Part shown: positions 1 to 64,000 of the stretch, piece after piece
Layout: every line of letters begins with the position of its first letter
How positions within the stretch are numbered: position 1 is the first letter of the stretch
Assembly (NCBI RefSeq): GCF_010470675.1
Contig: NZ_VOIQ01000012.1
Span: forward strand, 62,001 to 126,000
Direction: 5' to 3'
From: Desulfovibrio sp. JC010
Lineage (GTDB): Bacteria; Desulfobacterota; Desulfovibrionia; Desulfovibrionales; Desulfovibrionaceae
DNA length: 64,000 nucleotides
The notes under the pieces: generated by a model
The model's input: the letters and a program-made list of their open reading frames with translations, nothing else
Database searches by the model: none
Told to the model about the DNA's origin: nothing
Program-made: the position numbers and the translations under genes

Positions 1-68
1 TCTCCGTCTGGGTAATCGGAACCTTCCTTATGAATATCAGGAACCTCAAGGTTGAGGAGGCACGTTAA
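1..68 (+). CDS. 3' end of a membrane-associated protein (partial)
   Basis: Only the last 21 codons are inside the window, read from base 3 to a TAA at 66-68. They encode a hydrophobic stretch (SVWVIGTFLMNI) followed by a charged tail, as at the end of an integral membrane protein. The stop lies one base before the ATG of the next gene, so the two are almost certainly one operon. The family cannot be named from this fragment. Confidence 0.6.
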   Translation, partial: SVWVIGTFLMNIRNLKVEEAR

Positions 69-69
69 A

Positions 70-756
70 ATGATCGTCAACAAGAAAGAATTCACCGGCG
101 GTTTTGCTCTGCTCGCTCTCTTCTTTGTGGTGCTGGCCGTCATGTTCCAGCCCATGTTTGAGGGCAAGAATGCCATGGCCTACCTTGATGCCATGTACAA
201 TTCCATCTCCAAGGGATCGGTGAACTATATTCCCGACCTGCGTGAGAATGTGAAAACCATCAACGGCAAGGACGTAAGTCTTAAGCTCACCTATTCCACT
301 GCGGTACAGGCTCAGCAGTCAGCAAAGCTGTTCGAAACCGCCGGAGTGCAGGCGGCTTTAAACGGCAAGGAGCTGGCAGTAAGCGGTTCCATCTCGGCCA
401 TACTTGATTCCTGCCTTGATGATGCAGATCTCATGTATCACAACAAGGGCGGGGAAGTTTCCGACAAGTACGGTGTAGAGCCGCGCCGGGCCACCTTCAA
501 CTGGTGGACCAGTCTCGGACTCATGGAGAAGGCCCTTAACGACCAGAGTGAGTTCAAGATGGCCAAGGTTTCTTCCACGGTCATGAAGAAGGGCGTGGAA
601 ACCGCATACAATTATTATGAAATCGAACCCTTGAATATCATGGATGAGCTTTGGCTGGTCATCTTCTCACTGGTATTCTACGTGGTCTACACATTATGGT
701 ACGGCTTTGCCATCCTCTTCGTATTCGAAGGATGGGGCTTGAATCTCGGCCACTGA
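70..756 (+). CDS. Inner-membrane protein of unknown function, two TM segments
   Basis: A 228-residue protein. I place the start at the ATG at 70, behind a GGAGG ribosome site at 55-60, rather than at an in-frame TTG at 52. One transmembrane helix lies at about residues 11-31 and a second close to the C terminus (about 195-222, LWLVIFSLVFYVVYTLWYGFAILFVF), leaving a periplasmic domain of about 160 residues. I do not recognise the family. The gene follows a hydrophobic partner by one base, and a strong hairpin follows it, so this is the last gene of an operon whose main part lies outside the window. A role as an accessory subunit of a membrane complex is inference only. Confidence 0.75.
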   Translation: MIVNKKEFTGGFALLALFFVVLAVMFQPMFEGKNAMAYLDAMYNSISKGSVNYIPDLRENVKTINGKDVSLKLTYSTAVQAQQSAKLFETAGVQAALNGKELAVSGSISAILDSCLDDADLMYHNKGGEVSDKYGVEPRRATFNWWTSLGLMEKALNDQSEFKMAKVSSTVMKKGVETAYNYYEIEPLNIMDELWLVIFSLVFYVVYTLWYGFAILFVFEGWGLNLGH

Positions 757-784
757 TGCATTGACCTGATGCAATAGGCGGCTT

Positions 785-824
785 GCACGGCCCGGGTACC
801 TCCAGTGCCGGGCCGTGCTCTTCA
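785..824 (+). terminator. Rho-independent-type hairpin
   Basis: A perfect 11-bp stem, GCACGGCCCGG (785-795) with CCGGGCCGTGC (808-818), closes a 12-nt loop 28 bases after the preceding stop. The following T tract is short and interrupted (TCTTC), so termination may be incomplete. Confidence 0.7.
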
Positions 825-910
825 CAATATAAAAAACGGGGCTGTTATTATTGCGGAAAATGTTTACTCGGACCTGATTTCCCCCTATCCTTTAAGATGA
901 GGGTATTACA

Positions 911-2401
911 ATGAATCTTCAGGAATATTACGACACCATAATGCAGCTGAGCCACGGGATAGTGGTTACCTTGGATTTGAACGGGGAAATCATCCACGGC
1001 AATACCCGGTTGGAGAAACTGACCGGATACTCCATGAAAGAACTGGCCGGTAAGGACTGGTTTGAGACGTTTGTTACACGGGATGAACGGGAAGATGCCC
1101 GCAGGGAAGTTTTCAATAAAGCAAAAGAAAACAGGATTTCTAAAATTTCCGGGGATATCCGCACTCGTGGCGGAAGCAAGATCTATATCGACTGGAATAT
1201 CAAGCAGCTTACGGATTCCAGATCCGAAGTGGTCAGTATCTTATGCGTCGGGCAGGATGTCACCACCCATATGCAGCGTCAGAAAGGGCTGCTCCACGAG
1301 CGTTTCACCCTCATTGAACGCAACAAGGAACTGAACTGTCTTTTTGAGATTTCCAAGCTGGGCGGTGATCTTGACCTGAACCTGAATGAAACTATGGACC
1401 GTATTGTCCAGATGATGCCTTCCGGGTTTCAGAGGCCGGAAAAGACCCACATTCGGCTGCGTATCGGAAACCTCAGCTGGGAGACTCCCGGATACCGTAA
1501 AACGGATAATTTTCTGGTGGAGGCCGTGGATGCCCACCGGGATATTCGCGGGACCATTACTGTGGCTGTAGAAGGCCCGGAAAACGGCAGCAGGCCGGTA
1601 TTTATCGATGATGAAAAAGACCTGCTTATGACTGCGGCCCAGCAGATAGCCATTGTTGTGGCTAAAAAAGAGATTAAATCCGCAGCAAAGGAATTGGAAC
1701 AGCAGTTGCGGCAGGCAGACCGTCTGGCCAAGATCGGACAGTTTTCCGCCGGGGTGGCCCATGAAATAAATGAGCCGCTCTCCAATATCCTCGGTTATGC
1801 CCAGTTGGCCCTGCAGACCCCGGAACTGCCGGAACAGGTGCGTATGGATCTGGGAATGATTGTGGATTCATCGCTGCACGCGCGGGAGATCATCAAGAAG
1901 CTGATGTTTTTCAGCAGGCAGCTGCCCCCGCAGTTTATTCCCACTGATCTCAACGAAACAATTGCCGAGGCCCTGCGGATCACCGAAACTGCGGCCAAGC
2001 GCAATAACATTGAAGTTCTGTGTGATTTTGCTGCTGATCTGCCTGAGGTTCCAGCCGATCCGCAGCATATCAAGCAGGTGATTGTAAATCTCGCGGCTAA
2101 CGCCATTCAGGCCATGGGTTATGGCGGGACCCTGAGCATCAAAACCCTGAGTGATGAGAATGATGCCTATATAATAGTAGAAGATAACGGTCCGGGAATT
2201 CCCGAAGCTGAATTGAAGCAGATTTTTAATCCCTTTTATACTACCAAGGATGTGGACAAGGGGACCGGACTGGGTCTTTCAGTTGTTCTGGGCATCGTAA
2301 AGGCGCATAAGGGATTTATACAGGTACACAGCGAACCGGGTGAAGGAACCTGCTTTGAAATAGTGCTTCCTTACCAGCAGAATAATGAAACGGATGAATG
2401 A
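911..2401 (+). CDS. Cytoplasmic PAS sensor histidine kinase
   Basis: A 496-residue kinase with no transmembrane segment. A PAS domain covers about residues 5-120, a GAF-like region about 130-250, a HisKA domain follows with the phospho-acceptor His at 284 (GVAHEINEPLSN), and the HATPase_c domain has an N box near 393-397, DNGPGI at 425-430 and GTGLGLS at 451-457. The H box reads HEINEPL where most relatives have HEINNPL. The stop overlaps the start of the following NtrC-type regulator by 4 bases (ATGA, 2398-2401), so the two form a translationally coupled two-component system. The ribosome site is GATGAGGG before the ATG. The input signal is unknown; PAS and GAF domains point to an intracellular ligand, cofactor or redox cue. 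Confidence 0.93.
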   Translation: MNLQEYYDTIMQLSHGIVVTLDLNGEIIHGNTRLEKLTGYSMKELAGKDWFETFVTRDEREDARREVFNKAKENRISKISGDIRTRGGSKIYIDWNIKQLTDSRSEVVSILCVGQDVTTHMQRQKGLLHERFTLIERNKELNCLFEISKLGGDLDLNLNETMDRIVQMMPSGFQRPEKTHIRLRIGNLSWETPGYRKTDNFLVEAVDAHRDIRGTITVAVEGPENGSRPVFIDDEKDLLMTAAQQIAIVVAKKEIKSAAKELEQQLRQADRLAKIGQFSAGVAHEINEPLSNILGYAQLALQTPELPEQVRMDLGMIVDSSLHAREIIKKLMFFSRQLPPQFIPTDLNETIAEALRITETAAKRNNIEVLCDFAADLPEVPADPQHIKQVIVNLAANAIQAMGYGGTLSIKTLSDENDAYIIVEDNGPGIPEAELKQIFNPFYTTKDVDKGTGLGLSVVLGIVKAHKGFIQVHSEPGEGTCFEIVLPYQQNNETDE

Positions 2402-3735
2402 TGACTGGAAAAATTAGGATATTGGCTGTTGATGACAGCAAAAGCACCCTTGAAGTGCTCAAAAGAAACCTTGAATCCAGCGGGTACGAGGTGCTGACCG
2501 CCTTGCGGGTGGATGAAGCCCTGCCGTTGCTGGAAGAATATGATATTGATGTGGTCATCACTGATTACAAGATGCCGCAGGCCACGGGGTTGGAATTGAT
2601 CCGCCACGTGCGCGAGAACCACCGTGACGTGGAGATTATGATGATCACCGGATATCCGTCCATTTCCGGGGCGGTGGAAGCCATCAAGGACGGGGCCGGA
2701 GAGTATCTGCCCAAGCCGTTCACAGCAGAAGAACTGCTTTCGGCCATGGAGCGGATCATGGAGCGGGTCAACATCCGTAAGGCCGCCGAACCTGCGGAAG
2801 CTCCCGATGAAAATTATGGCATCTACGGTAAATCTCCGTTGATGCAGCTTGTTTTCAGGAGAATCGGCAAGGCAGCGGCTACCAGTGCCAACGTGCTTAT
2901 TTCCGGTGATTCCGGGACAGGTAAGGAACTGGTGGCAAGGGCTGTGCATTATCACAGCGACCGCAGGGCAGCTCCCTTTGTGCCTGTAAACTGTGCGGCC
3001 ATCCCGGATTCGCTGCTGGAAAGCGAACTTTTCGGTCACGTGAAGGGAGCCTTCACCGGGGCCAAGGAAGGGCGGGCCGGTTTTTTTGAAATCGCCAACG
3101 GCGGGACCATTTTTCTTGATGAAATAGGCGATGCCAGTCCGAATATGCAGGCCAAACTGCTGCGTGTGCTGCAATCCAAGGAATTCTGCAAGGTCGGCTC
3201 AAGCGTGGTCAATACAGTGGATACCCGCGTTCTGGCTGCTACCCACAAGAATCTCAAGCGGCTGGTGGACGAGGGGTCTTTTCGCGAGGACCTGTATTAC
3301 CGCCTCAATGTTGTGGATATTCCGGTCCCATCCCTTGCCGAGCGCGGGGATGACATTCTGATCATGATCAGCAGTTTTCTGGACCGTTTTTCCAAAGCCA
3401 TGCAGCGGCCAACCCTGCGCATGACCGACGAAGCTTTGCAGTCCCTGCGTAATTATTCATGGCCCGGAAACGTGCGTGAACTGGAAAATCTCATCCAGCG
3501 GCTGGTAGTCATTGTGGACCATGATCCCATCGAAGTGACCGACCTGCCCGGCAGTATGCGTTTCAGCCTCCCGGTGGAAGGCCGCGTGGATCGCTCTTTG
3601 GCCGATGTGGAGCGGGAGCATATCAAAAACGTGCTGGCTATGACCAATAACAATAAGACAAGGGCTGCGGAAATTCTCGGCATCAACCGCAAGACTCTGC
3701 GTGAGAAGCTGAAGCGGATGGAGGAGGAAGGTTAG
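2398..3735 (+). CDS. NtrC-family sigma-54-dependent response regulator
   Basis: A 445-residue regulator with three domains. The receiver occupies about 1-120, with acceptor Asp56 (ITDYKMP) and the conserved Lys106. The AAA+ domain covers about 140-380, with Walker A GDSGTGKE (170-177), the sigma-54 contact loop GAFTGA (217-222) and Walker B IFLDEIG (238-244). A Fis-type helix-turn-helix ends the protein (about 408-440). All residues needed for ATPase-driven sigma-54 activation are present. It is coupled to the upstream kinase by a 4-base overlap. Its target is not shown by the sequence; the nearest sigma-54-like promoter in the window is at 5061-5076, and a link between them is speculation. 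Confidence 0.96.
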   Translation: MMTGKIRILAVDDSKSTLEVLKRNLESSGYEVLTALRVDEALPLLEEYDIDVVITDYKMPQATGLELIRHVRENHRDVEIMMITGYPSISGAVEAIKDGAGEYLPKPFTAEELLSAMERIMERVNIRKAAEPAEAPDENYGIYGKSPLMQLVFRRIGKAAATSANVLISGDSGTGKELVARAVHYHSDRRAAPFVPVNCAAIPDSLLESELFGHVKGAFTGAKEGRAGFFEIANGGTIFLDEIGDASPNMQAKLLRVLQSKEFCKVGSSVVNTVDTRVLAATHKNLKRLVDEGSFREDLYYRLNVVDIPVPSLAERGDDILIMISSFLDRFSKAMQRPTLRMTDEALQSLRNYSWPGNVRELENLIQRLVVIVDHDPIEVTDLPGSMRFSLPVEGRVDRSLADVEREHIKNVLAMTNNNKTRAAEILGINRKTLREKLKRMEEEG

Positions 3736-3760
3736 CTGGCGTTTCATGAGTGCATTTTTT

Positions 3761-3798
3761 GTCCACCCAACCCATTTTTATGGACTGGGTGGACTTTG
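3761..3798 (+). terminator. Terminator hairpin between convergent genes
   Basis: GTCCACCCA (3761-3769) pairs with TGGGTGGAC (3786-3794) around a 16-base loop and is followed by TTTGTTGTTTT. It sits between the regulator's stop (3735) and the stop of the convergent minus-strand gene (3804). Confidence 0.6.
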
Positions 3799-3803
3799 TT
3801 GTT

Positions 3804-4994
3804 TTAATGCCATTCACACCGCCACCCTGCGTATCCTCCTTCGGCGAACATGCGGATTTTATAAATACCGGGACTGACGGTGATGTGTTCGGACATGCCG
3901 ACCACTCTTTCTTCCACCACCTGATTGTCTTTGGTCAGGATTTTTACCCGATAGCGTTGCTGTCCTTTTTTATAGGGATCGGTGAAGCGCAGGGTTGTGC
4001 CTGAAACCGTACTCAGCTCCCATTCGGCCCTGTGGTCGGATGTGCCTGCTTTGAGGCTTCCGTGGGCCAGACGCCATTCGGCTCCCATATTGCCCCTTAC
4101 TTTTTTTGCGTAATTCATTTTGGGGCGCGGCTGTTGTGCTGGAACCACCTGTTGTGTCGGTGCCGGATGCGAACCGCCGGAAATCCTTGTGCCCCAGACC
4201 CGGTTGCCGACCTGATTCTGCCCGTCTACCCGACTGCCGTCAGCGGAGATGGTCAGGGTGTCCACCCATTTGCCATTGCTCCAGATCACTTTGACCACCC
4301 CGCGCGCCGGGTCGACACATTGCCAGCTGTTGCCGTTTCCGGGCATGCGTCCGTCGGCATAAAATTCCGCCTGTGATCCCGTAAACCACTTCCATTTGCC
4401 CACCAGCCTTTCGCAGCCGCCACCTTGGTTGCCATAAGGATTTCCTTGTGATCCCGCGTAAGGATTACTGCTGCCTGCTGTTGGTGGAGGGGAGAAGCGT
4501 AGGCTTTTTATGCATTCGTAGACAATATTCTGGTATTGGTGGGATAATGCTTCTGCAAAAACACCTACGGCCATTACTGCCCCGCCGTTACCGTATGCGA
4601 AGATGGCATATGCGTGCAGTCTGTTGCCTTCATGGTTGGAGCTGTATTCCCGGAAAATAGCAGGGTGATTGTCCTGCATGATGTTTTTGCTGGAGATTCT
4701 GTTCCTGAAATATGCGGCTCCATTATTGAGTCCATGTTCCTCCATGCCGTCTGCAATGACCTGCAATCCCGGATTGTTCCCTTTTGCTGCATATACTTCG
4801 ATCATGGCATTGCGGTCCGGTGAAATGACCTGCTTTTTAAGGTCCGATGACAAACCGTGTGTGGTCTCGTTCCAGTTGTCGGGAGTTTGAATCCAGAAAT
4901 CAGCATCAGCGTAGGCTGAAGAATTATGGGCATTGGTCAGCGTAAATATTGCCGCCAGCAGGATATAAATAAATGAACGTTTGTGAATCATCAT
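3804..4994 (-). CDS. Secreted protein of unknown function with low-complexity linkers
   Basis: A 396-residue protein with an N-terminal signal peptide (hydrophobic core IYILLAAIFTLTNA, likely cleavage after SSAYA). The N-terminal third (about 30-165) resembles small periplasmic domains of the PsbP/DUF1795 type, seen only as a weak pattern (WIQTPDNW, SPDRNAMIEVY). A Gly/Asn/Pro-rich linker (about 172-192) leads to a domain with WKWFTGSQAEFYADGRM and a later WGTRISGG. A second Pro/Gln linker leads to a C-terminal domain ending in AGWRCEWH. The start has GGAGGAG upstream; a second ATG follows immediately. The gene stands alone between a terminator and its own promoter region. Its function is not recognised; the domains suggest a wall or envelope protein. 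Confidence 0.8.
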   Translation of the reverse strand: MMIHKRSFIYILLAAIFTLTNAHNSSAYADADFWIQTPDNWNETTHGLSSDLKKQVISPDRNAMIEVYAAKGNNPGLQVIADGMEEHGLNNGAAYFRNRISSKNIMQDNHPAIFREYSSNHEGNRLHAYAIFAYGNGGAVMAVGVFAEALSHQYQNIVYECIKSLRFSPPPTAGSSNPYAGSQGNPYGNQGGGCERLVGKWKWFTGSQAEFYADGRMPGNGNSWQCVDPARGVVKVIWSNGKWVDTLTISADGSRVDGQNQVGNRVWGTRISGGSHPAPTQQVVPAQQPRPKMNYAKKVRGNMGAEWRLAHGSLKAGTSDHRAEWELSTVSGTTLRFTDPYKKGQQRYRVKILTKDNQVVEERVVGMSEHITVSPGIYKIRMFAEGGYAGWRCEWH

Positions 4995-5060
4995 GGCTCT
5001 CCTCCGGCTGTAAATAAAGGTTCAATGCTGCCTTTTATTATAACCTGCTGACGTACTTTT

Positions 5061-5076
5061 TGGCAATTGCAATGCA
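5061..5076 (+). promoter_or_regulatory. Candidate sigma-54 promoter (-24/-12)
   Basis: TGGCAATTGCAATGCA keeps the invariant GG and GC exactly 10 bases apart (GG at 5062-5063, GC at 5074-5075) in the context TTGGCA and TGCA, close to the consensus TTGGCAC-N5-TTGCA. It would start transcription near 5087, giving a leader of about 140 nt before the EF-hand gene. The rest of the interval 4995-5227 is AT-rich without other clear signals. Confidence 0.4.
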
Positions 5077-5227
5077 GATATTGTGGCATTTAATTCTAAT
5101 GCTTTTGTAAAATTAATAAATTGTTAATATTTCTTAATGCAATACGGAACCATAGTTGCTGCATCTCCGGTCAGACAGAGGAACAGGCAGATATTGCCTC
5201 TTTGTAAAAATGATCAGGAGGACAACT

Positions 5228-6037
5228 ATGAGTGTTTCGGGTATTGGCGGTTCGTCAGTCAGCGGTCTGTTTTCAGAACAGATGCAGCAGATGAATCAGA
5301 GGAAACGTCCTGAGGACTTTGATTCAACAGAGGATTTTGTTGATTCCATACTCGGTGATCAGGACAGCGACGGTGACGGGCTGCTGAGTTCGTCAGAGTC
5401 AAATTTTAAAGAAGACCATTTTAATAAAATCGATTCCGATGGTGACGGCTATCTTTCACAGGAAGAACTTGTTGCCGATGTGGAAAAGATGCAGCAGATG
5501 CGGGCTGCCATGGGCAACATGTCTGTTTCCATGGGCGGCGGCACAGGCCGGAATCTTATTGATTCCCTTATGGAAGAGCTGGACAGCGATAGTGACGGTA
5601 CCATCAGTCAGGAAGAGTCCGGTCTTAAAGACGAGCTATTCAGCATTCTTGATTCCGATGGCGACGGCAGCCTTTCCAGTTCCGAGTTAGAAGACAATAT
5701 GAAGGCTATGGGACCGCCGCCTGAAGGTATGGGCAATATGGCGGCCTCCGGCAGCTCAGCGCAAAGTTCTTCCGGCAGCGAAGAATCTGAAGAAGAGTAC
5801 GATGAGTACGATTTCAATCAGGACGGCGTGGTAACCCTTGATGAGTTGCAGAAGGCATTTGCCAGCGGCGACACCTCCCTCGAAGACATAGTCGGTCGCA
5901 GGGGCGATATGAATCAGCAGCAGTCCGGTGAAGAAGGCCAGTCCGGCCAGTCCATACTGCAGCGCATGGCCATGCGCGCCTATCAGGATCAGTCTGCAAG
6001 CAGTTCGGCTGCAAGCCTGCTCGGATCCAGTGTGTAA
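5228..6037 (+). CDS. EF-hand calcium-binding protein, five EF loops
   Basis: A 269-residue acidic protein. Five canonical 12-residue EF loops are readable: Asp46-Glu57, Asp69-Glu80, Asp119-Glu130, Asp142-Glu153 and Asp195-Glu206, the first four of DxDxDG type. They form two close pairs plus one single loop after a Ser/Glu-rich linker (about 172-192). There is no signal peptide or transmembrane helix, so the product is cytoplasmic or exported by a leaderless route. The start is the ATG at 5228 behind AGGAGGACAACT; an in-frame ATG at 5156 has no ribosome site. The N terminus (MSVSGIGGSSVSGLFSEQM) and C terminus (Ala/Ser-rich) are low complexity. It is likely a calcium sensor or buffer; partners are unknown. 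Confidence 0.88.
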   Translation: MSVSGIGGSSVSGLFSEQMQQMNQRKRPEDFDSTEDFVDSILGDQDSDGDGLLSSSESNFKEDHFNKIDSDGDGYLSQEELVADVEKMQQMRAAMGNMSVSMGGGTGRNLIDSLMEELDSDSDGTISQEESGLKDELFSILDSDGDGSLSSSELEDNMKAMGPPPEGMGNMAASGSSAQSSSGSEESEEEYDEYDFNQDGVVTLDELQKAFASGDTSLEDIVGRRGDMNQQQSGEEGQSGQSILQRMAMRAYQDQSASSSAASLLGSSV

Positions 6038-6125
6038 TTCAGCATCATGATTAAGGCTGTGAAAGGATTCACGGTCCGGCGTATTAATTCAAAACAAGGA
6101 ATTATATCGTGAACATGGATGTAGA

Positions 6126-6157
6126 AAAAGGCTTACCTCGAGTCAGGTAAGCCTTTT
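6126..6157. terminator. Bidirectional terminator
   Basis: AAAAGGCTTACCT (6126-6138) and AGGTAAGCCTTTT (6145-6157) form a 13-bp perfect stem with a 6-base loop. The A and T tracts on both sides serve the EF-hand gene on the plus strand and the dehydrogenase on the minus strand. Confidence 0.88.
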
Positions 6158-6160
6158 CCA

Positions 6161-7315
6161 TTAAAGGGCCTTCTCTAAAATTTCCAGCAATTCATCTTCC
6201 GTAAGTTCAATGGGATTACCCTTCATGCTGCTGGCCCTTGCGGCTTTTGCGGCCACGGATTTGAAATCTTTTTCCTGCACGCCGATTTCCCCCAGTCCGG
6301 GGATTTTCATTTCAGCACAGATGTCTTTTATCCACTCGATGCCGTCGGCTGCCTGAGCGGAATTGTTTCCGGTCAGGATTTTTGCGGTTTCAGTATAAGC
6401 GGCAAGGGCCGGGTTTTGCGGATCGCGTTCTTTCAGGACACGGATGTTTATCTCCATAACATATGGAAGCAGGGCGGCGCAGACCGCTCCGTGCGGAGCT
6501 TTGAATTCCCCTCCCAGCGGGGCGGCAAATCCGTGCACTGCGCCCAGCTTGGCGTTGGCGAGGGTTATGCCGGAAAAGAGGCTTGCCAGGGCCATGTCCG
6601 TGCGGGCCTCCACGTTATCTCCGTCTTTGTATGCTTTGAGCAGGGATTTCGCCCCGTGTCTCAATCCCTCGCGGCAGAGTGCATCGGTCATGGGTGAATT
6701 GAAGCGGGAAACAAAGGATTCCATTAGCTGGGTCAAAGCGTCCAGCCCGGTAGCTCCGGTCACTGCCGGGGGCGCGGAGAGAGTCAGCAGGGGATCGACC
6801 ACCGCAATGTCCGGGATCATGTCCGTTGAGCGCAGGCTGACTTTGACCTTGTTTTCCGCGCTGAGCAGTACCGCATTGGCGGTTGCTTCCGACCCGGTGC
6901 CTGATGTGGTCGGGGCTGCGATAAGCGGCAGGGGCTTTTCGTCGAGAGCCTGTCCTTTGCCGACCACTTCCAGATAATCCAGCAGATCACGTTTGTTGGG
7001 GATAAGTGCGGCAATGGCCTTACCTGCGTCCAGCACACTGCCGCCGCCTACGGCAACGACTACATCGCAACCCATTGCGCGGGCATCAGTGACCTGTCCG
7101 GCAATGAGCTTAGTATCCGGTTCCCCGGAGATGGAAATAATATGCAGGTCCGAGCCTTTTTCCTGCAAAGCGTCAACGAGCCATTGAATCCTTTGCGGAG
7201 ATTTTCCGGTTACAAGGCAGACTTTATTACCCATTTCCTTGGCATATTCAGGAATGGAGCGGGCGGAGTCCGGGCCGAAGACGATTTTGGGTGCGGTGGA
7301 AAATTGAAAATTCAT
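6161..7315 (-). CDS. Iron-containing alcohol dehydrogenase family protein with altered active site
   Basis: A 384-residue member of the Fe-ADH fold, usual length. The N-terminal nucleotide-binding half has GGGSVLDAGKA (about 90-100) and PTTSGTGSEA (135-144). In family members such as FucO the metal is held by Asp, His, His and His. Here Asp192, His261 and His275 are kept, but the second ligand (the His of DALTH) is Gln196, and the His of the usual AHPLG motif is Ala265 (HGFAAPLGG). Fe-dependent alcohol oxidation may therefore be changed or lost; activity with another metal or an unusual substrate is possible. It is monocistronic, sharing a bidirectional terminator with the EF-hand gene and starting divergently from the selenoprotein gene. 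Confidence 0.9.
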   Translation of the reverse strand: MNFQFSTAPKIVFGPDSARSIPEYAKEMGNKVCLVTGKSPQRIQWLVDALQEKGSDLHIISISGEPDTKLIAGQVTDARAMGCDVVVAVGGGSVLDAGKAIAALIPNKRDLLDYLEVVGKGQALDEKPLPLIAAPTTSGTGSEATANAVLLSAENKVKVSLRSTDMIPDIAVVDPLLTLSAPPAVTGATGLDALTQLMESFVSRFNSPMTDALCREGLRHGAKSLLKAYKDGDNVEARTDMALASLFSGITLANAKLGAVHGFAAPLGGEFKAPHGAVCAALLPYVMEINIRVLKERDPQNPALAAYTETAKILTGNNSAQAADGIEWIKDICAEMKIPGLGEIGVQEKDFKSVAAKAARASSMKGNPIELTEDELLEILEKAL

Positions 7316-7450
7316 GAGGGGAACTTAGCATCACAGTCCTTGATCCGGCAAATTGTATTAGATGTAATTTGGCGGTATTCATCCAAAATACTGATTGCCT
7401 TTCGGGAAACCTTTGCTAAATCTTGATCATACCATCTGCGGAGGACTTCC

Positions 7451-8068
7451 ATGAAAACGATCAAAGTTACCATATTTTCTGATTATATCTGACCTTACTG
7501 CTACATCGGCAAAGGTATTGTCGAAAAGTTGCAGCAGGAATTCACGGGCGAATTAATCATTGAAGATGAATGGCTGCCCTATGAAATCCATCCGGATACC
7601 CCGGCAGAGGGTGTGCGGCTGGATGAATACTTTCCCGGCATGAACACGGCGTTGTTTTTCGCGGAGATCAACCAGCGCGCGAAACGTTACGGTCTTTTTT
7701 TCGGTCCGCAGGAAGTGATGAGCAATTCCCGGCTTGCGCTCATGGGCGGTGAGTTCGCCAAAGAACATGGTTGCTACCATGAATATCACGAAGCGGTATT
7801 CAAATCGTTTTTCTCCGACTGCAAAAATATCGGCCATATGGATGTGCTGCTGGAAGCAGCCCGCCAATGCGGGCTTGATGAACAGGCTTTCAGGGAAGCC
7901 CTTGAGCAGTCTGTTTATCTGGATAAATTGAAAGATACCACCCGGCAGGCCCGCGATAAATGGGTTAATGCCGCACCGACTTTTGTAATCGAAGGACACG
8001 GTAATGTCACCGGAGCCGCATCCATGGACAGTTTCCGGGAGATTTTCAGTAAACTGCGGGACGCATAA
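7451..8068 (+). CDS. FrnE/DsbA-like thiol oxidoreductase, apparent selenoprotein (TGA = Sec14)
   Basis: The open frame from the ATG at 7451 (ribosome site GGAGGA at 7440-7445) meets one in-frame TGA at 7490-7492, then stays open to 8068, giving 205 residues. Around the TGA the product reads SDYI-U-PYCYIGKG. FrnE-like DsbA proteins have SDxxCPWCYIGK here, so the TGA falls exactly on the first redox-active residue of the CxxC, giving a UxxC site (U14, C17). Downstream features fit the family: helical insertion, cis-Pro region VNAAPTFVI near the C terminus, normal length. There is no signal peptide, so it acts in the cytoplasm. A hairpin right after the TGA resembles a bacterial SECIS. Without readthrough the first in-frame start is internal and would lose the active site. 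The alternative is a pseudogene with a nonsense mutation, which I think unlikely. Confidence 0.9.
7490..7523 (+). promoter_or_regulatory. SECIS-like stem-loop directing Sec insertion
   Basis: After the TGA (7490-7492), CGGCAA (7507-7512) pairs with TTGTCG (7518-7523) including one G-U, closing a 5-base loop AGGTA with the GGU found in bacterial SECIS apical loops. The upper stem begins 14 nt after the TGA, near the 11 nt of Escherichia coli fdhF. An outer CTGCT/AGCAG pairing (from 7498 and 7531) could extend the stem. Pairing was done by eye. Confidence 0.7.
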
Positions 8069-8115
8069 AATCTTAGCGATATCCTTTCACAGTAGATTCA
8101 CACTCGGCATGCCAA

Positions 8116-8146
8116 GGTCCGTTCTGTACTGGAGCGGACTTTTTTA
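8116..8146 (+). terminator. Terminator after the selenoprotein gene
   Basis: GTCCG-TTC (8117-8125) pairs imperfectly with GGAGCGGAC (8131-8139), and TTTTTT follows directly. It lies about 50 bases after the stop. Confidence 0.7.
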
Positions 8147-8287
8147 TTGCTCTCTTAAGAAATATTAAGAATGTAAATTTATAATGCTTAATTTTTACCT
8201 TTTACTAGCTTCCGTTTATGGAACTGCTGAATCGGGAGGTCTATGGTGAGCAGATACTTATCTATGAATGTTTTTGGAGAGCGAACA

Positions 8288-8473
8288 ATGTTTTTTAGAA
8301 CTTTTCTTGCTTTTGCCAGCATATCCTGTCTGGTCGGGCTCATGTTTTTGAATACCGGATGCTCCGCCATTGCCTATTATGATTATGAGCCGGAGAATCC
8401 CTATGAAGACCTGCCAAAGTCATCCATTCCTGAGGTTATGGGCTTTGGAGCGATGCTTAGCGGACAATCCTGA
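8288..8473 (+). CDS. Small putative lipoprotein
   Basis: A 61-residue product if started at the ATG at 8288, which has GGAGAG 8 bases upstream; an in-frame ATG at 8243 (with GGGAGG) would add 15 residues. The N terminus is a lipoprotein-like signal: Arg, a hydrophobic run (FLAFASISCLVGLMFL), then NTGC with Cys near residue 25. The mature part is only about 37 residues, rich in Tyr, Glu and Pro. The lipobox is imperfect (Asn at -3). No family is recognised. It stands alone after a terminator, before the Tat-exported HD gene. Confidence 0.55.
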   Translation: MFFRTFLAFASISCLVGLMFLNTGCSAIAYYDYEPENPYEDLPKSSIPEVMGFGAMLSGQS

Positions 8474-8609
8474 GTCAGTGGTGGATATCATTAATCTGAC
8501 ACAATCTTGTAATTGAAACGGGGTCTTACCGTAATCTGTTTGTCAAAAATATCGCGCATATATTCCATGTCCAAGGGGAGGACTAATCACACTTATAAGG
8601 AGTTGCACT

Positions 8610-9719
8610 ATGGAAAGACGCGAATTTTTGAAAATGGGTATTGTTGCCGGGGCCGCTGTGGCAGCCGCTTCCATGCCTGCTATGGCCGAGGCATCCTACA
8701 CTGAGTTCACTATCGAAGACTGCATGAATCTCACTCCGCAGCAGATGGCGGAAAATTCCGGCGCTGTCATGGAGTCATGGAAATATATCCAGCGTCAGGC
8801 CGGAAGCATCAAGAATCCCAAGCTGCGTGAAGCCGTGCAGGGGATTATTGAAAATCCCGCGCCCAAGCTCATGTCTGTTGTGACCGGGCGTAAGAAAGCA
8901 GTATACAAAGAACTTGAAAAGAACGGCTGGCTCAAGGGTGTTTCCTACGAAGCCTTCCTTCCTGAAAACGGTTCCGTTAAAAAAGCCAACCAGCCTTTCT
9001 ACACCGCACCCGGCAGCGGTTACTCCAGCCACCACAGTTATCCCGGTGGTTTGGCCACTCACACAGCCCTGAACGTTGAAATGTCTCTGGCCCTTTACGA
9101 CAACTATGACAAAATTTACGGTTTCAATCTTGACCGCGATGTTGTTGTTGCCGCCCAGATCCTGCACGACCTGCACAAACCGTGGGTTTTTCAGTGGCAG
9201 AAAGACGGCTCCAGCCGCAATGAGAACAAGCTTGCCGGAACCGGTGAACATCACGTCCTCGGTGTAGCCGAGTCCATCGTTCGCGGTCTTTCCGCTGATG
9301 TTTGTGTGGCACAGGCCTGCGCCCACAACCATCCCGGTTTTTCCAAGGATGAGGCTGGTCCGGTGCGCTGGCTTAAAGCTGCGGCCATCATCGCTGATGT
9401 TGATCCGGTTAAATACGGACTGCTTGCTGCTGACGGCAAGACCCTGCCTCTGCAGCGCAGCATGGAAGCTTTTGTCACCCACCTCGGCGACCACGACTGG
9501 GTACTGACCGTTCCCGCTGCCAAGTGGCTCATCCCGGCCATGGAAGAAATTGCCATGCAGGATTACGGTATGAGCAAGTCCGACCTCAAGTCTGCTAAGT
9601 TCTATGCCTTCCGCAATACTGTTTTCAGTCAGGCCACCATTATGACCCTTTACCACCTCATGCAGCACGATGGTAAAGAGGCCCTGCGCAAGCAGGTTCA
9701 GGCTATTGTGAAAGCCTAA
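8610..9719 (+). CDS. Tat-exported HD-domain (YhaM-like) protein
   Basis: A 369-residue protein starting behind AAGGAG. The N terminus is a twin-arginine signal: RREFLKMG, a weakly hydrophobic Ala-rich stretch, then AMA-EA with likely cleavage near residue 26. The mature protein carries an HD-superfamily pattern: SHHSYPGGLATH (140-151), ILHDLHK (184-190, the HD pair His186-Asp187), EHHVLG (213-218) and AHNHPG (238-243). The HHxYxGGLxxHT start is typical of the YhaM/HD metal phosphohydrolase group, which act in the cytoplasm on nucleotides or RNA. An exported member folded with its metals before Tat transport is unusual. Substrate unknown; periplasmic nucleotide or phosphoester hydrolysis is inference. 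Confidence 0.8.
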   Translation: MERREFLKMGIVAGAAVAAASMPAMAEASYTEFTIEDCMNLTPQQMAENSGAVMESWKYIQRQAGSIKNPKLREAVQGIIENPAPKLMSVVTGRKKAVYKELEKNGWLKGVSYEAFLPENGSVKKANQPFYTAPGSGYSSHHSYPGGLATHTALNVEMSLALYDNYDKIYGFNLDRDVVVAAQILHDLHKPWVFQWQKDGSSRNENKLAGTGEHHVLGVAESIVRGLSADVCVAQACAHNHPGFSKDEAGPVRWLKAAAIIADVDPVKYGLLAADGKTLPLQRSMEAFVTHLGDHDWVLTVPAAKWLIPAMEEIAMQDYGMSKSDLKSAKFYAFRNTVFSQATIMTLYHLMQHDGKEALRKQVQAIVKA

Positions 9720-9744
9720 ATATACTTAGATATACGCAGCAAAC

Positions 9745-9783
9745 AAAAAAGGCGGTTGTCGAACATCGACAACCGCCTTTTTT
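9745..9783. terminator. Strong bidirectional terminator
   Basis: An 18-bp perfect stem, A6 plus GGCGGTTGTCGA (9745-9762) pairing with its complement ending in T6 (9766-9783), with a 3-base loop. It serves both converging genes. Confidence 0.93.
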
Positions 9784-9801
9784 CATGAAAACGAAAGAGT
9801 C

Positions 9802-10113
9802 TCAGCTTTCCATGTACTCGTGCAGGGCCTGACAGAGCTGGTCCGCACAGGATGTGGATTTCTTACCGCAGGTGATTCCTTCAAGGGTGAGGATAATTTT
9901 TTCAAGTTCCATACCCTTCACAAGTGCGGAGATGGCTTTTAGGTTGCCGTCACAGCCTCCGGTGAAGTTCAGGTAGGTGATTTTGTTGTCTTCCACCTTA
10001 AAGCGGATCATTTTCGCACAGACTCCTTTGGGAGTGAAAACCTGGCTGTCGTCAGGAGCTTCGGCTCCGCCCAGAGGGTTGAGCATGGTCGGTTGCAGGG
10101 TGATGTTTTCCAT
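9802..10113 (-). CDS. TSCPD-domain protein (TIGR03905-like), four cysteines
   Basis: A 103-residue protein matching the small TSCPD family from about residue 24: PKGVCAKMIRF, GGCDGNLKAI, then GITCGKKSTSCADQL. The four conserved Cys are present; the signature reads TSCAD where most members have TSCPD. In vitamin-B12-dependent ribonucleotide reductases this domain is C-terminal and thought to bind metal or act in redox exchange; the stand-alone forms are uncharacterised. The start has AGAGGAAAAA upstream. It is divergent from the radical SAM/SPASM gene, with a 231-base AT-rich gap in which I see no structured signal. Confidence 0.85.
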   Translation of the reverse strand: MENITLQPTMLNPLGGAEAPDDSQVFTPKGVCAKMIRFKVEDNKITYLNFTGGCDGNLKAISALVKGMELEKIILTLEGITCGKKSTSCADQLCQALHEYMES

Positions 10114-10344
10114 TTTTTCCTCTGTATTTGATTAAGGTCATATCCAGCGCATGAAAGGGTGGATAAGTGTTGAATTAATTGTGCTGAAAGTTATTCATCA
10201 TGAAAATGCGGTTCAGGTCAAGAGGGTACTGCGGGCCGTCTTAAGGCTTGTCTTTTGACTTTTGGGACTTATTATGGAATTTCATTGTTTTGCTGTTTGG
10301 CAAATAAAGAAAATTAATTTGAATATCAGATAAGGATGGATGGA

Positions 10345-11694
10345 ATGTTGAAACAAACCACGGGCGGGCCGCTTGAAAAATTTCCTGCAGCTTTTCGGGA
10401 ATACCCGGCAAGGCTGCAGGTGGAGGTCACCACCCGCTGCAATATGAACTGCTCCATGTGTGTGAAATATGCACCGGAGAGCGATATTCCTGAAACCGAT
10501 ATCAGTCTGGAAGATTTCAAGAAGCTTGGCCCTGCCTTGGAGCATTGTGAGAAGCTGGTTCTGAACGGCATCGGCGAACCCCTGCTGCATCCTGGTCTTG
10601 CGGCCATGGCAGCCTTTGCCCGTGAGCGTATGCCCAAGCACGGTTCCATCGGATTTCAGACCAACGGGCTGCTTTTTACTGAAGCAAGGGCGCGGGAACT
10701 GGTGGAAGCCGGAGTGGACACCTTCTGCATCTCAGTTGACTCCGTTGATTCTTCGGTTAGCGGCGGCGAACTGCACGGGCAGTCCAGTACGGAAAGACTG
10801 GCTCACACTTTCGCGCTGCTCAAGCAGGCGGCAGAACATAGCGGCAGCCAGATCAAGCTGGGCGCAGAATTTGTCCTCATGGCTGATACATATAAACAAT
10901 TGCCTGATGTCATCCGCTGGGCTGCGGGGCAGGGTGCGGAGTTTGTGCTTTGTTCACACGTGCTGGCCTACCACGAATCCATGCAGGAGCAATCACTGTT
11001 CAATCCCAATACCCCTGCTGCAACTGAACTGTTTGATAAGTGGAATGATATTGCCCGTGATCAGGGGCAGGATCTGCAGAATTATTTCAGCTTTGTCTGG
11101 AATCCGGGCCGGAGTATGAAGCGTGAAAAGCTTTTTGATCTTATCCGCGAGATGCGTGCCGATGCGGAGCTTCGCGGAATCTGGATAAATCTGCGCAATC
11201 TGGCGGACTGGGATCAGCGTCGTCGCACTGACGAGTATCAACAGCTGCTGGATATTTATGCTTATTCGGAAGAACTGGCCGCTGAACTGGGAGTTGATTT
11301 ACGCTTGCCGCCGCTTATGGCTGAAAATGAACTGAGCTGTTCATTTGTGGAAGAAGGTGCCGCGTTCATCACTTCAAACGGCGATGTTTCGCCCTGCCAG
11401 TTTCTCTGGCACAGCTGTACCTGTTATCTGGACGGCAGCGAAAAGCTGCTTCGTCAGAAAAAATTCGGGAATATCAAAGGCGTGGAAATCAGTGAAATAT
11501 GGGATTCGGTGCCTTACAAAGTCTTTCGCTCGGACGTGCTGGAGTACGAATATCCCTACTGCTCAAACTGTCCCATGGCTCCCTGTGATGATATCATCGG
11601 GCGCAGCACTGAATTTGAATGTGACTGCCTTGGAGTTGAGGTCCCCTGCGGGCACTGTCCGTGGGCCATGGGCGGGCTGCAATGCCTGATGTGA
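10345..11694 (+). CDS. Radical SAM/SPASM-domain protein, possible metalloenzyme maturase
   Basis: A 449-residue enzyme. The radical SAM cluster motif is TRCNMNCSMC (Cys32, 36, 39), followed by NGIGEPLLHP and the strand FQTNG. The C-terminal part is Cys-rich in a SPASM-like arrangement: SCSF, SPCQFLWHSCTC, YCSNCPMAPCDD, CDCLG and CGHCPW, enough for one or two auxiliary Fe-S clusters. This resembles the group called putative metalloenzyme radical SAM/SPASM maturases in Geobacter and Desulfovibrio; that assignment is from memory of the pattern. I chose the ATG at 10345 (GGATGG upstream); the ATG at 10336 adds three residues. No peptide substrate gene is evident nearby. Confidence 0.85.
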   Translation: MLKQTTGGPLEKFPAAFREYPARLQVEVTTRCNMNCSMCVKYAPESDIPETDISLEDFKKLGPALEHCEKLVLNGIGEPLLHPGLAAMAAFARERMPKHGSIGFQTNGLLFTEARARELVEAGVDTFCISVDSVDSSVSGGELHGQSSTERLAHTFALLKQAAEHSGSQIKLGAEFVLMADTYKQLPDVIRWAAGQGAEFVLCSHVLAYHESMQEQSLFNPNTPAATELFDKWNDIARDQGQDLQNYFSFVWNPGRSMKREKLFDLIREMRADAELRGIWINLRNLADWDQRRRTDEYQQLLDIYAYSEELAAELGVDLRLPPLMAENELSCSFVEEGAAFITSNGDVSPCQFLWHSCTCYLDGSEKLLRQKKFGNIKGVEISEIWDSVPYKVFRSDVLEYEYPYCSNCPMAPCDDIIGRSTEFECDCLGVEVPCGHCPWAMGGLQCLM

Positions 11695-11723
11695 TCGCTT
11701 ACGTGAAAATGAACATGTAAATG

Positions 11724-11757
11724 AAAAGGGCACCCGCTGGGGTGCCCTTTTTTTATT
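11724..11757. terminator. Bidirectional terminator
   Basis: AAAAGGGCACCC (11724-11735) pairs with GGGTGCCCTTTT (11740-11751) over a 4-base loop, followed by more T. It ends the radical SAM gene and the convergent glpR gene. Confidence 0.9.
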
Positions 11758-12580
11758 CGTCTTCTTCCGGATCAGGCTCGGTTACAAAGAGATCTACCTC
11801 TTTGCTTTTCATCAGGTCGCAGAAGACCTGCGGCGGCCTTTTGTCGGTGAATATCGCATCGATCTCGCCGAGGTCGGCAATGCGGACCATGGCGTTGCGG
11901 TTGAATTTGGTGTGGTCGGTGACCAGAAAAATATTGCGGGCATTGTTGATGATTTCACGGGCTACGCGCACTTCGTGGTAATCGTAGTCGAGCAGGGTGC
12001 CGTCCTCATCAATGCCGGAAACCCCGATAATGCCGTAATCCACCTTGAACTGTTTAATGAATTCCACGGTGGCTTCCCCGGTAATCCCCTTGTCGCGCTG
12101 GCGGACCATGCCTCCGGCCACGATCACTTCGCAATCGTTGTTGCTCATGGTCTGGGCCACGTTGAGGTTGTTGGTGATAATGCGCAGGGACTTGTGATTG
12201 GAGAGGGCTTTGGCAACTTCTTCGGTGGTCGTTCCGATATTTATGAACATGGAAGCATGTTCGGGAATGTGCTTGGCGACCATTTCGGCGATGAGCCTTT
12301 TTTCCTGATGCAGGATGTTCCGGCGTGCGCTGTAGTCAACATTTTCCACACTGGAAGCTCTTCCAGCTCCACCGTGGAAACGCTGCAACAGGTTGTGTTT
12401 ACAGAGTTTGTTGATATCCCTTCTGATTGTCTGGGGGGTTACTTCAAAATGCTGTGCAAGGGATTCAATGGGGGTGAAGCCTCTTTCATTAACAATATTA
12501 AAGATTTCCCGTTGTCTTTTTGATAATGACTCGAGATTGAATTTCATGCCTTTGTTCTTTCTTTTTTGTTTTTCAGTCAA
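11753..12580 (-). CDS. glpR: GlpR-like DeoR-family repressor of glycerol genes
   Basis: A DeoR-type repressor closely matching E. coli GlpR in layout. A winged helix-turn-helix (LSKRQREIFNIV ... VTPQTIRRDINKL) is followed by a phosphosugar-sensing domain with FINIGTTTEEVA, RIITNNLNVA, GEATVEFIKQF and DYDYHEVR. Such repressors release DNA on binding glycerol-3-phosphate. It is divergent from glpD-glpF-glpK, the usual target set. I take the TTG at 12580 as start because AAGGAG lies 9 bases upstream, giving 275 residues; the ATG at 12547 (264 residues) has a poor ribosome site and an in-frame ATG at 12613 is also possible. Autoregulation is suggested by an operator-like repeat upstream (12668-12693). 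Confidence 0.9.
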   Translation of the reverse strand: MTEKQKRKNKGMKFNLESLSKRQREIFNIVNERGFTPIESLAQHFEVTPQTIRRDINKLCKHNLLQRFHGGAGRASSVENVDYSARRNILHQEKRLIAEMVAKHIPEHASMFINIGTTTEEVAKALSNHKSLRIITNNLNVAQTMSNNDCEVIVAGGMVRQRDKGITGEATVEFIKQFKVDYGIIGVSGIDEDGTLLDYDYHEVRVAREIINNARNIFLVTDHTKFNRNAMVRIADLGEIDAIFTDKRPPQVFCDLMKSKEVDLFVTEPDPEEDE

Positions 12581-12667
12581 AATGACCGTCTCCTTCCTTT
12601 CACCACCGAACAATTTTGCTTATATAATGAGAGACTTCGGTATTTTTGTTTCTTTTTCTACCCAAAG

Positions 12668-12693
12668 GTATTCGTTTCATGTAAAATGAAAAC
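12668..12693. promoter_or_regulatory. Operator-like repeat upstream of glpR
   Basis: GGTATTCGTTTC at 12668-12679 is identical to a 12-base stretch upstream of glpF (15325-15336). Here it continues into an inverted partner: TTTCAT (12675-12680), 5 bases, ATGAAA (12686-12691). It lies about 90 bases upstream of the glpR start and is a candidate GlpR site. Confidence 0.45.
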
Positions 12694-12870
12694 TGATACC
12701 TTATGTGTCCATTGTGTAGCAGCACTCGCACACACAAGCAAGGCAAAGGAGTTATTTTTACCGGAAATGATTTTTTGCGTTGATTGTTTTTTCATTTTTG
12801 AATGAAAGAAGAGTGATAATTAATGTTTTTAAACTCTTGAGTTCCTTTTATTGCAGCTCAAAGTAACATT

Positions 12871-12890
12871 TTTGATTCGCGAATCGAAAA
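12871..12890. promoter_or_regulatory. Palindrome in the glpR-glpD intergenic region
   Basis: A perfect 12-base palindrome GATTCGCGAATC (12874-12885) lies in an AT-rich setting (TTT before, GAAAA after). The TTCG...CGAA half sites match the type bound by GlpR/DeoR proteins. The whole interval between glpR and glpD (12581-13166) is otherwise AT-rich non-coding sequence. Confidence 0.4.
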
Positions 12891-12994
12891 TTAATTTTAA
12901 GCCTTAAGGTATGGTTTTTATTTTCTTTTTGTATGAATGTCTTGCAAAATGAAAATAAATTCTTGTCATATTGTTTTCAATATGTCACATTTTG

Positions 12995-13050
12995 TTCAAA
13001 AGCGAAACGGAAAGAGGTGGCTTACGAAATTTTCAGCGTTTCGCTTTGAA
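12995..13050. promoter_or_regulatory. Long inverted repeat upstream of glpD
   Basis: TTCAAAAGCGAAACG (12995-13009) is matched in inverse by CGTTTCGCTTTGAA (13037-13050), differing by one extra A, with a 27-base spacer. Each arm holds the GAAAC/GTTTC core found at the glpF operator. It could be two facing repressor sites for looping, or a leader hairpin about 115 bases upstream of the glpD start. Confidence 0.45.
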
Positions 13051-13166
13051 ATATGATGCGTGGGAGGAATCCGATCCCGATGGTTAGCTTTACTAAGGAT
13101 ACGGGTTCATATGTTCATTACAATTTTTATCCACCGTTCGCGGTCGGTTTATAGAGTGGGTGTTGC

Positions 13167-14729
13167 ATGAAACGTTCAGATTTTATCCAGCAGATGGAAG
13201 ACAGTTCAAAGGTCTGGGATTTCATTATTATAGGTGGTGGTGCTACCGGTCTCGGTTCCGGTCTTGATGCTGCTGCCCGTGGTTACTCTGTGCTCCTTCT
13301 TGAGCAGGGTGACTTTGCCGAGGCTACTTCCAGCCGCAGTACCAAAATGGTTCACGGCGGTGTAAGATACCTCGCACAGGGTAATATTTCTCTGGTAATG
13401 GAAGCTCTTTACGAGCGTGGTATTCTCAAGCAGAACGCGCCGCATATGTGCTACAATCAGAAGTTTATCGTACCCGACTACAAATGGTTCGGGATTCCCT
13501 ACTACGGTATCGGTCTGAAGTGCTACGATATGCTGGCCAGAAAATACAGCTTCGGTCCTTCCCAGATCTACTCCAAGAAATCTGTGATGAAGGAAGTGCC
13601 CGGTGTTCTCGCCAAGAAACTCAAAGGCGGCGTGACCTACCATGACGGTCAGTTTGATGATGCCCGTCTGGCTCTGACCCTTGCCCGCACCATGGCTGAC
13701 ATGGGCGGATGCCCCATGAACCACACCAAGGTTACCGACCTGGTTAAGAGTTCCACCGGCTACGTCTGCGGTGTAAAAGCTGAAGACAAGCTTTCCGGCA
13801 AATCTTACGAACTGAAAGCAAAAGCTGTTATCAACGCCACCGGTATTTTCACCGATGACATCATGAACATGGATAACGGCGAGCACAAAAAGCTCATCGC
13901 TCCCAGTCAGGGTATCCACATCGTTATCGACCGTGACTTTCTCGGCGGCGATACCGGTATCATGGTTCCCAAGACCGACGACGGCCGCGTAATTTTCTTC
14001 GTGCCCTGGCACGGCAAGGTTGTTGTCGGTACCACTGACACCGCCCTTGACGGCGTATGCATGGAACCCAAGCCGCTTGAAGAAGAAATCAACTTCCTTG
14101 TTGAGCACTCTGCAAGATACCTTGCCAAGGCCCCGACCCGCGCGGATGTCCGCAGTGTGTTCACCGGTATCCGTCCTCTGATTGCAGCAGGTGATTCCGA
14201 ATCCACCTCCGCACTTTCCAGAGACCATTACCTGACCGTGTCCCCCAACAAGCTGCTGACCATTGCCGGCGGTAAGTGGACCACTTACAGGCACATGGCT
14301 GAAGACTGCATTGATAACGCAATCCAGATGGGCGGCCTGCCTTTCCGTCCCTGCGTGACCAAGAACGTCAAGCTGCACGGTTACACCGAAGATTTCGACC
14401 ACAACGACCACATGCATGTTTACGGTAGCGAAGCTGCTGAAATCAAAGCTCTGGCTGAAGAATACCCCGAGCTTGATACCCGCATGCATGAAAGACTGCC
14501 TTACTCCTGGCTTGAAGTTGTCTGGGCTGCCCGTAATGAATGGGCACAGACTGTCGGCGATGCTCTGTCCCGCAGAACCAGAGCACTGATCATCGATGCC
14601 AAGGCTGCCAACGAAGTTGCTCCCAAAGCTGCTGAAATCATGGCCAAAGAGCTTGGCAAAGATGAAGCATGGATCAAAGAGCAGACTGAACAGTTCCAGG
14701 AGCTGGCTAAGAACTATATTGTAGACTAA
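13167..14729 (+). CDS. glpD: FAD-dependent glycerol-3-phosphate dehydrogenase
   Basis: A 520-residue flavoprotein converting sn-glycerol-3-phosphate to dihydroxyacetone phosphate while passing electrons to the membrane quinone pool. The N-terminal dinucleotide fold is IIGGGATGLGSGLDAA with the acidic end LLLEQGDFAEATSSRSTKMVHGGVRYL, the GlpA/GlpD signature. FAD-domain motifs follow in GIRPLI and GGKWTTYRHMAED. Length fits the GlpD group. It begins the glycerol regulon, divergent from glpR and followed by glpF and glpK. Codon use is strongly biased, as in highly expressed genes. The ribosome site is weak (GTGGGTG). Whether it is called GlpA or GlpD depends on partner subunits; no glpB or glpC follows. 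Confidence 0.93.
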   Translation: MKRSDFIQQMEDSSKVWDFIIIGGGATGLGSGLDAAARGYSVLLLEQGDFAEATSSRSTKMVHGGVRYLAQGNISLVMEALYERGILKQNAPHMCYNQKFIVPDYKWFGIPYYGIGLKCYDMLARKYSFGPSQIYSKKSVMKEVPGVLAKKLKGGVTYHDGQFDDARLALTLARTMADMGGCPMNHTKVTDLVKSSTGYVCGVKAEDKLSGKSYELKAKAVINATGIFTDDIMNMDNGEHKKLIAPSQGIHIVIDRDFLGGDTGIMVPKTDDGRVIFFVPWHGKVVVGTTDTALDGVCMEPKPLEEEINFLVEHSARYLAKAPTRADVRSVFTGIRPLIAAGDSESTSALSRDHYLTVSPNKLLTIAGGKWTTYRHMAEDCIDNAIQMGGLPFRPCVTKNVKLHGYTEDFDHNDHMHVYGSEAAEIKALAEEYPELDTRMHERLPYSWLEVVWAARNEWAQTVGDALSRRTRALIIDAKAANEVAPKAAEIMAKELGKDEAWIKEQTEQFQELAKNYIVD

Positions 14730-14758
14730 CATATAATATATTGCGATTTTTCCGGTCC

Positions 14759-14926
14759 GGGTGTTGATGTATCCCTACTGCATCAACACCCATCCGGAGT
14801 ATTGCATGAACATATTTCGCACTGTTTTCAGTGCACCATATTCTCCAAAGAACGATGGGGGGCTTCCCTACCCCCGTCACCACTTCCCTTTGCCGTCGGT
14901 CGCCTGGACCGACGGCTTCTTTTTTT
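14759..14926 (+). ncRNA. Candidate structured RNA between glpD and glpF (may also encode a 42-residue peptide)
   Basis: The 659-base gap between glpD and glpF holds four hairpins in 168 bases: GGGTGTTGATG (14759-14769) with CATCAACACCC (14781-14791); GCACTG-TTTT-CAGTGC (14819-14834); a G-run/C-run pair near 14855-14875; and the terminator at 14892. This could be a 3' leader of glpD, a small RNA or an unknown regulatory element. A competing reading is a small ORF from the ATG at 14805 (GGAG upstream) through 42 codons to a stop beyond the terminator stem, ending in WTDGFFFSF. I recognise no known RNA family. Downstream, 14930-15388 is AT-rich and holds the glpF control region. Confidence 0.35.
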
Positions 14927-14927
14927 C
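14892..14927 (+). terminator. Rho-independent terminator
   Basis: GCCGTCGGTC (14892-14901) pairs with GACCGACGGC (14907-14916) over a 5-base loop, followed by TTCTTTTTTT. It separates glpD and the structured segment from the glpF promoter region. Confidence 0.9.
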
Positions 14928-15324
14928 ATTTTAATGCAAAAAAATAGTGTGTCCGTGTTGGAAATCGAGTATATTCAATTTCAATTTCTTTACACGGATG
15001 TTCACATGGCATGCATAGGCGCCTGCACGAAACCGTTTGTGTTTACGGTTAAGTTCCATTTTCGTTTCAGGTAAATGGGCTCAAAGTGTTGCTATGTGTC
15101 ATAAAACCCGCACTGTTAGCGGAGAATGGAGGTGTGAAAGAGAAAAAAAATTTTTGAACCGGATGTTGCAACTGTTTAATATCAAACTCTTTTTACTAAA
15201 CCGAAAACATAAAGTGAAAATTTCTTTTCGATTTTGAACATTATGGGCTTGATTTTTTGTTTGTTACAAAATAGTGTTGATTCATAGGAAATGGAAAAGC
15301 GTAAGAGTTACTCGAACGCGAGGT

Positions 15325-15351
15325 GGTATTCGTTTCCGAAAAGAAACGAAT
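15325..15351. promoter_or_regulatory. Candidate GlpR operator upstream of glpF
   Basis: ATTCGTTTC (15328-15336) and GAAACGAAT (15343-15351) form a perfect 9-base inverted repeat with 6 bases between, ending 37 bases before the glpF start. The left arm, extended to GGTATTCGTTTC, recurs upstream of glpR. The placement suits repression of the glpF-glpK transcript. Confidence 0.6.
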
Positions 15352-15388
15352 TTGTGTTTTAACTGCTTTAAGAGATGTGGGAGTGATT

Positions 15389-16096
15389 ATGAGTCCTTTC
15401 TTAGGCGAAGTAATTGGTACAATGATTCTGACACTTTTCGGTTGCGGCGTAGTTGCCAACGTTCTTCTTGAAAAGTCCAAAGGTCAGAACGGTGGTTGGA
15501 TTGTTATCACCATGGGTTGGGGATTTGCAGTAACATTTGCAATCTACGTAGCTGGTAAATATTCCGGCGCACACATCAACCCTGCTGTTACCATCGGTCT
15601 TGCTGCCGGCGGTTATTTTTCCTGGGGTCTGGTTCCCCTTTACATCGCAGGCCAGATGCTCGGCGCATTCATCGGTGCTGTTATCTGCTTCCTGACCTAC
15701 AAATGCCACTGGGAACCCACTGCAGATGCAGGCCTGAAACTGGCTGTATTCTCCACTGGTCCCGCAATTCGCTGCACTGGCGAAAACTTCCTCTGCGAAT
15801 TTATCGGCACCTTCTTCCTGGTATTCATCATCCTCGGTATCGGTGCCAACGAATTCACTCAGGGTCTTAACCCCCTGATCGTAGGTTTCTTCATCGTATC
15901 CATCGGCCTCTCTCTTGGTGGCCCCACCGGTTACGCTATCAACCCTGCTCGTGACCTCGGTCCCCGTATCGCTCACGCCATCCTGCCCATTCCGGGTAAA
16001 GGCGACAGCGACTGGGGATACTCCTGGATTCCTGTTGTAGCACCCATCTGCGGTGGTGTTGCAGGTGCTCTGGCATACAAAGCCCTCATCGGCTAA
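15389..16096 (+). CDS. glpF: Glycerol facilitator (aquaglyceroporin)
   Basis: A 235-residue MIP-family channel admitting glycerol across the inner membrane. Both pore motifs are present: HINPAV with NPA at 64-66 and AINPARD with NPA at 185-187. The Asp after the second NPAR is typical of glycerol facilitators rather than water-only aquaporins. Six hydrophobic helices are visible. The start is the ATG at 15389 with GGGAG upstream; an in-frame GTG at 15323 would run through the operator and is unlikely. glpK follows 82 bases later with a hairpin between. Codon use is highly biased, suggesting strong expression. Confidence 0.96.
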   Translation: MSPFLGEVIGTMILTLFGCGVVANVLLEKSKGQNGGWIVITMGWGFAVTFAIYVAGKYSGAHINPAVTIGLAAGGYFSWGLVPLYIAGQMLGAFIGAVICFLTYKCHWEPTADAGLKLAVFSTGPAIRCTGENFLCEFIGTFFLVFIILGIGANEFTQGLNPLIVGFFIVSIGLSLGGPTGYAINPARDLGPRIAHAILPIPGKGDSDWGYSWIPVVAPICGGVAGALAYKALIG

Positions 16097-16130
16097 GTTT
16101 CACGATTGATAGATAGAACTTAAATGTTAA

Positions 16131-17666
<1,536 letters not shown>

Positions 17667-17708
17667 TAGAACATACGCAGCCTAACCGCTGTATCTCACT
17701 GTATATAA

Positions 17709-17741
17709 GAAAGGCCCCGTTCGCGGGGCCTTTCTGTTTTT
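17709..17741 (+). terminator. Terminator of the glycerol operon
   Basis: GAAAGGCCCCG (17709-17719), loop TTCG, then CGGGGCCTTTC (17724-17734) and TGTTTTT. The UUCG tetraloop makes the hairpin very stable. Confidence 0.93.
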
Positions 17742-17756
17742 CGATGATTGGAGTCT

Positions 17757-19430
17757 TTATTCTTTCAATTTATCGCCAAGACGTCTGGCTTGCCCTTTAT
17801 CGCTGAATAGTTCTATCGGTTTAAAATCATCAGTTGTAACAATCCCATCGGTTTTAGAGTATATGTATAATTTGAGCGGCACTGAGAATTGAGCGGCTAG
17901 TTTCTTTTCAATGTTTTTAACCTCTTTGCTCTGGATCATTCTCTTGCCGGTGACATCTGCAATGACCTTCCATTGTCCCTGTTCCTGTTGAGCCTCCACA
18001 TAGATGGGAAACATATTGCGGATGTTGGCAATCAAGGTGGAAGTCTGTTTTTCGATTTTTTGGGCCAGCAAAGATTTAGAGCCGCTGTAATGCACTCCGA
18101 AGAGGTTGCGGCCATTGCGTGTGATGTCATCGCTTTTGTTATAACGGACAATCAAGGCCAGATTGTTTTCCCCGGAATTGTGCCGCAACATGTTTTCCAT
18201 TTTTATTACGGATTCGGTCAAGGGACGCTCTGGTCCACTGATTTCGATAATCACCGCCGGACCGGTTTTTATTTCTGTATAGCTGATGCCGGTAAGGGTG
18301 TACCATGGGAACTCTGAAATAATGGTACGGAAAAGCAACTCTGCCTGCTCAAGAATTACCGCGCTTTTTTCAAGCCTGATTTTTTGTTGTTTTGCATGGG
18401 CATTAAGCAGCGAATTAGTTGATTGGGGGGAAGATGAAATGCTTTGGGTCAGGCTGGTGCGTACAATTATTCTTACCGGTCTGTGCAATGTCTTTGCGGC
18501 CTTATCTTCCATCTTTTTTACTGCTGCTGCCTTCAAAGACATGGGGCCGTTGAGGGTGACGAAGCCGTCTACTGTTCCCTGATTGATTTCATGGGTGATG
18601 TTTTCAACGGTTGTGTTTGGGATTGTGGATATGGCTTGAATGGCAGCTGTACGCAGGCAGCTGTTGATCTGTCTTGCAAGTGCCACATCGAAAAGGGACT
18701 TGGTCAGCAATCCCGCGACTATTATCAGTCCTATAGTGGAGACGGAAAAGTGTTTGAGTAGTCGGCGCAGGGGTTCGTCTTCCGAACGGGGGATAAAGCC
18801 GGTAATGATGAACAATGCACTGCCAATCGAAAGGATAACCAGAAAGTTGGCGAAAAAGAGCAGGAAGGCACCCCATCCGCCATTGTAGTCTTGCAAGGCG
18901 ATGCACAATCCGCTGGCACAGAGTGGCGGGACAAGGGATGTGGCAATGGCGATACCCGGCATGACCGGACTGACACGTTCGTCAATAAGGGCCACTGTTC
19001 CGGCTATTCCTGCAAATGCCGCAACGCCGAGATCCAGTAGGTTGGGTTTGGTGCGGGAGATTATTTCATGGGTAAGTTCAAAAAAAATCGGGAAATTGCC
19101 GATCAGCATTCCGCCAAGTATTCCAATAAGAATACCGGCGGTTACTGAAAATAGGGAATCGCGGATAAGTGAAACTTCTCCGCGTACCAGACCGAGCGAA
19201 AGCCCGAATATGGGAGTCATCAGCGGGGAGACCAGCATGGCACCGATAACAACAGCAGGGCTGTCCGCAGTCAAACCGATGGAAGCTATAAAGGCTGCAA
19301 TTGCCATGAGCAGGTAATACATGCCGTTGGGCACTGAATTGCGGGTGATTTCTGATATTAGGAATTCCCGGCGGACATCGCTGACAAAGAGTAAAGGCGG
19401 TTTGTTCTTGCGTTTGAAGAATAGTCCCAT
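17757..19430 (-). CDS. DUF389 / TIGR00341-type integral membrane protein
   Basis: A 557-residue protein started at the ATG at 19430, behind GGAGG; the frame stays open further upstream without a ribosome site. The N-terminal half (about 40-270) has six or more hydrophobic helices with the family hallmarks SPAVVIGAMLVSPLMTPIFGLSLG and SLVPPLCASG. The C-terminal half (about 280-557) is soluble and repeats short alpha/beta units (WYTLTGISYTEIKTGPAVIIEISG, QGQWKVIADVTG), reminiscent of repeated BON-like folds. Function of DUF389 proteins is unknown. It is a single gene on the minus strand between glpK and the binding-protein operon. Confidence 0.85.
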   Translation of the reverse strand: MGLFFKRKNKPPLLFVSDVRREFLISEITRNSVPNGMYYLLMAIAAFIASIGLTADSPAVVIGAMLVSPLMTPIFGLSLGLVRGEVSLIRDSLFSVTAGILIGILGGMLIGNFPIFFELTHEIISRTKPNLLDLGVAAFAGIAGTVALIDERVSPVMPGIAIATSLVPPLCASGLCIALQDYNGGWGAFLLFFANFLVILSIGSALFIITGFIPRSEDEPLRRLLKHFSVSTIGLIIVAGLLTKSLFDVALARQINSCLRTAAIQAISTIPNTTVENITHEINQGTVDGFVTLNGPMSLKAAAVKKMEDKAAKTLHRPVRIIVRTSLTQSISSSPQSTNSLLNAHAKQQKIRLEKSAVILEQAELLFRTIISEFPWYTLTGISYTEIKTGPAVIIEISGPERPLTESVIKMENMLRHNSGENNLALIVRYNKSDDITRNGRNLFGVHYSGSKSLLAQKIEKQTSTLIANIRNMFPIYVEAQQEQGQWKVIADVTGKRMIQSKEVKNIEKKLAAQFSVPLKLYIYSKTDGIVTTDDFKPIELFSDKGQARRLGDKLKE

Positions 19431-19628
19431 GCTGCCTCCGCTGTTCAATTTGAAATTAAGAATCAAAATATTACGCGTGAAAACAATAAGAATATATTTA
19501 ATACAGAAAATACGGCTAAGTCGTGAGTAGGTCAACCGGGTTTGTGAAATCATACGTGGAACTAATTCCGAAATGCGGCTATGATGTGGGTAATGGGTTT
19601 TATATCTTTTTCATGAGGGAGGAACCTG

Positions 19629-20777
19629 ATGTCCGTATCCAGCTGCAATTCAGACAAAAAGCTAATTCTGTTATTATTGCTGATTACCGCATGTCTTTCT
19701 TTGAATGCATGTTCCAATGATCCTGTCAAAATCGGTTTTTCCGGAACCCTTCAGGGTAAATATTCCGACCTCGGAGTTCAGGGGCGTAACGGTGCGCTGC
19801 TGGCTGTGGAGGAGATCAATGCAGCCGGAGGTCTTGACGGACGCATGCTGGAGTTGCTGGTGCGTGACGACCGTAATACCCCGGAGGGTGCTGTCATAGC
19901 GGATAAGGAGCTTGTGGGCGAAGGAGTTGCCGCAATTATCGGGCATATGACCAGTTCGCAATCGCTTGCCGCTGTAAAGGAGATGAAGGATAGCGGTGTT
20001 CCTTACATTGCTCCGACCACATCAACGCCTTTGCTGCAGGGAGTCAAAGATAACTTTTTCAGGGTAATCCCCACTCTTACTGACCTTTCCAAGGGGCTTG
20101 CCGGTTACTCTGCAAACGTGCTCGGTAAAAAAAGGCTGGCTGTAGTCTGGGACAGTTCCAACAAAGCTTTTGCCATTCCTTATAAAAATGTATTCATCAA
20201 ATCTTTTGAGCAGAATGGCGGGAAATTTGTCGGTGAAATTATCCTTGGCACGCAAAAGGAAGCAGTGGATTGGCAGACGATTGTTGACGACCTGAAAGGC
20301 AAGAAGCCGGATGTGGTCGTTATGGTTACTTCAGCCCGTGATCTGGCCGCTTTTGCCCAGTACTGCGCTTTGGATAAAACAGACTGGACAATTGCGAGCA
20401 GCATGTGGGCCTATACTAAAGAATTGGTTCAGACCGGCGGAAAAAGCGTGGAAGGGGTCCTTTTTGTTGTTCATTTTGCAGAAGATTCCCCAGAGGAAGG
20501 TTATGATGATTTCAAGCAGCGATTCATTAAACGTTTCGGCTGGGCACCCAACTTTGCCGCTGTTTTCGGTTATCAGGCTGTACGGGTTTTTGAGGAAGCA
20601 GTGTTGCAGAATGGAGGAAGTACGAAAGATCTTGGGAAAGTGATTCCCGGCCTTTCCTTTGAATCAAGCATAATAGGTCCTTTTTCCATAGATGAGTTCG
20701 GTGATGTGAAGCGCACCGGGCATATTGTAACCGTAAAGGATGGCGATTTTGCCACTGTTTCCAGAGGGGAGAGATGA
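19629..20777 (+). CDS. Lipoprotein-type branched-chain/amide ABC substrate-binding protein (sensor partner)
   Basis: A 382-residue type I periplasmic-binding protein of the LivJ group. The signal ends in a lipobox LNAC (Cys28), so it is membrane-tethered. The mature start (VKIGFSGTLQGKYSDLGVQGRNGALLAVEEINAAGG, split here as domain start) and the hinge motif IGHMTSSQSLAAVKEM are typical. No permease or ATPase gene is adjacent. Instead the stop overlaps the start of a transmembrane histidine kinase by 4 bases (20774-20777), so the protein probably presents its ligand to that kinase rather than to a transporter. A GGGAGGAA ribosome site precedes the ATG. The ligand is not predictable; amino acids, amides or urea are bound by relatives. 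Confidence 0.88.
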   Translation: MSVSSCNSDKKLILLLLLITACLSLNACSNDPVKIGFSGTLQGKYSDLGVQGRNGALLAVEEINAAGGLDGRMLELLVRDDRNTPEGAVIADKELVGEGVAAIIGHMTSSQSLAAVKEMKDSGVPYIAPTTSTPLLQGVKDNFFRVIPTLTDLSKGLAGYSANVLGKKRLAVVWDSSNKAFAIPYKNVFIKSFEQNGGKFVGEIILGTQKEAVDWQTIVDDLKGKKPDVVVMVTSARDLAAFAQYCALDKTDWTIASSMWAYTKELVQTGGKSVEGVLFVVHFAEDSPEEGYDDFKQRFIKRFGWAPNFAAVFGYQAVRVFEEAVLQNGGSTKDLGKVIPGLSFESSIIGPFSIDEFGDVKRTGHIVTVKDGDFATVSRGER

Positions 20778-22960
20778 GCAGGAGCTCGGTTTCGCAGATA
20801 TTTCAGGGCAAGCTGGTGCAGTGGATACTTGTACCGGGTTTGTTCATGACCTTTGTCCTGGTTTCCATTATCGGAATCAATCAGGTCAAGACCTTGGAGC
20901 GGGAGGTTGTCCAGCTTTCAAGGTCATTGTCGCGTAATGTCGAGTTCTATATTGACGGTGCGGAGGACGTTCTGCGTTCCGTGGCCATAATGAGCGGGGA
21001 CGGCAGGGTTGAAAGTCTGCGTGTTTATTTTGACGGGCTGCATAAACTTTTCGGGCAGTTTGAGCGTCTTCTGCTTCTGGATAAAAATGAAAATATCGTC
21101 GCGGTGTCTCCCCACGGAATAAAAGGGATTGATTTTCCCATTCGTTTCAGTGGTTCAGACAAATCAAAACGGGTGCTGACCTCTCCGATAATCTCCCCCC
21201 ATTCCGGCAAGCTGGTTGTGTATATCAGTATTCCGGTTGAAGGCGGAGGTAAGCTTGTGGCTGAACTCAGCCTCGCCACTTTGCAGAACTTCATATACGG
21301 TTTCCTGTCCTCAAACAGGATAATCATCCTTACGGATTCTTACGGCAACCTTATTGTTCATCCCGACCGGGAACTGGTCAAAACGCAGGCTAATGTCGGG
21401 GCACTGGATGTGTTCAAAAAGAAACTTGATCCGGGTCAAGGGGGATTTTACAGGGCTGAAGGCAGGCTCTGCTTCGGCAGGGTGGAGAATATTTCCGGGA
21501 CCGGCTGGAAGATGCTGGTGGCCTGTTCGGTATACTCTCTGTTTCAGCCGGTGCTTGCGCTCGGTCTGTTGATCACTCTGCTGGTGGTGTTCTTTTTTAT
21601 GGTGCTGCTTTTCGCATTGAAAAAGCAGTTCCGGCAGCAGGTGGTCGGTCCACTTGTGGGCTATGTGAAGAAACTCTCCGCTGTGGCCAAAGGCGATTAT
21701 CCTACTGCAACATCTGCGGAAAGTGATTTTACCGAACTTGATGAACTGGGCCGGGTTTTTGATTCCATGGCAGAGCAGGTCCGCGAGCGGGAGCATGACC
21801 TGACAGTTTCCAAAAGGTATTTTCAGAGCGTTATTGACTCCATGCCTTCGGCCCTGATCTGGGTGGATGAAGACATGAATGTCTGCCAGTGCAACCTTAA
21901 GGCTCTTGAACTGTTCGATCTTGAATCCACGGAAATCGAGCCGGAAAATGTGGAAGTCTTTTTCGGTGGCCGTAAAGACGTGGTGCAGGTTATCGCGGAG
22001 GCCAAGGACCGCAACAGTCCACGGACCCTTGAACGGACCGGAGTGGGAAATGATTCTTCTTCGTCGTTTGATATTACGGCCTTTCCGCTGCGTGGTTTTG
22101 AGGTGAAAGGGATAGTGGTCCGGATAGATGATGTGACCTCCAGAGTGCGCATGGAAGAGATTATGGTCCAGACCGAGAAAATGATGTCTGTGGGAGGACT
22201 TGCAGCAGGTATGGCCCATGAAATAAACAATCCCCTTGGGGGGATCATGCAGGGCGCGCAGAATCTGGAACGTAAATTTTCCCCAGATATAAAGGCCAAT
22301 ATCGATGCTGCGGATGAGGCCGGGTGTTCACTTGAGTCCATGCAGAAATACATGGAGTCCCGCAATGTAAGTTCCATCATCGAAGGGATCAGGGATTCAG
22401 GATTGCGCGCAGCCAGAATTGTTTCCAATATGCTGGATTTCAGCAAGCCGGGTAAGGATGTGGTCTCAACCGTTAATGTCCATGAATTGATCGAGGATTC
22501 TCTCGAGCTTTCAGCCAAGGATTATGACCTGAAAAGGAAATATGATTTTATGCACATTAATATTGTGCGTGAATTCTCCAGAGATATCCCGGATATTATC
22601 TGTTCACGGACTGAGATTGAGCAGGTTCTTTTAAACCTGTTTAAAAATTCAGCGCAGGCCATGAGCGATCATGGATCGTCCGGCGGAACTCCCCATATTT
22701 ATATCAGGACCCGCAGCAGGCAAGACGCTGTGGTTATTGAAATAGAAGATAATGGCCCCGGTATGAATCCCGATGTTCGCAAAAGGATTTTTGAGCCGTT
22801 TTACACCACCAAAGCATCCGGAGCAGGGACCGGACTGGGGCTTTCAGTTTCGTATTTCATCATCACCCAGAATCATGGCGGGACATTCACGGTCAGCTCC
22901 ATGCCCGGAAGGGGCGCGCGTTTTACCATCACCCTGCCGGTGCAGGGACGCAGGCCGTAA
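20774..22960 (+). CDS. Transmembrane Cache-HAMP-PAS histidine kinase coupled to a binding protein
   Basis: A 728-residue kinase. TM1 is at about 16-36, a periplasmic Cache-like domain at 37-255 (LLLLDKNENIVAVSPHG, LTDSYGNLIVHPDRE), TM2 at 259-281, HAMP at 284-338 and PAS at 345-455. The HisKA domain has His482 (GMAHEINNPLGG), the N box is NLFKNSAQAM (621-630), and DNGPGM and GTGLGLS complete the ATPase. Between the H box and the rest of the dimerisation helix there is an extra segment of about 45 residues shared with the kinases at 26669 and 28571. It is translationally coupled to the binding-protein gene. No response regulator follows; a terminator does. Confidence 0.93.
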   Translation: MSRSSVSQIFQGKLVQWILVPGLFMTFVLVSIIGINQVKTLEREVVQLSRSLSRNVEFYIDGAEDVLRSVAIMSGDGRVESLRVYFDGLHKLFGQFERLLLLDKNENIVAVSPHGIKGIDFPIRFSGSDKSKRVLTSPIISPHSGKLVVYISIPVEGGGKLVAELSLATLQNFIYGFLSSNRIIILTDSYGNLIVHPDRELVKTQANVGALDVFKKKLDPGQGGFYRAEGRLCFGRVENISGTGWKMLVACSVYSLFQPVLALGLLITLLVVFFFMVLLFALKKQFRQQVVGPLVGYVKKLSAVAKGDYPTATSAESDFTELDELGRVFDSMAEQVREREHDLTVSKRYFQSVIDSMPSALIWVDEDMNVCQCNLKALELFDLESTEIEPENVEVFFGGRKDVVQVIAEAKDRNSPRTLERTGVGNDSSSSFDITAFPLRGFEVKGIVVRIDDVTSRVRMEEIMVQTEKMMSVGGLAAGMAHEINNPLGGIMQGAQNLERKFSPDIKANIDAADEAGCSLESMQKYMESRNVSSIIEGIRDSGLRAARIVSNMLDFSKPGKDVVSTVNVHELIEDSLELSAKDYDLKRKYDFMHINIVREFSRDIPDIICSRTEIEQVLLNLFKNSAQAMSDHGSSGGTPHIYIRTRSRQDAVVIEIEDNGPGMNPDVRKRIFEPFYTTKASGAGTGLGLSVSYFIITQNHGGTFTVSSMPGRGARFTITLPVQGRRP

Positions 22961-22989
22961 ACTGAATGCTTTAGTTTTTTATCCGGCAG

Positions 22990-23019
22990 GCTCTCGAATA
23001 TGTTTCGAGAGCTTTTTTT
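22990..23019 (+). terminator. Rho-independent terminator
   Basis: GCTCTCGAA (22990-22998), 5-base loop, TTCGAGAGC (23004-23012), then TTTTTTT. It closes the binding-protein/kinase operon. Confidence 0.93.
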
Positions 23020-23092
23020 ATTGCAATCAAGATTGTTTCGCTTGGTTGCAATTTAGCTTATAAGGGTAGGTGTATTGCCGGGGAGGATATGG

Positions 23093-24202
23093 ATGAAAGG
23101 TTTTAATTGGAATAGTGAGTTTGTTGACCGTGAAAAGGAAAAGCTGTTTTTTGATGAGAACGGTCAGCAGATTAATCGCAGGATGCAGTATGTCTGCTGC
23201 ATAACGGGAATTGCTTACCTGCTGGCTGCCATTGCGGATTATTATGAATTAGGTGCTGGGACCGGTTTTTACACCATGCTGGGCGGCAGGCTGGTCATGG
23301 CCTCGTTTGCTGTGATTACTTTTTTTCTGTTCATAATCCAAAGCTGCAACATCCGGCTCAGGAAAATTTTTCTGTGTCTGCTCATGTCTTCGACCATTTT
23401 GTGCGAAGCTTTGGAGGTTTGCGTAAAGTCTTATAATTTTACTTCCGCCGGAGCACCTATAGCTCTTTTTATTATCCTGACTTTCTATCTTTTCCTTCCT
23501 CCGTGGGTCTATCCGTCGCTGATCGCCGGGTGCGGTGGCGGGCTGGCTTTTATCTGCGCGGTGCTGTTCGCAACAGAATCAGGTCTGGATGCGTCAATAG
23601 TCATCACCCTTTGTTTTATGCTTGCCAATGCTTTCGGGATTTATTTTTTGTATAGCTTTAATGTTACCAAGCGGAGTGATTTTTTCGCTCATCTGGAACT
23701 AAAACGTAAGGCTGACTTTGATGATCTTACCCAGGTTTTTTGCAGGCGCAAGATCATGGAGCTGGGACAACGCTACTTTTCGTTGGCCAAACGTTATGAA
23801 ACCCCGTTTTCAACGCTTATTCTTGATATTGACCATTTTAAAGAAATTAATGACAGCTTCGGTCATCAGACCGGGGATCGGGTGTTGCGGGATGTGGCCG
23901 GTATTTTTCGCAATGAAGTCCGTGAAGGCGACCTTGTAGGCAGGATCGGGGGGGAGGAATTTGTGGTATTCCTGCCCAATACAAATGCTGTGCAGGCTGC
24001 GGTGGTTGCAGACAGGATCTGTCGATCTGTTGAAAGTTACCAGTACCCCGAGCCGGAAATCGGCGTGCGGGTCACTATCAGTATCGGGTCCGCTGAACTC
24101 ATAGATTTATCCGACCTGCATACCCTGCTTAAAAACGCTGATTCTGCCCTTTATAAAGCCAAGGATAACGGTCGCAATCAGGTCTGCTGGTACGGAGCGT
24201 AA
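23093..24202 (+). CDS. Membrane-anchored diguanylate cyclase (GGDEF)
   Basis: A 369-residue protein started at the ATG at 23093 with GGGGAGG upstream. The N-terminal 190 residues contain about six hydrophobic helices (33-52, 62-84, 92-110, 120-137, 141-160, 168-189). The C-terminal GGDEF domain starts at DFDDLTQVFCRRK and has the active signature GGEEF at 286-290, with the product-inhibition site RxxD (REGD, 277-280) five residues before it. Both catalysis of cyclic-di-GMP synthesis and feedback inhibition are therefore expected. It is monocistronic and lies among several sensory genes. The ligand of the membrane domain is unknown. Confidence 0.93.
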   Translation: MKGFNWNSEFVDREKEKLFFDENGQQINRRMQYVCCITGIAYLLAAIADYYELGAGTGFYTMLGGRLVMASFAVITFFLFIIQSCNIRLRKIFLCLLMSSTILCEALEVCVKSYNFTSAGAPIALFIILTFYLFLPPWVYPSLIAGCGGGLAFICAVLFATESGLDASIVITLCFMLANAFGIYFLYSFNVTKRSDFFAHLELKRKADFDDLTQVFCRRKIMELGQRYFSLAKRYETPFSTLILDIDHFKEINDSFGHQTGDRVLRDVAGIFRNEVREGDLVGRIGGEEFVVFLPNTNAVQAAVVADRICRSVESYQYPEPEIGVRVTISIGSAELIDLSDLHTLLKNADSALYKAKDNGRNQVCWYGA

Positions 24203-24214
24203 GCGGTCTTCAGA

Positions 24215-25672
24215 TTATTTCTCAGCTTTTCCTTTACGTCCTTCCTGCCGCGACTTGATCAGCATATCCGAGAGAATCATGGCCCGGTAATACATGTTGA
24301 TGTTGCTTACGTAGCGGACCGGCTCCATTCCCACCAGTTGCATGGTTCCGTATTCGGTGTTGTGGAACCAGATATCGTCATGGAGTCCCAGTTTTGTGGC
24401 TATTTTGCGGGCATTGCGGATGCGGGTCGGTCCGGCATTGTAAGAGGCCAGTGCAAAGCGCAGTCGTTCAGATTCACTTGGTATTTTATCGGTCGGGTAG
24501 TAGCGGTCCCGGAGCAGGGCGAGATATTTGACCCCGAGATGGATGTTTTTTTCTAGGTCGTGAATATCTTTGATCCCCAAACGCTTATCCGTGGCCAGCA
24601 TGGGCATGACCTGCATTACTCCCACGGCCCCGACCCTTGAGCGGGCGGCGTGGTTGAAACCTGATTCCTGATAGGCCAGTGCCGCCACCAGCCGCCAGTC
24701 CAGTCCGTACATGGCCGCATATTTTTTGAATATGGGGGTATAGGCACTGAAGTTTTCAATTTCTTTTTTTTCATCAAGGGGATGCTCTATGAATTTTACA
24801 TTCCTATAGTAGCGTTTGAAAAAAATGTTTCCGAGCAGGGTTCCTTTTTTCACGGTTTTAACGAAGGAATTCAGGCTGTTTAACAATTCCGGATTATCTT
24901 TGCGGACCATCCAGGCAATGCTGCCTCCTTCCCGCACAGCGATGTTGTTCAGCACGCGAATATTGGGAAGCACTTCGTTCCAGAGCTTTGCCAGATAGTC
25001 GTCGGCGATGGTCAGCTCGATAATCCCGGCATTGACCATTTGCAGGATTTCTTCAGTGGGTTCGTATTCCGGGGCCGGGAATATCTGGATCGGATCCAGT
25101 CCCTGCTGTTGAAGTTTTTGACTCAGCTCCAGCAGGCTCTGGTGGAAGCTGCTGGATTTTCGGACCATAACCATCCTTCCGGAAAGATCTTCAAGAGAAT
25201 TTATGCCGCTTACCTCGGCATTGGCCACCACAACTTCTTTTACTGAAGGCAGATACGGATTGCTGAATGCAACCTGTTTGCTGCGGCTTTCCGTGACAGT
25301 GGTCAATGCTGCCGCAATATCTCCATATCCCTGATTCAGCAGCGGGATCAGCTTGTCTGCCGGGACGGGAATGAACTCAAGATGTACTTCCTGTTTGCGG
25401 GGCCGTTTCTTGTTCAGGAATTTTTCATACTCTTTGAGCATGCTGTATTCAAAACCGTAGATTTTGCCTTTATCCATGAAAAAAATAGTTGGCGAGAAAG
25501 ATGTAAGGACCCTGATAGAACGCTTCTTCAGCATTCCGGGCAAGTCATGGGTGGTTTGCACTGCGACCCGTGAAAATGAGGTGACCTTTTCTCCGGCTGA
25601 GGCGGGAAAGGTACTGAAAAGTAAAACAATAAAAATTATTACGGTCAGGGTGATCTGTTTTGGGTTAAGCAT
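24215..25672 (-). CDS. MltF-like lytic transglycosylase with solute-binding domain
   Basis: A 485-residue exported protein. A signal peptide (TVIIFIVLLFSTFPASA) leads to a bacterial extracellular solute-binding family 3 domain (about 50-295; RSIRVLTSFSPTIFF, LNQGYGDIAAALTT), then a transglycosylase SLT domain (about 312-470) with the catalytic Glu336 in ALAYQESGFN and the GAVGVMQVMP motif. This is the MltF arrangement: the first domain regulates, the second cleaves peptidoglycan. The C terminus has the family's SYNAGPTRIRNARKIA. No clear ribosome site precedes the ATG at 25672. It is convergent with the GGDEF gene and divergent from another solute-binding-protein gene. Confidence 0.9.
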   Translation of the reverse strand: MLNPKQITLTVIIFIVLLFSTFPASAGEKVTSFSRVAVQTTHDLPGMLKKRSIRVLTSFSPTIFFMDKGKIYGFEYSMLKEYEKFLNKKRPRKQEVHLEFIPVPADKLIPLLNQGYGDIAAALTTVTESRSKQVAFSNPYLPSVKEVVVANAEVSGINSLEDLSGRMVMVRKSSSFHQSLLELSQKLQQQGLDPIQIFPAPEYEPTEEILQMVNAGIIELTIADDYLAKLWNEVLPNIRVLNNIAVREGGSIAWMVRKDNPELLNSLNSFVKTVKKGTLLGNIFFKRYYRNVKFIEHPLDEKKEIENFSAYTPIFKKYAAMYGLDWRLVAALAYQESGFNHAARSRVGAVGVMQVMPMLATDKRLGIKDIHDLEKNIHLGVKYLALLRDRYYPTDKIPSESERLRFALASYNAGPTRIRNARKIATKLGLHDDIWFHNTEYGTMQLVGMEPVRYVSNINMYYRAMILSDMLIKSRQEGRKGKAEK

Positions 25673-25847
25673 GATGCAATGGTAGATGAATGAACGCTAT
25701 GTTTCAAGTAGTGTGCATGCTTAGGTATTTGGATCAGTGCTTCTTTTATCCTGTTTAATATTATTATATGAAATAGCTGCTTTTTATTATATGGTTGGTG
25801 GCATATATAGCGATGTTTTAACCGTTTCTCTTTTTTAGAATGAAATT

Positions 25848-26654
25848 ATGCAGGGTGTTCGGTCTTTTAAAATGAATAATGTCCATAAAATTAAGTGTTT
25901 ATTCTGTTGTGTTGTTTTTTTTGTTTGCGTGTTTTCAACTGGGACGGCATCGGCCCGGCAGGCTGGGAATGGAAATTTAGTGTTTATGGATGAACCTTTG
26001 CCTCCCTATAGTTTCGGGGAACTGGGCGAGCTGTCCCGGAAGGGCATTTCGTATGAAATTCTTTCGGAAATTTTTAAGGAAATGGGTGCGGACTTTGAAA
26101 TTCAGCTTGTCCCATGGGGGCGGGCCGTGAAATCAGTGGAACACGGCAAGGCTGACGGTATTCCTCTGCTTATGAAAAACAGTGAGCGGGAAAAGTTCAT
26201 GGTTTTTTCACTCCCTTTGATCGAAAACAGAGAGGTCTTTTATTTTTTGAAGGATGTACACCCCGATTTCAGGTGGGAGAGTTTCGAAGACCTGTCCGGA
26301 AAGACCATCGGTCTGGTGAACGGTTATACTTATGGAGATGATTTCCTTGTCGCCATGAAGCAGAAGAAATTCAAGGTACTGTATTCAAAGGATACGGAGG
26401 CAAATTTCAGAAAGCTTATGGCCGGAAGGGTGGATTTTGTTCTTGATAATGAATCCTCATTGCGGGAATTGCTGCATGCCAATCCGCAATGGAGGGAGCA
26501 GGTGCGTGGTTCGGAAAAAGCCGTATCCAGTTGTTTCTGGTATTTGGGAGTGTCCAGACTGTCCCCGCTGGCTGTACGTATTGATGAGATAAACCGGGCA
26601 ATACAGAAGATGCAGGACAATGGTCGTCTGGCCGGTATAATCGATACTCGTTGA
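25848..26654 (+). CDS. Periplasmic solute-binding protein family 3 (sensor partner)
   Basis: A 268-residue protein with a signal peptide (KCLFCCVVFFVCVFSTGTASA) and a family-3 solute-binding domain: LVFMDEPLPPYSF, ISYEILSEIFKEMG, WGRAVKSVEHGKADGI and GKTIGLVNGYTYG. The start may be the ATG at 25848 or that at 25872; neither has a convincing ribosome site. The next gene begins 14 bases after the stop and encodes a transmembrane histidine kinase; no ABC permease or ATPase is present. The protein therefore probably passes a ligand signal to the kinase, repeating the layout at 19629-22960. Relatives bind amino acids or similar small molecules. Confidence 0.85.
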   Translation: MQGVRSFKMNNVHKIKCLFCCVVFFVCVFSTGTASARQAGNGNLVFMDEPLPPYSFGELGELSRKGISYEILSEIFKEMGADFEIQLVPWGRAVKSVEHGKADGIPLLMKNSEREKFMVFSLPLIENREVFYFLKDVHPDFRWESFEDLSGKTIGLVNGYTYGDDFLVAMKQKKFKVLYSKDTEANFRKLMAGRVDFVLDNESSLRELLHANPQWREQVRGSEKAVSSCFWYLGVSRLSPLAVRIDEINRAIQKMQDNGRLAGIIDTR

Positions 26655-26668
26655 TAAAGGATTGTACT

Positions 26669-28555
26669 ATGTTTTCAAAGCGTCGGAGCTTGAATTTTAC
26701 CTTGACCTTAAATGTCATTCTGGTGGTCTTTGTGGTCAGCCTCGTTGTCGGGGGTATCCGCATTAAATCGCTGCTGGAGTGGCGGGTCGGTGAAATTGAC
26801 GCCACCATATCCGCTCTTATCAATGCAGTGGCCGAACCAGCCGGGGAGGCCGCCTTCAGTATTGATCCTATCCTTGCCGAGCGCGCAGTGCAGGGGCTGG
26901 TGAAATCCCATTACGTGAGCTCCGTATCTGTTGTGGATGATTTCGGGACCAGCCTTTTTGCCCATGTCAAACCGGGGGTGTATGGAGCTTCGTCCGGGGT
27001 CAGGGTGCCGGGGATTATCTGGCAGGATAAGCGTGTTGTGGATTTGACTGCTTATGGCAAACCGGTTGGTCGGCTGATAGTGAATACTGCTGACCGGGAG
27101 GTCACTAAAAGCCTGAACGACATGATTTTTGCGGAGATTGTGAACCTGTTTTCCGTACTGGCGGTTCTGGCCATATCCCTTGCTCTTGTTTTTTATTTTA
27201 CCCTTACCCGCCCGCTGTCGATTCTTTCAAAAACCCTGTCCGATTTTGAGCTGGAAAGCAGGGATTTGAAACGTGTTGCCCCTCCCAAAGGGCATGGGCT
27301 GGATGAAATCGGTTCCGTGGCTGAAAATTTTAATTTTCTGCTCAGTAAGATTGAAAAGGAAATCCAGCTGTTACGGAATACCAGAGACGAGCTTGGGCAG
27401 TTGCGGACCTATCTTTCAAGCATCATCAATTCAATGCCGTCTGCATTGGTCAGTGTGGATAACGATTGCATGATTACGCAGTTGAACAGGGAGGCGGAAG
27501 GCAGGATCATCATTTCCGCTCAGGATGCAGTCGGGCAACCGCTCGCTGAAGTCCTGCCCCGCATGGAGAAGGTGACCGATCTGGTCCGTAAGGCTGTAAA
27601 CGAGAAAAAAACGTATTGTGAATCCCGACAATTCCGTCTGGATGACGGTGAACTGTATTATGAGGAGATTACCATTTACCCGCTTACCGCCGATGGTGTG
27701 GACGGGGCGGTAATCCGTATTGACGATGTCACGGACCGGACCCGACTGGAGATGATGATGGTCCAGTCCGAAAAAATGATGTCTGTGGGCGGGCTGGCCG
27801 CAGGCATGGCCCATGAGATCAACAACCCGCTGGCCGGGGTGCTCGGGCATGTCCATAATATGAGGAATCGTATTTTCGGTGATTTGAAGAAGAATGAGCT
27901 TGTTGCCAGAGAGTGCGGGGTGGATCTGGAACTGGTCCGCAGTTATCTGGAACACAGGGAAATACCGAGGATGCTTGACGGTATTGTAGAGTCCGGCAGC
28001 AGGGCGGCAACCATTGTTTCGAATATGCTTACCTTCAGCCGTAAAAGTGAGAAAAAACACGAAAAATATAATATCGCTGAATTGCTGGATACTACCATTG
28101 AACTGGCCGCAAATGATTATGATTTAAAAAAGCATTATGATTTCAGAAAGATTGAAATTAACAGGGAGTATGCAGAGGATGTTCCCAGCGTAGTCTGCGA
28201 GGGAACGGAATTGCAGCAGGTCTTTTTTAATCTGCTGAAAAATGGTGCAGAAGCCATGACCGAAAAAGAGTTTATTGATGAAACTCCGCATTTCAACTGT
28301 CGGGTAAGCAGCGATTCTTCAATGGTTGTGGTGGAGATAGAAGATAATGGTCCGGGGCTTGATGCCGACAGCCGGAAGCGTATCTTTGAACCTTTTTATA
28401 CTACAAAAGAAGTAGGCAAAGGCACAGGGCTGGGCCTTTCCGTTTCCTATTTTATCATCAAGGAACAGCACAAAGGTGTGCTTGAAGTGGACTCTTTGCC
28501 GGGCAAGTGGACCCGCTTTTCAATTAAACTTCCCTTGGACCAGAACAGAAGCTAG
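26669..28555 (+). CDS. Transmembrane HAMP-PAS histidine kinase
   Basis: A 628-residue kinase started at the ATG at 26669 (AAAGGA upstream) rather than an overlapping TTG. TM1 is at about 11-30, a periplasmic domain at 31-154, TM2 at 155-178, HAMP at 179-233 and PAS at 246-355. His382 lies in GMAHEINNPLAGVLG, and the ATPase has NLLKNGAEAM (521-530), DNGPGL and GTGLGLS. The segment after the H box contains the shared insert with YLEHREIPRMLDGIVESGSR. It sits 14 bases behind a solute-binding-protein gene. The stop lies 15 bases from that of the convergent MEDS kinase, and the two kinase cores are very similar, suggesting duplication. Confidence 0.93.
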   Translation: MFSKRRSLNFTLTLNVILVVFVVSLVVGGIRIKSLLEWRVGEIDATISALINAVAEPAGEAAFSIDPILAERAVQGLVKSHYVSSVSVVDDFGTSLFAHVKPGVYGASSGVRVPGIIWQDKRVVDLTAYGKPVGRLIVNTADREVTKSLNDMIFAEIVNLFSVLAVLAISLALVFYFTLTRPLSILSKTLSDFELESRDLKRVAPPKGHGLDEIGSVAENFNFLLSKIEKEIQLLRNTRDELGQLRTYLSSIINSMPSALVSVDNDCMITQLNREAEGRIIISAQDAVGQPLAEVLPRMEKVTDLVRKAVNEKKTYCESRQFRLDDGELYYEEITIYPLTADGVDGAVIRIDDVTDRTRLEMMMVQSEKMMSVGGLAAGMAHEINNPLAGVLGHVHNMRNRIFGDLKKNELVARECGVDLELVRSYLEHREIPRMLDGIVESGSRAATIVSNMLTFSRKSEKKHEKYNIAELLDTTIELAANDYDLKKHYDFRKIEINREYAEDVPSVVCEGTELQQVFFNLLKNGAEAMTEKEFIDETPHFNCRVSSDSSMVVVEIEDNGPGLDADSRKRIFEPFYTTKEVGKGTGLGLSVSYFIIKEQHKGVLEVDSLPGKWTRFSIKLPLDQNRS

Positions 28556-28570
28556 TTTTTATCCGGTCTG

Positions 28571-30802
28571 CTACCGGACCGCCCGCTCAAGTGGAATCCG
28601 TGTTGTGAAACGGGTCCATTCCCCTGGAGTTGATTCTACCTCAATAATGCCGTTGTGATGGCTGGTAATTATGAAATATGAAACCGAAAGTCCCAGTCCG
28701 GTTCCTTTTCCCACTTCCTTGGTGGTGTAAAATGGTTCGAATATTCTGGCCCGTGTTTCGTCATCCATGCCGGGACCATTGTCCTCAATCTCTATAACCA
28801 CGGCTTCGGAGTCCTTTTTTGCCCGGCAGGTAAATTGCGGGCTTTCGTTTGCGTATTTTTTGCCGCTCATTGCTTCAGCTCCGTTTTTGAGCAGATTCAG
28901 GAATACCTGTTGTATCTCGTTGCCGTCACAGTAGATGTCTGGAATGTCTGTTTCGTAATCACGGATTATTTTTATTTTTCTGAAGTCGTAATGCTTTTCC
29001 AGATTATAGTCGTTGGAAGCCAGATCGAGTGTGTTGTCCAGAAGATCCACCAGATTGTAGCAGCCGTATTGCTTGTCGCTTTTCCGGCTGAAGCTGAGCA
29101 TGTTGGATACGATCTTTGCAGCCCGGTTTCCGGATTCCTGAATGCCCTGAAGCATTTTAGGTATGTCGCGGCCAGTCAGGTAGTTTTGGATTTTATCAAG
29201 TGATACGTCACACTCTTCCGCACATTTCAGGTTTGCGGGCATTGTGCCGAAGAGTCTTTTTTTCAGATTCTGGGCGTGTCCCAGAATTCCTGCCAGCGGG
29301 TTATTGATTTCATGGGCCATCCCGGCGGCCAACCCGCCGATGGACATCATTTTTTCGGTCTGGACCATGGCCTGTTCCATGCTGACCCGGGTAGTTATGT
29401 CCGTGTGTGCGCCGAGGATTCTGACCGCTTGGCCGGATTTATCCCATTCAATTATCCGCCCACGGGTGTATATCCATTTATAGGAACCGTCTTTTGTTTT
29501 CAGCCTTATTTCCAGTTCGTATTTATCTTCTTTCCCACTTAGGCAATCCTTAAAAGCTGTGTCGAATTTTTCCCGGTCTGCGGGATGAATGTTGTTGTCG
29601 AAAAAACAGCCGAAGGCTGGGACTTCTCTTTGCTTGTAGCCGAGCATTTCGGCCCAGCGTTCGGAATATTTAAATTCGCCGGTATGCAGATTGTAATCCC
29701 AGATTCCGTCATCGGTTGCGTTGATTGCGGTTTTGTAATCCACTTCCGCTTTTTTCTGGGCGGAAAGATCGCGGGCAGCAGAGAATACAAGGGTTTTATT
29801 GTCCAGCTTGAATGTGCTGGAGCTGATTTCCACCGGGATGAAGTGACCCTGTTTGGAAATCACCTCAGTTTCAAAAAGATATTGTTTTCGGTTTGCGAAG
29901 GCTTCAAATTGGATTTCCAGTTCCTTGTCCGTGTTTGCCGAAATGTCAGTGACTTTCATTTGTAAAAGTTCGGAACGGGAATAGCCGAGCATTTCGCAGG
30001 CCACGTCGTTTACTTCAATAAATCCGCATTCTTCCAGTATCGGGCTGTGAATGAAAAAGGCGTCATTGGCATTATTGAATATGGTTGAAATTTTTTCTTC
30101 ATGTTTTACAATGTGTTGTACAAGGGAATTGTTGGTTTTCACATTGGTAAGCAAACGGTCGATTTCGGATTTATCTTCGGATTCGCCAAAATAGATTCCC
30201 GGGGGTACAAAGTAGATGTTGTGTTTGTAGACCTCGGTCCCGTAAACCATCATGGGGTGGGACTGGATGGCAGCCTTGAGCACGTCATTACTGTATGAGT
30301 TTTTGTTGTAAACGCACAGAGACATGAAAGGGTAGTGCGGAAACAGTTTTTCGTTGATGATGTTCTCGTAATAAATAAGTTTTTTGTCCAAACCTTCCCC
30401 GCCGATGGCAAAGGTGGCTTCTCCGACGGCCCGGACGTTATCGTATCCCTTATTTATTGACTGGGTGGTGAATTCCTGCCATCCGGTCAGGGTTTCTTCA
30501 GGATCGAATCCTTTGCCTGCAGAATAGTGCTCCTGAACATTGATGAGTATCAGGCTGCCGTCTTCAAGGTGCTTTTCATGATTTATGCCCAGCTGGCGCA
30601 GGTCTTTCAGTACCTGGTCATGGGAATATTCGTCCGTGGCCATTATGCAGCAGTCGTTTGTTTGAAGGCCGTCCGCGATAAAGCGGGAGGACACATACCT
30701 GTAATCTTCAAGGGCATCGTATAAGAGCATGATGTGTTTTTTCTCAAACATATACCGTTTGAAATCATATTTGAAAGTAGCTTGCTCTGTTAAATCGTAC
30801 AT
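28571..30802 (-). CDS. MEDS-PAS-PAS histidine kinase (cytoplasmic)
   Basis: A 743-residue kinase started at the ATG at 30802 (AGGGG upstream); the open frame runs on without a ribosome site. Residues 20-200 match the MEDS domain (HIMLLYDALEDYRYVSSRFIADG, split at the domain start; later LILINVQEHYS and FPHYPFMSLCVYNK), first described in methanogen and methylotroph sensors such as DcmR and thought to sense hydrocarbon derivatives. PAS domains follow at about 235-345 and 355-475. His497 is in GMAHEINNPLAGILG, then the shared insert and an intact ATPase domain. There are no transmembrane helices. It is convergent with the kinase at 26669 and has a near-identical core, but a completely different input module. 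Confidence 0.92.
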   Translation of the reverse strand: MYDLTEQATFKYDFKRYMFEKKHIMLLYDALEDYRYVSSRFIADGLQTNDCCIMATDEYSHDQVLKDLRQLGINHEKHLEDGSLILINVQEHYSAGKGFDPEETLTGWQEFTTQSINKGYDNVRAVGEATFAIGGEGLDKKLIYYENIINEKLFPHYPFMSLCVYNKNSYSNDVLKAAIQSHPMMVYGTEVYKHNIYFVPPGIYFGESEDKSEIDRLLTNVKTNNSLVQHIVKHEEKISTIFNNANDAFFIHSPILEECGFIEVNDVACEMLGYSRSELLQMKVTDISANTDKELEIQFEAFANRKQYLFETEVISKQGHFIPVEISSSTFKLDNKTLVFSAARDLSAQKKAEVDYKTAINATDDGIWDYNLHTGEFKYSERWAEMLGYKQREVPAFGCFFDNNIHPADREKFDTAFKDCLSGKEDKYELEIRLKTKDGSYKWIYTRGRIIEWDKSGQAVRILGAHTDITTRVSMEQAMVQTEKMMSIGGLAAGMAHEINNPLAGILGHAQNLKKRLFGTMPANLKCAEECDVSLDKIQNYLTGRDIPKMLQGIQESGNRAAKIVSNMLSFSRKSDKQYGCYNLVDLLDNTLDLASNDYNLEKHYDFRKIKIIRDYETDIPDIYCDGNEIQQVFLNLLKNGAEAMSGKKYANESPQFTCRAKKDSEAVVIEIEDNGPGMDDETRARIFEPFYTTKEVGKGTGLGLSVSYFIITSHHNGIIEVESTPGEWTRFTTRIPLERAVR

Positions 30803-30886
30803 GCTTGAGCCCCTGAAAAAAATTGAAAATATATTACCTGCATAATACTCAATATGAACGTTCTTGCAACCTGCATATTTATAATG

Positions 30887-30918
30887 CAAAAGGCCCGCTG
30901 CAGATGCAACAGGCCTTT
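30887..30918 (-). terminator. Terminator-like hairpin for the minus-strand small secreted gene
   Basis: Read on the minus strand, AAAGGCC (from 30918) pairs with GGCCTTT (to 30888), with an inner GTTGC/GCAGC pairing. The run of T is short (TTTTGC). It lies between the MEDS kinase promoter and the gene ending at 30965. Confidence 0.5.
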
Positions 30919-30964
30919 ATGGGGCTGTAGAAGTGGTCTTAAGTAGGCGGTATCAGAAAAGGGG

Positions 30965-31243
30965 TTACTGTTGCGGAGGGGCCATATTGCCCTGCGGTCC
31001 GTTTTCAGGTTTGAGTACGAGGCTGTCGCCCATCTGTTCACATGTGCCGGAGATGGTGTCGCCCCACGGTGTGGTGAATTCGGAACTGTCTCCGGCCTGT
31101 TTTCCTTCGCAAGCGGTGTATGCTTCTTCGGGCGGGCTCTGATGGCCGCCGCGCTGTCCGCCCCCCGGACCGCCCCCTTGTTGGGCGAAGGCCGGGGTTG
31201 CGCTGATCAGGGCCAGAACGAATGTCAGGATAAGTTTTTTCAT
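30965..31243 (-). CDS. Small secreted protein of unknown function
   Basis: A 92-residue protein with a clean signal peptide (MKKLILTFVLALISATPAFA, cleavage before QQGGG). The mature N terminus is Gly/Gln-rich (about 21-36), then a short region with two cysteines (TACEGK and SGTCEQM, about 20 residues apart) that could form one disulfide, ending in a Pro/Gln tail. An AGGAAAG ribosome site lies upstream. No family is recognised. It is monocistronic, with a terminator-like hairpin downstream. Confidence 0.75.
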   Translation of the reverse strand: MKKLILTFVLALISATPAFAQQGGGPGGGQRGGHQSPPEEAYTACEGKQAGDSSEFTTPWGDTISGTCEQMGDSLVLKPENGPQGNMAPPQQ

Positions 31244-31401
31244 TTATGCTTTCCTATGAAGTATTGTGTTTAATATTTTTGAGAGGGCTGTAAATTCTGG
31301 TTTTCCAATTACATTATTAAGTAGAATACTATCAGGCTGGTAATCAATTTATAAAAAATTAATAGATGTGAAAAAATGTTAACCGGGCTAGGAGAGGCTC
31401 C

Positions 31402-31683
31402 ATGTTAGATAAAGCTTCAGCCATAGAAACAGTAATACGTAAATTAAAGAAGCTCCCGGTTGGACGCGGGCTTGACCTGCGGACCTACAAGAGGGACCGT
31501 TCCGTGGTGATTTTACGCACAGCTGAAGATGACTTTGAGGTCATCGAAGACGGTTTTGATCAGCAACGTTTTTCAGAGGATTTCAAAGGATTGAAAAAGC
31601 TGCTCAAAAAGCTGTTGAAGCGGGAATTTCCGCGCAGCAACAAGATCCGGGTTTATGATGTAAATACGGATGATTTTCTTTGA
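31402..31683 (+). CDS. Hypothetical cytoplasmic protein, 93 residues
   Basis: A small, Lys/Asp-rich soluble protein with no signal peptide or membrane helix. The start has TAGGAGAGG upstream. The sequence alternates basic and acidic stretches: ETVIRKLKKLPVGRGLDLRTYKRDRSVV at the N terminus (given as a domain, residues 9-36), and FKGLKKLLKKLLKREFPRS near 60-78. The predicted pattern is alpha-beta-beta-alpha. I do not recognise it. It lies between a small secreted gene and a glycosyltransferase gene, on the plus strand, and could be co-transcribed with the latter (63-base gap). Confidence 0.65.
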   Translation: MLDKASAIETVIRKLKKLPVGRGLDLRTYKRDRSVVILRTAEDDFEVIEDGFDQQRFSEDFKGLKKLLKKLLKREFPRSNKIRVYDVNTDDFL

Positions 31684-31746
31684 GTCTTAACGGTTTAGTT
31701 GCGCATTCCCTTGCGGTGAGATGAGCTTTCCTTTACCCTTCCCAAT

Positions 31747-32967
31747 ATGCAGAACTCCAATCCGCCCCTCGCTTACGCACAGAGTAAATACAAGGAAAGT
31801 GTCATTGCCCGCCCTCAGCTTCAATTGAAAGAAGGTGGCGGACAGGCACGGCTGAATATCATCCTGCCTCATTTTTTGACCCGCTGGGCTTTCGGCGGCG
31901 TGGTTTCGGCCCTGCAGGTCGCCAAGGCTCTGACTGTCCATTATGATTCCATCCGTTTTCTTTCGCTTAATCCGCTGGGTGAGCCGGAGGAGATGTTTGA
32001 CTTCAAGGATTTCGTTGAAAGCCCGGAAGGAAAAAATATTCAGTGCGCTGTTGTTCACGGTCCGGAACCTTTGGAAACTACTGCGGATGACGTTTTTTTC
32101 TGTACTTACTGGATCAGCACCTTCGTCTGGGAAGAACATGCCCGGCTGATGGAGCAGGCCGGGAATCCCAAAACCCCGTTTTACTATTTCATTCAGGATT
32201 ATGAGCCCGGTTTTTATCCTTTCGGTTACCGCTTTGCCATGAGTCAGGCTTCCTATCGCCACCACGAATACACCCATGCCCTGTTCAATTCCCAGACCCT
32301 TGCCAACTGGTTTGATGAAGAGGATTATCCTTTTGCCCGGCGGTATGTTGTGGTTCCTTCGCTGAACCAGTTTCTGCGTGAACGGTTGGATAAGCTGGAC
32401 TGGCGACTGGAAAGCAGGGATTCCGAAAAAACGGTAATTTTCTTTTACGGTCGCCCGGAGCAGCCCCGGAACTGCTTTGCCCCCATTCTGGACGGGCTGG
32501 ATAGGTTTTTCAGTGAACTAAGCCCGGAAGAACGGGCCGGGTTTCATGTGCTCAGTGCAGGGCAGGAGCATGAGGATATTCTTCTTTCATCCGGTGTACC
32601 CATAAAGAGCATGGGCAAGCTTTCCATGGACAAATACGCGGCCTATCTGGAATTTTCCCATATCGGAATTTCCTTTATGGTTTCCCCGCATCCGTCCTAT
32701 CCGCCGCTGGAAATGGCTTCCTTCGGGCTGTATACCATCACCAATGATTTCGGGCCCAAAAATATTTCCAGAGCCCATCCAAATCTCAAGAGCCTGCCCG
32801 CTCCCGATCCCATGCTGCTTGCCGCAGAGCTGCACAAGGCCGCCCGCTGGGCCGCCAAACGTAAAAGCGCGGTCCAGAAAGCTGTGCTTCCCAACTGCAT
32901 CAGCCCGCTGCCATGGGAAGAAAATGCCAGAGCCTTAAAGCTTTCGCCTATTTTCCCTGTGAAGTAG
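31747..32967 (+). CDS. WsaF-like rhamnosyl/glycosyltransferase
   Basis: A 406-residue protein resembling the WsaF-type glycosyltransferases that add rhamnose or related sugars to surface glycans. Supporting features are the N-terminal fold with LPHFLTRWAFGGVVSALQVAKAL, the motif FYYFIQDYEPGFYPFGYRFAMS (about 142-160), and a C-terminal GT-B half with VIFFYGRPEQPRN and PSYPPLEMASFGLYTITNDFGPKN (the usual donor-site region). It is cytoplasmic. No obvious ribosome site precedes the ATG, so the true start may be slightly different. It is convergent with the LysE exporter gene, nine bases apart. Confidence 0.8.
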   Translation: MQNSNPPLAYAQSKYKESVIARPQLQLKEGGGQARLNIILPHFLTRWAFGGVVSALQVAKALTVHYDSIRFLSLNPLGEPEEMFDFKDFVESPEGKNIQCAVVHGPEPLETTADDVFFCTYWISTFVWEEHARLMEQAGNPKTPFYYFIQDYEPGFYPFGYRFAMSQASYRHHEYTHALFNSQTLANWFDEEDYPFARRYVVVPSLNQFLRERLDKLDWRLESRDSEKTVIFFYGRPEQPRNCFAPILDGLDRFFSELSPEERAGFHVLSAGQEHEDILLSSGVPIKSMGKLSMDKYAAYLEFSHIGISFMVSPHPSYPPLEMASFGLYTITNDFGPKNISRAHPNLKSLPAPDPMLLAAELHKAARWAAKRKSAVQKAVLPNCISPLPWEENARALKLSPIFPVK

Positions 32968-32975
32968 GCCCACGC

Positions 32976-33578
32976 TTAAAGCAGAGCTGGATACACATGG
33001 CTGCATGCCATATCCAGAGCGGCAAAGATAAGTGCACCGCCCATCAGGTAGTTGAACCACTTCAAATAGCGGGGGTTTTCAATATATCTGGATACCTTCG
33101 TCCCGGCAAAAGCATAAGCCAGCGGCGCACCCAGTCCCAGCATTCCCAGCCCGATGGACCATGTCGTGATCTGGATTCCCTCGATTCCTGCGGCTGGGAA
33201 TTGAACCGCTGTCACCGGAAGCACCGCCAGAAATGATTTGGGGTTCAACAACTGCATGAGCAGTCCGTCGCGAAATTTGAGTGGGCTTCCTTTTTTTTCA
33301 TCGAGCAGATTTCCGACATCTGAAAACATGATTTTGTATGCGAGATAGAGAATGAATCCGCAGCCCAAAGCTGAAATTACCGGCATTACTCCATCATTTA
33401 TCACCGCGCTGCCTGTGTAGCCGATCAAGGCAAACCAGAAGAAAAGAGCGGTTCCCACCCCCATGCAGAAGGGGATGTGCGCGGAAAAACGGCTTTGCAG
33501 ACCTCTGTTCAAACTGAGTATATTCACCGGGCCGGGGGTATACATTATACCTACGCAATAGAAGAAAATTCCTAACAT
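32976..33578 (-). CDS. LysE/RhtB-family amino-acid exporter
   Basis: A 200-residue membrane protein with about six hydrophobic helices. The family start is recognisable (GIMYTPGPVNILSLNRGLQ; TPGPxN is the LysE/RhtB signature), as are the middle motif QLLNPKSFLAVLP and the C-terminal hairpin. Such proteins export amino acids or related metabolites by proton exchange. The ribosome site is AAAAAAGG before the ATG. It is monocistronic. The 194 bases upstream (33579-33772) show no clear promoter or structure apart from a weak GACCGG/CTGGTC repeat. Confidence 0.88.
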   Translation of the reverse strand: MLGIFFYCVGIMYTPGPVNILSLNRGLQSRFSAHIPFCMGVGTALFFWFALIGYTGSAVINDGVMPVISALGCGFILYLAYKIMFSDVGNLLDEKKGSPLKFRDGLLMQLLNPKSFLAVLPVTAVQFPAAGIEGIQITTWSIGLGMLGLGAPLAYAFAGTKVSRYIENPRYLKWFNYLMGGALIFAALDMACSHVYPALL

Positions 33579-33772
33579 GATGTTAACCTTTTTTGAGATA
33601 ATTGATTACGGAGAACTTCGGTCGTGTCGTAGACCGGCCTCCATTCTGGTCAGGAGTATCCAGGGGATTAAGGAAAAGGAATTGGACAAAGTTGCTCTTT
33701 TGAGTCTTTTCATGAAATCAGTATGTCGTCTGCGGTCTACACATTCATAGACAAAACTGATAAGTTGACGGA

Positions 33773-34588
33773 ATGAATTTACCTGAAGATCTACCAGACA
33801 ATATAGTCCGCCTTGTGCAGTCGAAACTGGCTGAGATACGTCGCACTCAGGGGGAGACCCCCATGGGGCGTGCGGAGCTTGCAGCTATCCGTAACGAAAT
33901 AGGGGAAATCGCTCCAATAATTGATCCGCTTACTGCGCTGATGAAAGACAGAGACAAGGACAGCTCCTACCTGCAGAACAGGGACTTGGGCGAGATGCTG
34001 CGCGGGGTTGAGCTTGGCGAATATGCTTTATGCGCTCAATCTTTGAATTATCTGGAAAAGCAAATTATTGCCCGCCATCCCAAGTGTATTCTTGAGCTGG
34101 GCAGCGGAGTCAGCACGCTTGCTTTGCAGACATTCTGCAGACCTTTGCGGGAAGCCGGGCAGGAAATACGGATTTTCAGTGTTGAGCAGTCAGATGAATA
34201 TGCTGCCGAGACCCGCACAAGGCTTTCAGAGCATAATCTTGAAGACGGTGTTGAGGTGGTCAGCTTTCCCACCCATGATGTTCCCGGACCGAGCGGGCAT
34301 ACTTTCAAATGTTATGATCTTTCCGGGCTGCCCCGCATAATGGGTGACAACAGGGCTGATTTCGTGCTTATCGACGGACCTCTCGGCCTGCCTGGCAGCC
34401 GCGTGCTTACTTTGCCGGATCTTATTCAACGTAAGGTTCTGGCTGACAATGCTTTCTTTTTAATGGATGACGCCCTGCGTGACGGTGAACAATGGGTCTA
34501 CGATATCTGGCTGCAACGCAAGGATATTGATCTGCAAGGTGTTGTCTGGGTCGGCAAAGGGTTTCTTGCGGGGAATGTTATTTTATGA
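33773..34588 (+). CDS. SAM-dependent methyltransferase-like protein
   Basis: A 271-residue protein. The central Rossmann region begins at about 108 with CILELGSGVSTLAL, the SAM-binding motif I of class I methyltransferases, followed by an acidic residue after the next strand (IFSVEQSDEYA) and DFVLIDGPLGLPGSR, a motif found in methyltransferases of the O-antigen and glycan clusters. The N-terminal 100 residues are helical, with no known domain. Substrate unknown. It starts in an AT-rich region without a strong ribosome site and is convergent with the REC-kinase gene. Confidence 0.7.
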   Translation: MNLPEDLPDNIVRLVQSKLAEIRRTQGETPMGRAELAAIRNEIGEIAPIIDPLTALMKDRDKDSSYLQNRDLGEMLRGVELGEYALCAQSLNYLEKQIIARHPKCILELGSGVSTLALQTFCRPLREAGQEIRIFSVEQSDEYAAETRTRLSEHNLEDGVEVVSFPTHDVPGPSGHTFKCYDLSGLPRIMGDNRADFVLIDGPLGLPGSRVLTLPDLIQRKVLADNAFFLMDDALRDGEQWVYDIWLQRKDIDLQGVVWVGKGFLAGNVIL

Positions 34589-34605
34589 AGAGGGGATAAG
34601 AGGAC

Positions 34606-35775
34606 CTAGGCGGGAATCCTCACATTGATAGTGGTTCCTTTTCCCAATTTGCTTTCAGCCCATATCTGACCGTTCATAGCTTCGACAAAGCGTCTGGTTA
34701 TTGCCAGACCTATGCCGGTTTTGCTTGTTTTTTTGGTCAGGTAATCCTCTCCGATTTCAAAATCATCAAAGATTGTTTCCGTTTTGTCTGCGGAGATACC
34801 TGTTCCCTGATCCGACACTTTGAACAGGAGGCATGTTTTTTTTGAGAAGGAAGTATCCAGACCGACTTCAAAAATTATGGGTCCGGTTTTTGAGTAGCGC
34901 ATGGCGTTGCGGGCCAGTGTGGAAAAAACTCTGTTCAGTGATTCAATATCCACGGTAATATTGTCCGGAACGTCATTCTTAACCAGAAATTGTAGTTCTC
35001 GCTTTTCTTCTGCGGTCTGCTTTTCCAATTGCTTTTTCAGGAGTACTAAATATTCCTCTGAAGCAATGCCGGTTTTGGTTAAGTCAACGCCTTTGGTTTC
35101 CAGTCGGGCCAATTCAAGAACATTGTTGTACACATTATTCAGCGAATGCCCGGATTCACGGATGATACGGCACAGTTCTCTTGTTTTCCCTTTTGCTTCT
35201 TCTTCTATAACCTCGATCAAGCCGATGATATGGTTGAGCGGAGTGCGCAATTCATGACTCATATTGGCCAGAAATGCTGTTTTGGCCCGGCTTGCAGCCT
35301 CGGCTTTGTCTTTAGCGTCCAGAAGTTCCTGAGTCCTGACGCGAACCATCTCTTCCAGGATTTTATTCTGATTATGCAGGGCCAGATGGATTTTTATCCT
35401 GCGGCTGACGATGTCACCGTTGATCGGTTTTGAGATATAATCGACTGCTCCGATCTTCAAGCCTTTGCTCTCGTCTTCGAACTTGGCTTTGGCTGTGATG
35501 AATATGACCGGTATCGAATCCGTCCTTATGTCCTGCTTCAGTTCCCGGCAGGTCTCATATCCATCCATGCCCGGCATCATGATATCGAGGAGGATTATGT
35601 CCGGCCTGCGTTCAAAGGCGATTTCCAGAGCCTGTTCCCCGTTGATGGCAACAAGCAGTTCATAATCCTCTTTCAGGACATCCACCAGCAGGTCTATGTT
35701 GTCCGGGTTATCATCTACAATAAGGACGGTGAATTTTTCCGGGCCGGGCCGGGCAGTGGCTGTGTCTTTCATCAT
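34606..35775 (-). CDS. Receiver-histidine kinase protein (soluble)
   Basis: A 389-residue protein with an N-terminal receiver (about 15-135; acceptor Asp64 in [12 protein letters not shown], Lys117) joined through a coiled coil (about 135-165) to a HisKA domain (His174 in [14 protein letters not shown]) and an ATPase domain ending in [10 protein letters not shown] and [11 protein letters not shown]. The receiver before the kinase suggests it is controlled by phosphorylation from another kinase. Its ATG overlaps the stop of the upstream REC-PAS kinase by 4 bases (35772-35775), so the two are made together and may form a relay. Confidence 0.92.
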
Positions 35776-37601
35776 AAATCCTCTGTTTGCATTTCAATTA
35801 AGGATGCTTCCATGGCACGGGCAATCTCCGCGGCCTTCCTGTAATCGTATCCGCCTATGGCCGTGATCAGTAAATTCATTTCCGGGATCAATGCTTGCGG
35901 CCAGTTCAATTTTTTGATGGAAAGACTTTTCTCCCTGCATTTCAGCGGATCGGCCTTATTCAGGGATTCTATGATATCGGCCAGCGCACTTTGAAGTTCG
36001 TTCACCGTTGCGGAAGAAACATTTTGTTTGCCGCCGGAAGAGTCCGGGGAAATATTTTCTTTCGGAATTTCTTTCTGCACGACTTCAGTTTTATTTAAAA
36101 TTGATTCTGCATGACCGTTGTTTTCCAATCCGTTCTTATCAATCGGCAGATAGACGAAGAAAGTCGATCCATGTCCTTCAGTGCTGACAAAGGATATCAA
36201 TCCGTCCATTGCCTCCACCATCTGCTTAACCAGCGAGAGACCGATTCCGGCCCCTTCGATTTCCCTGCTGTCGGCGGACAGCCTTGAAAAGGGCTTGAAA
36301 AGCTCTGCTTTCTTCTTTGTGGGGATACCTATGCCGGTGTCTTTTACCCTGATGATAACCTGACCGTTGTGAGCCCGTGCAGTTATGGTTACGCTGCCTT
36401 TTTCCCGGTTGTATTTTACCGCATTGGAAAGAAGGTTCAGCACAATCTGTTTGAACCTGATTGCGTCTACAAATACAGGGGGCAGGTCTTCCGGGGTTTT
36501 ATCCAGAACTTCTACAACCTTTGTTCTCGCTAGAGAACTGATAATGGAAATGCAGGTCTCGACCGTTTCCTTAACGCTGACAGGGCGCATGACGAAATTC
36601 ATGGATTCGGAGTCCATTATGGAAAAGTCCAGAATGTCGTTAACCATGTCCAGAAGGTGTATTCCGGATTTCTTGATGTGTTTTATCTGCCCCATCTGAG
36701 TTGGAGAAAGAGAGGAAGAGTCGGGTTTTAGGAGCAGGTCGGAAAAGCCGATAATGGAATTGAGCGGTGTGCGAAGTTCATGACTCATCCTGCTGATGAA
36801 CATAAGCTTTGCATGGTCATCTTTGTTTGCATCATTCAGTGCCCGGGCGAGCTGGGTTTTGGCTTTTATTAGTTCGGAAATATCTACAAAAGTCTCCAGA
36901 TAATATTTTCTTCCGGCACGGGTCATGGTTGCAATGCTTTTTTGCACTACAAGGCCGCTGGGAAGGGTGCGTACTTCATTTAAATCCGGGGTTTCTGTTT
37001 CTGCAATGGGACATTGCCCTTCTTTTGCATGGCAGACCAGGTCAAAACATTTTTGACCGGGGATATCTTCCCAATGTTCGCCGATCATTTGGGCTGCCGC
37101 TTTGTTTATGTCCATTATGGTATGTGTCTCCGCATCAATGATCACAACCCCGGTAGGAATCAGGTGGAGTACTGTGTCCGCATATTGTTTCAGCTCTTCA
37201 ATGGTTGATTGCGCTTTTTGCAGGGCGTGCTGTTTCAGTCCGGCCTCAACAGCCTGAATTAATTGGCTCGGAGTGCATGGCTTGGTCAGGAAGCGGAATA
37301 CCGCCCCGTCATTCAGGGCCTTGATTGCGGCATCCATGTCCGCATTACCGGTCAGGATCATTAAGACCGATTCCGGGGAAAGTCTGCCAGCTGCTTCCAG
37401 AAAGGAAAAACCATCCATTAACGGCATTTTCAGGTCGGAAATAATTACTGCATACGGTCCTTCCAGCTCTACTTTATGCAGACCTTCTTCCGGACCGAGG
37501 GCTGTCTCAAAATTAAATTGGCGGAGCAGGCCAGCCTTGAACGTATTCAAAATGCTGACTTCATCATCGACCAGAAGTACCTTTCTCTCGTCTAAAATCA
37601 T
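35772..37601 (-). CDS. Receiver-PAS-histidine kinase protein with C-terminal helical tail
   Basis: A 609-residue protein started at the ATG at 37601 (AAAGGGG upstream; an ATG at 37619 is alternative). The receiver covers about 5-125 (Asp56 in [13 protein letters not shown], Lys108), PAS about 135-245 with a Cys-bearing loop ([13 protein letters not shown]), then HisKA with His274 ([14 protein letters not shown]), an ATPase with DTGIGIP and GAGIGLS, and a tail of about 120 residues (490-609). The end of the tail ([10 protein letters not shown] ... [14 protein letters not shown]) resembles the helical domains that close hybrid kinases but shows no HPt histidine. It overlaps the next REC-kinase gene by 4 bases. 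Confidence 0.9.
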
Positions 37602-37853
37602 GTGACCCCTTTTCTGCATACTGCTCAGATAGATAGCTGCACATAGCTCAGCACCACCTCATTCGGGCTTTTTCCACTATAAAAGTATCGTTTAATGTGT
37701 TGAACTTGTCCAGTCTCATTTAGGGGGGCAGTGGAATTGCTTAACATCAGGGCAAACTGATGGACTCCTGGACTCCAGGGAGCTGTATGTTTACCATGTA
37801 GAAAGCTGGGTGTCCTTTCGTTGTAATTAAACCTATTACCGCAAGGAGTTATT

Positions 37854-38960
37854 ATGGGTGAACTTATCCTTGCCGGTGCCGGGCACGCGCACATGTTGCT
37901 GATGGAAGCCATCCCTGAGATCATTGCGGACGGGCACCGCGTCACGGTTATCGGCCCGGATGAGCGTCATTATTACTCGGGAATGGGGCCCGGTATGCTC
38001 GGTGGTGCTTATGGTCCCGACGAAATCAGTTTTCCGGTGAAATCCATGGTGGAAAGCCGGGGCGGTAATTTCATATTCGGCAGGGTTGCGCGCATAGATC
38101 CACACAAGCGTCTGGTCTTCCTTGAAGCGGGCCCGGAAGTACCCTACGACGTGCTTTCCTGTAATCTTGGCAGCTATGTACCCAGCGGCTTCGCAGGCGG
38201 GGACAGTACCGATGTCTATACCGTAAAACCCATACAGAATCTTTTGCAGGCCCGCATGCGGATTCAGGAAATCGGTTTGGAACGTCCGGTACGCATCGGC
38301 ATATGCGGGGGCGGTCCCGCAGCACTTGAAGTGGCCGGTAACGCTCTGGCAGCGGCCGAAGAGCAGGGATATTTCGGTGCGAAGGTCCGGATTTTTACGG
38401 GCAGCGCATTTCTTCGCAACCAGCCGGACAGAGTGCGCAGACTTGCGCTCAAAAGCTTGAACAAACGCGGAATAGATATTGTCCAAGGCAGTTACGTGGA
38501 GCGTGTGGCAACCGGCTCCGTCATATTGCAAAACGGACAACACTACGAACAGGACATCATTTTTCTGGCTTTAGGTGTGAAGCCTTCAAGTGTTTTCACC
38601 GCTTCTGAGCTGCCCACAGGGAAGGATGGCGGACTCATGGTCAACCGCTACCTGCAATCCATTTCCCATCCGGAAATCTTCGCTGGAGGCGATTGTATAT
38701 GCTTTGAACCGAGCCCACTGGATAAAGTGGGTGTCTATGCCGTACGTCAGAATCCCGTGCTGGTACATAACGTGCGGGCGCAGCTGGGGGGCCGTCCTCT
38801 GAACCCGTTTGATCCGGGCGGTTCCTATCTTCTCATATTTAATACCGGGGGCGGGAAAGGTATTTTGCACAAAAACGGATTGAGCTTCGGCGGTCCGCTC
38901 GCTTTCCGGATCAAGGATTATATCGACAGGAGATTTATTAAGCGATTTACGGGTTCTTGA
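37854..38960 (+). CDS. FAD/NAD-dependent oxidoreductase (NDH-like; SelD-associated TIGR03169-type)
   Basis: A 368-residue flavoprotein of the pyridine-nucleotide-disulfide oxidoreductase fold. An FAD-binding start (LAGAGHAHMLLMEA, 7-20) is followed by YYSGMGPGMLGG, a second dinucleotide motif GICGGGPAALEVAG (148-161) and the C-terminal FAD motif FAGGDC. The GAGHAH start and YSGMxPG motif are typical of the group that is fused or linked to selenide-water dikinase (SelD) in many bacteria. Here it stands alone and no selD is in the window, but a selenoprotein gene is. Electron acceptor unknown; type II NADH dehydrogenases are related. An AAGGAG ribosome site precedes the ATG. Confidence 0.82.
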   Translation: MGELILAGAGHAHMLLMEAIPEIIADGHRVTVIGPDERHYYSGMGPGMLGGAYGPDEISFPVKSMVESRGGNFIFGRVARIDPHKRLVFLEAGPEVPYDVLSCNLGSYVPSGFAGGDSTDVYTVKPIQNLLQARMRIQEIGLERPVRIGICGGGPAALEVAGNALAAAEEQGYFGAKVRIFTGSAFLRNQPDRVRRLALKSLNKRGIDIVQGSYVERVATGSVILQNGQHYEQDIIFLALGVKPSSVFTASELPTGKDGGLMVNRYLQSISHPEIFAGGDCICFEPSPLDKVGVYAVRQNPVLVHNVRAQLGGRPLNPFDPGGSYLLIFNTGGGKGILHKNGLSFGGPLAFRIKDYIDRRFIKRFTGS

Positions 38961-39081
38961 GTCTGTTTGGTTCATCAGAATGTGAGTCATTTTATGGATC
39001 TATTTCTTGCCTGTTGACTTTTATATGGAGTGAATATATATTTATATATTTTATAAACATATAACTTAATGTGTTGTTGAA

Positions 39082-40575
39082 ATGCTGTTTAATTCTTTTG
39101 AATTTTTGTTTATTTTCTTTCCGTCTGTTCTGCTGTCCTTCTTTATTACAGCCCGTTTAACCGCAGGATCTTCCTACTACAGACTGCCTTATGTCATCCT
39201 TTTTGCGGCTTCGACAATATTTTACGCATGCTGGGATTACCATTATTTATGGTTGATCTTTATGTCGGTTGTTGTGAACTTTATTTTCGGAAAAGTTATG
39301 TGTAATGAAGAGAATAAAGCAAAGCCCTTACTTGTTGCAGCTCTTTTATTTAATCTGTCGCTGCTTGGTTATTATAAATATACAGATTTTTTTATTTCAA
39401 ATTTTAATTTATTAACGGGTGCGAACTTTAACCTTCAGCATATTATTCTTCCGCTGGGGATTTCTTTTTTTACTTTTACGCAAATAGCATTTCTAGTTGA
39501 TATATACCGCAATGATATAAAAGAATTCAACTTTCTGGATTATGCAACCACCATTACCTTTTTTCCCCATTTAGTGGCTGGTCCAATTCTTTTTCATCAT
39601 TTAATGATGCCGCAGCTGCAAAAAAAGATTCGTTTCAAGTTGGAAGAGCTGGTGGGCGGTATTACCATCTTCTGCGTTGGATTGGGTAAAAAGGTGCTAC
39701 TGGCTGATCCGCTGGGGGCTTATGCCGATCCTATTTTTAATGGTGTGGCGCTTGGGTTCATGCCTGATGCCGGTCAGTCTTGGCGAGGTGCTTTGTGTTA
39801 CTCGTTGCAGCTTTATTATGATTTTTCCGGATATTCTGACATGGCTATAGGGCTGGCTCTTTGTTTGGGCATAAGAATACCTCTTAATTTCTATTCTCCA
39901 TACAAAGCCGTCAATATCGCGGACTTCTGGCGGCGCTGGCATGTTTCGCTGGGGGTTTTTCTCCGTAACTATTTATACATTCCATTAGGTGGTAATAGAA
40001 ACGGTTTTTTTCGTAAATGCATCAATCTGTTTATTGTAATGTTGCTCTGTGGGATATGGCATGGTGCGGGCTGGACCTTTGTCGTGTGGGGGGTATTGCA
40101 TGGCGTGTATATGGTAATAAATACCATGTGGATGCGGTGGAAAAAGGATGCGCAATTTATCCCCAAATCATTAAGGCATGTTAGTGCCTGTTTTTTTACC
40201 TTTTTATGTGTAGTTGTGGGGTGGGTTGTATTTAGGGCCGACACTCTTGATTCCGCATGGGTTATGCTGAACGCGATGCTGGGAAATTGTGTTAAAACTT
40301 TGGAAGGAGTCAGCGGCACTGGGTCTGAGTTATATATTGTTGCGGGCTTGTTGGTCGCGTGGTTTCTGCCGAATGTGCAACAGCTGTTTCTGAGTATCAA
40401 CCCTTCAGATAATAGTTATACTGATAAAAATGTAACTTCTATAATGCAACGTTTTGTTTGGAAAAAAAACAGCCCGGCTGTTTCATGGGCTGTTTTTGCC
40501 GGAGCGGTCTTTTTTATTGCTGTAAGTAGAATTGCAACAAGTACTTCAGAGACTTTTTTATATTTTCAATTCTAA
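39082..40575 (+). CDS. MBOAT-family membrane O-acyltransferase (AlgI/DltB-like)
   Basis: A 497-residue polytopic membrane protein with about ten helices. Family markers are the FNSFEFLFIFFP start, LPLGISFFTFTQIAFLVDIYR (about 123-143), FPHLVAGPI, YYDFSGYSDMAIGLAL, the DFWRRWHVSL motif (281-290, His287) and the second conserved His327 in GIWHGAGWTF. Such proteins carry acyl groups across the membrane to polysaccharide or teichoic-type acceptors. The next gene encodes a single-TM SGNH-type protein, the usual AlgX/DltD-like partner, so the pair likely acetylates an exported glycan. The gene and its surroundings are clearly more AT-rich than the flanks, suggesting transfer. Confidence 0.92.
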   Translation: MLFNSFEFLFIFFPSVLLSFFITARLTAGSSYYRLPYVILFAASTIFYACWDYHYLWLIFMSVVVNFIFGKVMCNEENKAKPLLVAALLFNLSLLGYYKYTDFFISNFNLLTGANFNLQHIILPLGISFFTFTQIAFLVDIYRNDIKEFNFLDYATTITFFPHLVAGPILFHHLMMPQLQKKIRFKLEELVGGITIFCVGLGKKVLLADPLGAYADPIFNGVALGFMPDAGQSWRGALCYSLQLYYDFSGYSDMAIGLALCLGIRIPLNFYSPYKAVNIADFWRRWHVSLGVFLRNYLYIPLGGNRNGFFRKCINLFIVMLLCGIWHGAGWTFVVWGVLHGVYMVINTMWMRWKKDAQFIPKSLRHVSACFFTFLCVVVGWVVFRADTLDSAWVMLNAMLGNCVKTLEGVSGTGSELYIVAGLLVAWFLPNVQQLFLSINPSDNSYTDKNVTSIMQRFVWKKNSPAVSWAVFAGAVFFIAVSRIATSTSETFLYFQF

Positions 40576-40610
40576 AATACTGTCGAAAGTGAAAAAACAA
40601 GGTGCTCGCA

Positions 40611-41543
40611 ATGTTTAATATTTCCAAGTCATACTCAAAATATATTTGGGCATTTTTAATTACTGTATTCGTGGCTTTTTTGCTTACGGTGGCTACAACA
40701 ATTTTGATGAACAAGCTAAATATCGTGCCTAGCGGGTATAGTATACTTTATCGCTATCAGCTTGATAAAATTAAGAATATAAAAGATCCTGACGTGCTGT
40801 TGCTTGGAGACAGTTCATTGGGTAATGCTGTATATGCCCCTATGTTGAGTGATCTTATCAACCGTAATGTCTATTCGCTTGCACTTAATGGATCATTTGG
40901 CTACGCGGGGTCGTTGAATATGCTGCGCAGGGCGTTGAAAAAAGGTAAGCCGGAGCTGGTTGTTCTCTGTCAGGCTTTGGAGATGATGACTCGTCCTGTC
41001 AGTCATGGGGCATATGCATTGACTATGGAACAACCAACCGTTGCAAATTTGATTCATATGCGCGGCGTATATATGGATGTTGGTGTGTTTTCGAAGTTGT
41101 TTAGTGCATTAGTTTCTGATGTAGAAACCGTTACAATTACAAAAGATACAGACTACTATCCTCAGGCTGAGGATGTTCGTGAAAAATTAAGTTTGAAAAA
41201 AATATTAAAAGGCTATGAAGTAAGTAGAATTGATACTGAAAAAACACATTATTTGAAAAAGATAGCCGCTCTTTGTAAAGAAAATAATATCCCTGTAGTA
41301 TATTTTCATGGCCCCATATATGAACCCACTTTAGCTAAATCAGGCGATTATAAAAAATCCATTAATGAAATTATAAGAAATGTGGGGGTTGTTGTTGAAA
41401 AAGAAACTCCTCTTCCCATACCCCTGGATAAAGTTGGTGACACGCAAAATCATGTCAGTCCTGAATCAAAGGAAGAATATACAAAAAGAATGGCTGACCT
41501 GATAGTAAAATACCTCCCTTCTCATAGCCGGTCTGTAAACTAA
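40611..41543 (+). CDS. SGNH hydrolase-like membrane-anchored protein, MBOAT partner
   Basis: A 310-residue protein started at the ATG at 40611, with AAGGTG upstream. One N-terminal transmembrane helix (about 12-33) anchors a periplasmic domain. The serine motif LLGDSSLGNAV (GDSS at 66-69) opens an SGNH/AlgX-like fold, and a late DTQNHVSPES could supply the Asp and His of the catalytic triad. It lies 35 bases behind the MBOAT gene, the standard pairing for surface-glycan O-acetylation. The sequence is AT-rich. The acceptor glycan is unknown. Confidence 0.82.
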   Translation: MFNISKSYSKYIWAFLITVFVAFLLTVATTILMNKLNIVPSGYSILYRYQLDKIKNIKDPDVLLLGDSSLGNAVYAPMLSDLINRNVYSLALNGSFGYAGSLNMLRRALKKGKPELVVLCQALEMMTRPVSHGAYALTMEQPTVANLIHMRGVYMDVGVFSKLFSALVSDVETVTITKDTDYYPQAEDVREKLSLKKILKGYEVSRIDTEKTHYLKKIAALCKENNIPVVYFHGPIYEPTLAKSGDYKKSINEIIRNVGVVVEKETPLPIPLDKVGDTQNHVSPESKEEYTKRMADLIVKYLPSHSRSVN

Positions 41544-41577
41544 GGGGCTCTAATGAATTGGTGGCGTTCAGATTAAT

Positions 41578-42627
41578 TCAAACGTTTAGTTCCCGATGAT
41601 TGCCGGGGCATGTCAGATGATGCTGAAACCCTAGGTGGTGCTTCTGATCGTTTGTGTCCTGTGTTTTGGGGATGCTGTACAACAAGCTGTTCAGAAAAGG
41701 GCTTTTGTAGCAGGGACTGGAAAAGCTTTTATCTAATTCCGACTGAATCAGAGCATAGCCATCCAGCGTGAAATGGCACAAGGTGTGATTGATATCAGCC
41801 CACTCTGCTATGGGCACTTCCTCATCATATGGATAATTAACAAAATTTTTCCTGCCCATATTTATATAGGCCAGAGAATTATGTGCCTTTTCAAATTTTT
41901 GATTAATTAATTTCAGGTAATTCTCTGACATAATTTCTCGCAGCACATTCATAAGGTCGCTTTTTAAGCTGTCCTTAACTATGTTCAATACTGTGTTGCC
42001 GGCAAGCCATGATGCAACATCGGGGCAGTGTAGCTTGCCGCGTCCGCAGCCAAGCTCTTTTACCCGGTTGTGTGCGATGGGTTCAACTTTCTCACCATAT
42101 TTTAAATCTGACTGGGCATCGTCCGTAATGAAGCCCCGGAACTGATCACTTAATCTTTTGTGCCTTTCTTTTTTTACTATTCGCAGCAGCAGGCCTCTTT
42201 CAACAAAATGAAACAGCAACGATGGGGCAACAGCCATTTTTCCCAGATCTTCGGAGTATCGGCTGCCGATACATTCATGTACCTGTTTCTTGAACCAGAG
42301 CGGAATACTGCCTGTGATGCCATAGTTTTCTGTTATCAATTCAGTATTTAAGATGCAGACGTCCATGTGTCTGGGGTTTGCCACAAGATCCCCAAAATCC
42401 ACCATTTGGTAATTGTCGGCATACTTTCCAGCCAATAAAACGGTCAGTTCCATTAATTTTGCATAGCTTAAGGCAATAAAAGGAAGATACTTAACATCGG
42501 AATTTTTGGATATGGACTCCAGCTCGACTTGTCTTAAAGTAATAAATTCCTCATCTAAATTATTCAGATCTATTTTTGAATCCAGAAATTCATTAAACCT
42601 GATTAAATCAGCAATTGTCATATCCAT
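41578..42627 (-). CDS. Orphan cytoplasmic protein of unknown function
   Basis: A 349-residue soluble protein with no recognised domain. The start is the ATG at 42627 behind GGGAG; an ATG two codons later is also possible. Features visible: a helical N-terminal region (about 1-150), the Cys-pair segment ELGCGRGKLHCPDVASWLAG (about 187-206), which could bind a metal, and a Cys/His-bearing tail ending KHHLGFQHHLTCPGNHREL. AT-rich composition and isolation next to the tRNA-Pro island suggest acquired DNA. I do not assign a function. Confidence 0.65.
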   Translation of the reverse strand: MDMTIADLIRFNEFLDSKIDLNNLDEEFITLRQVELESISKNSDVKYLPFIALSYAKLMELTVLLAGKYADNYQMVDFGDLVANPRHMDVCILNTELITENYGITGSIPLWFKKQVHECIGSRYSEDLGKMAVAPSLLFHFVERGLLLRIVKKERHKRLSDQFRGFITDDAQSDLKYGEKVEPIAHNRVKELGCGRGKLHCPDVASWLAGNTVLNIVKDSLKSDLMNVLREIMSENYLKLINQKFEKAHNSLAYINMGRKNFVNYPYDEEVPIAEWADINHTLCHFTLDGYALIQSELDKSFSSPCYKSPFLNSLLYSIPKTQDTNDQKHHLGFQHHLTCPGNHRELNV

Positions 42628-42758
42628 CTTTCACTCCCTATCCAAGCGGTAAAAAATTTCACTTGCTAATGATAAGTTGAAGAAGGATTTTAAGTATAGT
42701 CAGCGCAATATGTGCTCAAGTTGACACAATATTGTCCCAAACGAATTTGGCAGGATAG

Positions 42759-42821
42759 AAGCCTTTGAATTTACTGGTCGGAGCAGGAGGATTTGAACCC
42801 CCGGCATCTTGCTCCCAAAGC
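42759..42821. repeat. Direct repeat, truncated tRNA-Pro 3' end (att-like copy 1)
   Basis: 63 bases identical to 44325-44387. It contains 45 bases of the tRNA 3' part (T arm, variable loop, anticodon-stem 3' side, acceptor end with CCA) plus 18 bases or so of downstream flank, including one arm of the tRNA terminator. The 5' half of the tRNA is missing here, so this copy is not a functional tRNA. The flanking non-coding stretch 42628-42932 also has a 10-base palindrome ACAATATTGT near 42726. Confidence 0.9.
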
Positions 42822-42932
42822 CGTTCTTGGATGTGACAACCACTGAATTCATTGAATAAAATTTTGCGTTGGGGACATATTTCCGGGATTTTTAGGGATT
42901 TTTGGGGGTGAATGGTTCCCCGTTTATTTCTG

Positions 42933-43220
42933 CTAAAGTTTTCGTTCCACATCCATGCTTTGATGCAAAATCCTGCTGATTATGACTGTGCTTTTAGCTA
43001 TGTGATAAAAAATGAGATGTTTTCCTACCGGATATTTACGGTATCCATTTCGGATGTGATCACAGCTCACACCAAGTCTATAATTTTCTGCAAGCATATG
43101 GAAGGTCGAATCCATTTGGGTCAGATAGTCATTGCGCTGTGCGGTCCCCCATGTCTTTTGAGTGTATCGCGCAATGTTTTTCAAGTCAGCATAAGCTTTA
43201 TTGGTTAGCTTGAAATTCAT
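42933..43220 (-). CDS. parE: ParE/RelE-family toxin
   Basis: A 95-residue protein matching ParE toxins: KLTNKAYADLKNIARYTQKTWG at the N terminus (residues 4-25 as the first helical hairpin), then GVSCDHIRNGYRKYPVGKHLIFYHI and VIISRILHQSMD, the characteristic beta-sheet and C-terminal strand. ParE proteins poison DNA gyrase. Its ATG directly follows the TAG of the antitoxin gene, with no gap, so the pair is co-translated. It lies inside the tRNA-Pro mini-island, where it would stabilise the element. Confidence 0.9.
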   Translation of the reverse strand: MNFKLTNKAYADLKNIARYTQKTWGTAQRNDYLTQMDSTFHMLAENYRLGVSCDHIRNGYRKYPVGKHLIFYHIAKSTVIISRILHQSMDVERKL

Positions 43221-43451
43221 CTAGCTATCCAAGTCTTCCATAATGTTTTCGAGGGAGTAGTCGGAAAGACCGCTTTCCTCGCCTTCGCGCAGAGCGAATT
43301 GTAGAGCCTTTAGTTTGGCCTCTCTTTCTTCAAGGAGCCTAAGTCCTGCGCGGATTGTTTCGCTTGCGGAATTGAAACGACCGGATTTTACCTGATCGCT
43401 AATAAAGGTATCAAAGTGTTCGCCTAAGGTTACGCTGGTATTTTTTTGCAT
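43221..43451 (-). CDS. parD: ParD-family antitoxin
   Basis: A 76-residue antitoxin. The N-terminal ribbon-helix-helix (TSVTLGEHFDTFISDQVKSGRF, SASETIRAGLRLLEERE) binds DNA and dimerises; the acidic C-terminal tail (ALREGEESGLSDYSLENIMEDL) wraps the toxin. AAGGAG lies 8 bases upstream of the ATG. An ATTTATAAAT palindrome (43470-43479) just upstream is a likely autoregulatory operator. It precedes the parE gene directly. Confidence 0.92.
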   Translation of the reverse strand: MQKNTSVTLGEHFDTFISDQVKSGRFNSASETIRAGLRLLEEREAKLKALQFALREGEESGLSDYSLENIMEDLDS

Positions 43452-43587
43452 GCTGGTCTCCTTGCTTATATTTATAAATAATATTTGTTGGTATTAATGG
43501 CAAGGGGTATGGATAGCGCAGGGAAGAGGCGCAAGGGTAGACTGTGCTTGGATTATTATGATTGGATCTTATCGCAATTGAAGAGTC

Positions 43588-44160
43588 TTATTTTACAGGA
43601 TATTTCTTTTCAAAATCTTCAATGTCGTATTGTAAATTTGCATTTATTTTATCAAAAATTTGAGGGAGAATTTGAATTATGGAATCAAAATTAAGTTTAC
43701 CACTGTGACATGGTCCATGGTATTGTTGGATATAATTCTCAATGTTATCTATGTCCGTTTGGCAAAGATTAATTAAGGGATCAGAGGAATTATATTGATG
43801 AAAGTTAGATAGATGTATGAATGAGCAACCAAATTTATATACGTATTCTGTCCATCCATGAAGGTTGGTTGCAATATCAACCATTTCTCTATCTCTAATC
43901 ATTTGTTTTTTGCCCTTGGCAGAGATCAGATGCCATTGTTCCCCTCGAAACATTTGAGAGAGTAATTCTTGGATTTGTTGATTGTTATCAAGATTGCACA
44001 GATAAATAGTCCTAACCATAGAATCTAGTTCTTGTCGTAATAGACTAATGCATGGACTTACGGGTATTGAAGGTAGCTTGGTAAGGGCTATGAAGGCTGT
44101 TTTGTTTTCTTGAGATCTATTACGGATAGTGTTGCAGTATTTACGTATATATTCTTGCAT
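43588..44160 (-). CDS. Orphan protein in the mini-island, conserved-looking family
   Basis: A 190-residue soluble protein if started at the ATG at 44160; the frame stays open another 71 codons into the tRNA, which cannot be coding. No strong ribosome site is seen. The sequence has a helical core typical of a widespread uncharacterised family: LRQELDSMVRTIYLCNL (about 33-49), LHGWTEYVYKFGCSFIHLSNFHQY (about 99-121) and DPLINL. The conserved Arg, Trp, Cys and His residues suggest a HEPN-like or nuclease-like fold, but this is a guess. It is the only cargo besides ParDE, so a defence or stability role is worth testing. Confidence 0.6.
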   Translation of the reverse strand: MQEYIRKYCNTIRNRSQENKTAFIALTKLPSIPVSPCISLLRQELDSMVRTIYLCNLDNNQQIQELLSQMFRGEQWHLISAKGKKQMIRDREMVDIATNLHGWTEYVYKFGCSFIHLSNFHQYNSSDPLINLCQTDIDNIENYIQQYHGPCHSGKLNFDSIIQILPQIFDKINANLQYDIEDFEKKYPVK

Positions 44161-44299
44161 AAAATTATTTCTATCAGATGTGTCATGATCAGGACAAGTA
44201 GCTAATCCCGGCTCCCGATCCCAAAAATAACCCGCACCAGCACCGCCACCCCAACTACCCCAAAAATTAAAAAGGTCCCCCGGACGGTTCCCCACGAAA

Positions 44300-44332
44300 A
44301 AAGGCTTACAACAATTAATGCTGTAAGCCTTT
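44300..44332 (-). terminator. Terminator of tRNA-Pro
   Basis: On the minus strand AAAGGCTTACA (from 44332) pairs with TGTAAGCCTTT (to 44300) over an 11-base loop, followed by TTTTCG. It lies 8 bases after the tRNA CCA end, and one arm is part of the 63-base repeat. Confidence 0.8.
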
Positions 44333-44387
44333 GAATTTACTGGTCGGAGCAGGAGGATTTGAACCCCCGGCATCTTGCTCCCAAAGC
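44325..44387. repeat. Direct repeat within tRNA-Pro (att-like copy 2)
   Basis: Identical over 63 bases to 42759-42821. It covers the 3' part of the intact tRNA-Pro from the anticodon to the CCA end and the first arm of its terminator. It marks the island-side boundary that kept the tRNA functional. Confidence 0.9.
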
Positions 44388-44417
44388 AAGCGCGCTACCA
44401 GGCTGCGCCATGCTCCG
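44341..44417 (-). tRNA. tRNA-Pro (anticodon TGG)
   Basis: A 77-base cloverleaf on the minus strand: acceptor CGGAGCA with TGCTCCG, D arm GCGC/GCGC, anticodon stem CTTGC/GCAAG around TTTGGGA (anticodon TGG), T arm with TTCAAAT, and an encoded CCA. The stems all pair apart from one G-U in the T stem. Its 3' part serves as the target of the adjacent island. Confidence 0.96.
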
Positions 44418-44529
44418 ACTTGTTTCGTGCAGAAAGGGGAAATACTTGAATTGCATTTGGATGGCAAGAACTAATTATCTTTTTGAGATAATTTCTTTTC
44501 CGTCAGCTTTGCCTTGCTATTTAAAATAT

Positions 44530-45543
44530 TTAAAATACCCCGTTAATTTTGCAGCCGCAATATTTACACATGCCGTCGTGAAGGCCCGCGTTGGTCATTT
44601 CAAAGCCGAAACGCTGGAGCAGTTCCTTGTGGCAGTCCGGGCAGAAGGTGGATGAATTGTCGTTGCCCGGTACATTGCCGATGTAGACGTACTCAAGGCC
44701 GGCTGCGGTCCCGGCTTTTCGGGCCAGTTGCAGGGCTTCCATGGAGGTGACCGGACAATCCTGCATTTTGTAGTCCGGGTGGAAGCGGGAAATGTGCCAT
44801 GGAACTTCCGGACCCAGCTCACTTGCGATGAATGCTGCCAGCTGTTTCAGCTCGTCCGGGGAATCGTTCTTGCCGGGGATGAGCAGGGTGGTTACCTCTA
44901 CCCACCAGCCGTTTTTCTTCATCTGCCGCAGGTTGTCGAGGACCGGATTCAGACGTCCGCCGCAGATGTCGGTGTAGAAAGTCTCGTTGAATGCTTTGAG
45001 GTCGATGTTGGCGGCATCGATCAGCCCGGTCAGTTCTTCGATACATTCCGGGCTTTGGAAGCCGTTGGAAACCATGATGTTTTTCAGCCCTTTGGCGTGG
45101 GCCAGACGGGCGGTATCCTGCATCAGTTCGAAAAATACGGTCGGCTCGGAATAGGTGTAGGAAATGGAATTGCATTTATGGGCAACGGCCGCTTCCACCA
45201 GAATTTCCGGGGTTACCTTCTGACCGGTTATTTCCCGCCCTGTTTTGGGGTGCTGGGAAAGGGAGGCGTTCTGGCAGAAAGTGCAGCCGAAATTACAGCC
45301 CTGCGTGCCCAGCGAAAAGGTGCTGGTGCCGGGCAGAAAGTGGTAGAGCGGCTTTTTTTCCACCGGGTCCACGTTGAGGGCGGCCACAAGTTCGTAGGTG
45401 CGGGTCAAAAGTTTTCCGTCAACATTTTGCCGCACTCCGCAGTTTCCATGTGCGTTTTCGTCAATTATGCAGAAGTGGCTGCACAGGCGGCATTGCACCT
45501 TGCCGTCCTTGAGCGGTTTCCAGAGTCTGGCCGGATGAAGCAT
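44530..45543 (-). CDS. amrS: AmmeMemoRadiSam-system radical SAM enzyme
   Basis: A 337-residue radical SAM protein of the AmrS group. The cluster motif is CNFGCTFC (Cys83, 87, 90), preceded by a Cys-rich start (CRLCSHFCIIDENAHGNCGVR) typical of the family. YTYSEPTVFFE, NIMVSNGF and NIDLKAF follow the family order. A C-terminal rubredoxin-like pair (CPDCHKELL, CKYCGCKI) could hold a metal. The Ammemo partners (AmmeMemo A and B) are not nearby. Substrate is unknown. An AAGGAAA ribosome site precedes the ATG. Confidence 0.9.
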   Translation of the reverse strand: MLHPARLWKPLKDGKVQCRLCSHFCIIDENAHGNCGVRQNVDGKLLTRTYELVAALNVDPVEKKPLYHFLPGTSTFSLGTQGCNFGCTFCQNASLSQHPKTGREITGQKVTPEILVEAAVAHKCNSISYTYSEPTVFFELMQDTARLAHAKGLKNIMVSNGFQSPECIEELTGLIDAANIDLKAFNETFYTDICGGRLNPVLDNLRQMKKNGWWVEVTTLLIPGKNDSPDELKQLAAFIASELGPEVPWHISRFHPDYKMQDCPVTSMEALQLARKAGTAAGLEYVYIGNVPGNDNSSTFCPDCHKELLQRFGFEMTNAGLHDGMCKYCGCKINGVF

Positions 45544-45563
45544 GGTTTTCCTTGTTGTGTGGA

Positions 45564-45836
45564 TCAGGGTTTAATCTCAGGAACCACGAAGATGGGGCCT
45601 ATTTGCTGGTTTTCCTCTTCTTCGTCTTTCTGCTTGGGTTTTACCCGTATGGTGTTGGAATCATTATCCGACTGGATAGTGATCTGGCTTTCATTGCCGT
45701 CCCCGCCGGTACCCATGCGGATGGGCTTGCGGTCCTTGGCGGTGTCCTTGTTGATGAACTTTGTCCCCGCTATGGCATTGGAGCACAGGAAGACTCCCAG
45801 AATAATAAAAGTCGTGAGTAAAGTTTTCTTGTACAT
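45564..45836 (-). CDS. Small secreted protein of unknown function
   Basis: A 90-residue product started at the ATG at 45836 (GGAGAAATACC upstream); the open frame upstream has no start support. Signal peptide: LLTTFIILGVFLCSNAIAG, cleavage near Ala23. The mature part is charged, with an acidic run (KQKDEEEENQQ) and no cysteine. It ends 20 bases upstream of amrS, so the two form a probable operon. No family recognised. Confidence 0.7.
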   Translation of the reverse strand: MYKKTLLTTFIILGVFLCSNAIAGTKFINKDTAKDRKPIRMGTGGDGNESQITIQSDNDSNTIRVKPKQKDEEEENQQIGPIFVVPEIKP

Positions 45837-45996
45837 GGTATTTCTCCGTGGCATAGTATAAACTCTTATTCGGTCCGGTGCAAACAATGGACCTTTTCTT
45901 TTCCCAATCATAAAAAATGGGTGATGTTGTTCCTTGAACTTATGCGGGATTCAGCATATACAGTCCGTTCTTAGAGACTGTTAGGAGAAATTAATT

Positions 45997-47043
45997 ATGG
46001 CAAGTCGTTCTGATGCATATAAAGCCGCCGGTGTAGATATCGACGCGGCTAATGATTTTATCGGTCGCATTAAAGGTATGGTGGGTTCCACCTTCACCAA
46101 AGGTGTGGTCACCGATATCGGCGGTTTCGGCGGGCTGTTCAAGCTTGACCTGAACCAGATGGATGAGCCCGTGCTGGTGGCAGGTGCCGACGGTGTGGGA
46201 ACCAAGCTTAAACTCGCTTTTGCCGTGAACAAGCACGATACCATCGGTATCGACCTTGTGGCCATGAGCGTAAACGATATTCTCGTGCAGGGCGCAAAAC
46301 CCTTGTTCTTCCTCGACTACTTCGCAACCGGCAAACTTGAATCCGGTGTGGCTGAAGAAGTGCTCGCGGGTGTTGTGGAAGGTTGCAAGCAGTCCGGCTG
46401 TGCGCTGCTCGGCGGTGAGACCGCGGAAATGCCCGGCTTCTACGCTGACGGCGAGTACGACCTTTCCGGTTTTTGTGTAGGCATGGTGGATAACGCCAAG
46501 ATTGTTGACGGTTCCTCCATCACCATAGGGGATTCCATCATTGGTATCGAGTCTTCCGGTATCCATTCCAACGGATACTCCCTTGTGCGTAAGCTGTTTG
46601 ATGAGTCCGGCCTGAAAGCAGACGACCTGCTGCCCGGCACCGACCAGAAAATCGGCGAAGCATTGCTGACTCCCACCAGAATCTACGTTGATGCGGTTCA
46701 CAATCTTTCCCGCGATATTGAAATCAAGGGCATGGTTCACGTGACCGGAGGTGGTTTCTACGACAACCTGCCCCGCATCCTGCCCAAGCAGGTTACCGCT
46801 GAAATCAACTTTAATTCATGGGAAGTTCTGCCTGTGTTCAACTGGCTTAAAGAGCAGGGCGACCTGAGCTGGCCTGAAATGCTGCAGATTTTCAACACCG
46901 GTATCGGCTACATCCTCGTTGTATCCAAAGATCGTGAAGAAGATGTGCTCAGCAGACTTTCCGGCATGAAACTCAACTCATGGAAGATCGGTGAAATTAC
47001 CGCCCGTGACGGAGATTCCGAGCAGGTTAAAGTTAATTTTTAG
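45997..47043 (+). CDS. purM: Phosphoribosylformylglycinamidine cyclo-ligase (AIR synthetase)
   Basis: A 348-residue enzyme of de novo purine synthesis, converting FGAM to AIR with ATP. Motifs: the GADGVGTK phosphate loop (about 67-74), SVNDILVQGAKPLFFLDY, GCALLGGETAEMPGFY, and VTGGGFYDNLPR near the C terminus. It belongs to the same fold as SelD but lacks the Cys/Sec-containing N terminus, so it is not a selenide kinase. An AGGAGAAATTAATT ribosome site precedes the ATG. It is monocistronic with a strong terminator. Confidence 0.97.
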   Translation: MASRSDAYKAAGVDIDAANDFIGRIKGMVGSTFTKGVVTDIGGFGGLFKLDLNQMDEPVLVAGADGVGTKLKLAFAVNKHDTIGIDLVAMSVNDILVQGAKPLFFLDYFATGKLESGVAEEVLAGVVEGCKQSGCALLGGETAEMPGFYADGEYDLSGFCVGMVDNAKIVDGSSITIGDSIIGIESSGIHSNGYSLVRKLFDESGLKADDLLPGTDQKIGEALLTPTRIYVDAVHNLSRDIEIKGMVHVTGGGFYDNLPRILPKQVTAEINFNSWEVLPVFNWLKEQGDLSWPEMLQIFNTGIGYILVVSKDREEDVLSRLSGMKLNSWKIGEITARDGDSEQVKVNF

Positions 47044-47063
47044 GTTTTGTTTTTATTGAATGT

Positions 47064-47098
47064 AAAAAGCCCGCGAACTGATGTTCGCGGGCTTTTTT
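47064..47098. terminator. Bidirectional terminator after purM
   Basis: AAAAAGCCCGCGAAC (47064-47078) pairs with GTTCGCGGGCTTTTT (47083-47097) over a 4-base loop. It also ends the convergent ydbL-like gene. Confidence 0.95.
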
Positions 47099-47100
47099 GA

Positions 47101-47691
47101 TTATTTTTTAACCCATTTTCCGCTCTTGCTCTGGATAAACCAGCCGGAAGGCGCGCGTTCCTGCCATTCTTCGGCGAAGATGGCTTTCACTTTTTCGATT
47201 TCGCTGCCGGGGATGTTCATGGAAGCGGCTACTTCGGTATAGAGCTGGTCACGGATGTCGTTATCCTGTGCTACCAGACGGCGCAGGGCTGCGGTGTCTT
47301 TGATGTTCAGCCCGTCTTTGCTGATGATTTGCAGGTAGCCGTCTTTGGTGATGCCGATGTTGCCTGCCCGGTAATAGGGGACCAGTTTTTTGTGGTCGGC
47401 TCCGATTGCTTTTTTCAGGCCGCGGATGGCGGAATTGGATTTTTTATCAATTTCCGCTTTGCTGACCTGTGCATGGGCAGCCTGCGGGGCGATCAGGGCA
47501 AGGAAGGTTTCAAGGGCGGACTGGTCGTCCTTGTTATCCTGCTGCTCGGCATCGGTTCCGTATACATCTTCTACGATGTCCTCGGCGGCCCGTTCCACTT
47601 TGGCGGCCGGGAAATAGATGTTCACTGTCACACAGGCGACAAAGGAAAGAAGGCTGAAAAGTGTTAAAACCTGCGCGGTTTTTTTGAGCAT
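47101..47691 (-). CDS. DUF1318 (YdbL-like) lipoprotein
   Basis: A 196-residue protein with a lipoprotein-type signal (LFSLLSFVACV, Cys20). The C-terminal half is the DUF1318/YdbL domain: GLNIKDTAALRRLVAQDNDIRDQLYTEVAASM and SGWFIQSKSGKWVKK. A linker of about 60 residues carries Asp/Gln-rich and Ala-rich stretches. In E. coli the ydbH-ynbE-ydbL cluster encodes an AsmA-like protein with partners in envelope lipid transport. Here it follows the AsmA-like gene by 17 bases in the same direction. The ribosome site is AGGAG. Confidence 0.85.
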   Translation of the reverse strand: MLKKTAQVLTLFSLLSFVACVTVNIYFPAAKVERAAEDIVEDVYGTDAEQQDNKDDQSALETFLALIAPQAAHAQVSKAEIDKKSNSAIRGLKKAIGADHKKLVPYYRAGNIGITKDGYLQIISKDGLNIKDTAALRRLVAQDNDIRDQLYTEVAASMNIPGSEIEKVKAIFAEEWQERAPSGWFIQSKSGKWVKK

Positions 47692-47708
47692 GTTGAACTC
47701 CTGATTTT

Positions 47709-49811
47709 TTAATTACCGATGACCCGTTTCAGCCTCTTGAGCATGTCTGAAAAGCTGATCAGGTTCTCGGGGTTGCTGTTTACAACGTTGATGCCGAACA
47801 AGGGCGGCCTTTTGATAATGTACTCGATTCCATCCTCCCTGATCAAGCCTCTGATCTTGAAGATGTCGTCATCAAGGGTGCATTCAAGGCCCAGCCCGGC
47901 ATAGCCGAATTCTTTGAAAAACTGGGAAAACATCCCCACTCCGGCCCCGGTCAGCCCGGAACCGGTCCCGATTACCGAGAGGGTGTTTACCGCTTTGAGG
48001 CTGATGTCCCCGGATTTACCGGAGCCGGGTGTGGTTTTGGCCAGCAGGTGAAATGCTGCCGGCTGGTCGTAGGCAACCACCAGTCCGGTCAGGTCGAGAT
48101 CCATGCGCCCGGTAATGCGCCCGATGTCCAGTGCCTGACTGATCGGTTCAAGGTCGAGATGTTTGAGCCTGAAATCCGCCCCGTACTGCAGGGACTCTTC
48201 AAAGGGGTTTTCCGCAAAAATTTCATCGATGACCATCTCCCCGCCGTAAACATTGCCGAAGAGTTTGCCCGTGGTGGAGAGGTGGTCCTTGAGCAGCCAG
48301 AATTTCAGATCGCCGCTGAGCTGTCCGTCAATGGGCAGGGATTTCGGGGAAAGGTTCAGCAGGTTTATGCTATCGGCTATGATTTCTCCATGGAGCACAA
48401 AGTCGTCTTCAAAAGGATGGCGCATTTTCAGGTCGCTGAACTGAAGGGTTCCGCCTTCCAATTGGATTTTTGGTACAGTCCCGAATTCAATTGAATTGGA
48501 CGATACGCTGATAGGAAAAGCGAAATCTTCGACCAGCAATGTCCCGGCGGTGATCTTTTTACAGCTGACCATGCCGGATGATGAATAGGGCAGGCTTTTG
48601 TCCGCTTGAGGCAGGAATTTGTCATTCAGGGATAGTACAAAGGGCAGATCTGCTTCGATTCCGCTAAATACTGCCTCTCCCTCGCTGACCGTGCAGTTGT
48701 CAAAGCTCATCTCCCCGCGCAGGTGGGTTTTTGTCCGGTTGCCGCTGAATGCGCAGTTCATGCCGAATTTACCGCTGCCGTCCAGCCCTTCAAGGGAAAA
48801 CGGATCAATGGCAAAGGTTTTGAAAGGCACGGCCAGTTCTGCCGTCCTGAATTTCGCCTGACCGGAAAATGAGAAATCGTTGAAAATATTTTTCAGCTTT
48901 GCGGCCCCCTTCATATCTCCCATGTTCTGCCATTTTATATCTGCAGCAAGCGCAAGGTTTCCCCGGTTGTCCGGAAGGGGGGATTTAAGTTCAGCAGCCA
49001 GCGGGTGGTCGTTGAAATTAACGTAAAAGGTATCGTAAAGGGCTTCCCCGGATTTGATATTAATATTGAGATCCAGTCGGGGATCATTAAGCGGAGTGCG
49101 CGCTGTGATACTTCCGGTCATACTGTCCAGCAATGCCGAGCTGTCCGGGGATGCTGCGGAGAGGTTTGCAAAATTAAGTTTCAGGTCTGCTTCGGGGGAT
49201 GTCAGGATATTGCGCATTCCGACATCCAGCGTAAATTTTCCATCCTTGTCCCAGTGTTCAAAGTCCGGGAAATTAAGTTCCACTATTTTTTCGAGCAGGG
49301 GTAGCGGGTTGGAAATTTTTAGTAGGCCGTTGCCGTGCTGCTCCGGAGAACAGGTCAGCCGGGTATGGAGTTCGGGCAGATTGCCGGCCTGTATGTGCAG
49401 CTCCGCAAAATTTATCGCCCCTGATACCGGATCAATGGTTCCGTTTCCGGTGACGCTTACATTAGGAGAGCTTAATCCCAGCTGGGGGATATCGATCCCC
49501 AGTCTGTTTATCTTGAGGCTCAGCTTGCTAAATTTAAGAACACCGTCGCCCGGTTCAAAAATTGTCCTTACCGTCACAGGGCCGGATTTAAGCGGCCCTT
49601 TTTCATTCAGATAGCTGCCGTTGAATTTAAACTTAGTGCCCTGAAGATGTTTAATGTAACCCTTTACTTTTCCCGCAATTCCGGCCTGTGGCAGGTCTAC
49701 TGAAAACAGCCAGTTCAAGCCGAAGCTGTCTTTTGCGGTTGCGATTTGCGGAAAGGTGAAGATCAGCAGCAGAAATATGCATGTGCTGACGATAAGGGAT
49801 CGACTGTTCAT
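47709..49811 (-). CDS. AsmA/YdbH-like envelope protein
   Basis: A 700-residue exported protein with a signal peptide (SLIVSTCIFLLLIFTFPQIATA) and no other membrane helix. The body is a long array of beta-rich segments, as in the AsmA/TamB/YdbH families, which bridge the inner and outer membranes for phospholipid transport. The C-terminal part (GRITGRMDLDLTGLVV, then GDISLKAVNTLSVIGTGSGLTGAGVGMFSQFF and EYIIKRPPLFGINVVN) matches the conserved YdbH end region. The DUF1318 gene downstream supports this identity; a ynbE gene is not found between them. E. coli YdbH has an N-terminal anchor; here the segment looks cleavable. Confidence 0.78.
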   Translation of the reverse strand: MNSRSLIVSTCIFLLLIFTFPQIATAKDSFGLNWLFSVDLPQAGIAGKVKGYIKHLQGTKFKFNGSYLNEKGPLKSGPVTVRTIFEPGDGVLKFSKLSLKINRLGIDIPQLGLSSPNVSVTGNGTIDPVSGAINFAELHIQAGNLPELHTRLTCSPEQHGNGLLKISNPLPLLEKIVELNFPDFEHWDKDGKFTLDVGMRNILTSPEADLKLNFANLSAASPDSSALLDSMTGSITARTPLNDPRLDLNINIKSGEALYDTFYVNFNDHPLAAELKSPLPDNRGNLALAADIKWQNMGDMKGAAKLKNIFNDFSFSGQAKFRTAELAVPFKTFAIDPFSLEGLDGSGKFGMNCAFSGNRTKTHLRGEMSFDNCTVSEGEAVFSGIEADLPFVLSLNDKFLPQADKSLPYSSSGMVSCKKITAGTLLVEDFAFPISVSSNSIEFGTVPKIQLEGGTLQFSDLKMRHPFEDDFVLHGEIIADSINLLNLSPKSLPIDGQLSGDLKFWLLKDHLSTTGKLFGNVYGGEMVIDEIFAENPFEESLQYGADFRLKHLDLEPISQALDIGRITGRMDLDLTGLVVAYDQPAAFHLLAKTTPGSGKSGDISLKAVNTLSVIGTGSGLTGAGVGMFSQFFKEFGYAGLGLECTLDDDIFKIRGLIREDGIEYIIKRPPLFGINVVNSNPENLISFSDMLKRLKRVIGN

Positions 49812-50000
49812 AATTTACTTATACACGTCAGCAGGGCGGGTGGGAAGTTGCCTTTATGTGGATTTAAAATTTTCGATAGTCAGATTTTGATATTAAGGAT
49901 CATAGTGCTGATGTGGCATGCGGGCTAGCAATGGATAATTGCTTATGTCATAATATAAAGGCTATTGGAATTTTCAATTTCGGGAATGGGTGTTTTTTAT

Positions 50001-50747
50001 ATGAAACAGTTTGTTTTTTGTTTATTTGCTGCAATCAGTGCAATGCTCCTGTGCATGGCTCAGCCATGTGCTGCTGATACTTTGCGGGTTATGCTGCATA
50101 CTGGTTCATTTCCGCCTTATTTTTTTGCAGAAGGAGATTCCCGGACCGGGACCATTAAAGATATTTTTTCCGTCCTTGCCAGAGAGACCGGAGACAGCAT
50201 TGAATATGTACGAGTTCCCTTCAACCGCGCCCTGCTTAAATTTGAAGCCGGGCAGATTGATATTGAGCCCATGACCAATCCGGCCTGGCGCCGGAACTCC
50301 AAGGTGCCGGGAATTTACAGCATTCCGTACACTGTCTCCCGAGAGACCGTTCTGTTTAATTCAAGTAGCTATTTCCCGTTTCATGGCCCGGAGGACTTCT
50401 GGGGTAAAACCGTCGGGGTGGTCAGAGGGTATCGTTATCCGGAATTTGATTCTTACTTTGCAGATGGGCGCATTATTGATCACCGTCTTGAAAATGAAGG
50501 CAAAATCATCCAGCTTCTGCTGGCCGGGCGTTTGGATCAGGGGCTGATTAATCTGGATTTTGCGAATTACCGAATCAAAAAAGATAAGCTCGGATCACAA
50601 TTGAAAGCGGGCGGACCGTTCAGTGTCCTTGATATCATGATCCGCTTTCATCCCAGCAAAAAAAATGTGCTGCCGCGATTCAACAAAGCCATTGAGAAGC
50701 TGTTGAATGACGGGACGATCAAGAGAATTTATGATCAGTATCGATAG
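50001..50747 (+). CDS. Periplasmic solute-binding protein family 3
   Basis: A 248-residue protein started at the ATG at 50001 (an upstream ATG at 49965 lacks a ribosome site). Signal peptide: FVFCLFAAISAMLLCMAQPCAA. The mature protein is a family-3 binding domain: LRVMLHTGSFPPYFF, IKDIFSVLARETG, INTERNAL ligand-site stretch with RAGQIDIEPM-type motif (FEAGQIDIEPMTNP), GKTVGVVRGYRYPE and LLAGRLDQGLINL. No transporter or kinase gene adjoins it, so the partner is elsewhere or it acts as a free sensor. It is of the same family as the protein at 25848. A terminator follows. Confidence 0.85.
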   Translation: MKQFVFCLFAAISAMLLCMAQPCAADTLRVMLHTGSFPPYFFAEGDSRTGTIKDIFSVLARETGDSIEYVRVPFNRALLKFEAGQIDIEPMTNPAWRRNSKVPGIYSIPYTVSRETVLFNSSSYFPFHGPEDFWGKTVGVVRGYRYPEFDSYFADGRIIDHRLENEGKIIQLLLAGRLDQGLINLDFANYRIKKDKLGSQLKAGGPFSVLDIMIRFHPSKKNVLPRFNKAIEKLLNDGTIKRIYDQYR

Positions 50748-50770
50748 ATAAGAAACTTAAATTTTGAGAA

Positions 50771-50810
50771 AAAATGGGGACTTGATCGGAATAGATCAGG
50801 TCCCCATTTT
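50771..50810. terminator. Bidirectional terminator
   Basis: AAAATGGGGACTTGATC (50771-50787) pairs with GATCAGGTCCCCATTTT (50794-50810) with one G-U pair and a 6-base loop. Confidence 0.9.
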
Positions 50811-50836
50811 ATTATTCCAGAACGGTTCAAATTATT

Positions 50837-50891
50837 AAAAGTTTTTGAAGAGTCCAGAGAAACTTTTTTCAAAAAAAGCGCGCAGCGCATC
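50837..50891. repeat. Intergenic repeat element (copy A)
   Basis: An AT-rich imperfect hairpin (AAAGTTTTTGAA facing TTCAAAAAAAG) is followed by AAAGCGCGCAGCGCATC. The last 17-base block recurs with one change at 61182-61200. It touches the stop codon of the minus-strand radical SAM gene and may act as its terminator. Confidence 0.5.
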
Positions 50892-52174
50892 TATCCCTTC
50901 TTTTTCTTCCCATCCCCAAGATAGGGGTTGAAATATCCGAAGTTGACCCACGGGCATTCGTTCTTGATCCGCTTGCGGAAGTTGACGAAACCCATGCCGG
51001 GGCCGAATTCATAAGGCTCCATGAGTTCCATGTACAGATCAGGGTCGATGTTCAGGTTGCGCAACTGGATGAAATCGAATTCGGTCTTCTTGGCTATTTC
51101 CACAAGAGCACTGACTTCGAATTCCGTATCGCTGATTCCCGGAAAATAGAGATAGTTCAGGGATACGTGCAGCCCCAGTTCCTTGGCCTTGGCAATTGTG
51201 GCTACCACGTCATCGAATTTATAGCCTTTGGGGCGATAGTAGGTGTTGTATACATCTTCGCGCAGGCTGTTCAGGCTGACTCTGATGGAGTTGAGTCCTG
51301 CTGCGGCCAGCGGTTCCATTGATTCGGTGATGGAGCCGTTGGTGTTGATGTTTACGGTGCCGATGCCGCCTTCATCGCGATATTTCTGGATGGCTTCGGC
51401 GAGCAGAACGTGCTCGGTGAGCGGTTCGCCTTCGCAGCCCTGCCCGAAGGAGAAGATCGGCTTGCGTTCACGCTTGGCGTGGTAATGCATGACCTCGCTG
51501 ATTTCCTTGGCCGTGGGGGTAAATTTTATGCGTTCCTGCGGGGAGGGGAAGCCGGAATCTTCCGGTTGTTCGGAAATACAGCCGATGCAGCGGGCGTTGC
51601 AGGTCCGGGCAGTTGGCAGCGGACATTCAAAGCGACCGAGGGCAAGGTTTTTTGCCGCAGGGCAGCCATAAGTCAGCGCGCATCCGGCCAGATGGCGGAC
51701 CAGCCTGTTGTCGGGCAGCTCCTTCATAATGCGCTGGGCCCCGGCATCGATTTTCTTGTTGGGTATTTTGGTGAAGATCTGACGCTTGTCCTCATCCACC
51801 TTTTTGGCGGTAACCCAGAATTTCCCGTTGGCGTATCCCACTGCTCCATAGGAGAACATGGGGAGTACCGGGGCGTCTTCGGTGTTTCCGTACGCGGCAA
51901 GCCCGGTCAGGGTATGGCCGGGGCAGGGGAATGCGGTGACCGCAGTGCCTTCCATCTCAACCACTTCACCGGTTTCCGGGTCCAGACCGATGGGGAAACG
52001 TCCGGGAAGCAGGAAGAATTCACTGTCCGGGGGCAGAGGGATATATTCTTCCGGCTTGGGCTGGAAGAGTTCATCGCCCCGGCGGCACATCATTTCAAGT
52101 TCAGGGTGGTCAAATATCTGTCCGTTCTCGTCGGCAAAGACAAGCAGCGGGCGCGGTTTTTTTTTGGCAGCCAT
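50891..52174 (-). CDS. Radical SAM protein of unknown function
   Basis: A 427-residue protein. The radical SAM motif is CNARCIGC (Cys192, 196, 199). The 190-residue N-terminal region is unusual for the superfamily and has extra cysteines (165, 171, 184) in CALTYGCPAAKNL and FECPLPTARTC, which may bind a further cluster. After the motif: SFGQGCEGEPL, VNINTNGS, SIRVSLNS and NYLYFPGISD follow the barrel. The end is basic (GDGKKKKG). It lies 22 bases after the pseudo-receiver kinase gene in the same direction. Substrate unknown. Confidence 0.82.
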   Translation of the reverse strand: MAAKKKPRPLLVFADENGQIFDHPELEMMCRRGDELFQPKPEEYIPLPPDSEFFLLPGRFPIGLDPETGEVVEMEGTAVTAFPCPGHTLTGLAAYGNTEDAPVLPMFSYGAVGYANGKFWVTAKKVDEDKRQIFTKIPNKKIDAGAQRIMKELPDNRLVRHLAGCALTYGCPAAKNLALGRFECPLPTARTCNARCIGCISEQPEDSGFPSPQERIKFTPTAKEISEVMHYHAKRERKPIFSFGQGCEGEPLTEHVLLAEAIQKYRDEGGIGTVNINTNGSITESMEPLAAAGLNSIRVSLNSLREDVYNTYYRPKGYKFDDVVATIAKAKELGLHVSLNYLYFPGISDTEFEVSALVEIAKKTEFDFIQLRNLNIDPDLYMELMEPYEFGPGMGFVNFRKRIKNECPWVNFGYFNPYLGDGKKKKG

Positions 52175-52196
52175 TAAAATAATTCCGGTTCTGTTG

Positions 52197-53609
52197 TTAT
52201 ATTGAAGGTTTGGGGATCGTTGTGATCAGGGTAGTACCCTTTTCTTTGGACGTTGTGAATGAAATATCTCCGCCTGAGCCGCTGGCAATGAGTCTCGCGC
52301 TGTAGGTGCCCAGTCCTGTGCCGTGCTTTTTGCCGTAGGTGGCGTAGCGGTCAAAAAATGTTTCGCGGATGCTGACCGGAATTTCACCCATGTTGTGGAT
52401 TTTTGTGGTGATGAAACGGCTGTCTTCAGTGATGCTGATGGTAATTGTGCTGTTTTCCGGGGCTGCTTCGGCTGCGTTTTTGAGCAAGTTTGAGAACATG
52501 GTGATGATCAGTGAAACCTCGCCGTAGCAGACAATCGAGCATTCTTCCTGAATGGGGTCCCCGTCAAGCTGGCTGACGATTTCCAGTCCTTTGTCTTCCA
52601 CCAGCTGGTTGAGGTCTCCGATAGCCGCACTGATGGCACTGTACAGGTTGAAAGGATGGGCATCCGCTTTAAGCGTTCCGGTCTCCAGTCTGATCAGGGT
52701 CAGCGAGGTGTCGATCTGGCGGATCATGCGTTCGCTTGTTTTACGGACAATTTCCGCCAGCTGCTGAAATTCATCCTGAAGCCCGGCTTCGGTCTCAAGG
52801 ATGCGGGACATGCCCACAATATTGGCTGTGGGTGAGCGCAGGTCGTGTCTGGCGATACGTTCCATTTCCTCGCGCAGCTGCATCTGCTGGCGTTGCTCGG
52901 TGACATCTATAGCCAGCAGCATGAATACAGAGGGGGCCACCTGATCCACAGTCAGGTCCCAGAATCTTTCGTAGGCATTGACTGAATTCAGGGAATGCAG
53001 GTGGTAGGATTCAAGGTCGCTGAAAAGATTGCGGCGCACTTCATCTGACAGCGAGGATATGAAAGGCGGCTGCTGATTGTATTCAAATGCCGGAAGCTGG
53101 TCGTGGGCCGCCTTGTTGGCGAGTATGGTGCCCTGTGTTCTGGTGCTGACCAGCAGTGCCGGGAAAGGCAGGCTTTGCAGGATCAGGCCGTACAGCTTGG
53201 CATCATCTTCATGCTTTTTTTGGCGGATATGCTGGGTACGAAAATTCTCTATAAAGCCGAGCAGCTTTTCTTTAGATGAAGAAGCGGGCAGAAAGGATAC
53301 ATTCTGGAAGTCGAGGAGCGGTTCAAATGACTCCGGATTGGATGTATCAATTATGAAAAGAGCCGGGGCTTCTCCGTTTACCTCGCGGATACTGGCGAAG
53401 GTCTGGGTGGCGTCTTCCTGTTCGGCTATGATGAGCAGGTCCGGTTGCTGGCTGGCGTAGGTGAACAGGGTTTCCCTTGGGGAGCGGGTGATGGATACCT
53501 CGTGCCCTAGATCGTGCAGTACCGGGACGATGGTATGGATCAGCGGATTTTTTCCGGTGATCAGGAAGTTCAGCTTTACATGTTCATCGCTGAGGCGAGA
53601 GTTAGGCAT
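52197..53609 (-). CDS. Histidine kinase with pseudo-receiver and PAS domains
   Basis: A 470-residue soluble kinase. Residues 12-125 fold like a receiver, but the acceptor region reads LLIIAEQED: the Asp expected at the end of the strand is Ala62, so it probably cannot be phosphorylated. A PAS-like domain (about 140-240) follows, then HisKA with His255 (RIARHDLRSPTANIVG) and an ATPase domain ending in KHGTGLGTYSARLI. The G1 motif is HNMGEIP, lacking the usual Asp-x-Gly. AGGAG lies before the ATG. It is the middle gene of an operon with the EAL-HDOD gene upstream. Confidence 0.88.
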   Translation of the reverse strand: MPNSRLSDEHVKLNFLITGKNPLIHTIVPVLHDLGHEVSITRSPRETLFTYASQQPDLLIIAEQEDATQTFASIREVNGEAPALFIIDTSNPESFEPLLDFQNVSFLPASSSKEKLLGFIENFRTQHIRQKKHEDDAKLYGLILQSLPFPALLVSTRTQGTILANKAAHDQLPAFEYNQQPPFISSLSDEVRRNLFSDLESYHLHSLNSVNAYERFWDLTVDQVAPSVFMLLAIDVTEQRQQMQLREEMERIARHDLRSPTANIVGMSRILETEAGLQDEFQQLAEIVRKTSERMIRQIDTSLTLIRLETGTLKADAHPFNLYSAISAAIGDLNQLVEDKGLEIVSQLDGDPIQEECSIVCYGEVSLIITMFSNLLKNAAEAAPENSTITISITEDSRFITTKIHNMGEIPVSIRETFFDRYATYGKKHGTGLGTYSARLIASGSGGDISFTTSKEKGTTLITTIPKPSI

Positions 53610-53646
53610 GTCTGCTCCTGTTTACGCTGCTCATGGCAGGCTGAGA

Positions 53647-54897
53647 TCAGGGGGTTCCCGGAATCTGAAAAAAGCTGTTCGCCCAGCGGGTGGACTCGTA
53701 GTAGCTTTTGGAAACCTGTACCGGATCCAGATCGAGTTCTCCCAGCAGGAATTCGAGATTGTCCCAGTCTCCGGCTTCAAAGAAAGAAGTCAGTTCCAGA
53801 TACCTGTTGTAAATATTGTCTTCCCCGCACAGGGCATCATTGATTTCTTCTTCAAGGGGCAGGTAGCTGGTCAGTTCTTTCATGGACATGTCGAACATGG
53901 CACCGAGCAGAGAGAAAAGTCCCAGCAGGAACATGGAATCCGGTGCCAATCCTTTACCGGAACGCAGAGCGACCAGTTGCAGAAATTTTGCCCGTTGGGT
54001 TGCCAGTTGAGGAAGTTCCCGGCTTTTTTCTTCCGGGGTCAGGTCGGTAAGCAGGATGACCCGCAACCAGTTTTTGAGCATCTTCCAGCCAGCCAGCACA
54101 AGGGCCTGCTTGATGGAAGTTATCTTTTGAGAAAAGCCGAAAGTGGGCGAATTAAGCAGGGTCAGCAATCTGAAGCTGATAGAAACATCATTTTGTAAAG
54201 CATCGGCAAGAGCTTTGAAATCCGGAGACGGGTCTTCGATGAGCTTGAGCAGCTTGAGCTTTACAATTTCACCGGAGCGCAGCTTGCGGCCTTTTATGTT
54301 TTCCGGTTTCTTGAAGTAAAACCCCTGAAAAAAATTGAAACCCATTTTCTGGGCCAGATTATACTGGGCATTGTTCTCAACCCGCTTGGCGATGACTTTG
54401 GTATTGTATTCCTTGCACAGGTCGCAGATGCGGTTCAGTTTTTCTTCATCTGCAGACAGAATGTCCACAATGATTGCATCGGCATAAGCGATCAGAAATT
54501 CACCCTGGGGCCTTGCTTCAAAATCATCAATGGCAATGTAGTAACCGTCTTTGGACAGTTCCTGCAGGGCTTTGATCAGGTTGGGAGTGGGAGGTGTTGT
54601 TTCCGGAATCTGAACAACCGTCTTTCCCGCTGGCAGGGAGTAGGGGATTTTATCCATGACGGCTTTGTGGGAAAAATTGACCACCAGCTTTACGTTATCC
54701 GGCATTTTTTCACCGGGGGCGGCGCACAGGTCAGCCGCTACGCGCAGGGTCGCTTTGTAGCTGTCGGAAATTTCAGCACTGGTCGCTTCGCTGCTGCCTC
54801 TGAAAAGCAGCTCATACCCCCACAGGGACTGATCAGGCATGAGAATGGGCTGGCGCGCGAAAAATATTTTGTCGTAAAGCGGTTTTTTGCCGGGCAT
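53647..54897 (-). CDS. EAL-HDOD signalling protein with degenerate EAL domain
   Basis: A 416-residue protein of the YuxH type. The N-terminal EAL-like domain (about 8-205; RQPILMPDQSLWGYELLFRG) has ELL in place of the EAL signature and lacks the usual metal ligands, so phosphodiesterase activity is unlikely and cyclic-di-GMP binding or protein contact is more probable. The C-terminal HDOD domain covers about 205-400 (SISFRLLTLLNSPTFGFSQKITSIKQALVLAGWKML, given as the core region). HDOD proteins regulate kinases and motility. AGGAA precedes the ATG. The next gene, 37 bases on, encodes the pseudo-receiver kinase. Confidence 0.88.
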   Translation of the reverse strand: MPGKKPLYDKIFFARQPILMPDQSLWGYELLFRGSSEATSAEISDSYKATLRVAADLCAAPGEKMPDNVKLVVNFSHKAVMDKIPYSLPAGKTVVQIPETTPPTPNLIKALQELSKDGYYIAIDDFEARPQGEFLIAYADAIIVDILSADEEKLNRICDLCKEYNTKVIAKRVENNAQYNLAQKMGFNFFQGFYFKKPENIKGRKLRSGEIVKLKLLKLIEDPSPDFKALADALQNDVSISFRLLTLLNSPTFGFSQKITSIKQALVLAGWKMLKNWLRVILLTDLTPEEKSRELPQLATQRAKFLQLVALRSGKGLAPDSMFLLGLFSLLGAMFDMSMKELTSYLPLEEEINDALCGEDNIYNRYLELTSFFEAGDWDNLEFLLGELDLDPVQVSKSYYESTRWANSFFQIPGTP

Positions 54898-54999
54898 GTG
54901 TGGTCTATTCCTGCTTGCTGTTTTGTTAAGGGATATATTGTTTTTTATTTAATATCCAGAACTTCACAGCAATGAGAAGCAATATCATTAAAAAAATAA

Positions 55000-55040
55000 C
55001 ACAAAATAAAAAAGGCGGAACCGCATAAGCAGTTCCGCCT
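55000..55040 (-). terminator. Terminator of the rplM-rpsI operon
   Basis: Read on the minus strand, AGGCGGAACTGC (from 55040) pairs with GCGGTTCCGCCT (to 55013), with one G-U, and is followed by TTTTTATTTT. Confidence 0.9.
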
Positions 55041-55072
55041 GAATGGTCTTGCGAATAAATCCGCAGTACTTC

Positions 55073-55465
55073 TTAACGTTTGGAGTACTGGAATTTGGCG
55101 CGTGCACCGGGCTGACCGTATTTTTTACGCTCTTTCTTACGAGCATCACGGGTCAGGAGACCGGCACGTTTGAGGATCGGACGAAGTTCAGGATCGATCT
55201 CGATCAGTGCGCGGGAGATGCCGTGTCTTACAGCCTGAGCCTGACCTGCAACTCCACCGCCGTCAGCGTTGACTTTGATGTCGAACTTGCCGAGGGTCTT
55301 GGTCAGTTTCAGGGGCTGCTGAACGATCATCTGCAGGGTTTTACGAGGAAAGTAATCTTCGTAATTTTTACCGTTAACGGTGATTGCACCGGTTCCCTCA
55401 TAAAGGCGGGTACGGGCAACAGCGTTCTTTCTTCTGCCAGTAGCGTAATTGAAATCTTTACTCAT
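55073..55465 (-). CDS. rpsI: 30S ribosomal protein S9
   Basis: A 130-residue protein with the S9 features: [20 protein letters not shown] at the N terminus, [19 protein letters not shown], and the C-terminal [17 protein letters not shown] that reaches the P site of the ribosome. It follows rplM by 19 bases in the conserved rplM-rpsI operon. The ribosome site is GGTGGAGC. Confidence 0.98.
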
Positions 55466-55484
55466 TTTATTGCTCCACCCTTAA

Positions 55485-55913
55485 TTAGAATTCCAGCGCT
55501 TTGGGCTGCTGTGCAGTGTGAGGATGATCGGTACCAGCATATACTTTCAGCTTTTTGATCATCTGTCTGCCGAGGCGGCTCTTGGGGAGCATGCCGCGGA
55601 CTGCGGTTTCGATAACTACTTCAGGCTTCTTCTCAAGCATAACCTTGAGAGTTCTTTCTTTCAGACCACCGGGGTGGTTGGTGTGCTTGTAGTAGCGTTT
55701 GTTATCCAGTTTGTTGCCGGTAACCTTGATTTTGTCTGCGTTAAGCACGACTACGAAATCGCCGGTGTCCATGTGAGGGGTGAAGATAGCTTTATCTTTT
55801 CCTCTCAGTTTGTTGGCGATCTGGGTTGCCAGGCGTCCGAGTACCATATCTTTAGCATCAACTACGAACCACTCGCGGCTGATGTCTTCGTCTTTAGGAA
55901 TATATGTCTTCAT
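55485..55913 (-). CDS. rplM: 50S ribosomal protein L13
   Basis: A 142-residue protein with the L13 features: [54 protein letters not shown] and [21 protein letters not shown]. It is the first gene of the rplM-rpsI operon; the ribosome site is GGAGC, 8 bases before the ATG. Confidence 0.98.
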
Positions 55914-56003
55914 TAGAAATGCTCCTTACATGAAATCTGGGAAGGGGATGTATACAAGCATTGAGTGTTGGATGTCAAGCTTAAAAAATCCCTTTTTTGC
56001 AGA

Positions 56004-58646
56004 TTATGACTCTGCAACCAGTTTCTTGAGGGTTGCGAATGCTTTTTCAATTCCAGCGGGGTTGGTTCCACCGGCCTGCGCCATATCGGGCCTGCCGCCA
56101 CCACCGCCGCCTACCTCAGCTGCAACGGGTTTGATTAATGCGCCGGCCTTGAATCTATCGTGCAAGTCCTTGGTCACGGCGATAATCAGGGAAACTTTAC
56201 CACCATCAACCTCTGCGACAAGGCAGAAGATGCCGGAATCCATTTTGGATTTCAGGGCATCGGCCTGATCGCGCAGAGCTTTGACATTGGTAACTTCGAG
56301 CTTGGCTGCGAGCACTTTCACGCCGCCAATCTCTTCTACGGAACTCATCAGGTCCGCACCTGCACCGGAAGCCAGTTTTGACTGAAGCTTGTCATTGGCT
56401 TTGGTAAGTTCCTTCACCTGAGACTGCAGGGCCGCAATTCTGTCGGCCAGCTGTCCGGGTGCTGCTTTGAGCATAGCGGAAGATGTAACGACTTCAGCGC
56501 GCTGCTCCTGCAGAAATTTGAGTGAATTCCAGCCGGTTGCGGCTTCGATGCGGCGGATACCCGCAGCAACTCCGGACTCGGACTGGATTATAAATGTTCC
56601 GGCTTCACCGGTCGCCTTGAGGTGGGTACCACCGCAAAGTTCCATGGATTCGCCCGGAATTTCAACAACTCTGACCACGTCACCGTACTTTTCGCCGAAG
56701 AGTGCGGTTGCGCCTTTAGCGGCGGCTTCGTCACTTTTCATTTCCTGTACGACTACGGGAGTGTCGCCCAGTATAGCACGGTTTACCTCATTTTCAACCT
56801 GCCCGATTTCTTCGGGAGTCATGGCTGCAATGTGGGTGAAGTCAAAACGTAAACGGTCAGGTCCCACCAGTGACCCGGACTGTTTGACGTGGTCGCCCAG
56901 AACATTTTTCAGGGCAGCGTGGAGCAGGTGTGTAACTGTGTGGTTACGTTCTGTTGCTGTCCTTGTTTCCGGTGCGACTTCAAGCTTGGCTTCCTGATCG
57001 ATGATCAGTTCGCCTTCGCTTACGAAAATTTTGGATGCGGTAAGTCCTGCGGAAGCCTTAACGGTTTCCAGTACTTCCGCGTTACCGGTCATGGTGCCTA
57101 CAGCTCCGGTATCTCCCATCTGACCGCCGGATTCACCGTAGAAGGGGGTCGCGGCGGTGATGATCCAGCCGCCTTCGCCCTGAGTGATTTTCTCAAGGTG
57201 TTCACCTTCTTCGGAAAGCAGGTTCACGATGCGGGATTCTGTGGTCAGCTCGGTGTAGCCGCTGAAGCTGTTGCTTAAGCCCGCTTCCAGAACCTGACGG
57301 AAAATCGCGCCGGAGTTCTTTTCGCCGGAACCTTTCCAGGCCGCTTTGGCGCGATCCTTCTGTTCTTTCATGGCTGCGGTGAAGCCTGCTTCGTCAACAT
57401 TGAAATCACGTTTTTCCGCGATATCGTTGATGATGTCCAGCGGGAAGCCGAAGGTGTCATAGAGCTTGAAAGCTGTCTCACCGGAGATGAGTTTCTTGCC
57501 TTCTTTTTTCAGCTCTTCCATTTCTTCTTCAAGGATCAGCAGCCCTTTGTCCAGAGTCTGGCTGAAACGCTCTTCCTCTTCCTTGACCATGCGGGCCATG
57601 AAATCTTTGTTGTCCAGCAGTTCTGGGAACTGGCCGCTCATTTCTTCCACAACCATGGCGGTTGTTTCGTGGAGGAACGGATCGGTCAGGCCGAGCAGAC
57701 GGCCGAAGCGGAACGCACGGCGGATCAGACGGCGCAGCACGTAGCCGCGGCCTTCGTTGGAAGGCAGGATCTGGTCGGTGATCAGGAAAGCGATGGAGCG
57801 GGAATGATCGGCGATAACCTGCAAAGCAGTGTCGATTTCCTTGTCTTCCTTGTATTTAACTCCGGCTTTCTTGGCCACAGCCTGAATCATGGGCTGAAAA
57901 ATATCGGTCTCGAAGTTGGACTGCACGCCCTGACAAACCGCAGTGATGCGCTCCAGACCCATTCCGGTATCAATGGAGGGACGGGGCAGGGGAGTGCGGG
58001 TGCCGTCTGCAGCCTGGTCGAACTGCATGAAGACGAGGTTCCAGATTTCGAGGTAACGGTCGCAGTCACATTTGCCGATGCCGCAATTGGGGCCGCAGCT
58101 CATGTCTTCGCCCTGATCGATGTGGACCTCGGTGCAGGGACCGCAGGGACCGGTGTCACCCATGGACCAGAAGTTTTCCTTCTCGCCGAGGCGGTAGATG
58201 CGCTCAGCAGGAAAGTTTACAACCTTCTGCCAGAGTTCATCCGCTTCATCGTCATCAGTAAAGATGGTGACGTAAAGTTTTTCTTTGGGCAGCCCCAGTT
58301 CCTCAGTGAGGAATTCCCAGCAAAATTTAATGGCGTCTTCTTTAAAGTAGTCGCCGAAGGAGAAGTTTCCGAGCATTTCAAAAAAGGTGTGGTGGCGTGC
58401 GGTACGGCCTACATTTTCGAGGTCGTTGTGCTTGCCGCCCACGCGCAGACACTTCTGGGAAGTAGTCGCTCGTACGTAGTCCCTTTTTTCCTGACCGATG
58501 AAGGTGTTCTTGAACTGAACCATACCCGCGTTGGTAAAAAGCAGGGTCGGATCGTCCTTGGGAACGAGGGAGGAGCTGTCTACAATTGTGTGTCCGTTCT
58601 TTTCGAAATACTTAAGGAATCTTTCTCTGATTTCACTGGCCTTCAT
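56004..58646 (-). CDS. alaS: Alanyl-tRNA synthetase
   Basis: An 880-residue class II synthetase of normal length. The catalytic N terminus has [15 protein letters not shown], the class II motif 2 region [13 protein letters not shown] and [18 protein letters not shown]. The editing domain has [11 protein letters not shown] and the CGGTH motif ([15 protein letters not shown]), which hydrolyses mischarged Ser- and Gly-tRNA-Ala. The C-Ala end is [15 protein letters not shown]. The ribosome site is GGAGACAGCCC. It follows recA by 111 bases in the same direction, a common arrangement in Deltaproteobacteria (there without recX). Confidence 0.98.
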
Positions 58647-58707
58647 GGGCTGTCTCCGTAATAGCTATAACACCGAAAAGAGATATTTCCTCTCGGTTTT
58701 ATTTACA

Positions 58708-58729
58708 GGCTCCCGCCGAAACGGGAGCC
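58708..58729 (-). other. Hairpin between recA and alaS
   Basis: On the minus strand GGCTCCCG (from 58729) pairs with CGGGAGCC (to 58708) over a 6-base loop. No T run follows, so it probably attenuates or stabilises rather than terminates. Confidence 0.5.
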
Positions 58730-58757
58730 GTCAAAATCTATGCTGGGCCAACAGGCT

Positions 58758-59825
58758 TTACTCTGTAGGTCTCTGTTCGTCAACCTTCTCGTCTACATTC
58801 GCATCAGGATCTTCTTTAATGCCGAGGTGGATGAGAAGTTTGTCTTCAATCTGTTCGCGGATTTCCGGGGTTTCAGCAAGGAAGGCGCGTACGTTTTCCT
58901 TGCCCTGTCCCAGCCGTTCGGATCCGAAGGCGTACCATGCACCGGATTTGTCCACAACGCCGTGATCCACGCCGAGGTCGAGCAGCTCTCCTTCGCGGGA
59001 CATGCCTGTTCCATAAAGGATATCAACCAGTGCTTCGCGAAACGGCGGCGCAACTTTGTTTTTAATGACCTTGATCCTTGTGCGGGAACCGAAAACCTCA
59101 TCTTTGTCTTTCAGGGTCTGGATTCTGCGGATATCCAGACGGACAGAGGAATAGAATTTAAGCGCGTTACCACCGGAAGTTGTTTCCGGGCTGCCGTATC
59201 CGGTCATGCCGATCTTCATGCGGATCTGGTTGATGAAAAGTACGACGGCCTTCGATTTATGGATGGTACCGGTCAGTTTTCTCAGGGCATGGGACATAAG
59301 TCTGGCCTGTCCGCCGACCTGTGTCTCACCCATGTTGCCTTCCAGTTCCGCCTGCGGAATAAGCGCGGCAACGGAGTCGATAATTACAATATCAACCGCA
59401 CCGGAGCGGACCAGCAGGTCGGTGATCTCAAGGGCCTGCTCACCGTAGTCCGGCTGGGAAATGAGCAGTTCGTCAGTGTTTACGCCAAGTCTTTTGGCGT
59501 ATTTCACATCAAGGGCGTGTTCCGCATCTACAAATGCCGCGGTGCCGCCCGCTTTCTGGCATTCCGCAATAACGTGCAGGGCCAGAGTTGTTTTACCTGA
59601 AGATTCCGGGCCGTATACCTCAGTGATTCTGCCCTTGGGGATACCGCCGATGCCCAGAGCCATATCAAGGCTGATGGATCCGGTGGGAATTACCGGAATC
59701 TGCTGTGCCACATCGGAATCAAGGCGCATGATGGAGCCCTTGCCGAACTTGCGTTCAATGGTGGTCAGGGCTGTGGATAAGGCGGCCTTGCGGAGTTCTT
59801 CGGGATTTGCGTTCTTCTTGCTCAT
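58758..59825 (-). CDS. recA: RecA recombinase
   Basis: A 355-residue recombinase that pairs homologous DNA and triggers LexA cleavage. Walker A is GPESSGKT (72-79), followed by DAEHALD, the Walker B region [12 protein letters not shown], loop L1 ([11 protein letters not shown]) and loop L2 ([14 protein letters not shown]). The ribosome site is GGAGAT. I see no E. coli-type LexA box (CTGT-N8-ACAG) in the 221-base upstream gap to 60047, which otherwise has no structure I can name. Confidence 0.98.
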
Positions 59826-60046
59826 TTTATCTCCATATAAAGTTGGACGTTCAATGTTTCCTGTTCCTGTTTATCGTCACATGCACAAGGGACGCGGAAT
59901 GCGATTGTTCGTCCTTCTGCCCTCTTTCACCGAATTTTCGACATAAGGGGCAAGTGCTTCCCATATCAAACGCATGTGGATTTTGCAATGGATTCGGGGG
60001 TACGGATTTTGTTGCGGTTTCCATAAAAGCAGGGTACAGCCGCCCC

Positions 60047-61090
60047 ATGAACAAACAATATGACGCTCTGGCCCTGTTTTCCGGGGGCCTCGACAGTATA
60101 TTAGCCTGCAGGGTGATTCAGGATCAGGGATTGAAAGTCCTCGGTCTGCACTTTGTGACGCCTTTTTTCGGTAATCCCGAGAAGATAGAACATTGGCAGG
60201 AAGTTTACGGGGTGGAGATTCTCCCCGTGGACATCAGCGAAAAATATGTCCGGATGATGCTCGATGTGCCCGACCACGGCATGGGCAAGCTGGTTAACCC
60301 TTGTGTGGACTGCAAAATCATGATGATCAGCCACGCCAAAGCTCTCATGGAAGAGTATGGCGCGAAATTCATCATTTCCGGGGAGGTCACCGGACAGCGG
60401 CCCATGTCCCAGCGTCCGCCGACCCTCAACGCCATCCGTAATTGTTCCGAAACCGGAGACATCCTGCTCCGTCCGCTCTGCGCCCAGTCGCAGCCGGAAA
60501 CCGCAGTGGAAAAATCCGGTCTGGTGGATCGTTCAAAGCTGCCCAATATTTTCGGGCGCGGTCGTAAAGAACAGCTCCAGATGGCCAAGGATTACGGTTT
60601 TTCAGAAATTCCCACTCCCGCAGGGGGCTGCAAGCTCACCGAGCAGGAGAATGCGGCCCGCTATTTTCCGCTGTTGCAGCGTTTAGAAGAAGCGGACGTG
60701 AATTCCTTTCAGCTGGCAACCACCGGACGCCAGTTCTGGGCCGGAAACAAGATGCTCGTAGTAGGCCGCAATAAAAATGACAACGAGCGCATCGAAGATC
60801 TCTACGAAGCCGAAGATTACCTTTTCGAAGTGCGCGGTTTTCCCGGTCCGCTGAGCATCGGTCGCGCTTTCTGCCATGAAGAATGGACGCAGCAGGAAGT
60901 GCTCGATGCCGCAGCCATGACCGCATCATTCTCGCCCAAGGCTGTGAAATCCGGCGAAGAAATCCACGTGGCGGTAATCGGACCCGAAGGCGAGATGATC
61001 GTGACGGTCATGCCTAATCGTGATACCTCTTTTGTTCGGCCTACGCTTGATGGCTTGAAAGAATGGAAGAAGGAGCGCGGAGGGCTTTAA
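60047..61090 (+). CDS. PP-loop ATPase, MnmA/ThiI-like tRNA-thiolation enzyme
   Basis: A 347-residue protein started at the ATG at 60047; a much longer frame runs upstream but without a ribosome site. The PP-loop motif SGGLDSILA (about 12-20) marks an ATP pyrophosphatase that activates a nucleobase. Further motifs are NPCVDCKIMMISHA, GEVTGQRPMSQRPPTL and PTPAGGCKLTEQE, with the paired cysteines expected for sulfur transfer. The C-terminal third (FPGPLSIGRAFCHEEWTQQE) is a separate domain. It resembles the 2-thiouridylase/ThiI superfamily, but the exact tRNA site is uncertain. It is divergent from recA. Confidence 0.75.
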   Translation: MNKQYDALALFSGGLDSILACRVIQDQGLKVLGLHFVTPFFGNPEKIEHWQEVYGVEILPVDISEKYVRMMLDVPDHGMGKLVNPCVDCKIMMISHAKALMEEYGAKFIISGEVTGQRPMSQRPPTLNAIRNCSETGDILLRPLCAQSQPETAVEKSGLVDRSKLPNIFGRGRKEQLQMAKDYGFSEIPTPAGGCKLTEQENAARYFPLLQRLEEADVNSFQLATTGRQFWAGNKMLVVGRNKNDNERIEDLYEAEDYLFEVRGFPGPLSIGRAFCHEEWTQQEVLDAAAMTASFSPKAVKSGEEIHVAVIGPEGEMIVTVMPNRDTSFVRPTLDGLKEWKKERGGL

Positions 61091-61115
61091 AGATACCTCT
61101 TAGCGAAGCTAAATA

Positions 61116-61200
61116 AAAGGTTTTGGGATTCTTAAACCCTTTTGCAAAAGGGTTTAAGCCGCCGGAGGCGAAATCACCCGACAAAAGCGCGAAGCGCATC
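61116..61200. repeat. Intergenic repeat element (copy B)
   Basis: A perfect 28-base palindrome (61131-61158, half CTTAAACCCTTTTG) is followed by CCGCCGGAGGCG and then AAAAGCGCGAAGCGCATC. The last block matches the end of the element at 50837-50891 with one change. Such elements are common in intergenic gaps of this group. It lies between the PP-loop gene and the CaCA exchanger gene. Confidence 0.6.
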
Positions 61201-61217
61201 AACTCAAAGGGTTCTAA

Positions 61218-62165
61218 ATGCTTTCTAATATATTTTTCTTTGTCCTGAGTATTTTTCTGCTCTGGTTCGGCGCGGACTGGATTGTCGAGTCTGCTTCGAA
61301 GATTGCCAGAAAGTACAAGGTTTCCGATCTGGTCATCGGGTTGACCATTGTGGCTTTCGGTACTTCGGCACCGGAATTTCTGGTCACAGCCACGGCGGCG
61401 TTTAAGGGATTATCGGATATTTCCCTTTCCAATGTGGTCGGGTCCAATATTTTCAACCTCGGTTTTATTCTGGGACTGATGGCCCTGATCAAGCCGCTGC
61501 CGACTAACAGATCGCTGGCAATGCGCGATGCACCGCTGCTGCTGGCAACCACAGCCATGATTCTGGGGCTGGCCTATTTTGATATGCTGGACCGCGCTGC
61601 CGGGATCACTTTGCTGGCTATTCTGGGCGGTTATATCAGTTATTTGCTGGTGCATAGCAAACGGGCAGCCAGTGCCATGGCCGGGATTGTTCCCGAAGTG
61701 GAAGAGGATGACGGCACCGCGCTTAGCGCAAAAGACTGGGGCCAGTTGCTAGCCGGATTTATCGGTATCGCGCTGGGCGGTGAATTCATGGTTGATTCAG
61801 CGTCTGAGATCGCGCGCCATTTCGGTGTTTCCAACTGGGTGATCGGCATGACCATTGTTGCTGCCGGGACCTCCCTGCCGGAACTGGTGACCTGTCTTGC
61901 CGCGTCGCTGAAAGGGCGTAATGAAATGCTGCTCGGAAACCTGATCGGCAGTGACTTTTTCAACTTCGCAGGGGTGCTCGGCCTGACCTGCCTGATGCGT
62001 CCGCTGGAAGTTTCCCCGGATGCGATCCCGGGTCTGACCGTACTGGTCGGCATGGTCGCGCTGGTGCTTTTCTTTATCCGCACCGGCTGGAAAGTCAGCA
62101 GGCTGGAGGGGGCGATACTGGTCTGCCTGAGCCTTGGACGCTGGGCTTTTGATTTTATGGGTTAA
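61218..62165 (+). CDS. Calcium/cation antiporter (CaCA family, YrbG-like)
   Basis: A 315-residue membrane protein with ten or so helices in two inverted halves. Each half carries an alpha-repeat: GLTIVAFGTSAPEFLVT (about 41-57) and GMTIVAAGTSLPELVTCLAA (about 213-232), the ion-binding signatures GTSxPE of the Na+/Ca2+ exchanger family. The loop between halves is acidic (EVEEDDG). It would expel Ca2+ or a similar cation in exchange for Na+ or K+. The EF-hand protein elsewhere in the window suggests attention to calcium but nothing links them directly. AAAGGG precedes the ATG; a terminator follows. Confidence 0.92.
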   Translation: MLSNIFFFVLSIFLLWFGADWIVESASKIARKYKVSDLVIGLTIVAFGTSAPEFLVTATAAFKGLSDISLSNVVGSNIFNLGFILGLMALIKPLPTNRSLAMRDAPLLLATTAMILGLAYFDMLDRAAGITLLAILGGYISYLLVHSKRAASAMAGIVPEVEEDDGTALSAKDWGQLLAGFIGIALGGEFMVDSASEIARHFGVSNWVIGMTIVAAGTSLPELVTCLAASLKGRNEMLLGNLIGSDFFNFAGVLGLTCLMRPLEVSPDAIPGLTVLVGMVALVLFFIRTGWKVSRLEGAILVCLSLGRWAFDFMG

Positions 62166-62191
62166 TTAGTTTTGGAAAATGGTTTTGATGG

Positions 62192-62226
62192 GCCTCCCGC
62201 GTCGTTTGGTGCGGGAGGCTTTTTAT
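62192..62226 (+). terminator. Terminator of the exchanger gene
   Basis: GCCTCCCGC (62192-62200) pairs with GCGGGAGGC (62211-62219) over a 10-base loop, followed by TTTTTATTT, ending at the stop of the convergent gene. Confidence 0.85.
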
Positions 62227-63333
62227 TTAGGCTACTACTAGATCATTGTCAGGAAGCAAATTGCGAAGGACATAATGGCGGTGGTATGAGGCGGCTTGGT
62301 AAAACTGGTATACATCTCTACTTTTAATTATTTCTGATGCCTTGTCGCCGTGAAGTCTTGATTTTTCTTTGAGCCACTCTTCTCCGAGGTATTCAGGGAT
62401 CTCTTCATTGTTCCCAAGAATTTTCTCCTCGGAGACAGCCTTTTTCCATCTTTCGGTGCGAGCTTCCTCATTCGGTTCGCTGCCTTCTTCTTCTCCGCCT
62501 TTGAATTCAATAATTGCTTGAATTTTAGGTTTGATCTCTGCGAAGTCGATTCTGTCGCCCCCTTTTACTCCCTGTTTAGCTTCAGTGTATCGCACAAACA
62601 TGCCGTGCAGAGCTTCACATGCTTCAAGAAAAGTTTTGGGGTTGTCTCTCATTTCGCATCTTCCGGCATATTCGTATTCAAAATCCCATTTTAAATACGG
62701 TCGGTCAGGAAAGGTGCAGGCCGCGCCGTGACCAAGAGCCCCAGACAGAGTTTCCGCAAACCACGATTTGATGTTTGCAAGCAACCCTGATTCTTTTGAA
62801 TAGTTACTTTTGAATTCCTTTTGTCTGTCAAGAAGATATTTTTCTGTGTTGTTGGGAATTTCGTAAAAATTGAAACTGTCGTTTATTATTTCGTTCTGTC
62901 TGGAACTGACGCCACTGAATCCATAGTGAGAGAATGTGTCGGCATAAACATGAGCTGTGATTCCGATGAGTTCATCTGAAAATTTTATATCGTCGGCGTG
63001 ATCCAAATGATTAGCTACCATTGCTTGGGCAATTTTACTGTCTTTGCGACAGATAAGCCTTTCCGAGAATTTTTCTCCTTCATTTCCGGGAAGGAAATGG
63101 AACGGCACCCAGACCAGCCGCTGATCATCCGTGTCGATGTTTCGTAGATGGTACCAATGATGTGCGGTTGCGCGCGATTGCAGAGCCCCGCCATCTTTGA
63201 ATTCAATTGCTTTGCTGGCTGCATTGTCATCCACAAACTGGGCGGCGCTGGCAATAATCTGGGCTTTGCCTCGGCCGATCCCTGCCGCACGAGCCATGAC
63301 GTAGGTTCCGTAGTAATGCATGTCTTTTTGCAT
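62227..63333 (-). CDS. DUF6765-like protein, possible phospholipase-C-type zinc fold
   Basis: A 368-residue protein if started at the ATG at 63333, which has AGAAAGG 6 bases upstream. The start MQKDMHYYGTYVMARAAG, then IASAAQFVDDN, TAHHWYHLRN, and IGITAHVYADTFSHYGFSGV resemble the DUF6765 family. Repeated His and Asp residues (His in the MHYYG start, AHHWYH, HVYADTFSH) fit a metal-binding all-helical core like zinc-dependent phospholipase C. The open frame extends to an ATG at 63471, adding a hydrophobic helix (LLNYFLYCIVLFLGIIIGLHLL); if used, it would be membrane-anchored. Function unknown. Confidence 0.72.
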   Translation of the reverse strand: MQKDMHYYGTYVMARAAGIGRGKAQIIASAAQFVDDNAASKAIEFKDGGALQSRATAHHWYHLRNIDTDDQRLVWVPFHFLPGNEGEKFSERLICRKDSKIAQAMVANHLDHADDIKFSDELIGITAHVYADTFSHYGFSGVSSRQNEIINDSFNFYEIPNNTEKYLLDRQKEFKSNYSKESGLLANIKSWFAETLSGALGHGAACTFPDRPYLKWDFEYEYAGRCEMRDNPKTFLEACEALHGMFVRYTEAKQGVKGGDRIDFAEIKPKIQAIIEFKGGEEEGSEPNEEARTERWKKAVSEEKILGNNEEIPEYLGEEWLKEKSRLHGDKASEIIKSRDVYQFYQAASYHRHYVLRNLLPDNDLVVA

Positions 63334-63558
63334 AATAAACCTTTCTGTAATTAAATGGATATTTAAAAGATGAAGACCTATAATTATGCCTAAAAATAAG
63401 ACGATGCAATATAGAAAATAATTTAATAGTGAGTGCTTGCGGCTAAAAATCATACCTTCAAAGTTTGCCATACCTCTTTATAACCCCTCGCATTTTCTCC
63501 CCATCTGGCGTATGCATGAAATAAATACAGATAATTCGCGCAGCATAAGGAGTTCGTG

Positions 63559-64000
63559 ATGTCGAAGAGTTCAAGCGGTGCTTTCAGCCATCCCAAGCCA
63601 TTTTATCTGCTCTTCTCCGTGGAGATGTGGGAACGGTTCGGTTACTACGGAATGCAGGCCCTTCTGGTTTTGTTCATGGTCAAGAAACTTGGGTTTTCCG
63701 ATAATCTGGCGGACCAGACTTTCAGTGCTTTTGCGGCTCTCGTCTACGCTTTTATCTGCGCGGGCGGGTATATCGGCGATAAGATTCTGGGTAACCGCCG
63801 GACCATGTTTCTGGGGGCGGTGGTGCTGGCAGCGGGCTACGCACTGCTGGGCTTCGACTGCGAGAAATTTCTTTATCCGGCACTGGGGATTATTATCGCC
63901 GGGAACGGGTTGTTCAAGGCCAACCCTTCGGCTCTGGTTTCCAAGCTCTATGAAAAGGGCGATTCCCGAGTGGACGGGGCCTTTACTCTTTATTACATGG
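63559..64000 (+). CDS. POT-family peptide transporter (partial, N-terminal part)
   Basis: The first 147 codons of a proton-dependent oligopeptide transporter; the gene continues beyond the window. The start has AAGGAG 8 bases upstream. The family signature is present: EMWERFGYYGMQALLVLFM, the ExxER motif at the end of helix 1 region, then GGYIGDKILGNRRTMFLGA and GNGLFKANPSALVSKLY. It imports di- and tripeptides driven by protons. It is divergent from the DUF6765-like gene. Confidence 0.95.
   Translation, partial: MSKSSSGAFSHPKPFYLLFSVEMWERFGYYGMQALLVLFMVKKLGFSDNLADQTFSAFAALVYAFICAGGYIGDKILGNRRTMFLGAVVLAAGYALLGFDCEKFLYPALGIIIAGNGLFKANPSALVSKLYEKGDSRVDGAFTLYYM

Follow-up and report, generated by a model that had tools for sequence, protein, structure and literature searches.

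The window, by which we mean the whole 64,000-nucleotide stretch of DNA analysed here, carries a forward-strand frame of 205 residues with a single internal TGA and a TAA end (Table 1). Its translation is MKTIKVTIFSDYI*PYCYIGKG...RDA*. A preliminary description of this DNA had the frame open from a well-placed ATG through one TGA to position 8068, which the translation and the GGAGG upstream of the ATG bear out. It had also put the TGA at the first redox cysteine of a CPxC motif. Residue 14 does begin a UPYC motif, and the cysteines of Cys-type homologues align there. The N-terminal strand of the family, said to be preserved 5' of the TGA, was recovered both as the IFSDY found in all homologues and as a strand at residues 2-10 of the structural model.

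The same description held that standard annotation would truncate the gene and lose its active site. This was indeed the case, as standard ORF calling listed just a 179-aa fragment (7529-8068) with a TTG start and the active site missing. We rejected an internal start at the TTG at 7529, because every homologue keeps IFSDY 5' of the TGA and a protein begun there would lack the active site.

Table 1. Positions of the gene, its active-site codons and the associated RNA signals in the window
Feature	Position	Strand	Basis
Probable ribosome-binding site GGAGG, six bases 5' of ATG	7440..7444	+	Sequence
Predicted selenoprotein gene, 205-residue FrnE-type DsbA-family thiol-disulfide oxidoreductase	7451..8068	+	Translation; PF01323; nearest solved relative FrnE
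In-frame TGA, predicted to encode selenocysteine as residue 14, which opens the U-P-Y-C active site	7490..7492	+	Homologues with TGA/TGC/TGT
Predicted bacterial SECIS	7490..7538	+	Fold MFE -15.5 kcal/mol, z -2.5; conservation; rules of PMC13188914
TGC for resolving cysteine Cys17 of UPYC	7499..7501	+	Invariant in 33/33 aligned proteins
Predicted SECIS upper stem arms UCGGCAA and UUGUCGA	7506-7512 and 7518-7524	+	RNA fold from UGA
Predicted SECIS apical loop AGGUA	7513-7517	+	RNA fold from UGA
CCG for Pro176, likely cis-proline of thioredoxin fold	7976..7978	+	33/33 aligned proteins; model
Stop codon TAA	8066-8068	+	Translation
Intrinsic-terminator-like hairpin, 13 pairs, then T-rich tail	8114..8142	+	Consensus match only

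The upstream neighbour encodes an iron-containing alcohol dehydrogenase and lies in the opposite orientation. The hairpin beyond the stop codon suggests that the transcript ends there and, taken with this divergent neighbour, indicates that the selenoprotein gene is probably transcribed alone. Downstream gene order is common to three genomes of the genus, and the immediate neighbours vary outside it. Functional linkage by neighbours was considered and set aside, because the context gives no substrate and the neighbours differ outside the genus. Further downstream, the protein encoded at 8610-9719 matched a Tat signal weakly and showed no further Pfam domain; the gene order here is kept in the three genus genomes. 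At nine loci of other genera (L093, L095, L097-L101, L103 and L104), an asparaginase-like gene, so named by eye from the start of its sequence, lies directly 3' in the same direction, some 640 bases past the anchor; it is absent from this position in the window's genus.

Family, fold and proposed function

Read through the TGA, the protein matched PF01323 (DSBA) over residues 6-197, a span that includes the TGA (E 3.3e-29, 102.5 bits), and the gene was the genome's best match to this domain, with one TGA inside. The read-through protein passed no NCBIfam model. We rejected membership of the DsbG-like/Rcas_1661-family (seleno)lipoproteins, NF041057, because the protein scored 36.9 bits where the curated cut-off is 190. 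These are likewise UxxC selenoproteins with a thioredoxin-like domain, but they are lipoproteins, whereas the window protein has no export signal, judged from the first strand beginning at residue 2 in both sequence and model.

An AlphaFold2 model built from a 16-row alignment (mean pLDDT 96.3, pTM 0.91) put helix 1 at residues 15-30, with residue 14 where it begins, and a further strand at 177-180, immediately after Pro176. Its place before this strand makes Pro176 the likely cis-proline. Two features of the FrnE subfamily, a [C/U]PxC where helix 1 begins and a proline conserved ahead of the next strand, are both present, as UPYC at 14-17 and the invariant Pro176. The closest solved structure, by sequence and by fold, was FrnE of Deinococcus radiodurans, which gave the best PDB match (5co3, Foldseek E 1.4e-14, TMq 0.87, rmsd 2.3, with Foldseek and AlphaFold treating Sec as Cys) and on which the sequence search agreed (5cnw, phmmer E 1.8e-16).

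The D. radiodurans protein (DR_0659; PDB 5cnw/5co3/5xwh) shares with the window protein the DsbA-family thioredoxin fold with a helical insert, a CPxC-type site and a predicted cytoplasmic location. It differs in having Cys for Sec, in its greater length and in a C-terminal CXXXXC, and is ~26% identical. That motif is absent from the window protein, which has no Cys in its last 60 residues; CXXXXC occurs in many FrnE proteins but not in those of D. maricopensis and S. roseofulvus (PMC8945050), and so does not define the subfamily. SCO1869 of Streptomyces coelicolor (PDB 3gl5), a putative DsbA oxidoreductase, also belongs to this family and has its fold (TMq 0.85, phmmer 3.4e-10), but is of the Cys type and 24% identical.

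FrnE proteins have been described as DsbA-family thiol oxidoreductases with a predicted cytoplasmic location, and the Deinococcus frnE mutant shows cadmium and diamide sensitivity (PMC8945050). The window gene very probably encodes a cytoplasmic, Sec-containing thiol-disulfide oxidoreductase of the FrnE subfamily. Its function is read from that of the FrnE family, about whose substrates little is known. Judging by the motif, the fold and the Cys homologues, Sec14 of UPYC would make the attack, with its selenolate reacting with a partner's disulfide or another form of its oxidised sulfur, and Cys17 would resolve the mixed selenide-sulfide. By analogy with Deinococcus FrnE, the most likely job would be disulfide reduction or isomerisation under oxidative or metal stress, in the cytoplasm since there is no signal peptide.

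We consider it unlikely, though still worth weighing, that this Sec protein has another main role, whether peroxidase-like, in metal or metalloid handling, or akin to kappa-class GST or HCCA isomerase. The fold does match the last two of these enzymes (TMq about 0.66-0.76), and resistance to metals or metalloids has been linked to some prokaryotic selenoproteins (PMC13188914). However, FrnE was a far better match in both sequence and fold, the UxxC with its resolving Cys is invariant, as in dithiol-disulfide enzymes, and no recognisable metal-resistance gene adjoins the selenoprotein gene in the window.

The window protein resembles the DsbA-like selenoprotein of COG2761/PF01323 in its Pfam domain, its UxxC motif and a bacterial SECIS directly downstream, a likeness of domain and motif descriptions that leaves apart whether the two are the very same subfamily or sisters. 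COG2761 we take to be the FrnE COG. Nine COG2761 DsbA-like selenoprotein sequences were reported from the Sargasso Sea in 2005 (PMC1088965), a 'DSBA-like' selenoprotein is on the list for Desulfovibrio desulfuricans (PMC1794560), and a 2026 inventory names 'DsbA-like protein form 1', PF01323 with UxxC (PMC13188914), the combination that the read-through protein carries. A literature search pairing 'selenoprotein' with 'FrnE' found nothing relevant, the family being filed under DsbA-like/COG2761. The window gene adds a member to a DsbA-like UxxC selenoprotein family known since 2005 and is not a new kind.

The predicted hairpin after the UGA and the probable decoding of that codon

Bacterial SECIS elements have an upper stem of 4-16 bp and a loop of 3-9 nt, lie 16-37 nt after the UGA, and carry a G within the first two positions of the apical loop (PMC13188914). 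The hairpin predicted here agrees with this consensus, with an upper stem of 7 bp, a loop of AGGUA and a distance of 20 nt from the UGA. Since the region also codes for a conserved peptide, we tested for constraint beyond the protein by synonymous recoding of the same peptides in 2000 trials. All six core stem pairs were kept in 23/23 family Sec rows, which share ancestry and are not 23 independent events, against a recoded null with a mean of 1.5 and a maximum of 7. Among 54 conserved degenerate codon columns, the least variable in the Sec rows were GGC20, GTC24 and ATT23, all of them in the stem.

The proportion of paired cells was 96% across 45 distinct Sec sequences versus 61% in 21 Cys sequences. 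The stem was degraded in most Cys versions, with all six pairs kept in only two of the 21. Two-sided pair changes in the Sec rows comprised G-C to A-U in eight, C-G to U-A in seven and A-U to G-C in two, and compensatory changes are present in the predicted stem of distant Sec versions. Conservation of the predicted hairpin goes further than the protein alone would require. Some distant Sec homologues took a different fold in isolation and fitted the simple SECIS model more poorly.

The genome that carries the window (4.39 Mb, 99.96% complete) was searched for selA, selB, selC and selD, which the preliminary description had expected elsewhere in it, and all four were found. SelA (E 6.4e-184), SelB (E 3.2e-117, 392 bits) and SelD (E 3.7e-99) scored above their curated cut-offs, and selC, the tRNA-Sec gene, reached 82.5 bits against a gathering score of 47; selA and selB share one contig, ~1.6 kb apart. 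The SelD gene (L024, G000:C6:28687-29610, minus strand) itself has an in-frame TGA and reads AAGUAAKIAP, in which GUAAKIAP is the site where SelD classically carries Sec. One in-frame TGA each was also seen in two formate dehydrogenase alpha genes (G000:C13:25498-28530 and C7:51320-54328). Thus, with SelA, SelB, tRNA-Sec and SelD present and TGA codons within SelD and the formate dehydrogenases, the sequence evidence indicates that this organism decodes UGA as Sec. A codon-usage scan of the window for further selenoprotein genes gave weak candidates at 35796 (minus strand) and 51320 (plus strand) with unconvincing translations; the scan says little, because it did not list the gene at 7451-8068 either.

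With a SECIS that is conserved and machinery that lacks no component, the UGA would be read as Sec14 and not as a stop, the hairpin just 3' of it recruiting SelB and Sec-tRNA(Sec). Read-through to some other residue, by near-cognate suppression or a reassigned UGA, we judge very improbable, as the Sec machinery is complete, the bacterial SECIS is conserved, and the homologous alternative is always Cys and never Trp, Arg or Gly.

Selenocysteine and cysteine across homologues

A search of 149 genomes of the family returned two homologues from the same genus, one 84% identical with TGA and one 78% identical without a stop, together with many others that are 39-48% identical and contain a single TGA. 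A class-wide search added further homologues. The codon aligned to the TGA was TGA at 27/40 homologous loci, TGC at 8/40, TGT at 5/40 and any other codon at 0/40, in a tally that includes three loci from other lineages. A phylum-wide search added 29 loci, 21 with TGA and eight with Cys. The 78% identical homologue has TGC at this position. The preliminary description had reasoned that Cys should occupy the TGA position in relatives lacking Sec, and that random codons or further frame breaks would speak against its reading. Cys does fill the position in those relatives, only TGA, TGC or TGT were seen, and neither a random codon nor an extra frame break occurred in any homologue examined. Residues invariant in 33 aligned family proteins included S10, D11, U/C14, P15, C17, G20, W41, E45, H47, P48, N92, E101, A103, H113, P176 and F178.

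That the gene is an ordinary FrnE gene of the Cys type, in which the TGA is a true stop, a pseudogene lesion or a misread TGC/TGT, as the TGC of a same-genus orthologue and the single base separating TGA from TGC/TGT might suggest, has next to no probability and was ruled out by the TGA in dozens of genomes (27/40 and 21/29 loci of different genomes, with no other lesion), the constraint on the hairpin beyond the protein, and selA in 25/26 other TGA-form genomes. One draft genome that is 94% complete (G204) has a TGA homologue (L106) and no selA match, possibly an assembly gap.

Most of the close relatives in the sample have the Sec form, and the family has exchanged Sec and Cys several times. 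On a maximum-likelihood tree of 39 proteins, which takes in some lineages outside the family, the Sec/Cys label needs nine changes, at least six of them forced by well-supported branches; the direction of each switch is one that we infer. One Cys group (L076/L080/L082/L085) is nested in Sec lineages and has lost stem pairs. In L030 (G129:C1:694635-695246), a Cys orthologue from the window's genus, TGC replaces TGA and all six SECIS stem pairs are intact; its neighbours are those of the window (syntenic), and its genome has selA. The TGC codon, the intact stem and the shared neighbours point to a recent Sec-to-Cys change in L030, and its hairpin is probably a fossil SECIS left by that replacement.

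Since selA was present in all ten Cys-form genomes checked, switches between Sec and Cys were not forced by loss of decoding. We hold the evidence evenly poised on a wider claim, that the family is a natural experiment in which FrnE has repeatedly exchanged Sec and Cys while the sampled members kept the machinery, at least once so recently that a fossil SECIS remains, and in which the switches are driven by the enzyme's own selenium benefit or cost and not by lost decoding.

Gene calling that treats TGA only as a stop drops this enzyme's active site across many sulfate reducers and their relatives, and the redox inventories of these anaerobes would therefore be wrong at this locus. Genomes that are otherwise alike, among them a syntenic set from a single genus, differ in having the Sec or the Cys form, which offers a direct test of what a FrnE/DsbA enzyme gains from selenium and of how Sec is lost while its machinery stays. 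Added interest comes from how widely the Sec form occurs in the phylum and from the repeated Sec/Cys exchange with its probable fossil SECIS.

A more distant Sec subfamily (L136-L139, L141, L142, L106 and L107) has a UPWCY motif. Its SECIS core is different (for example UCAGUA...UAUUGA) and covaries with the core of the close family, and its RNA often folds to another minimum-energy structure.
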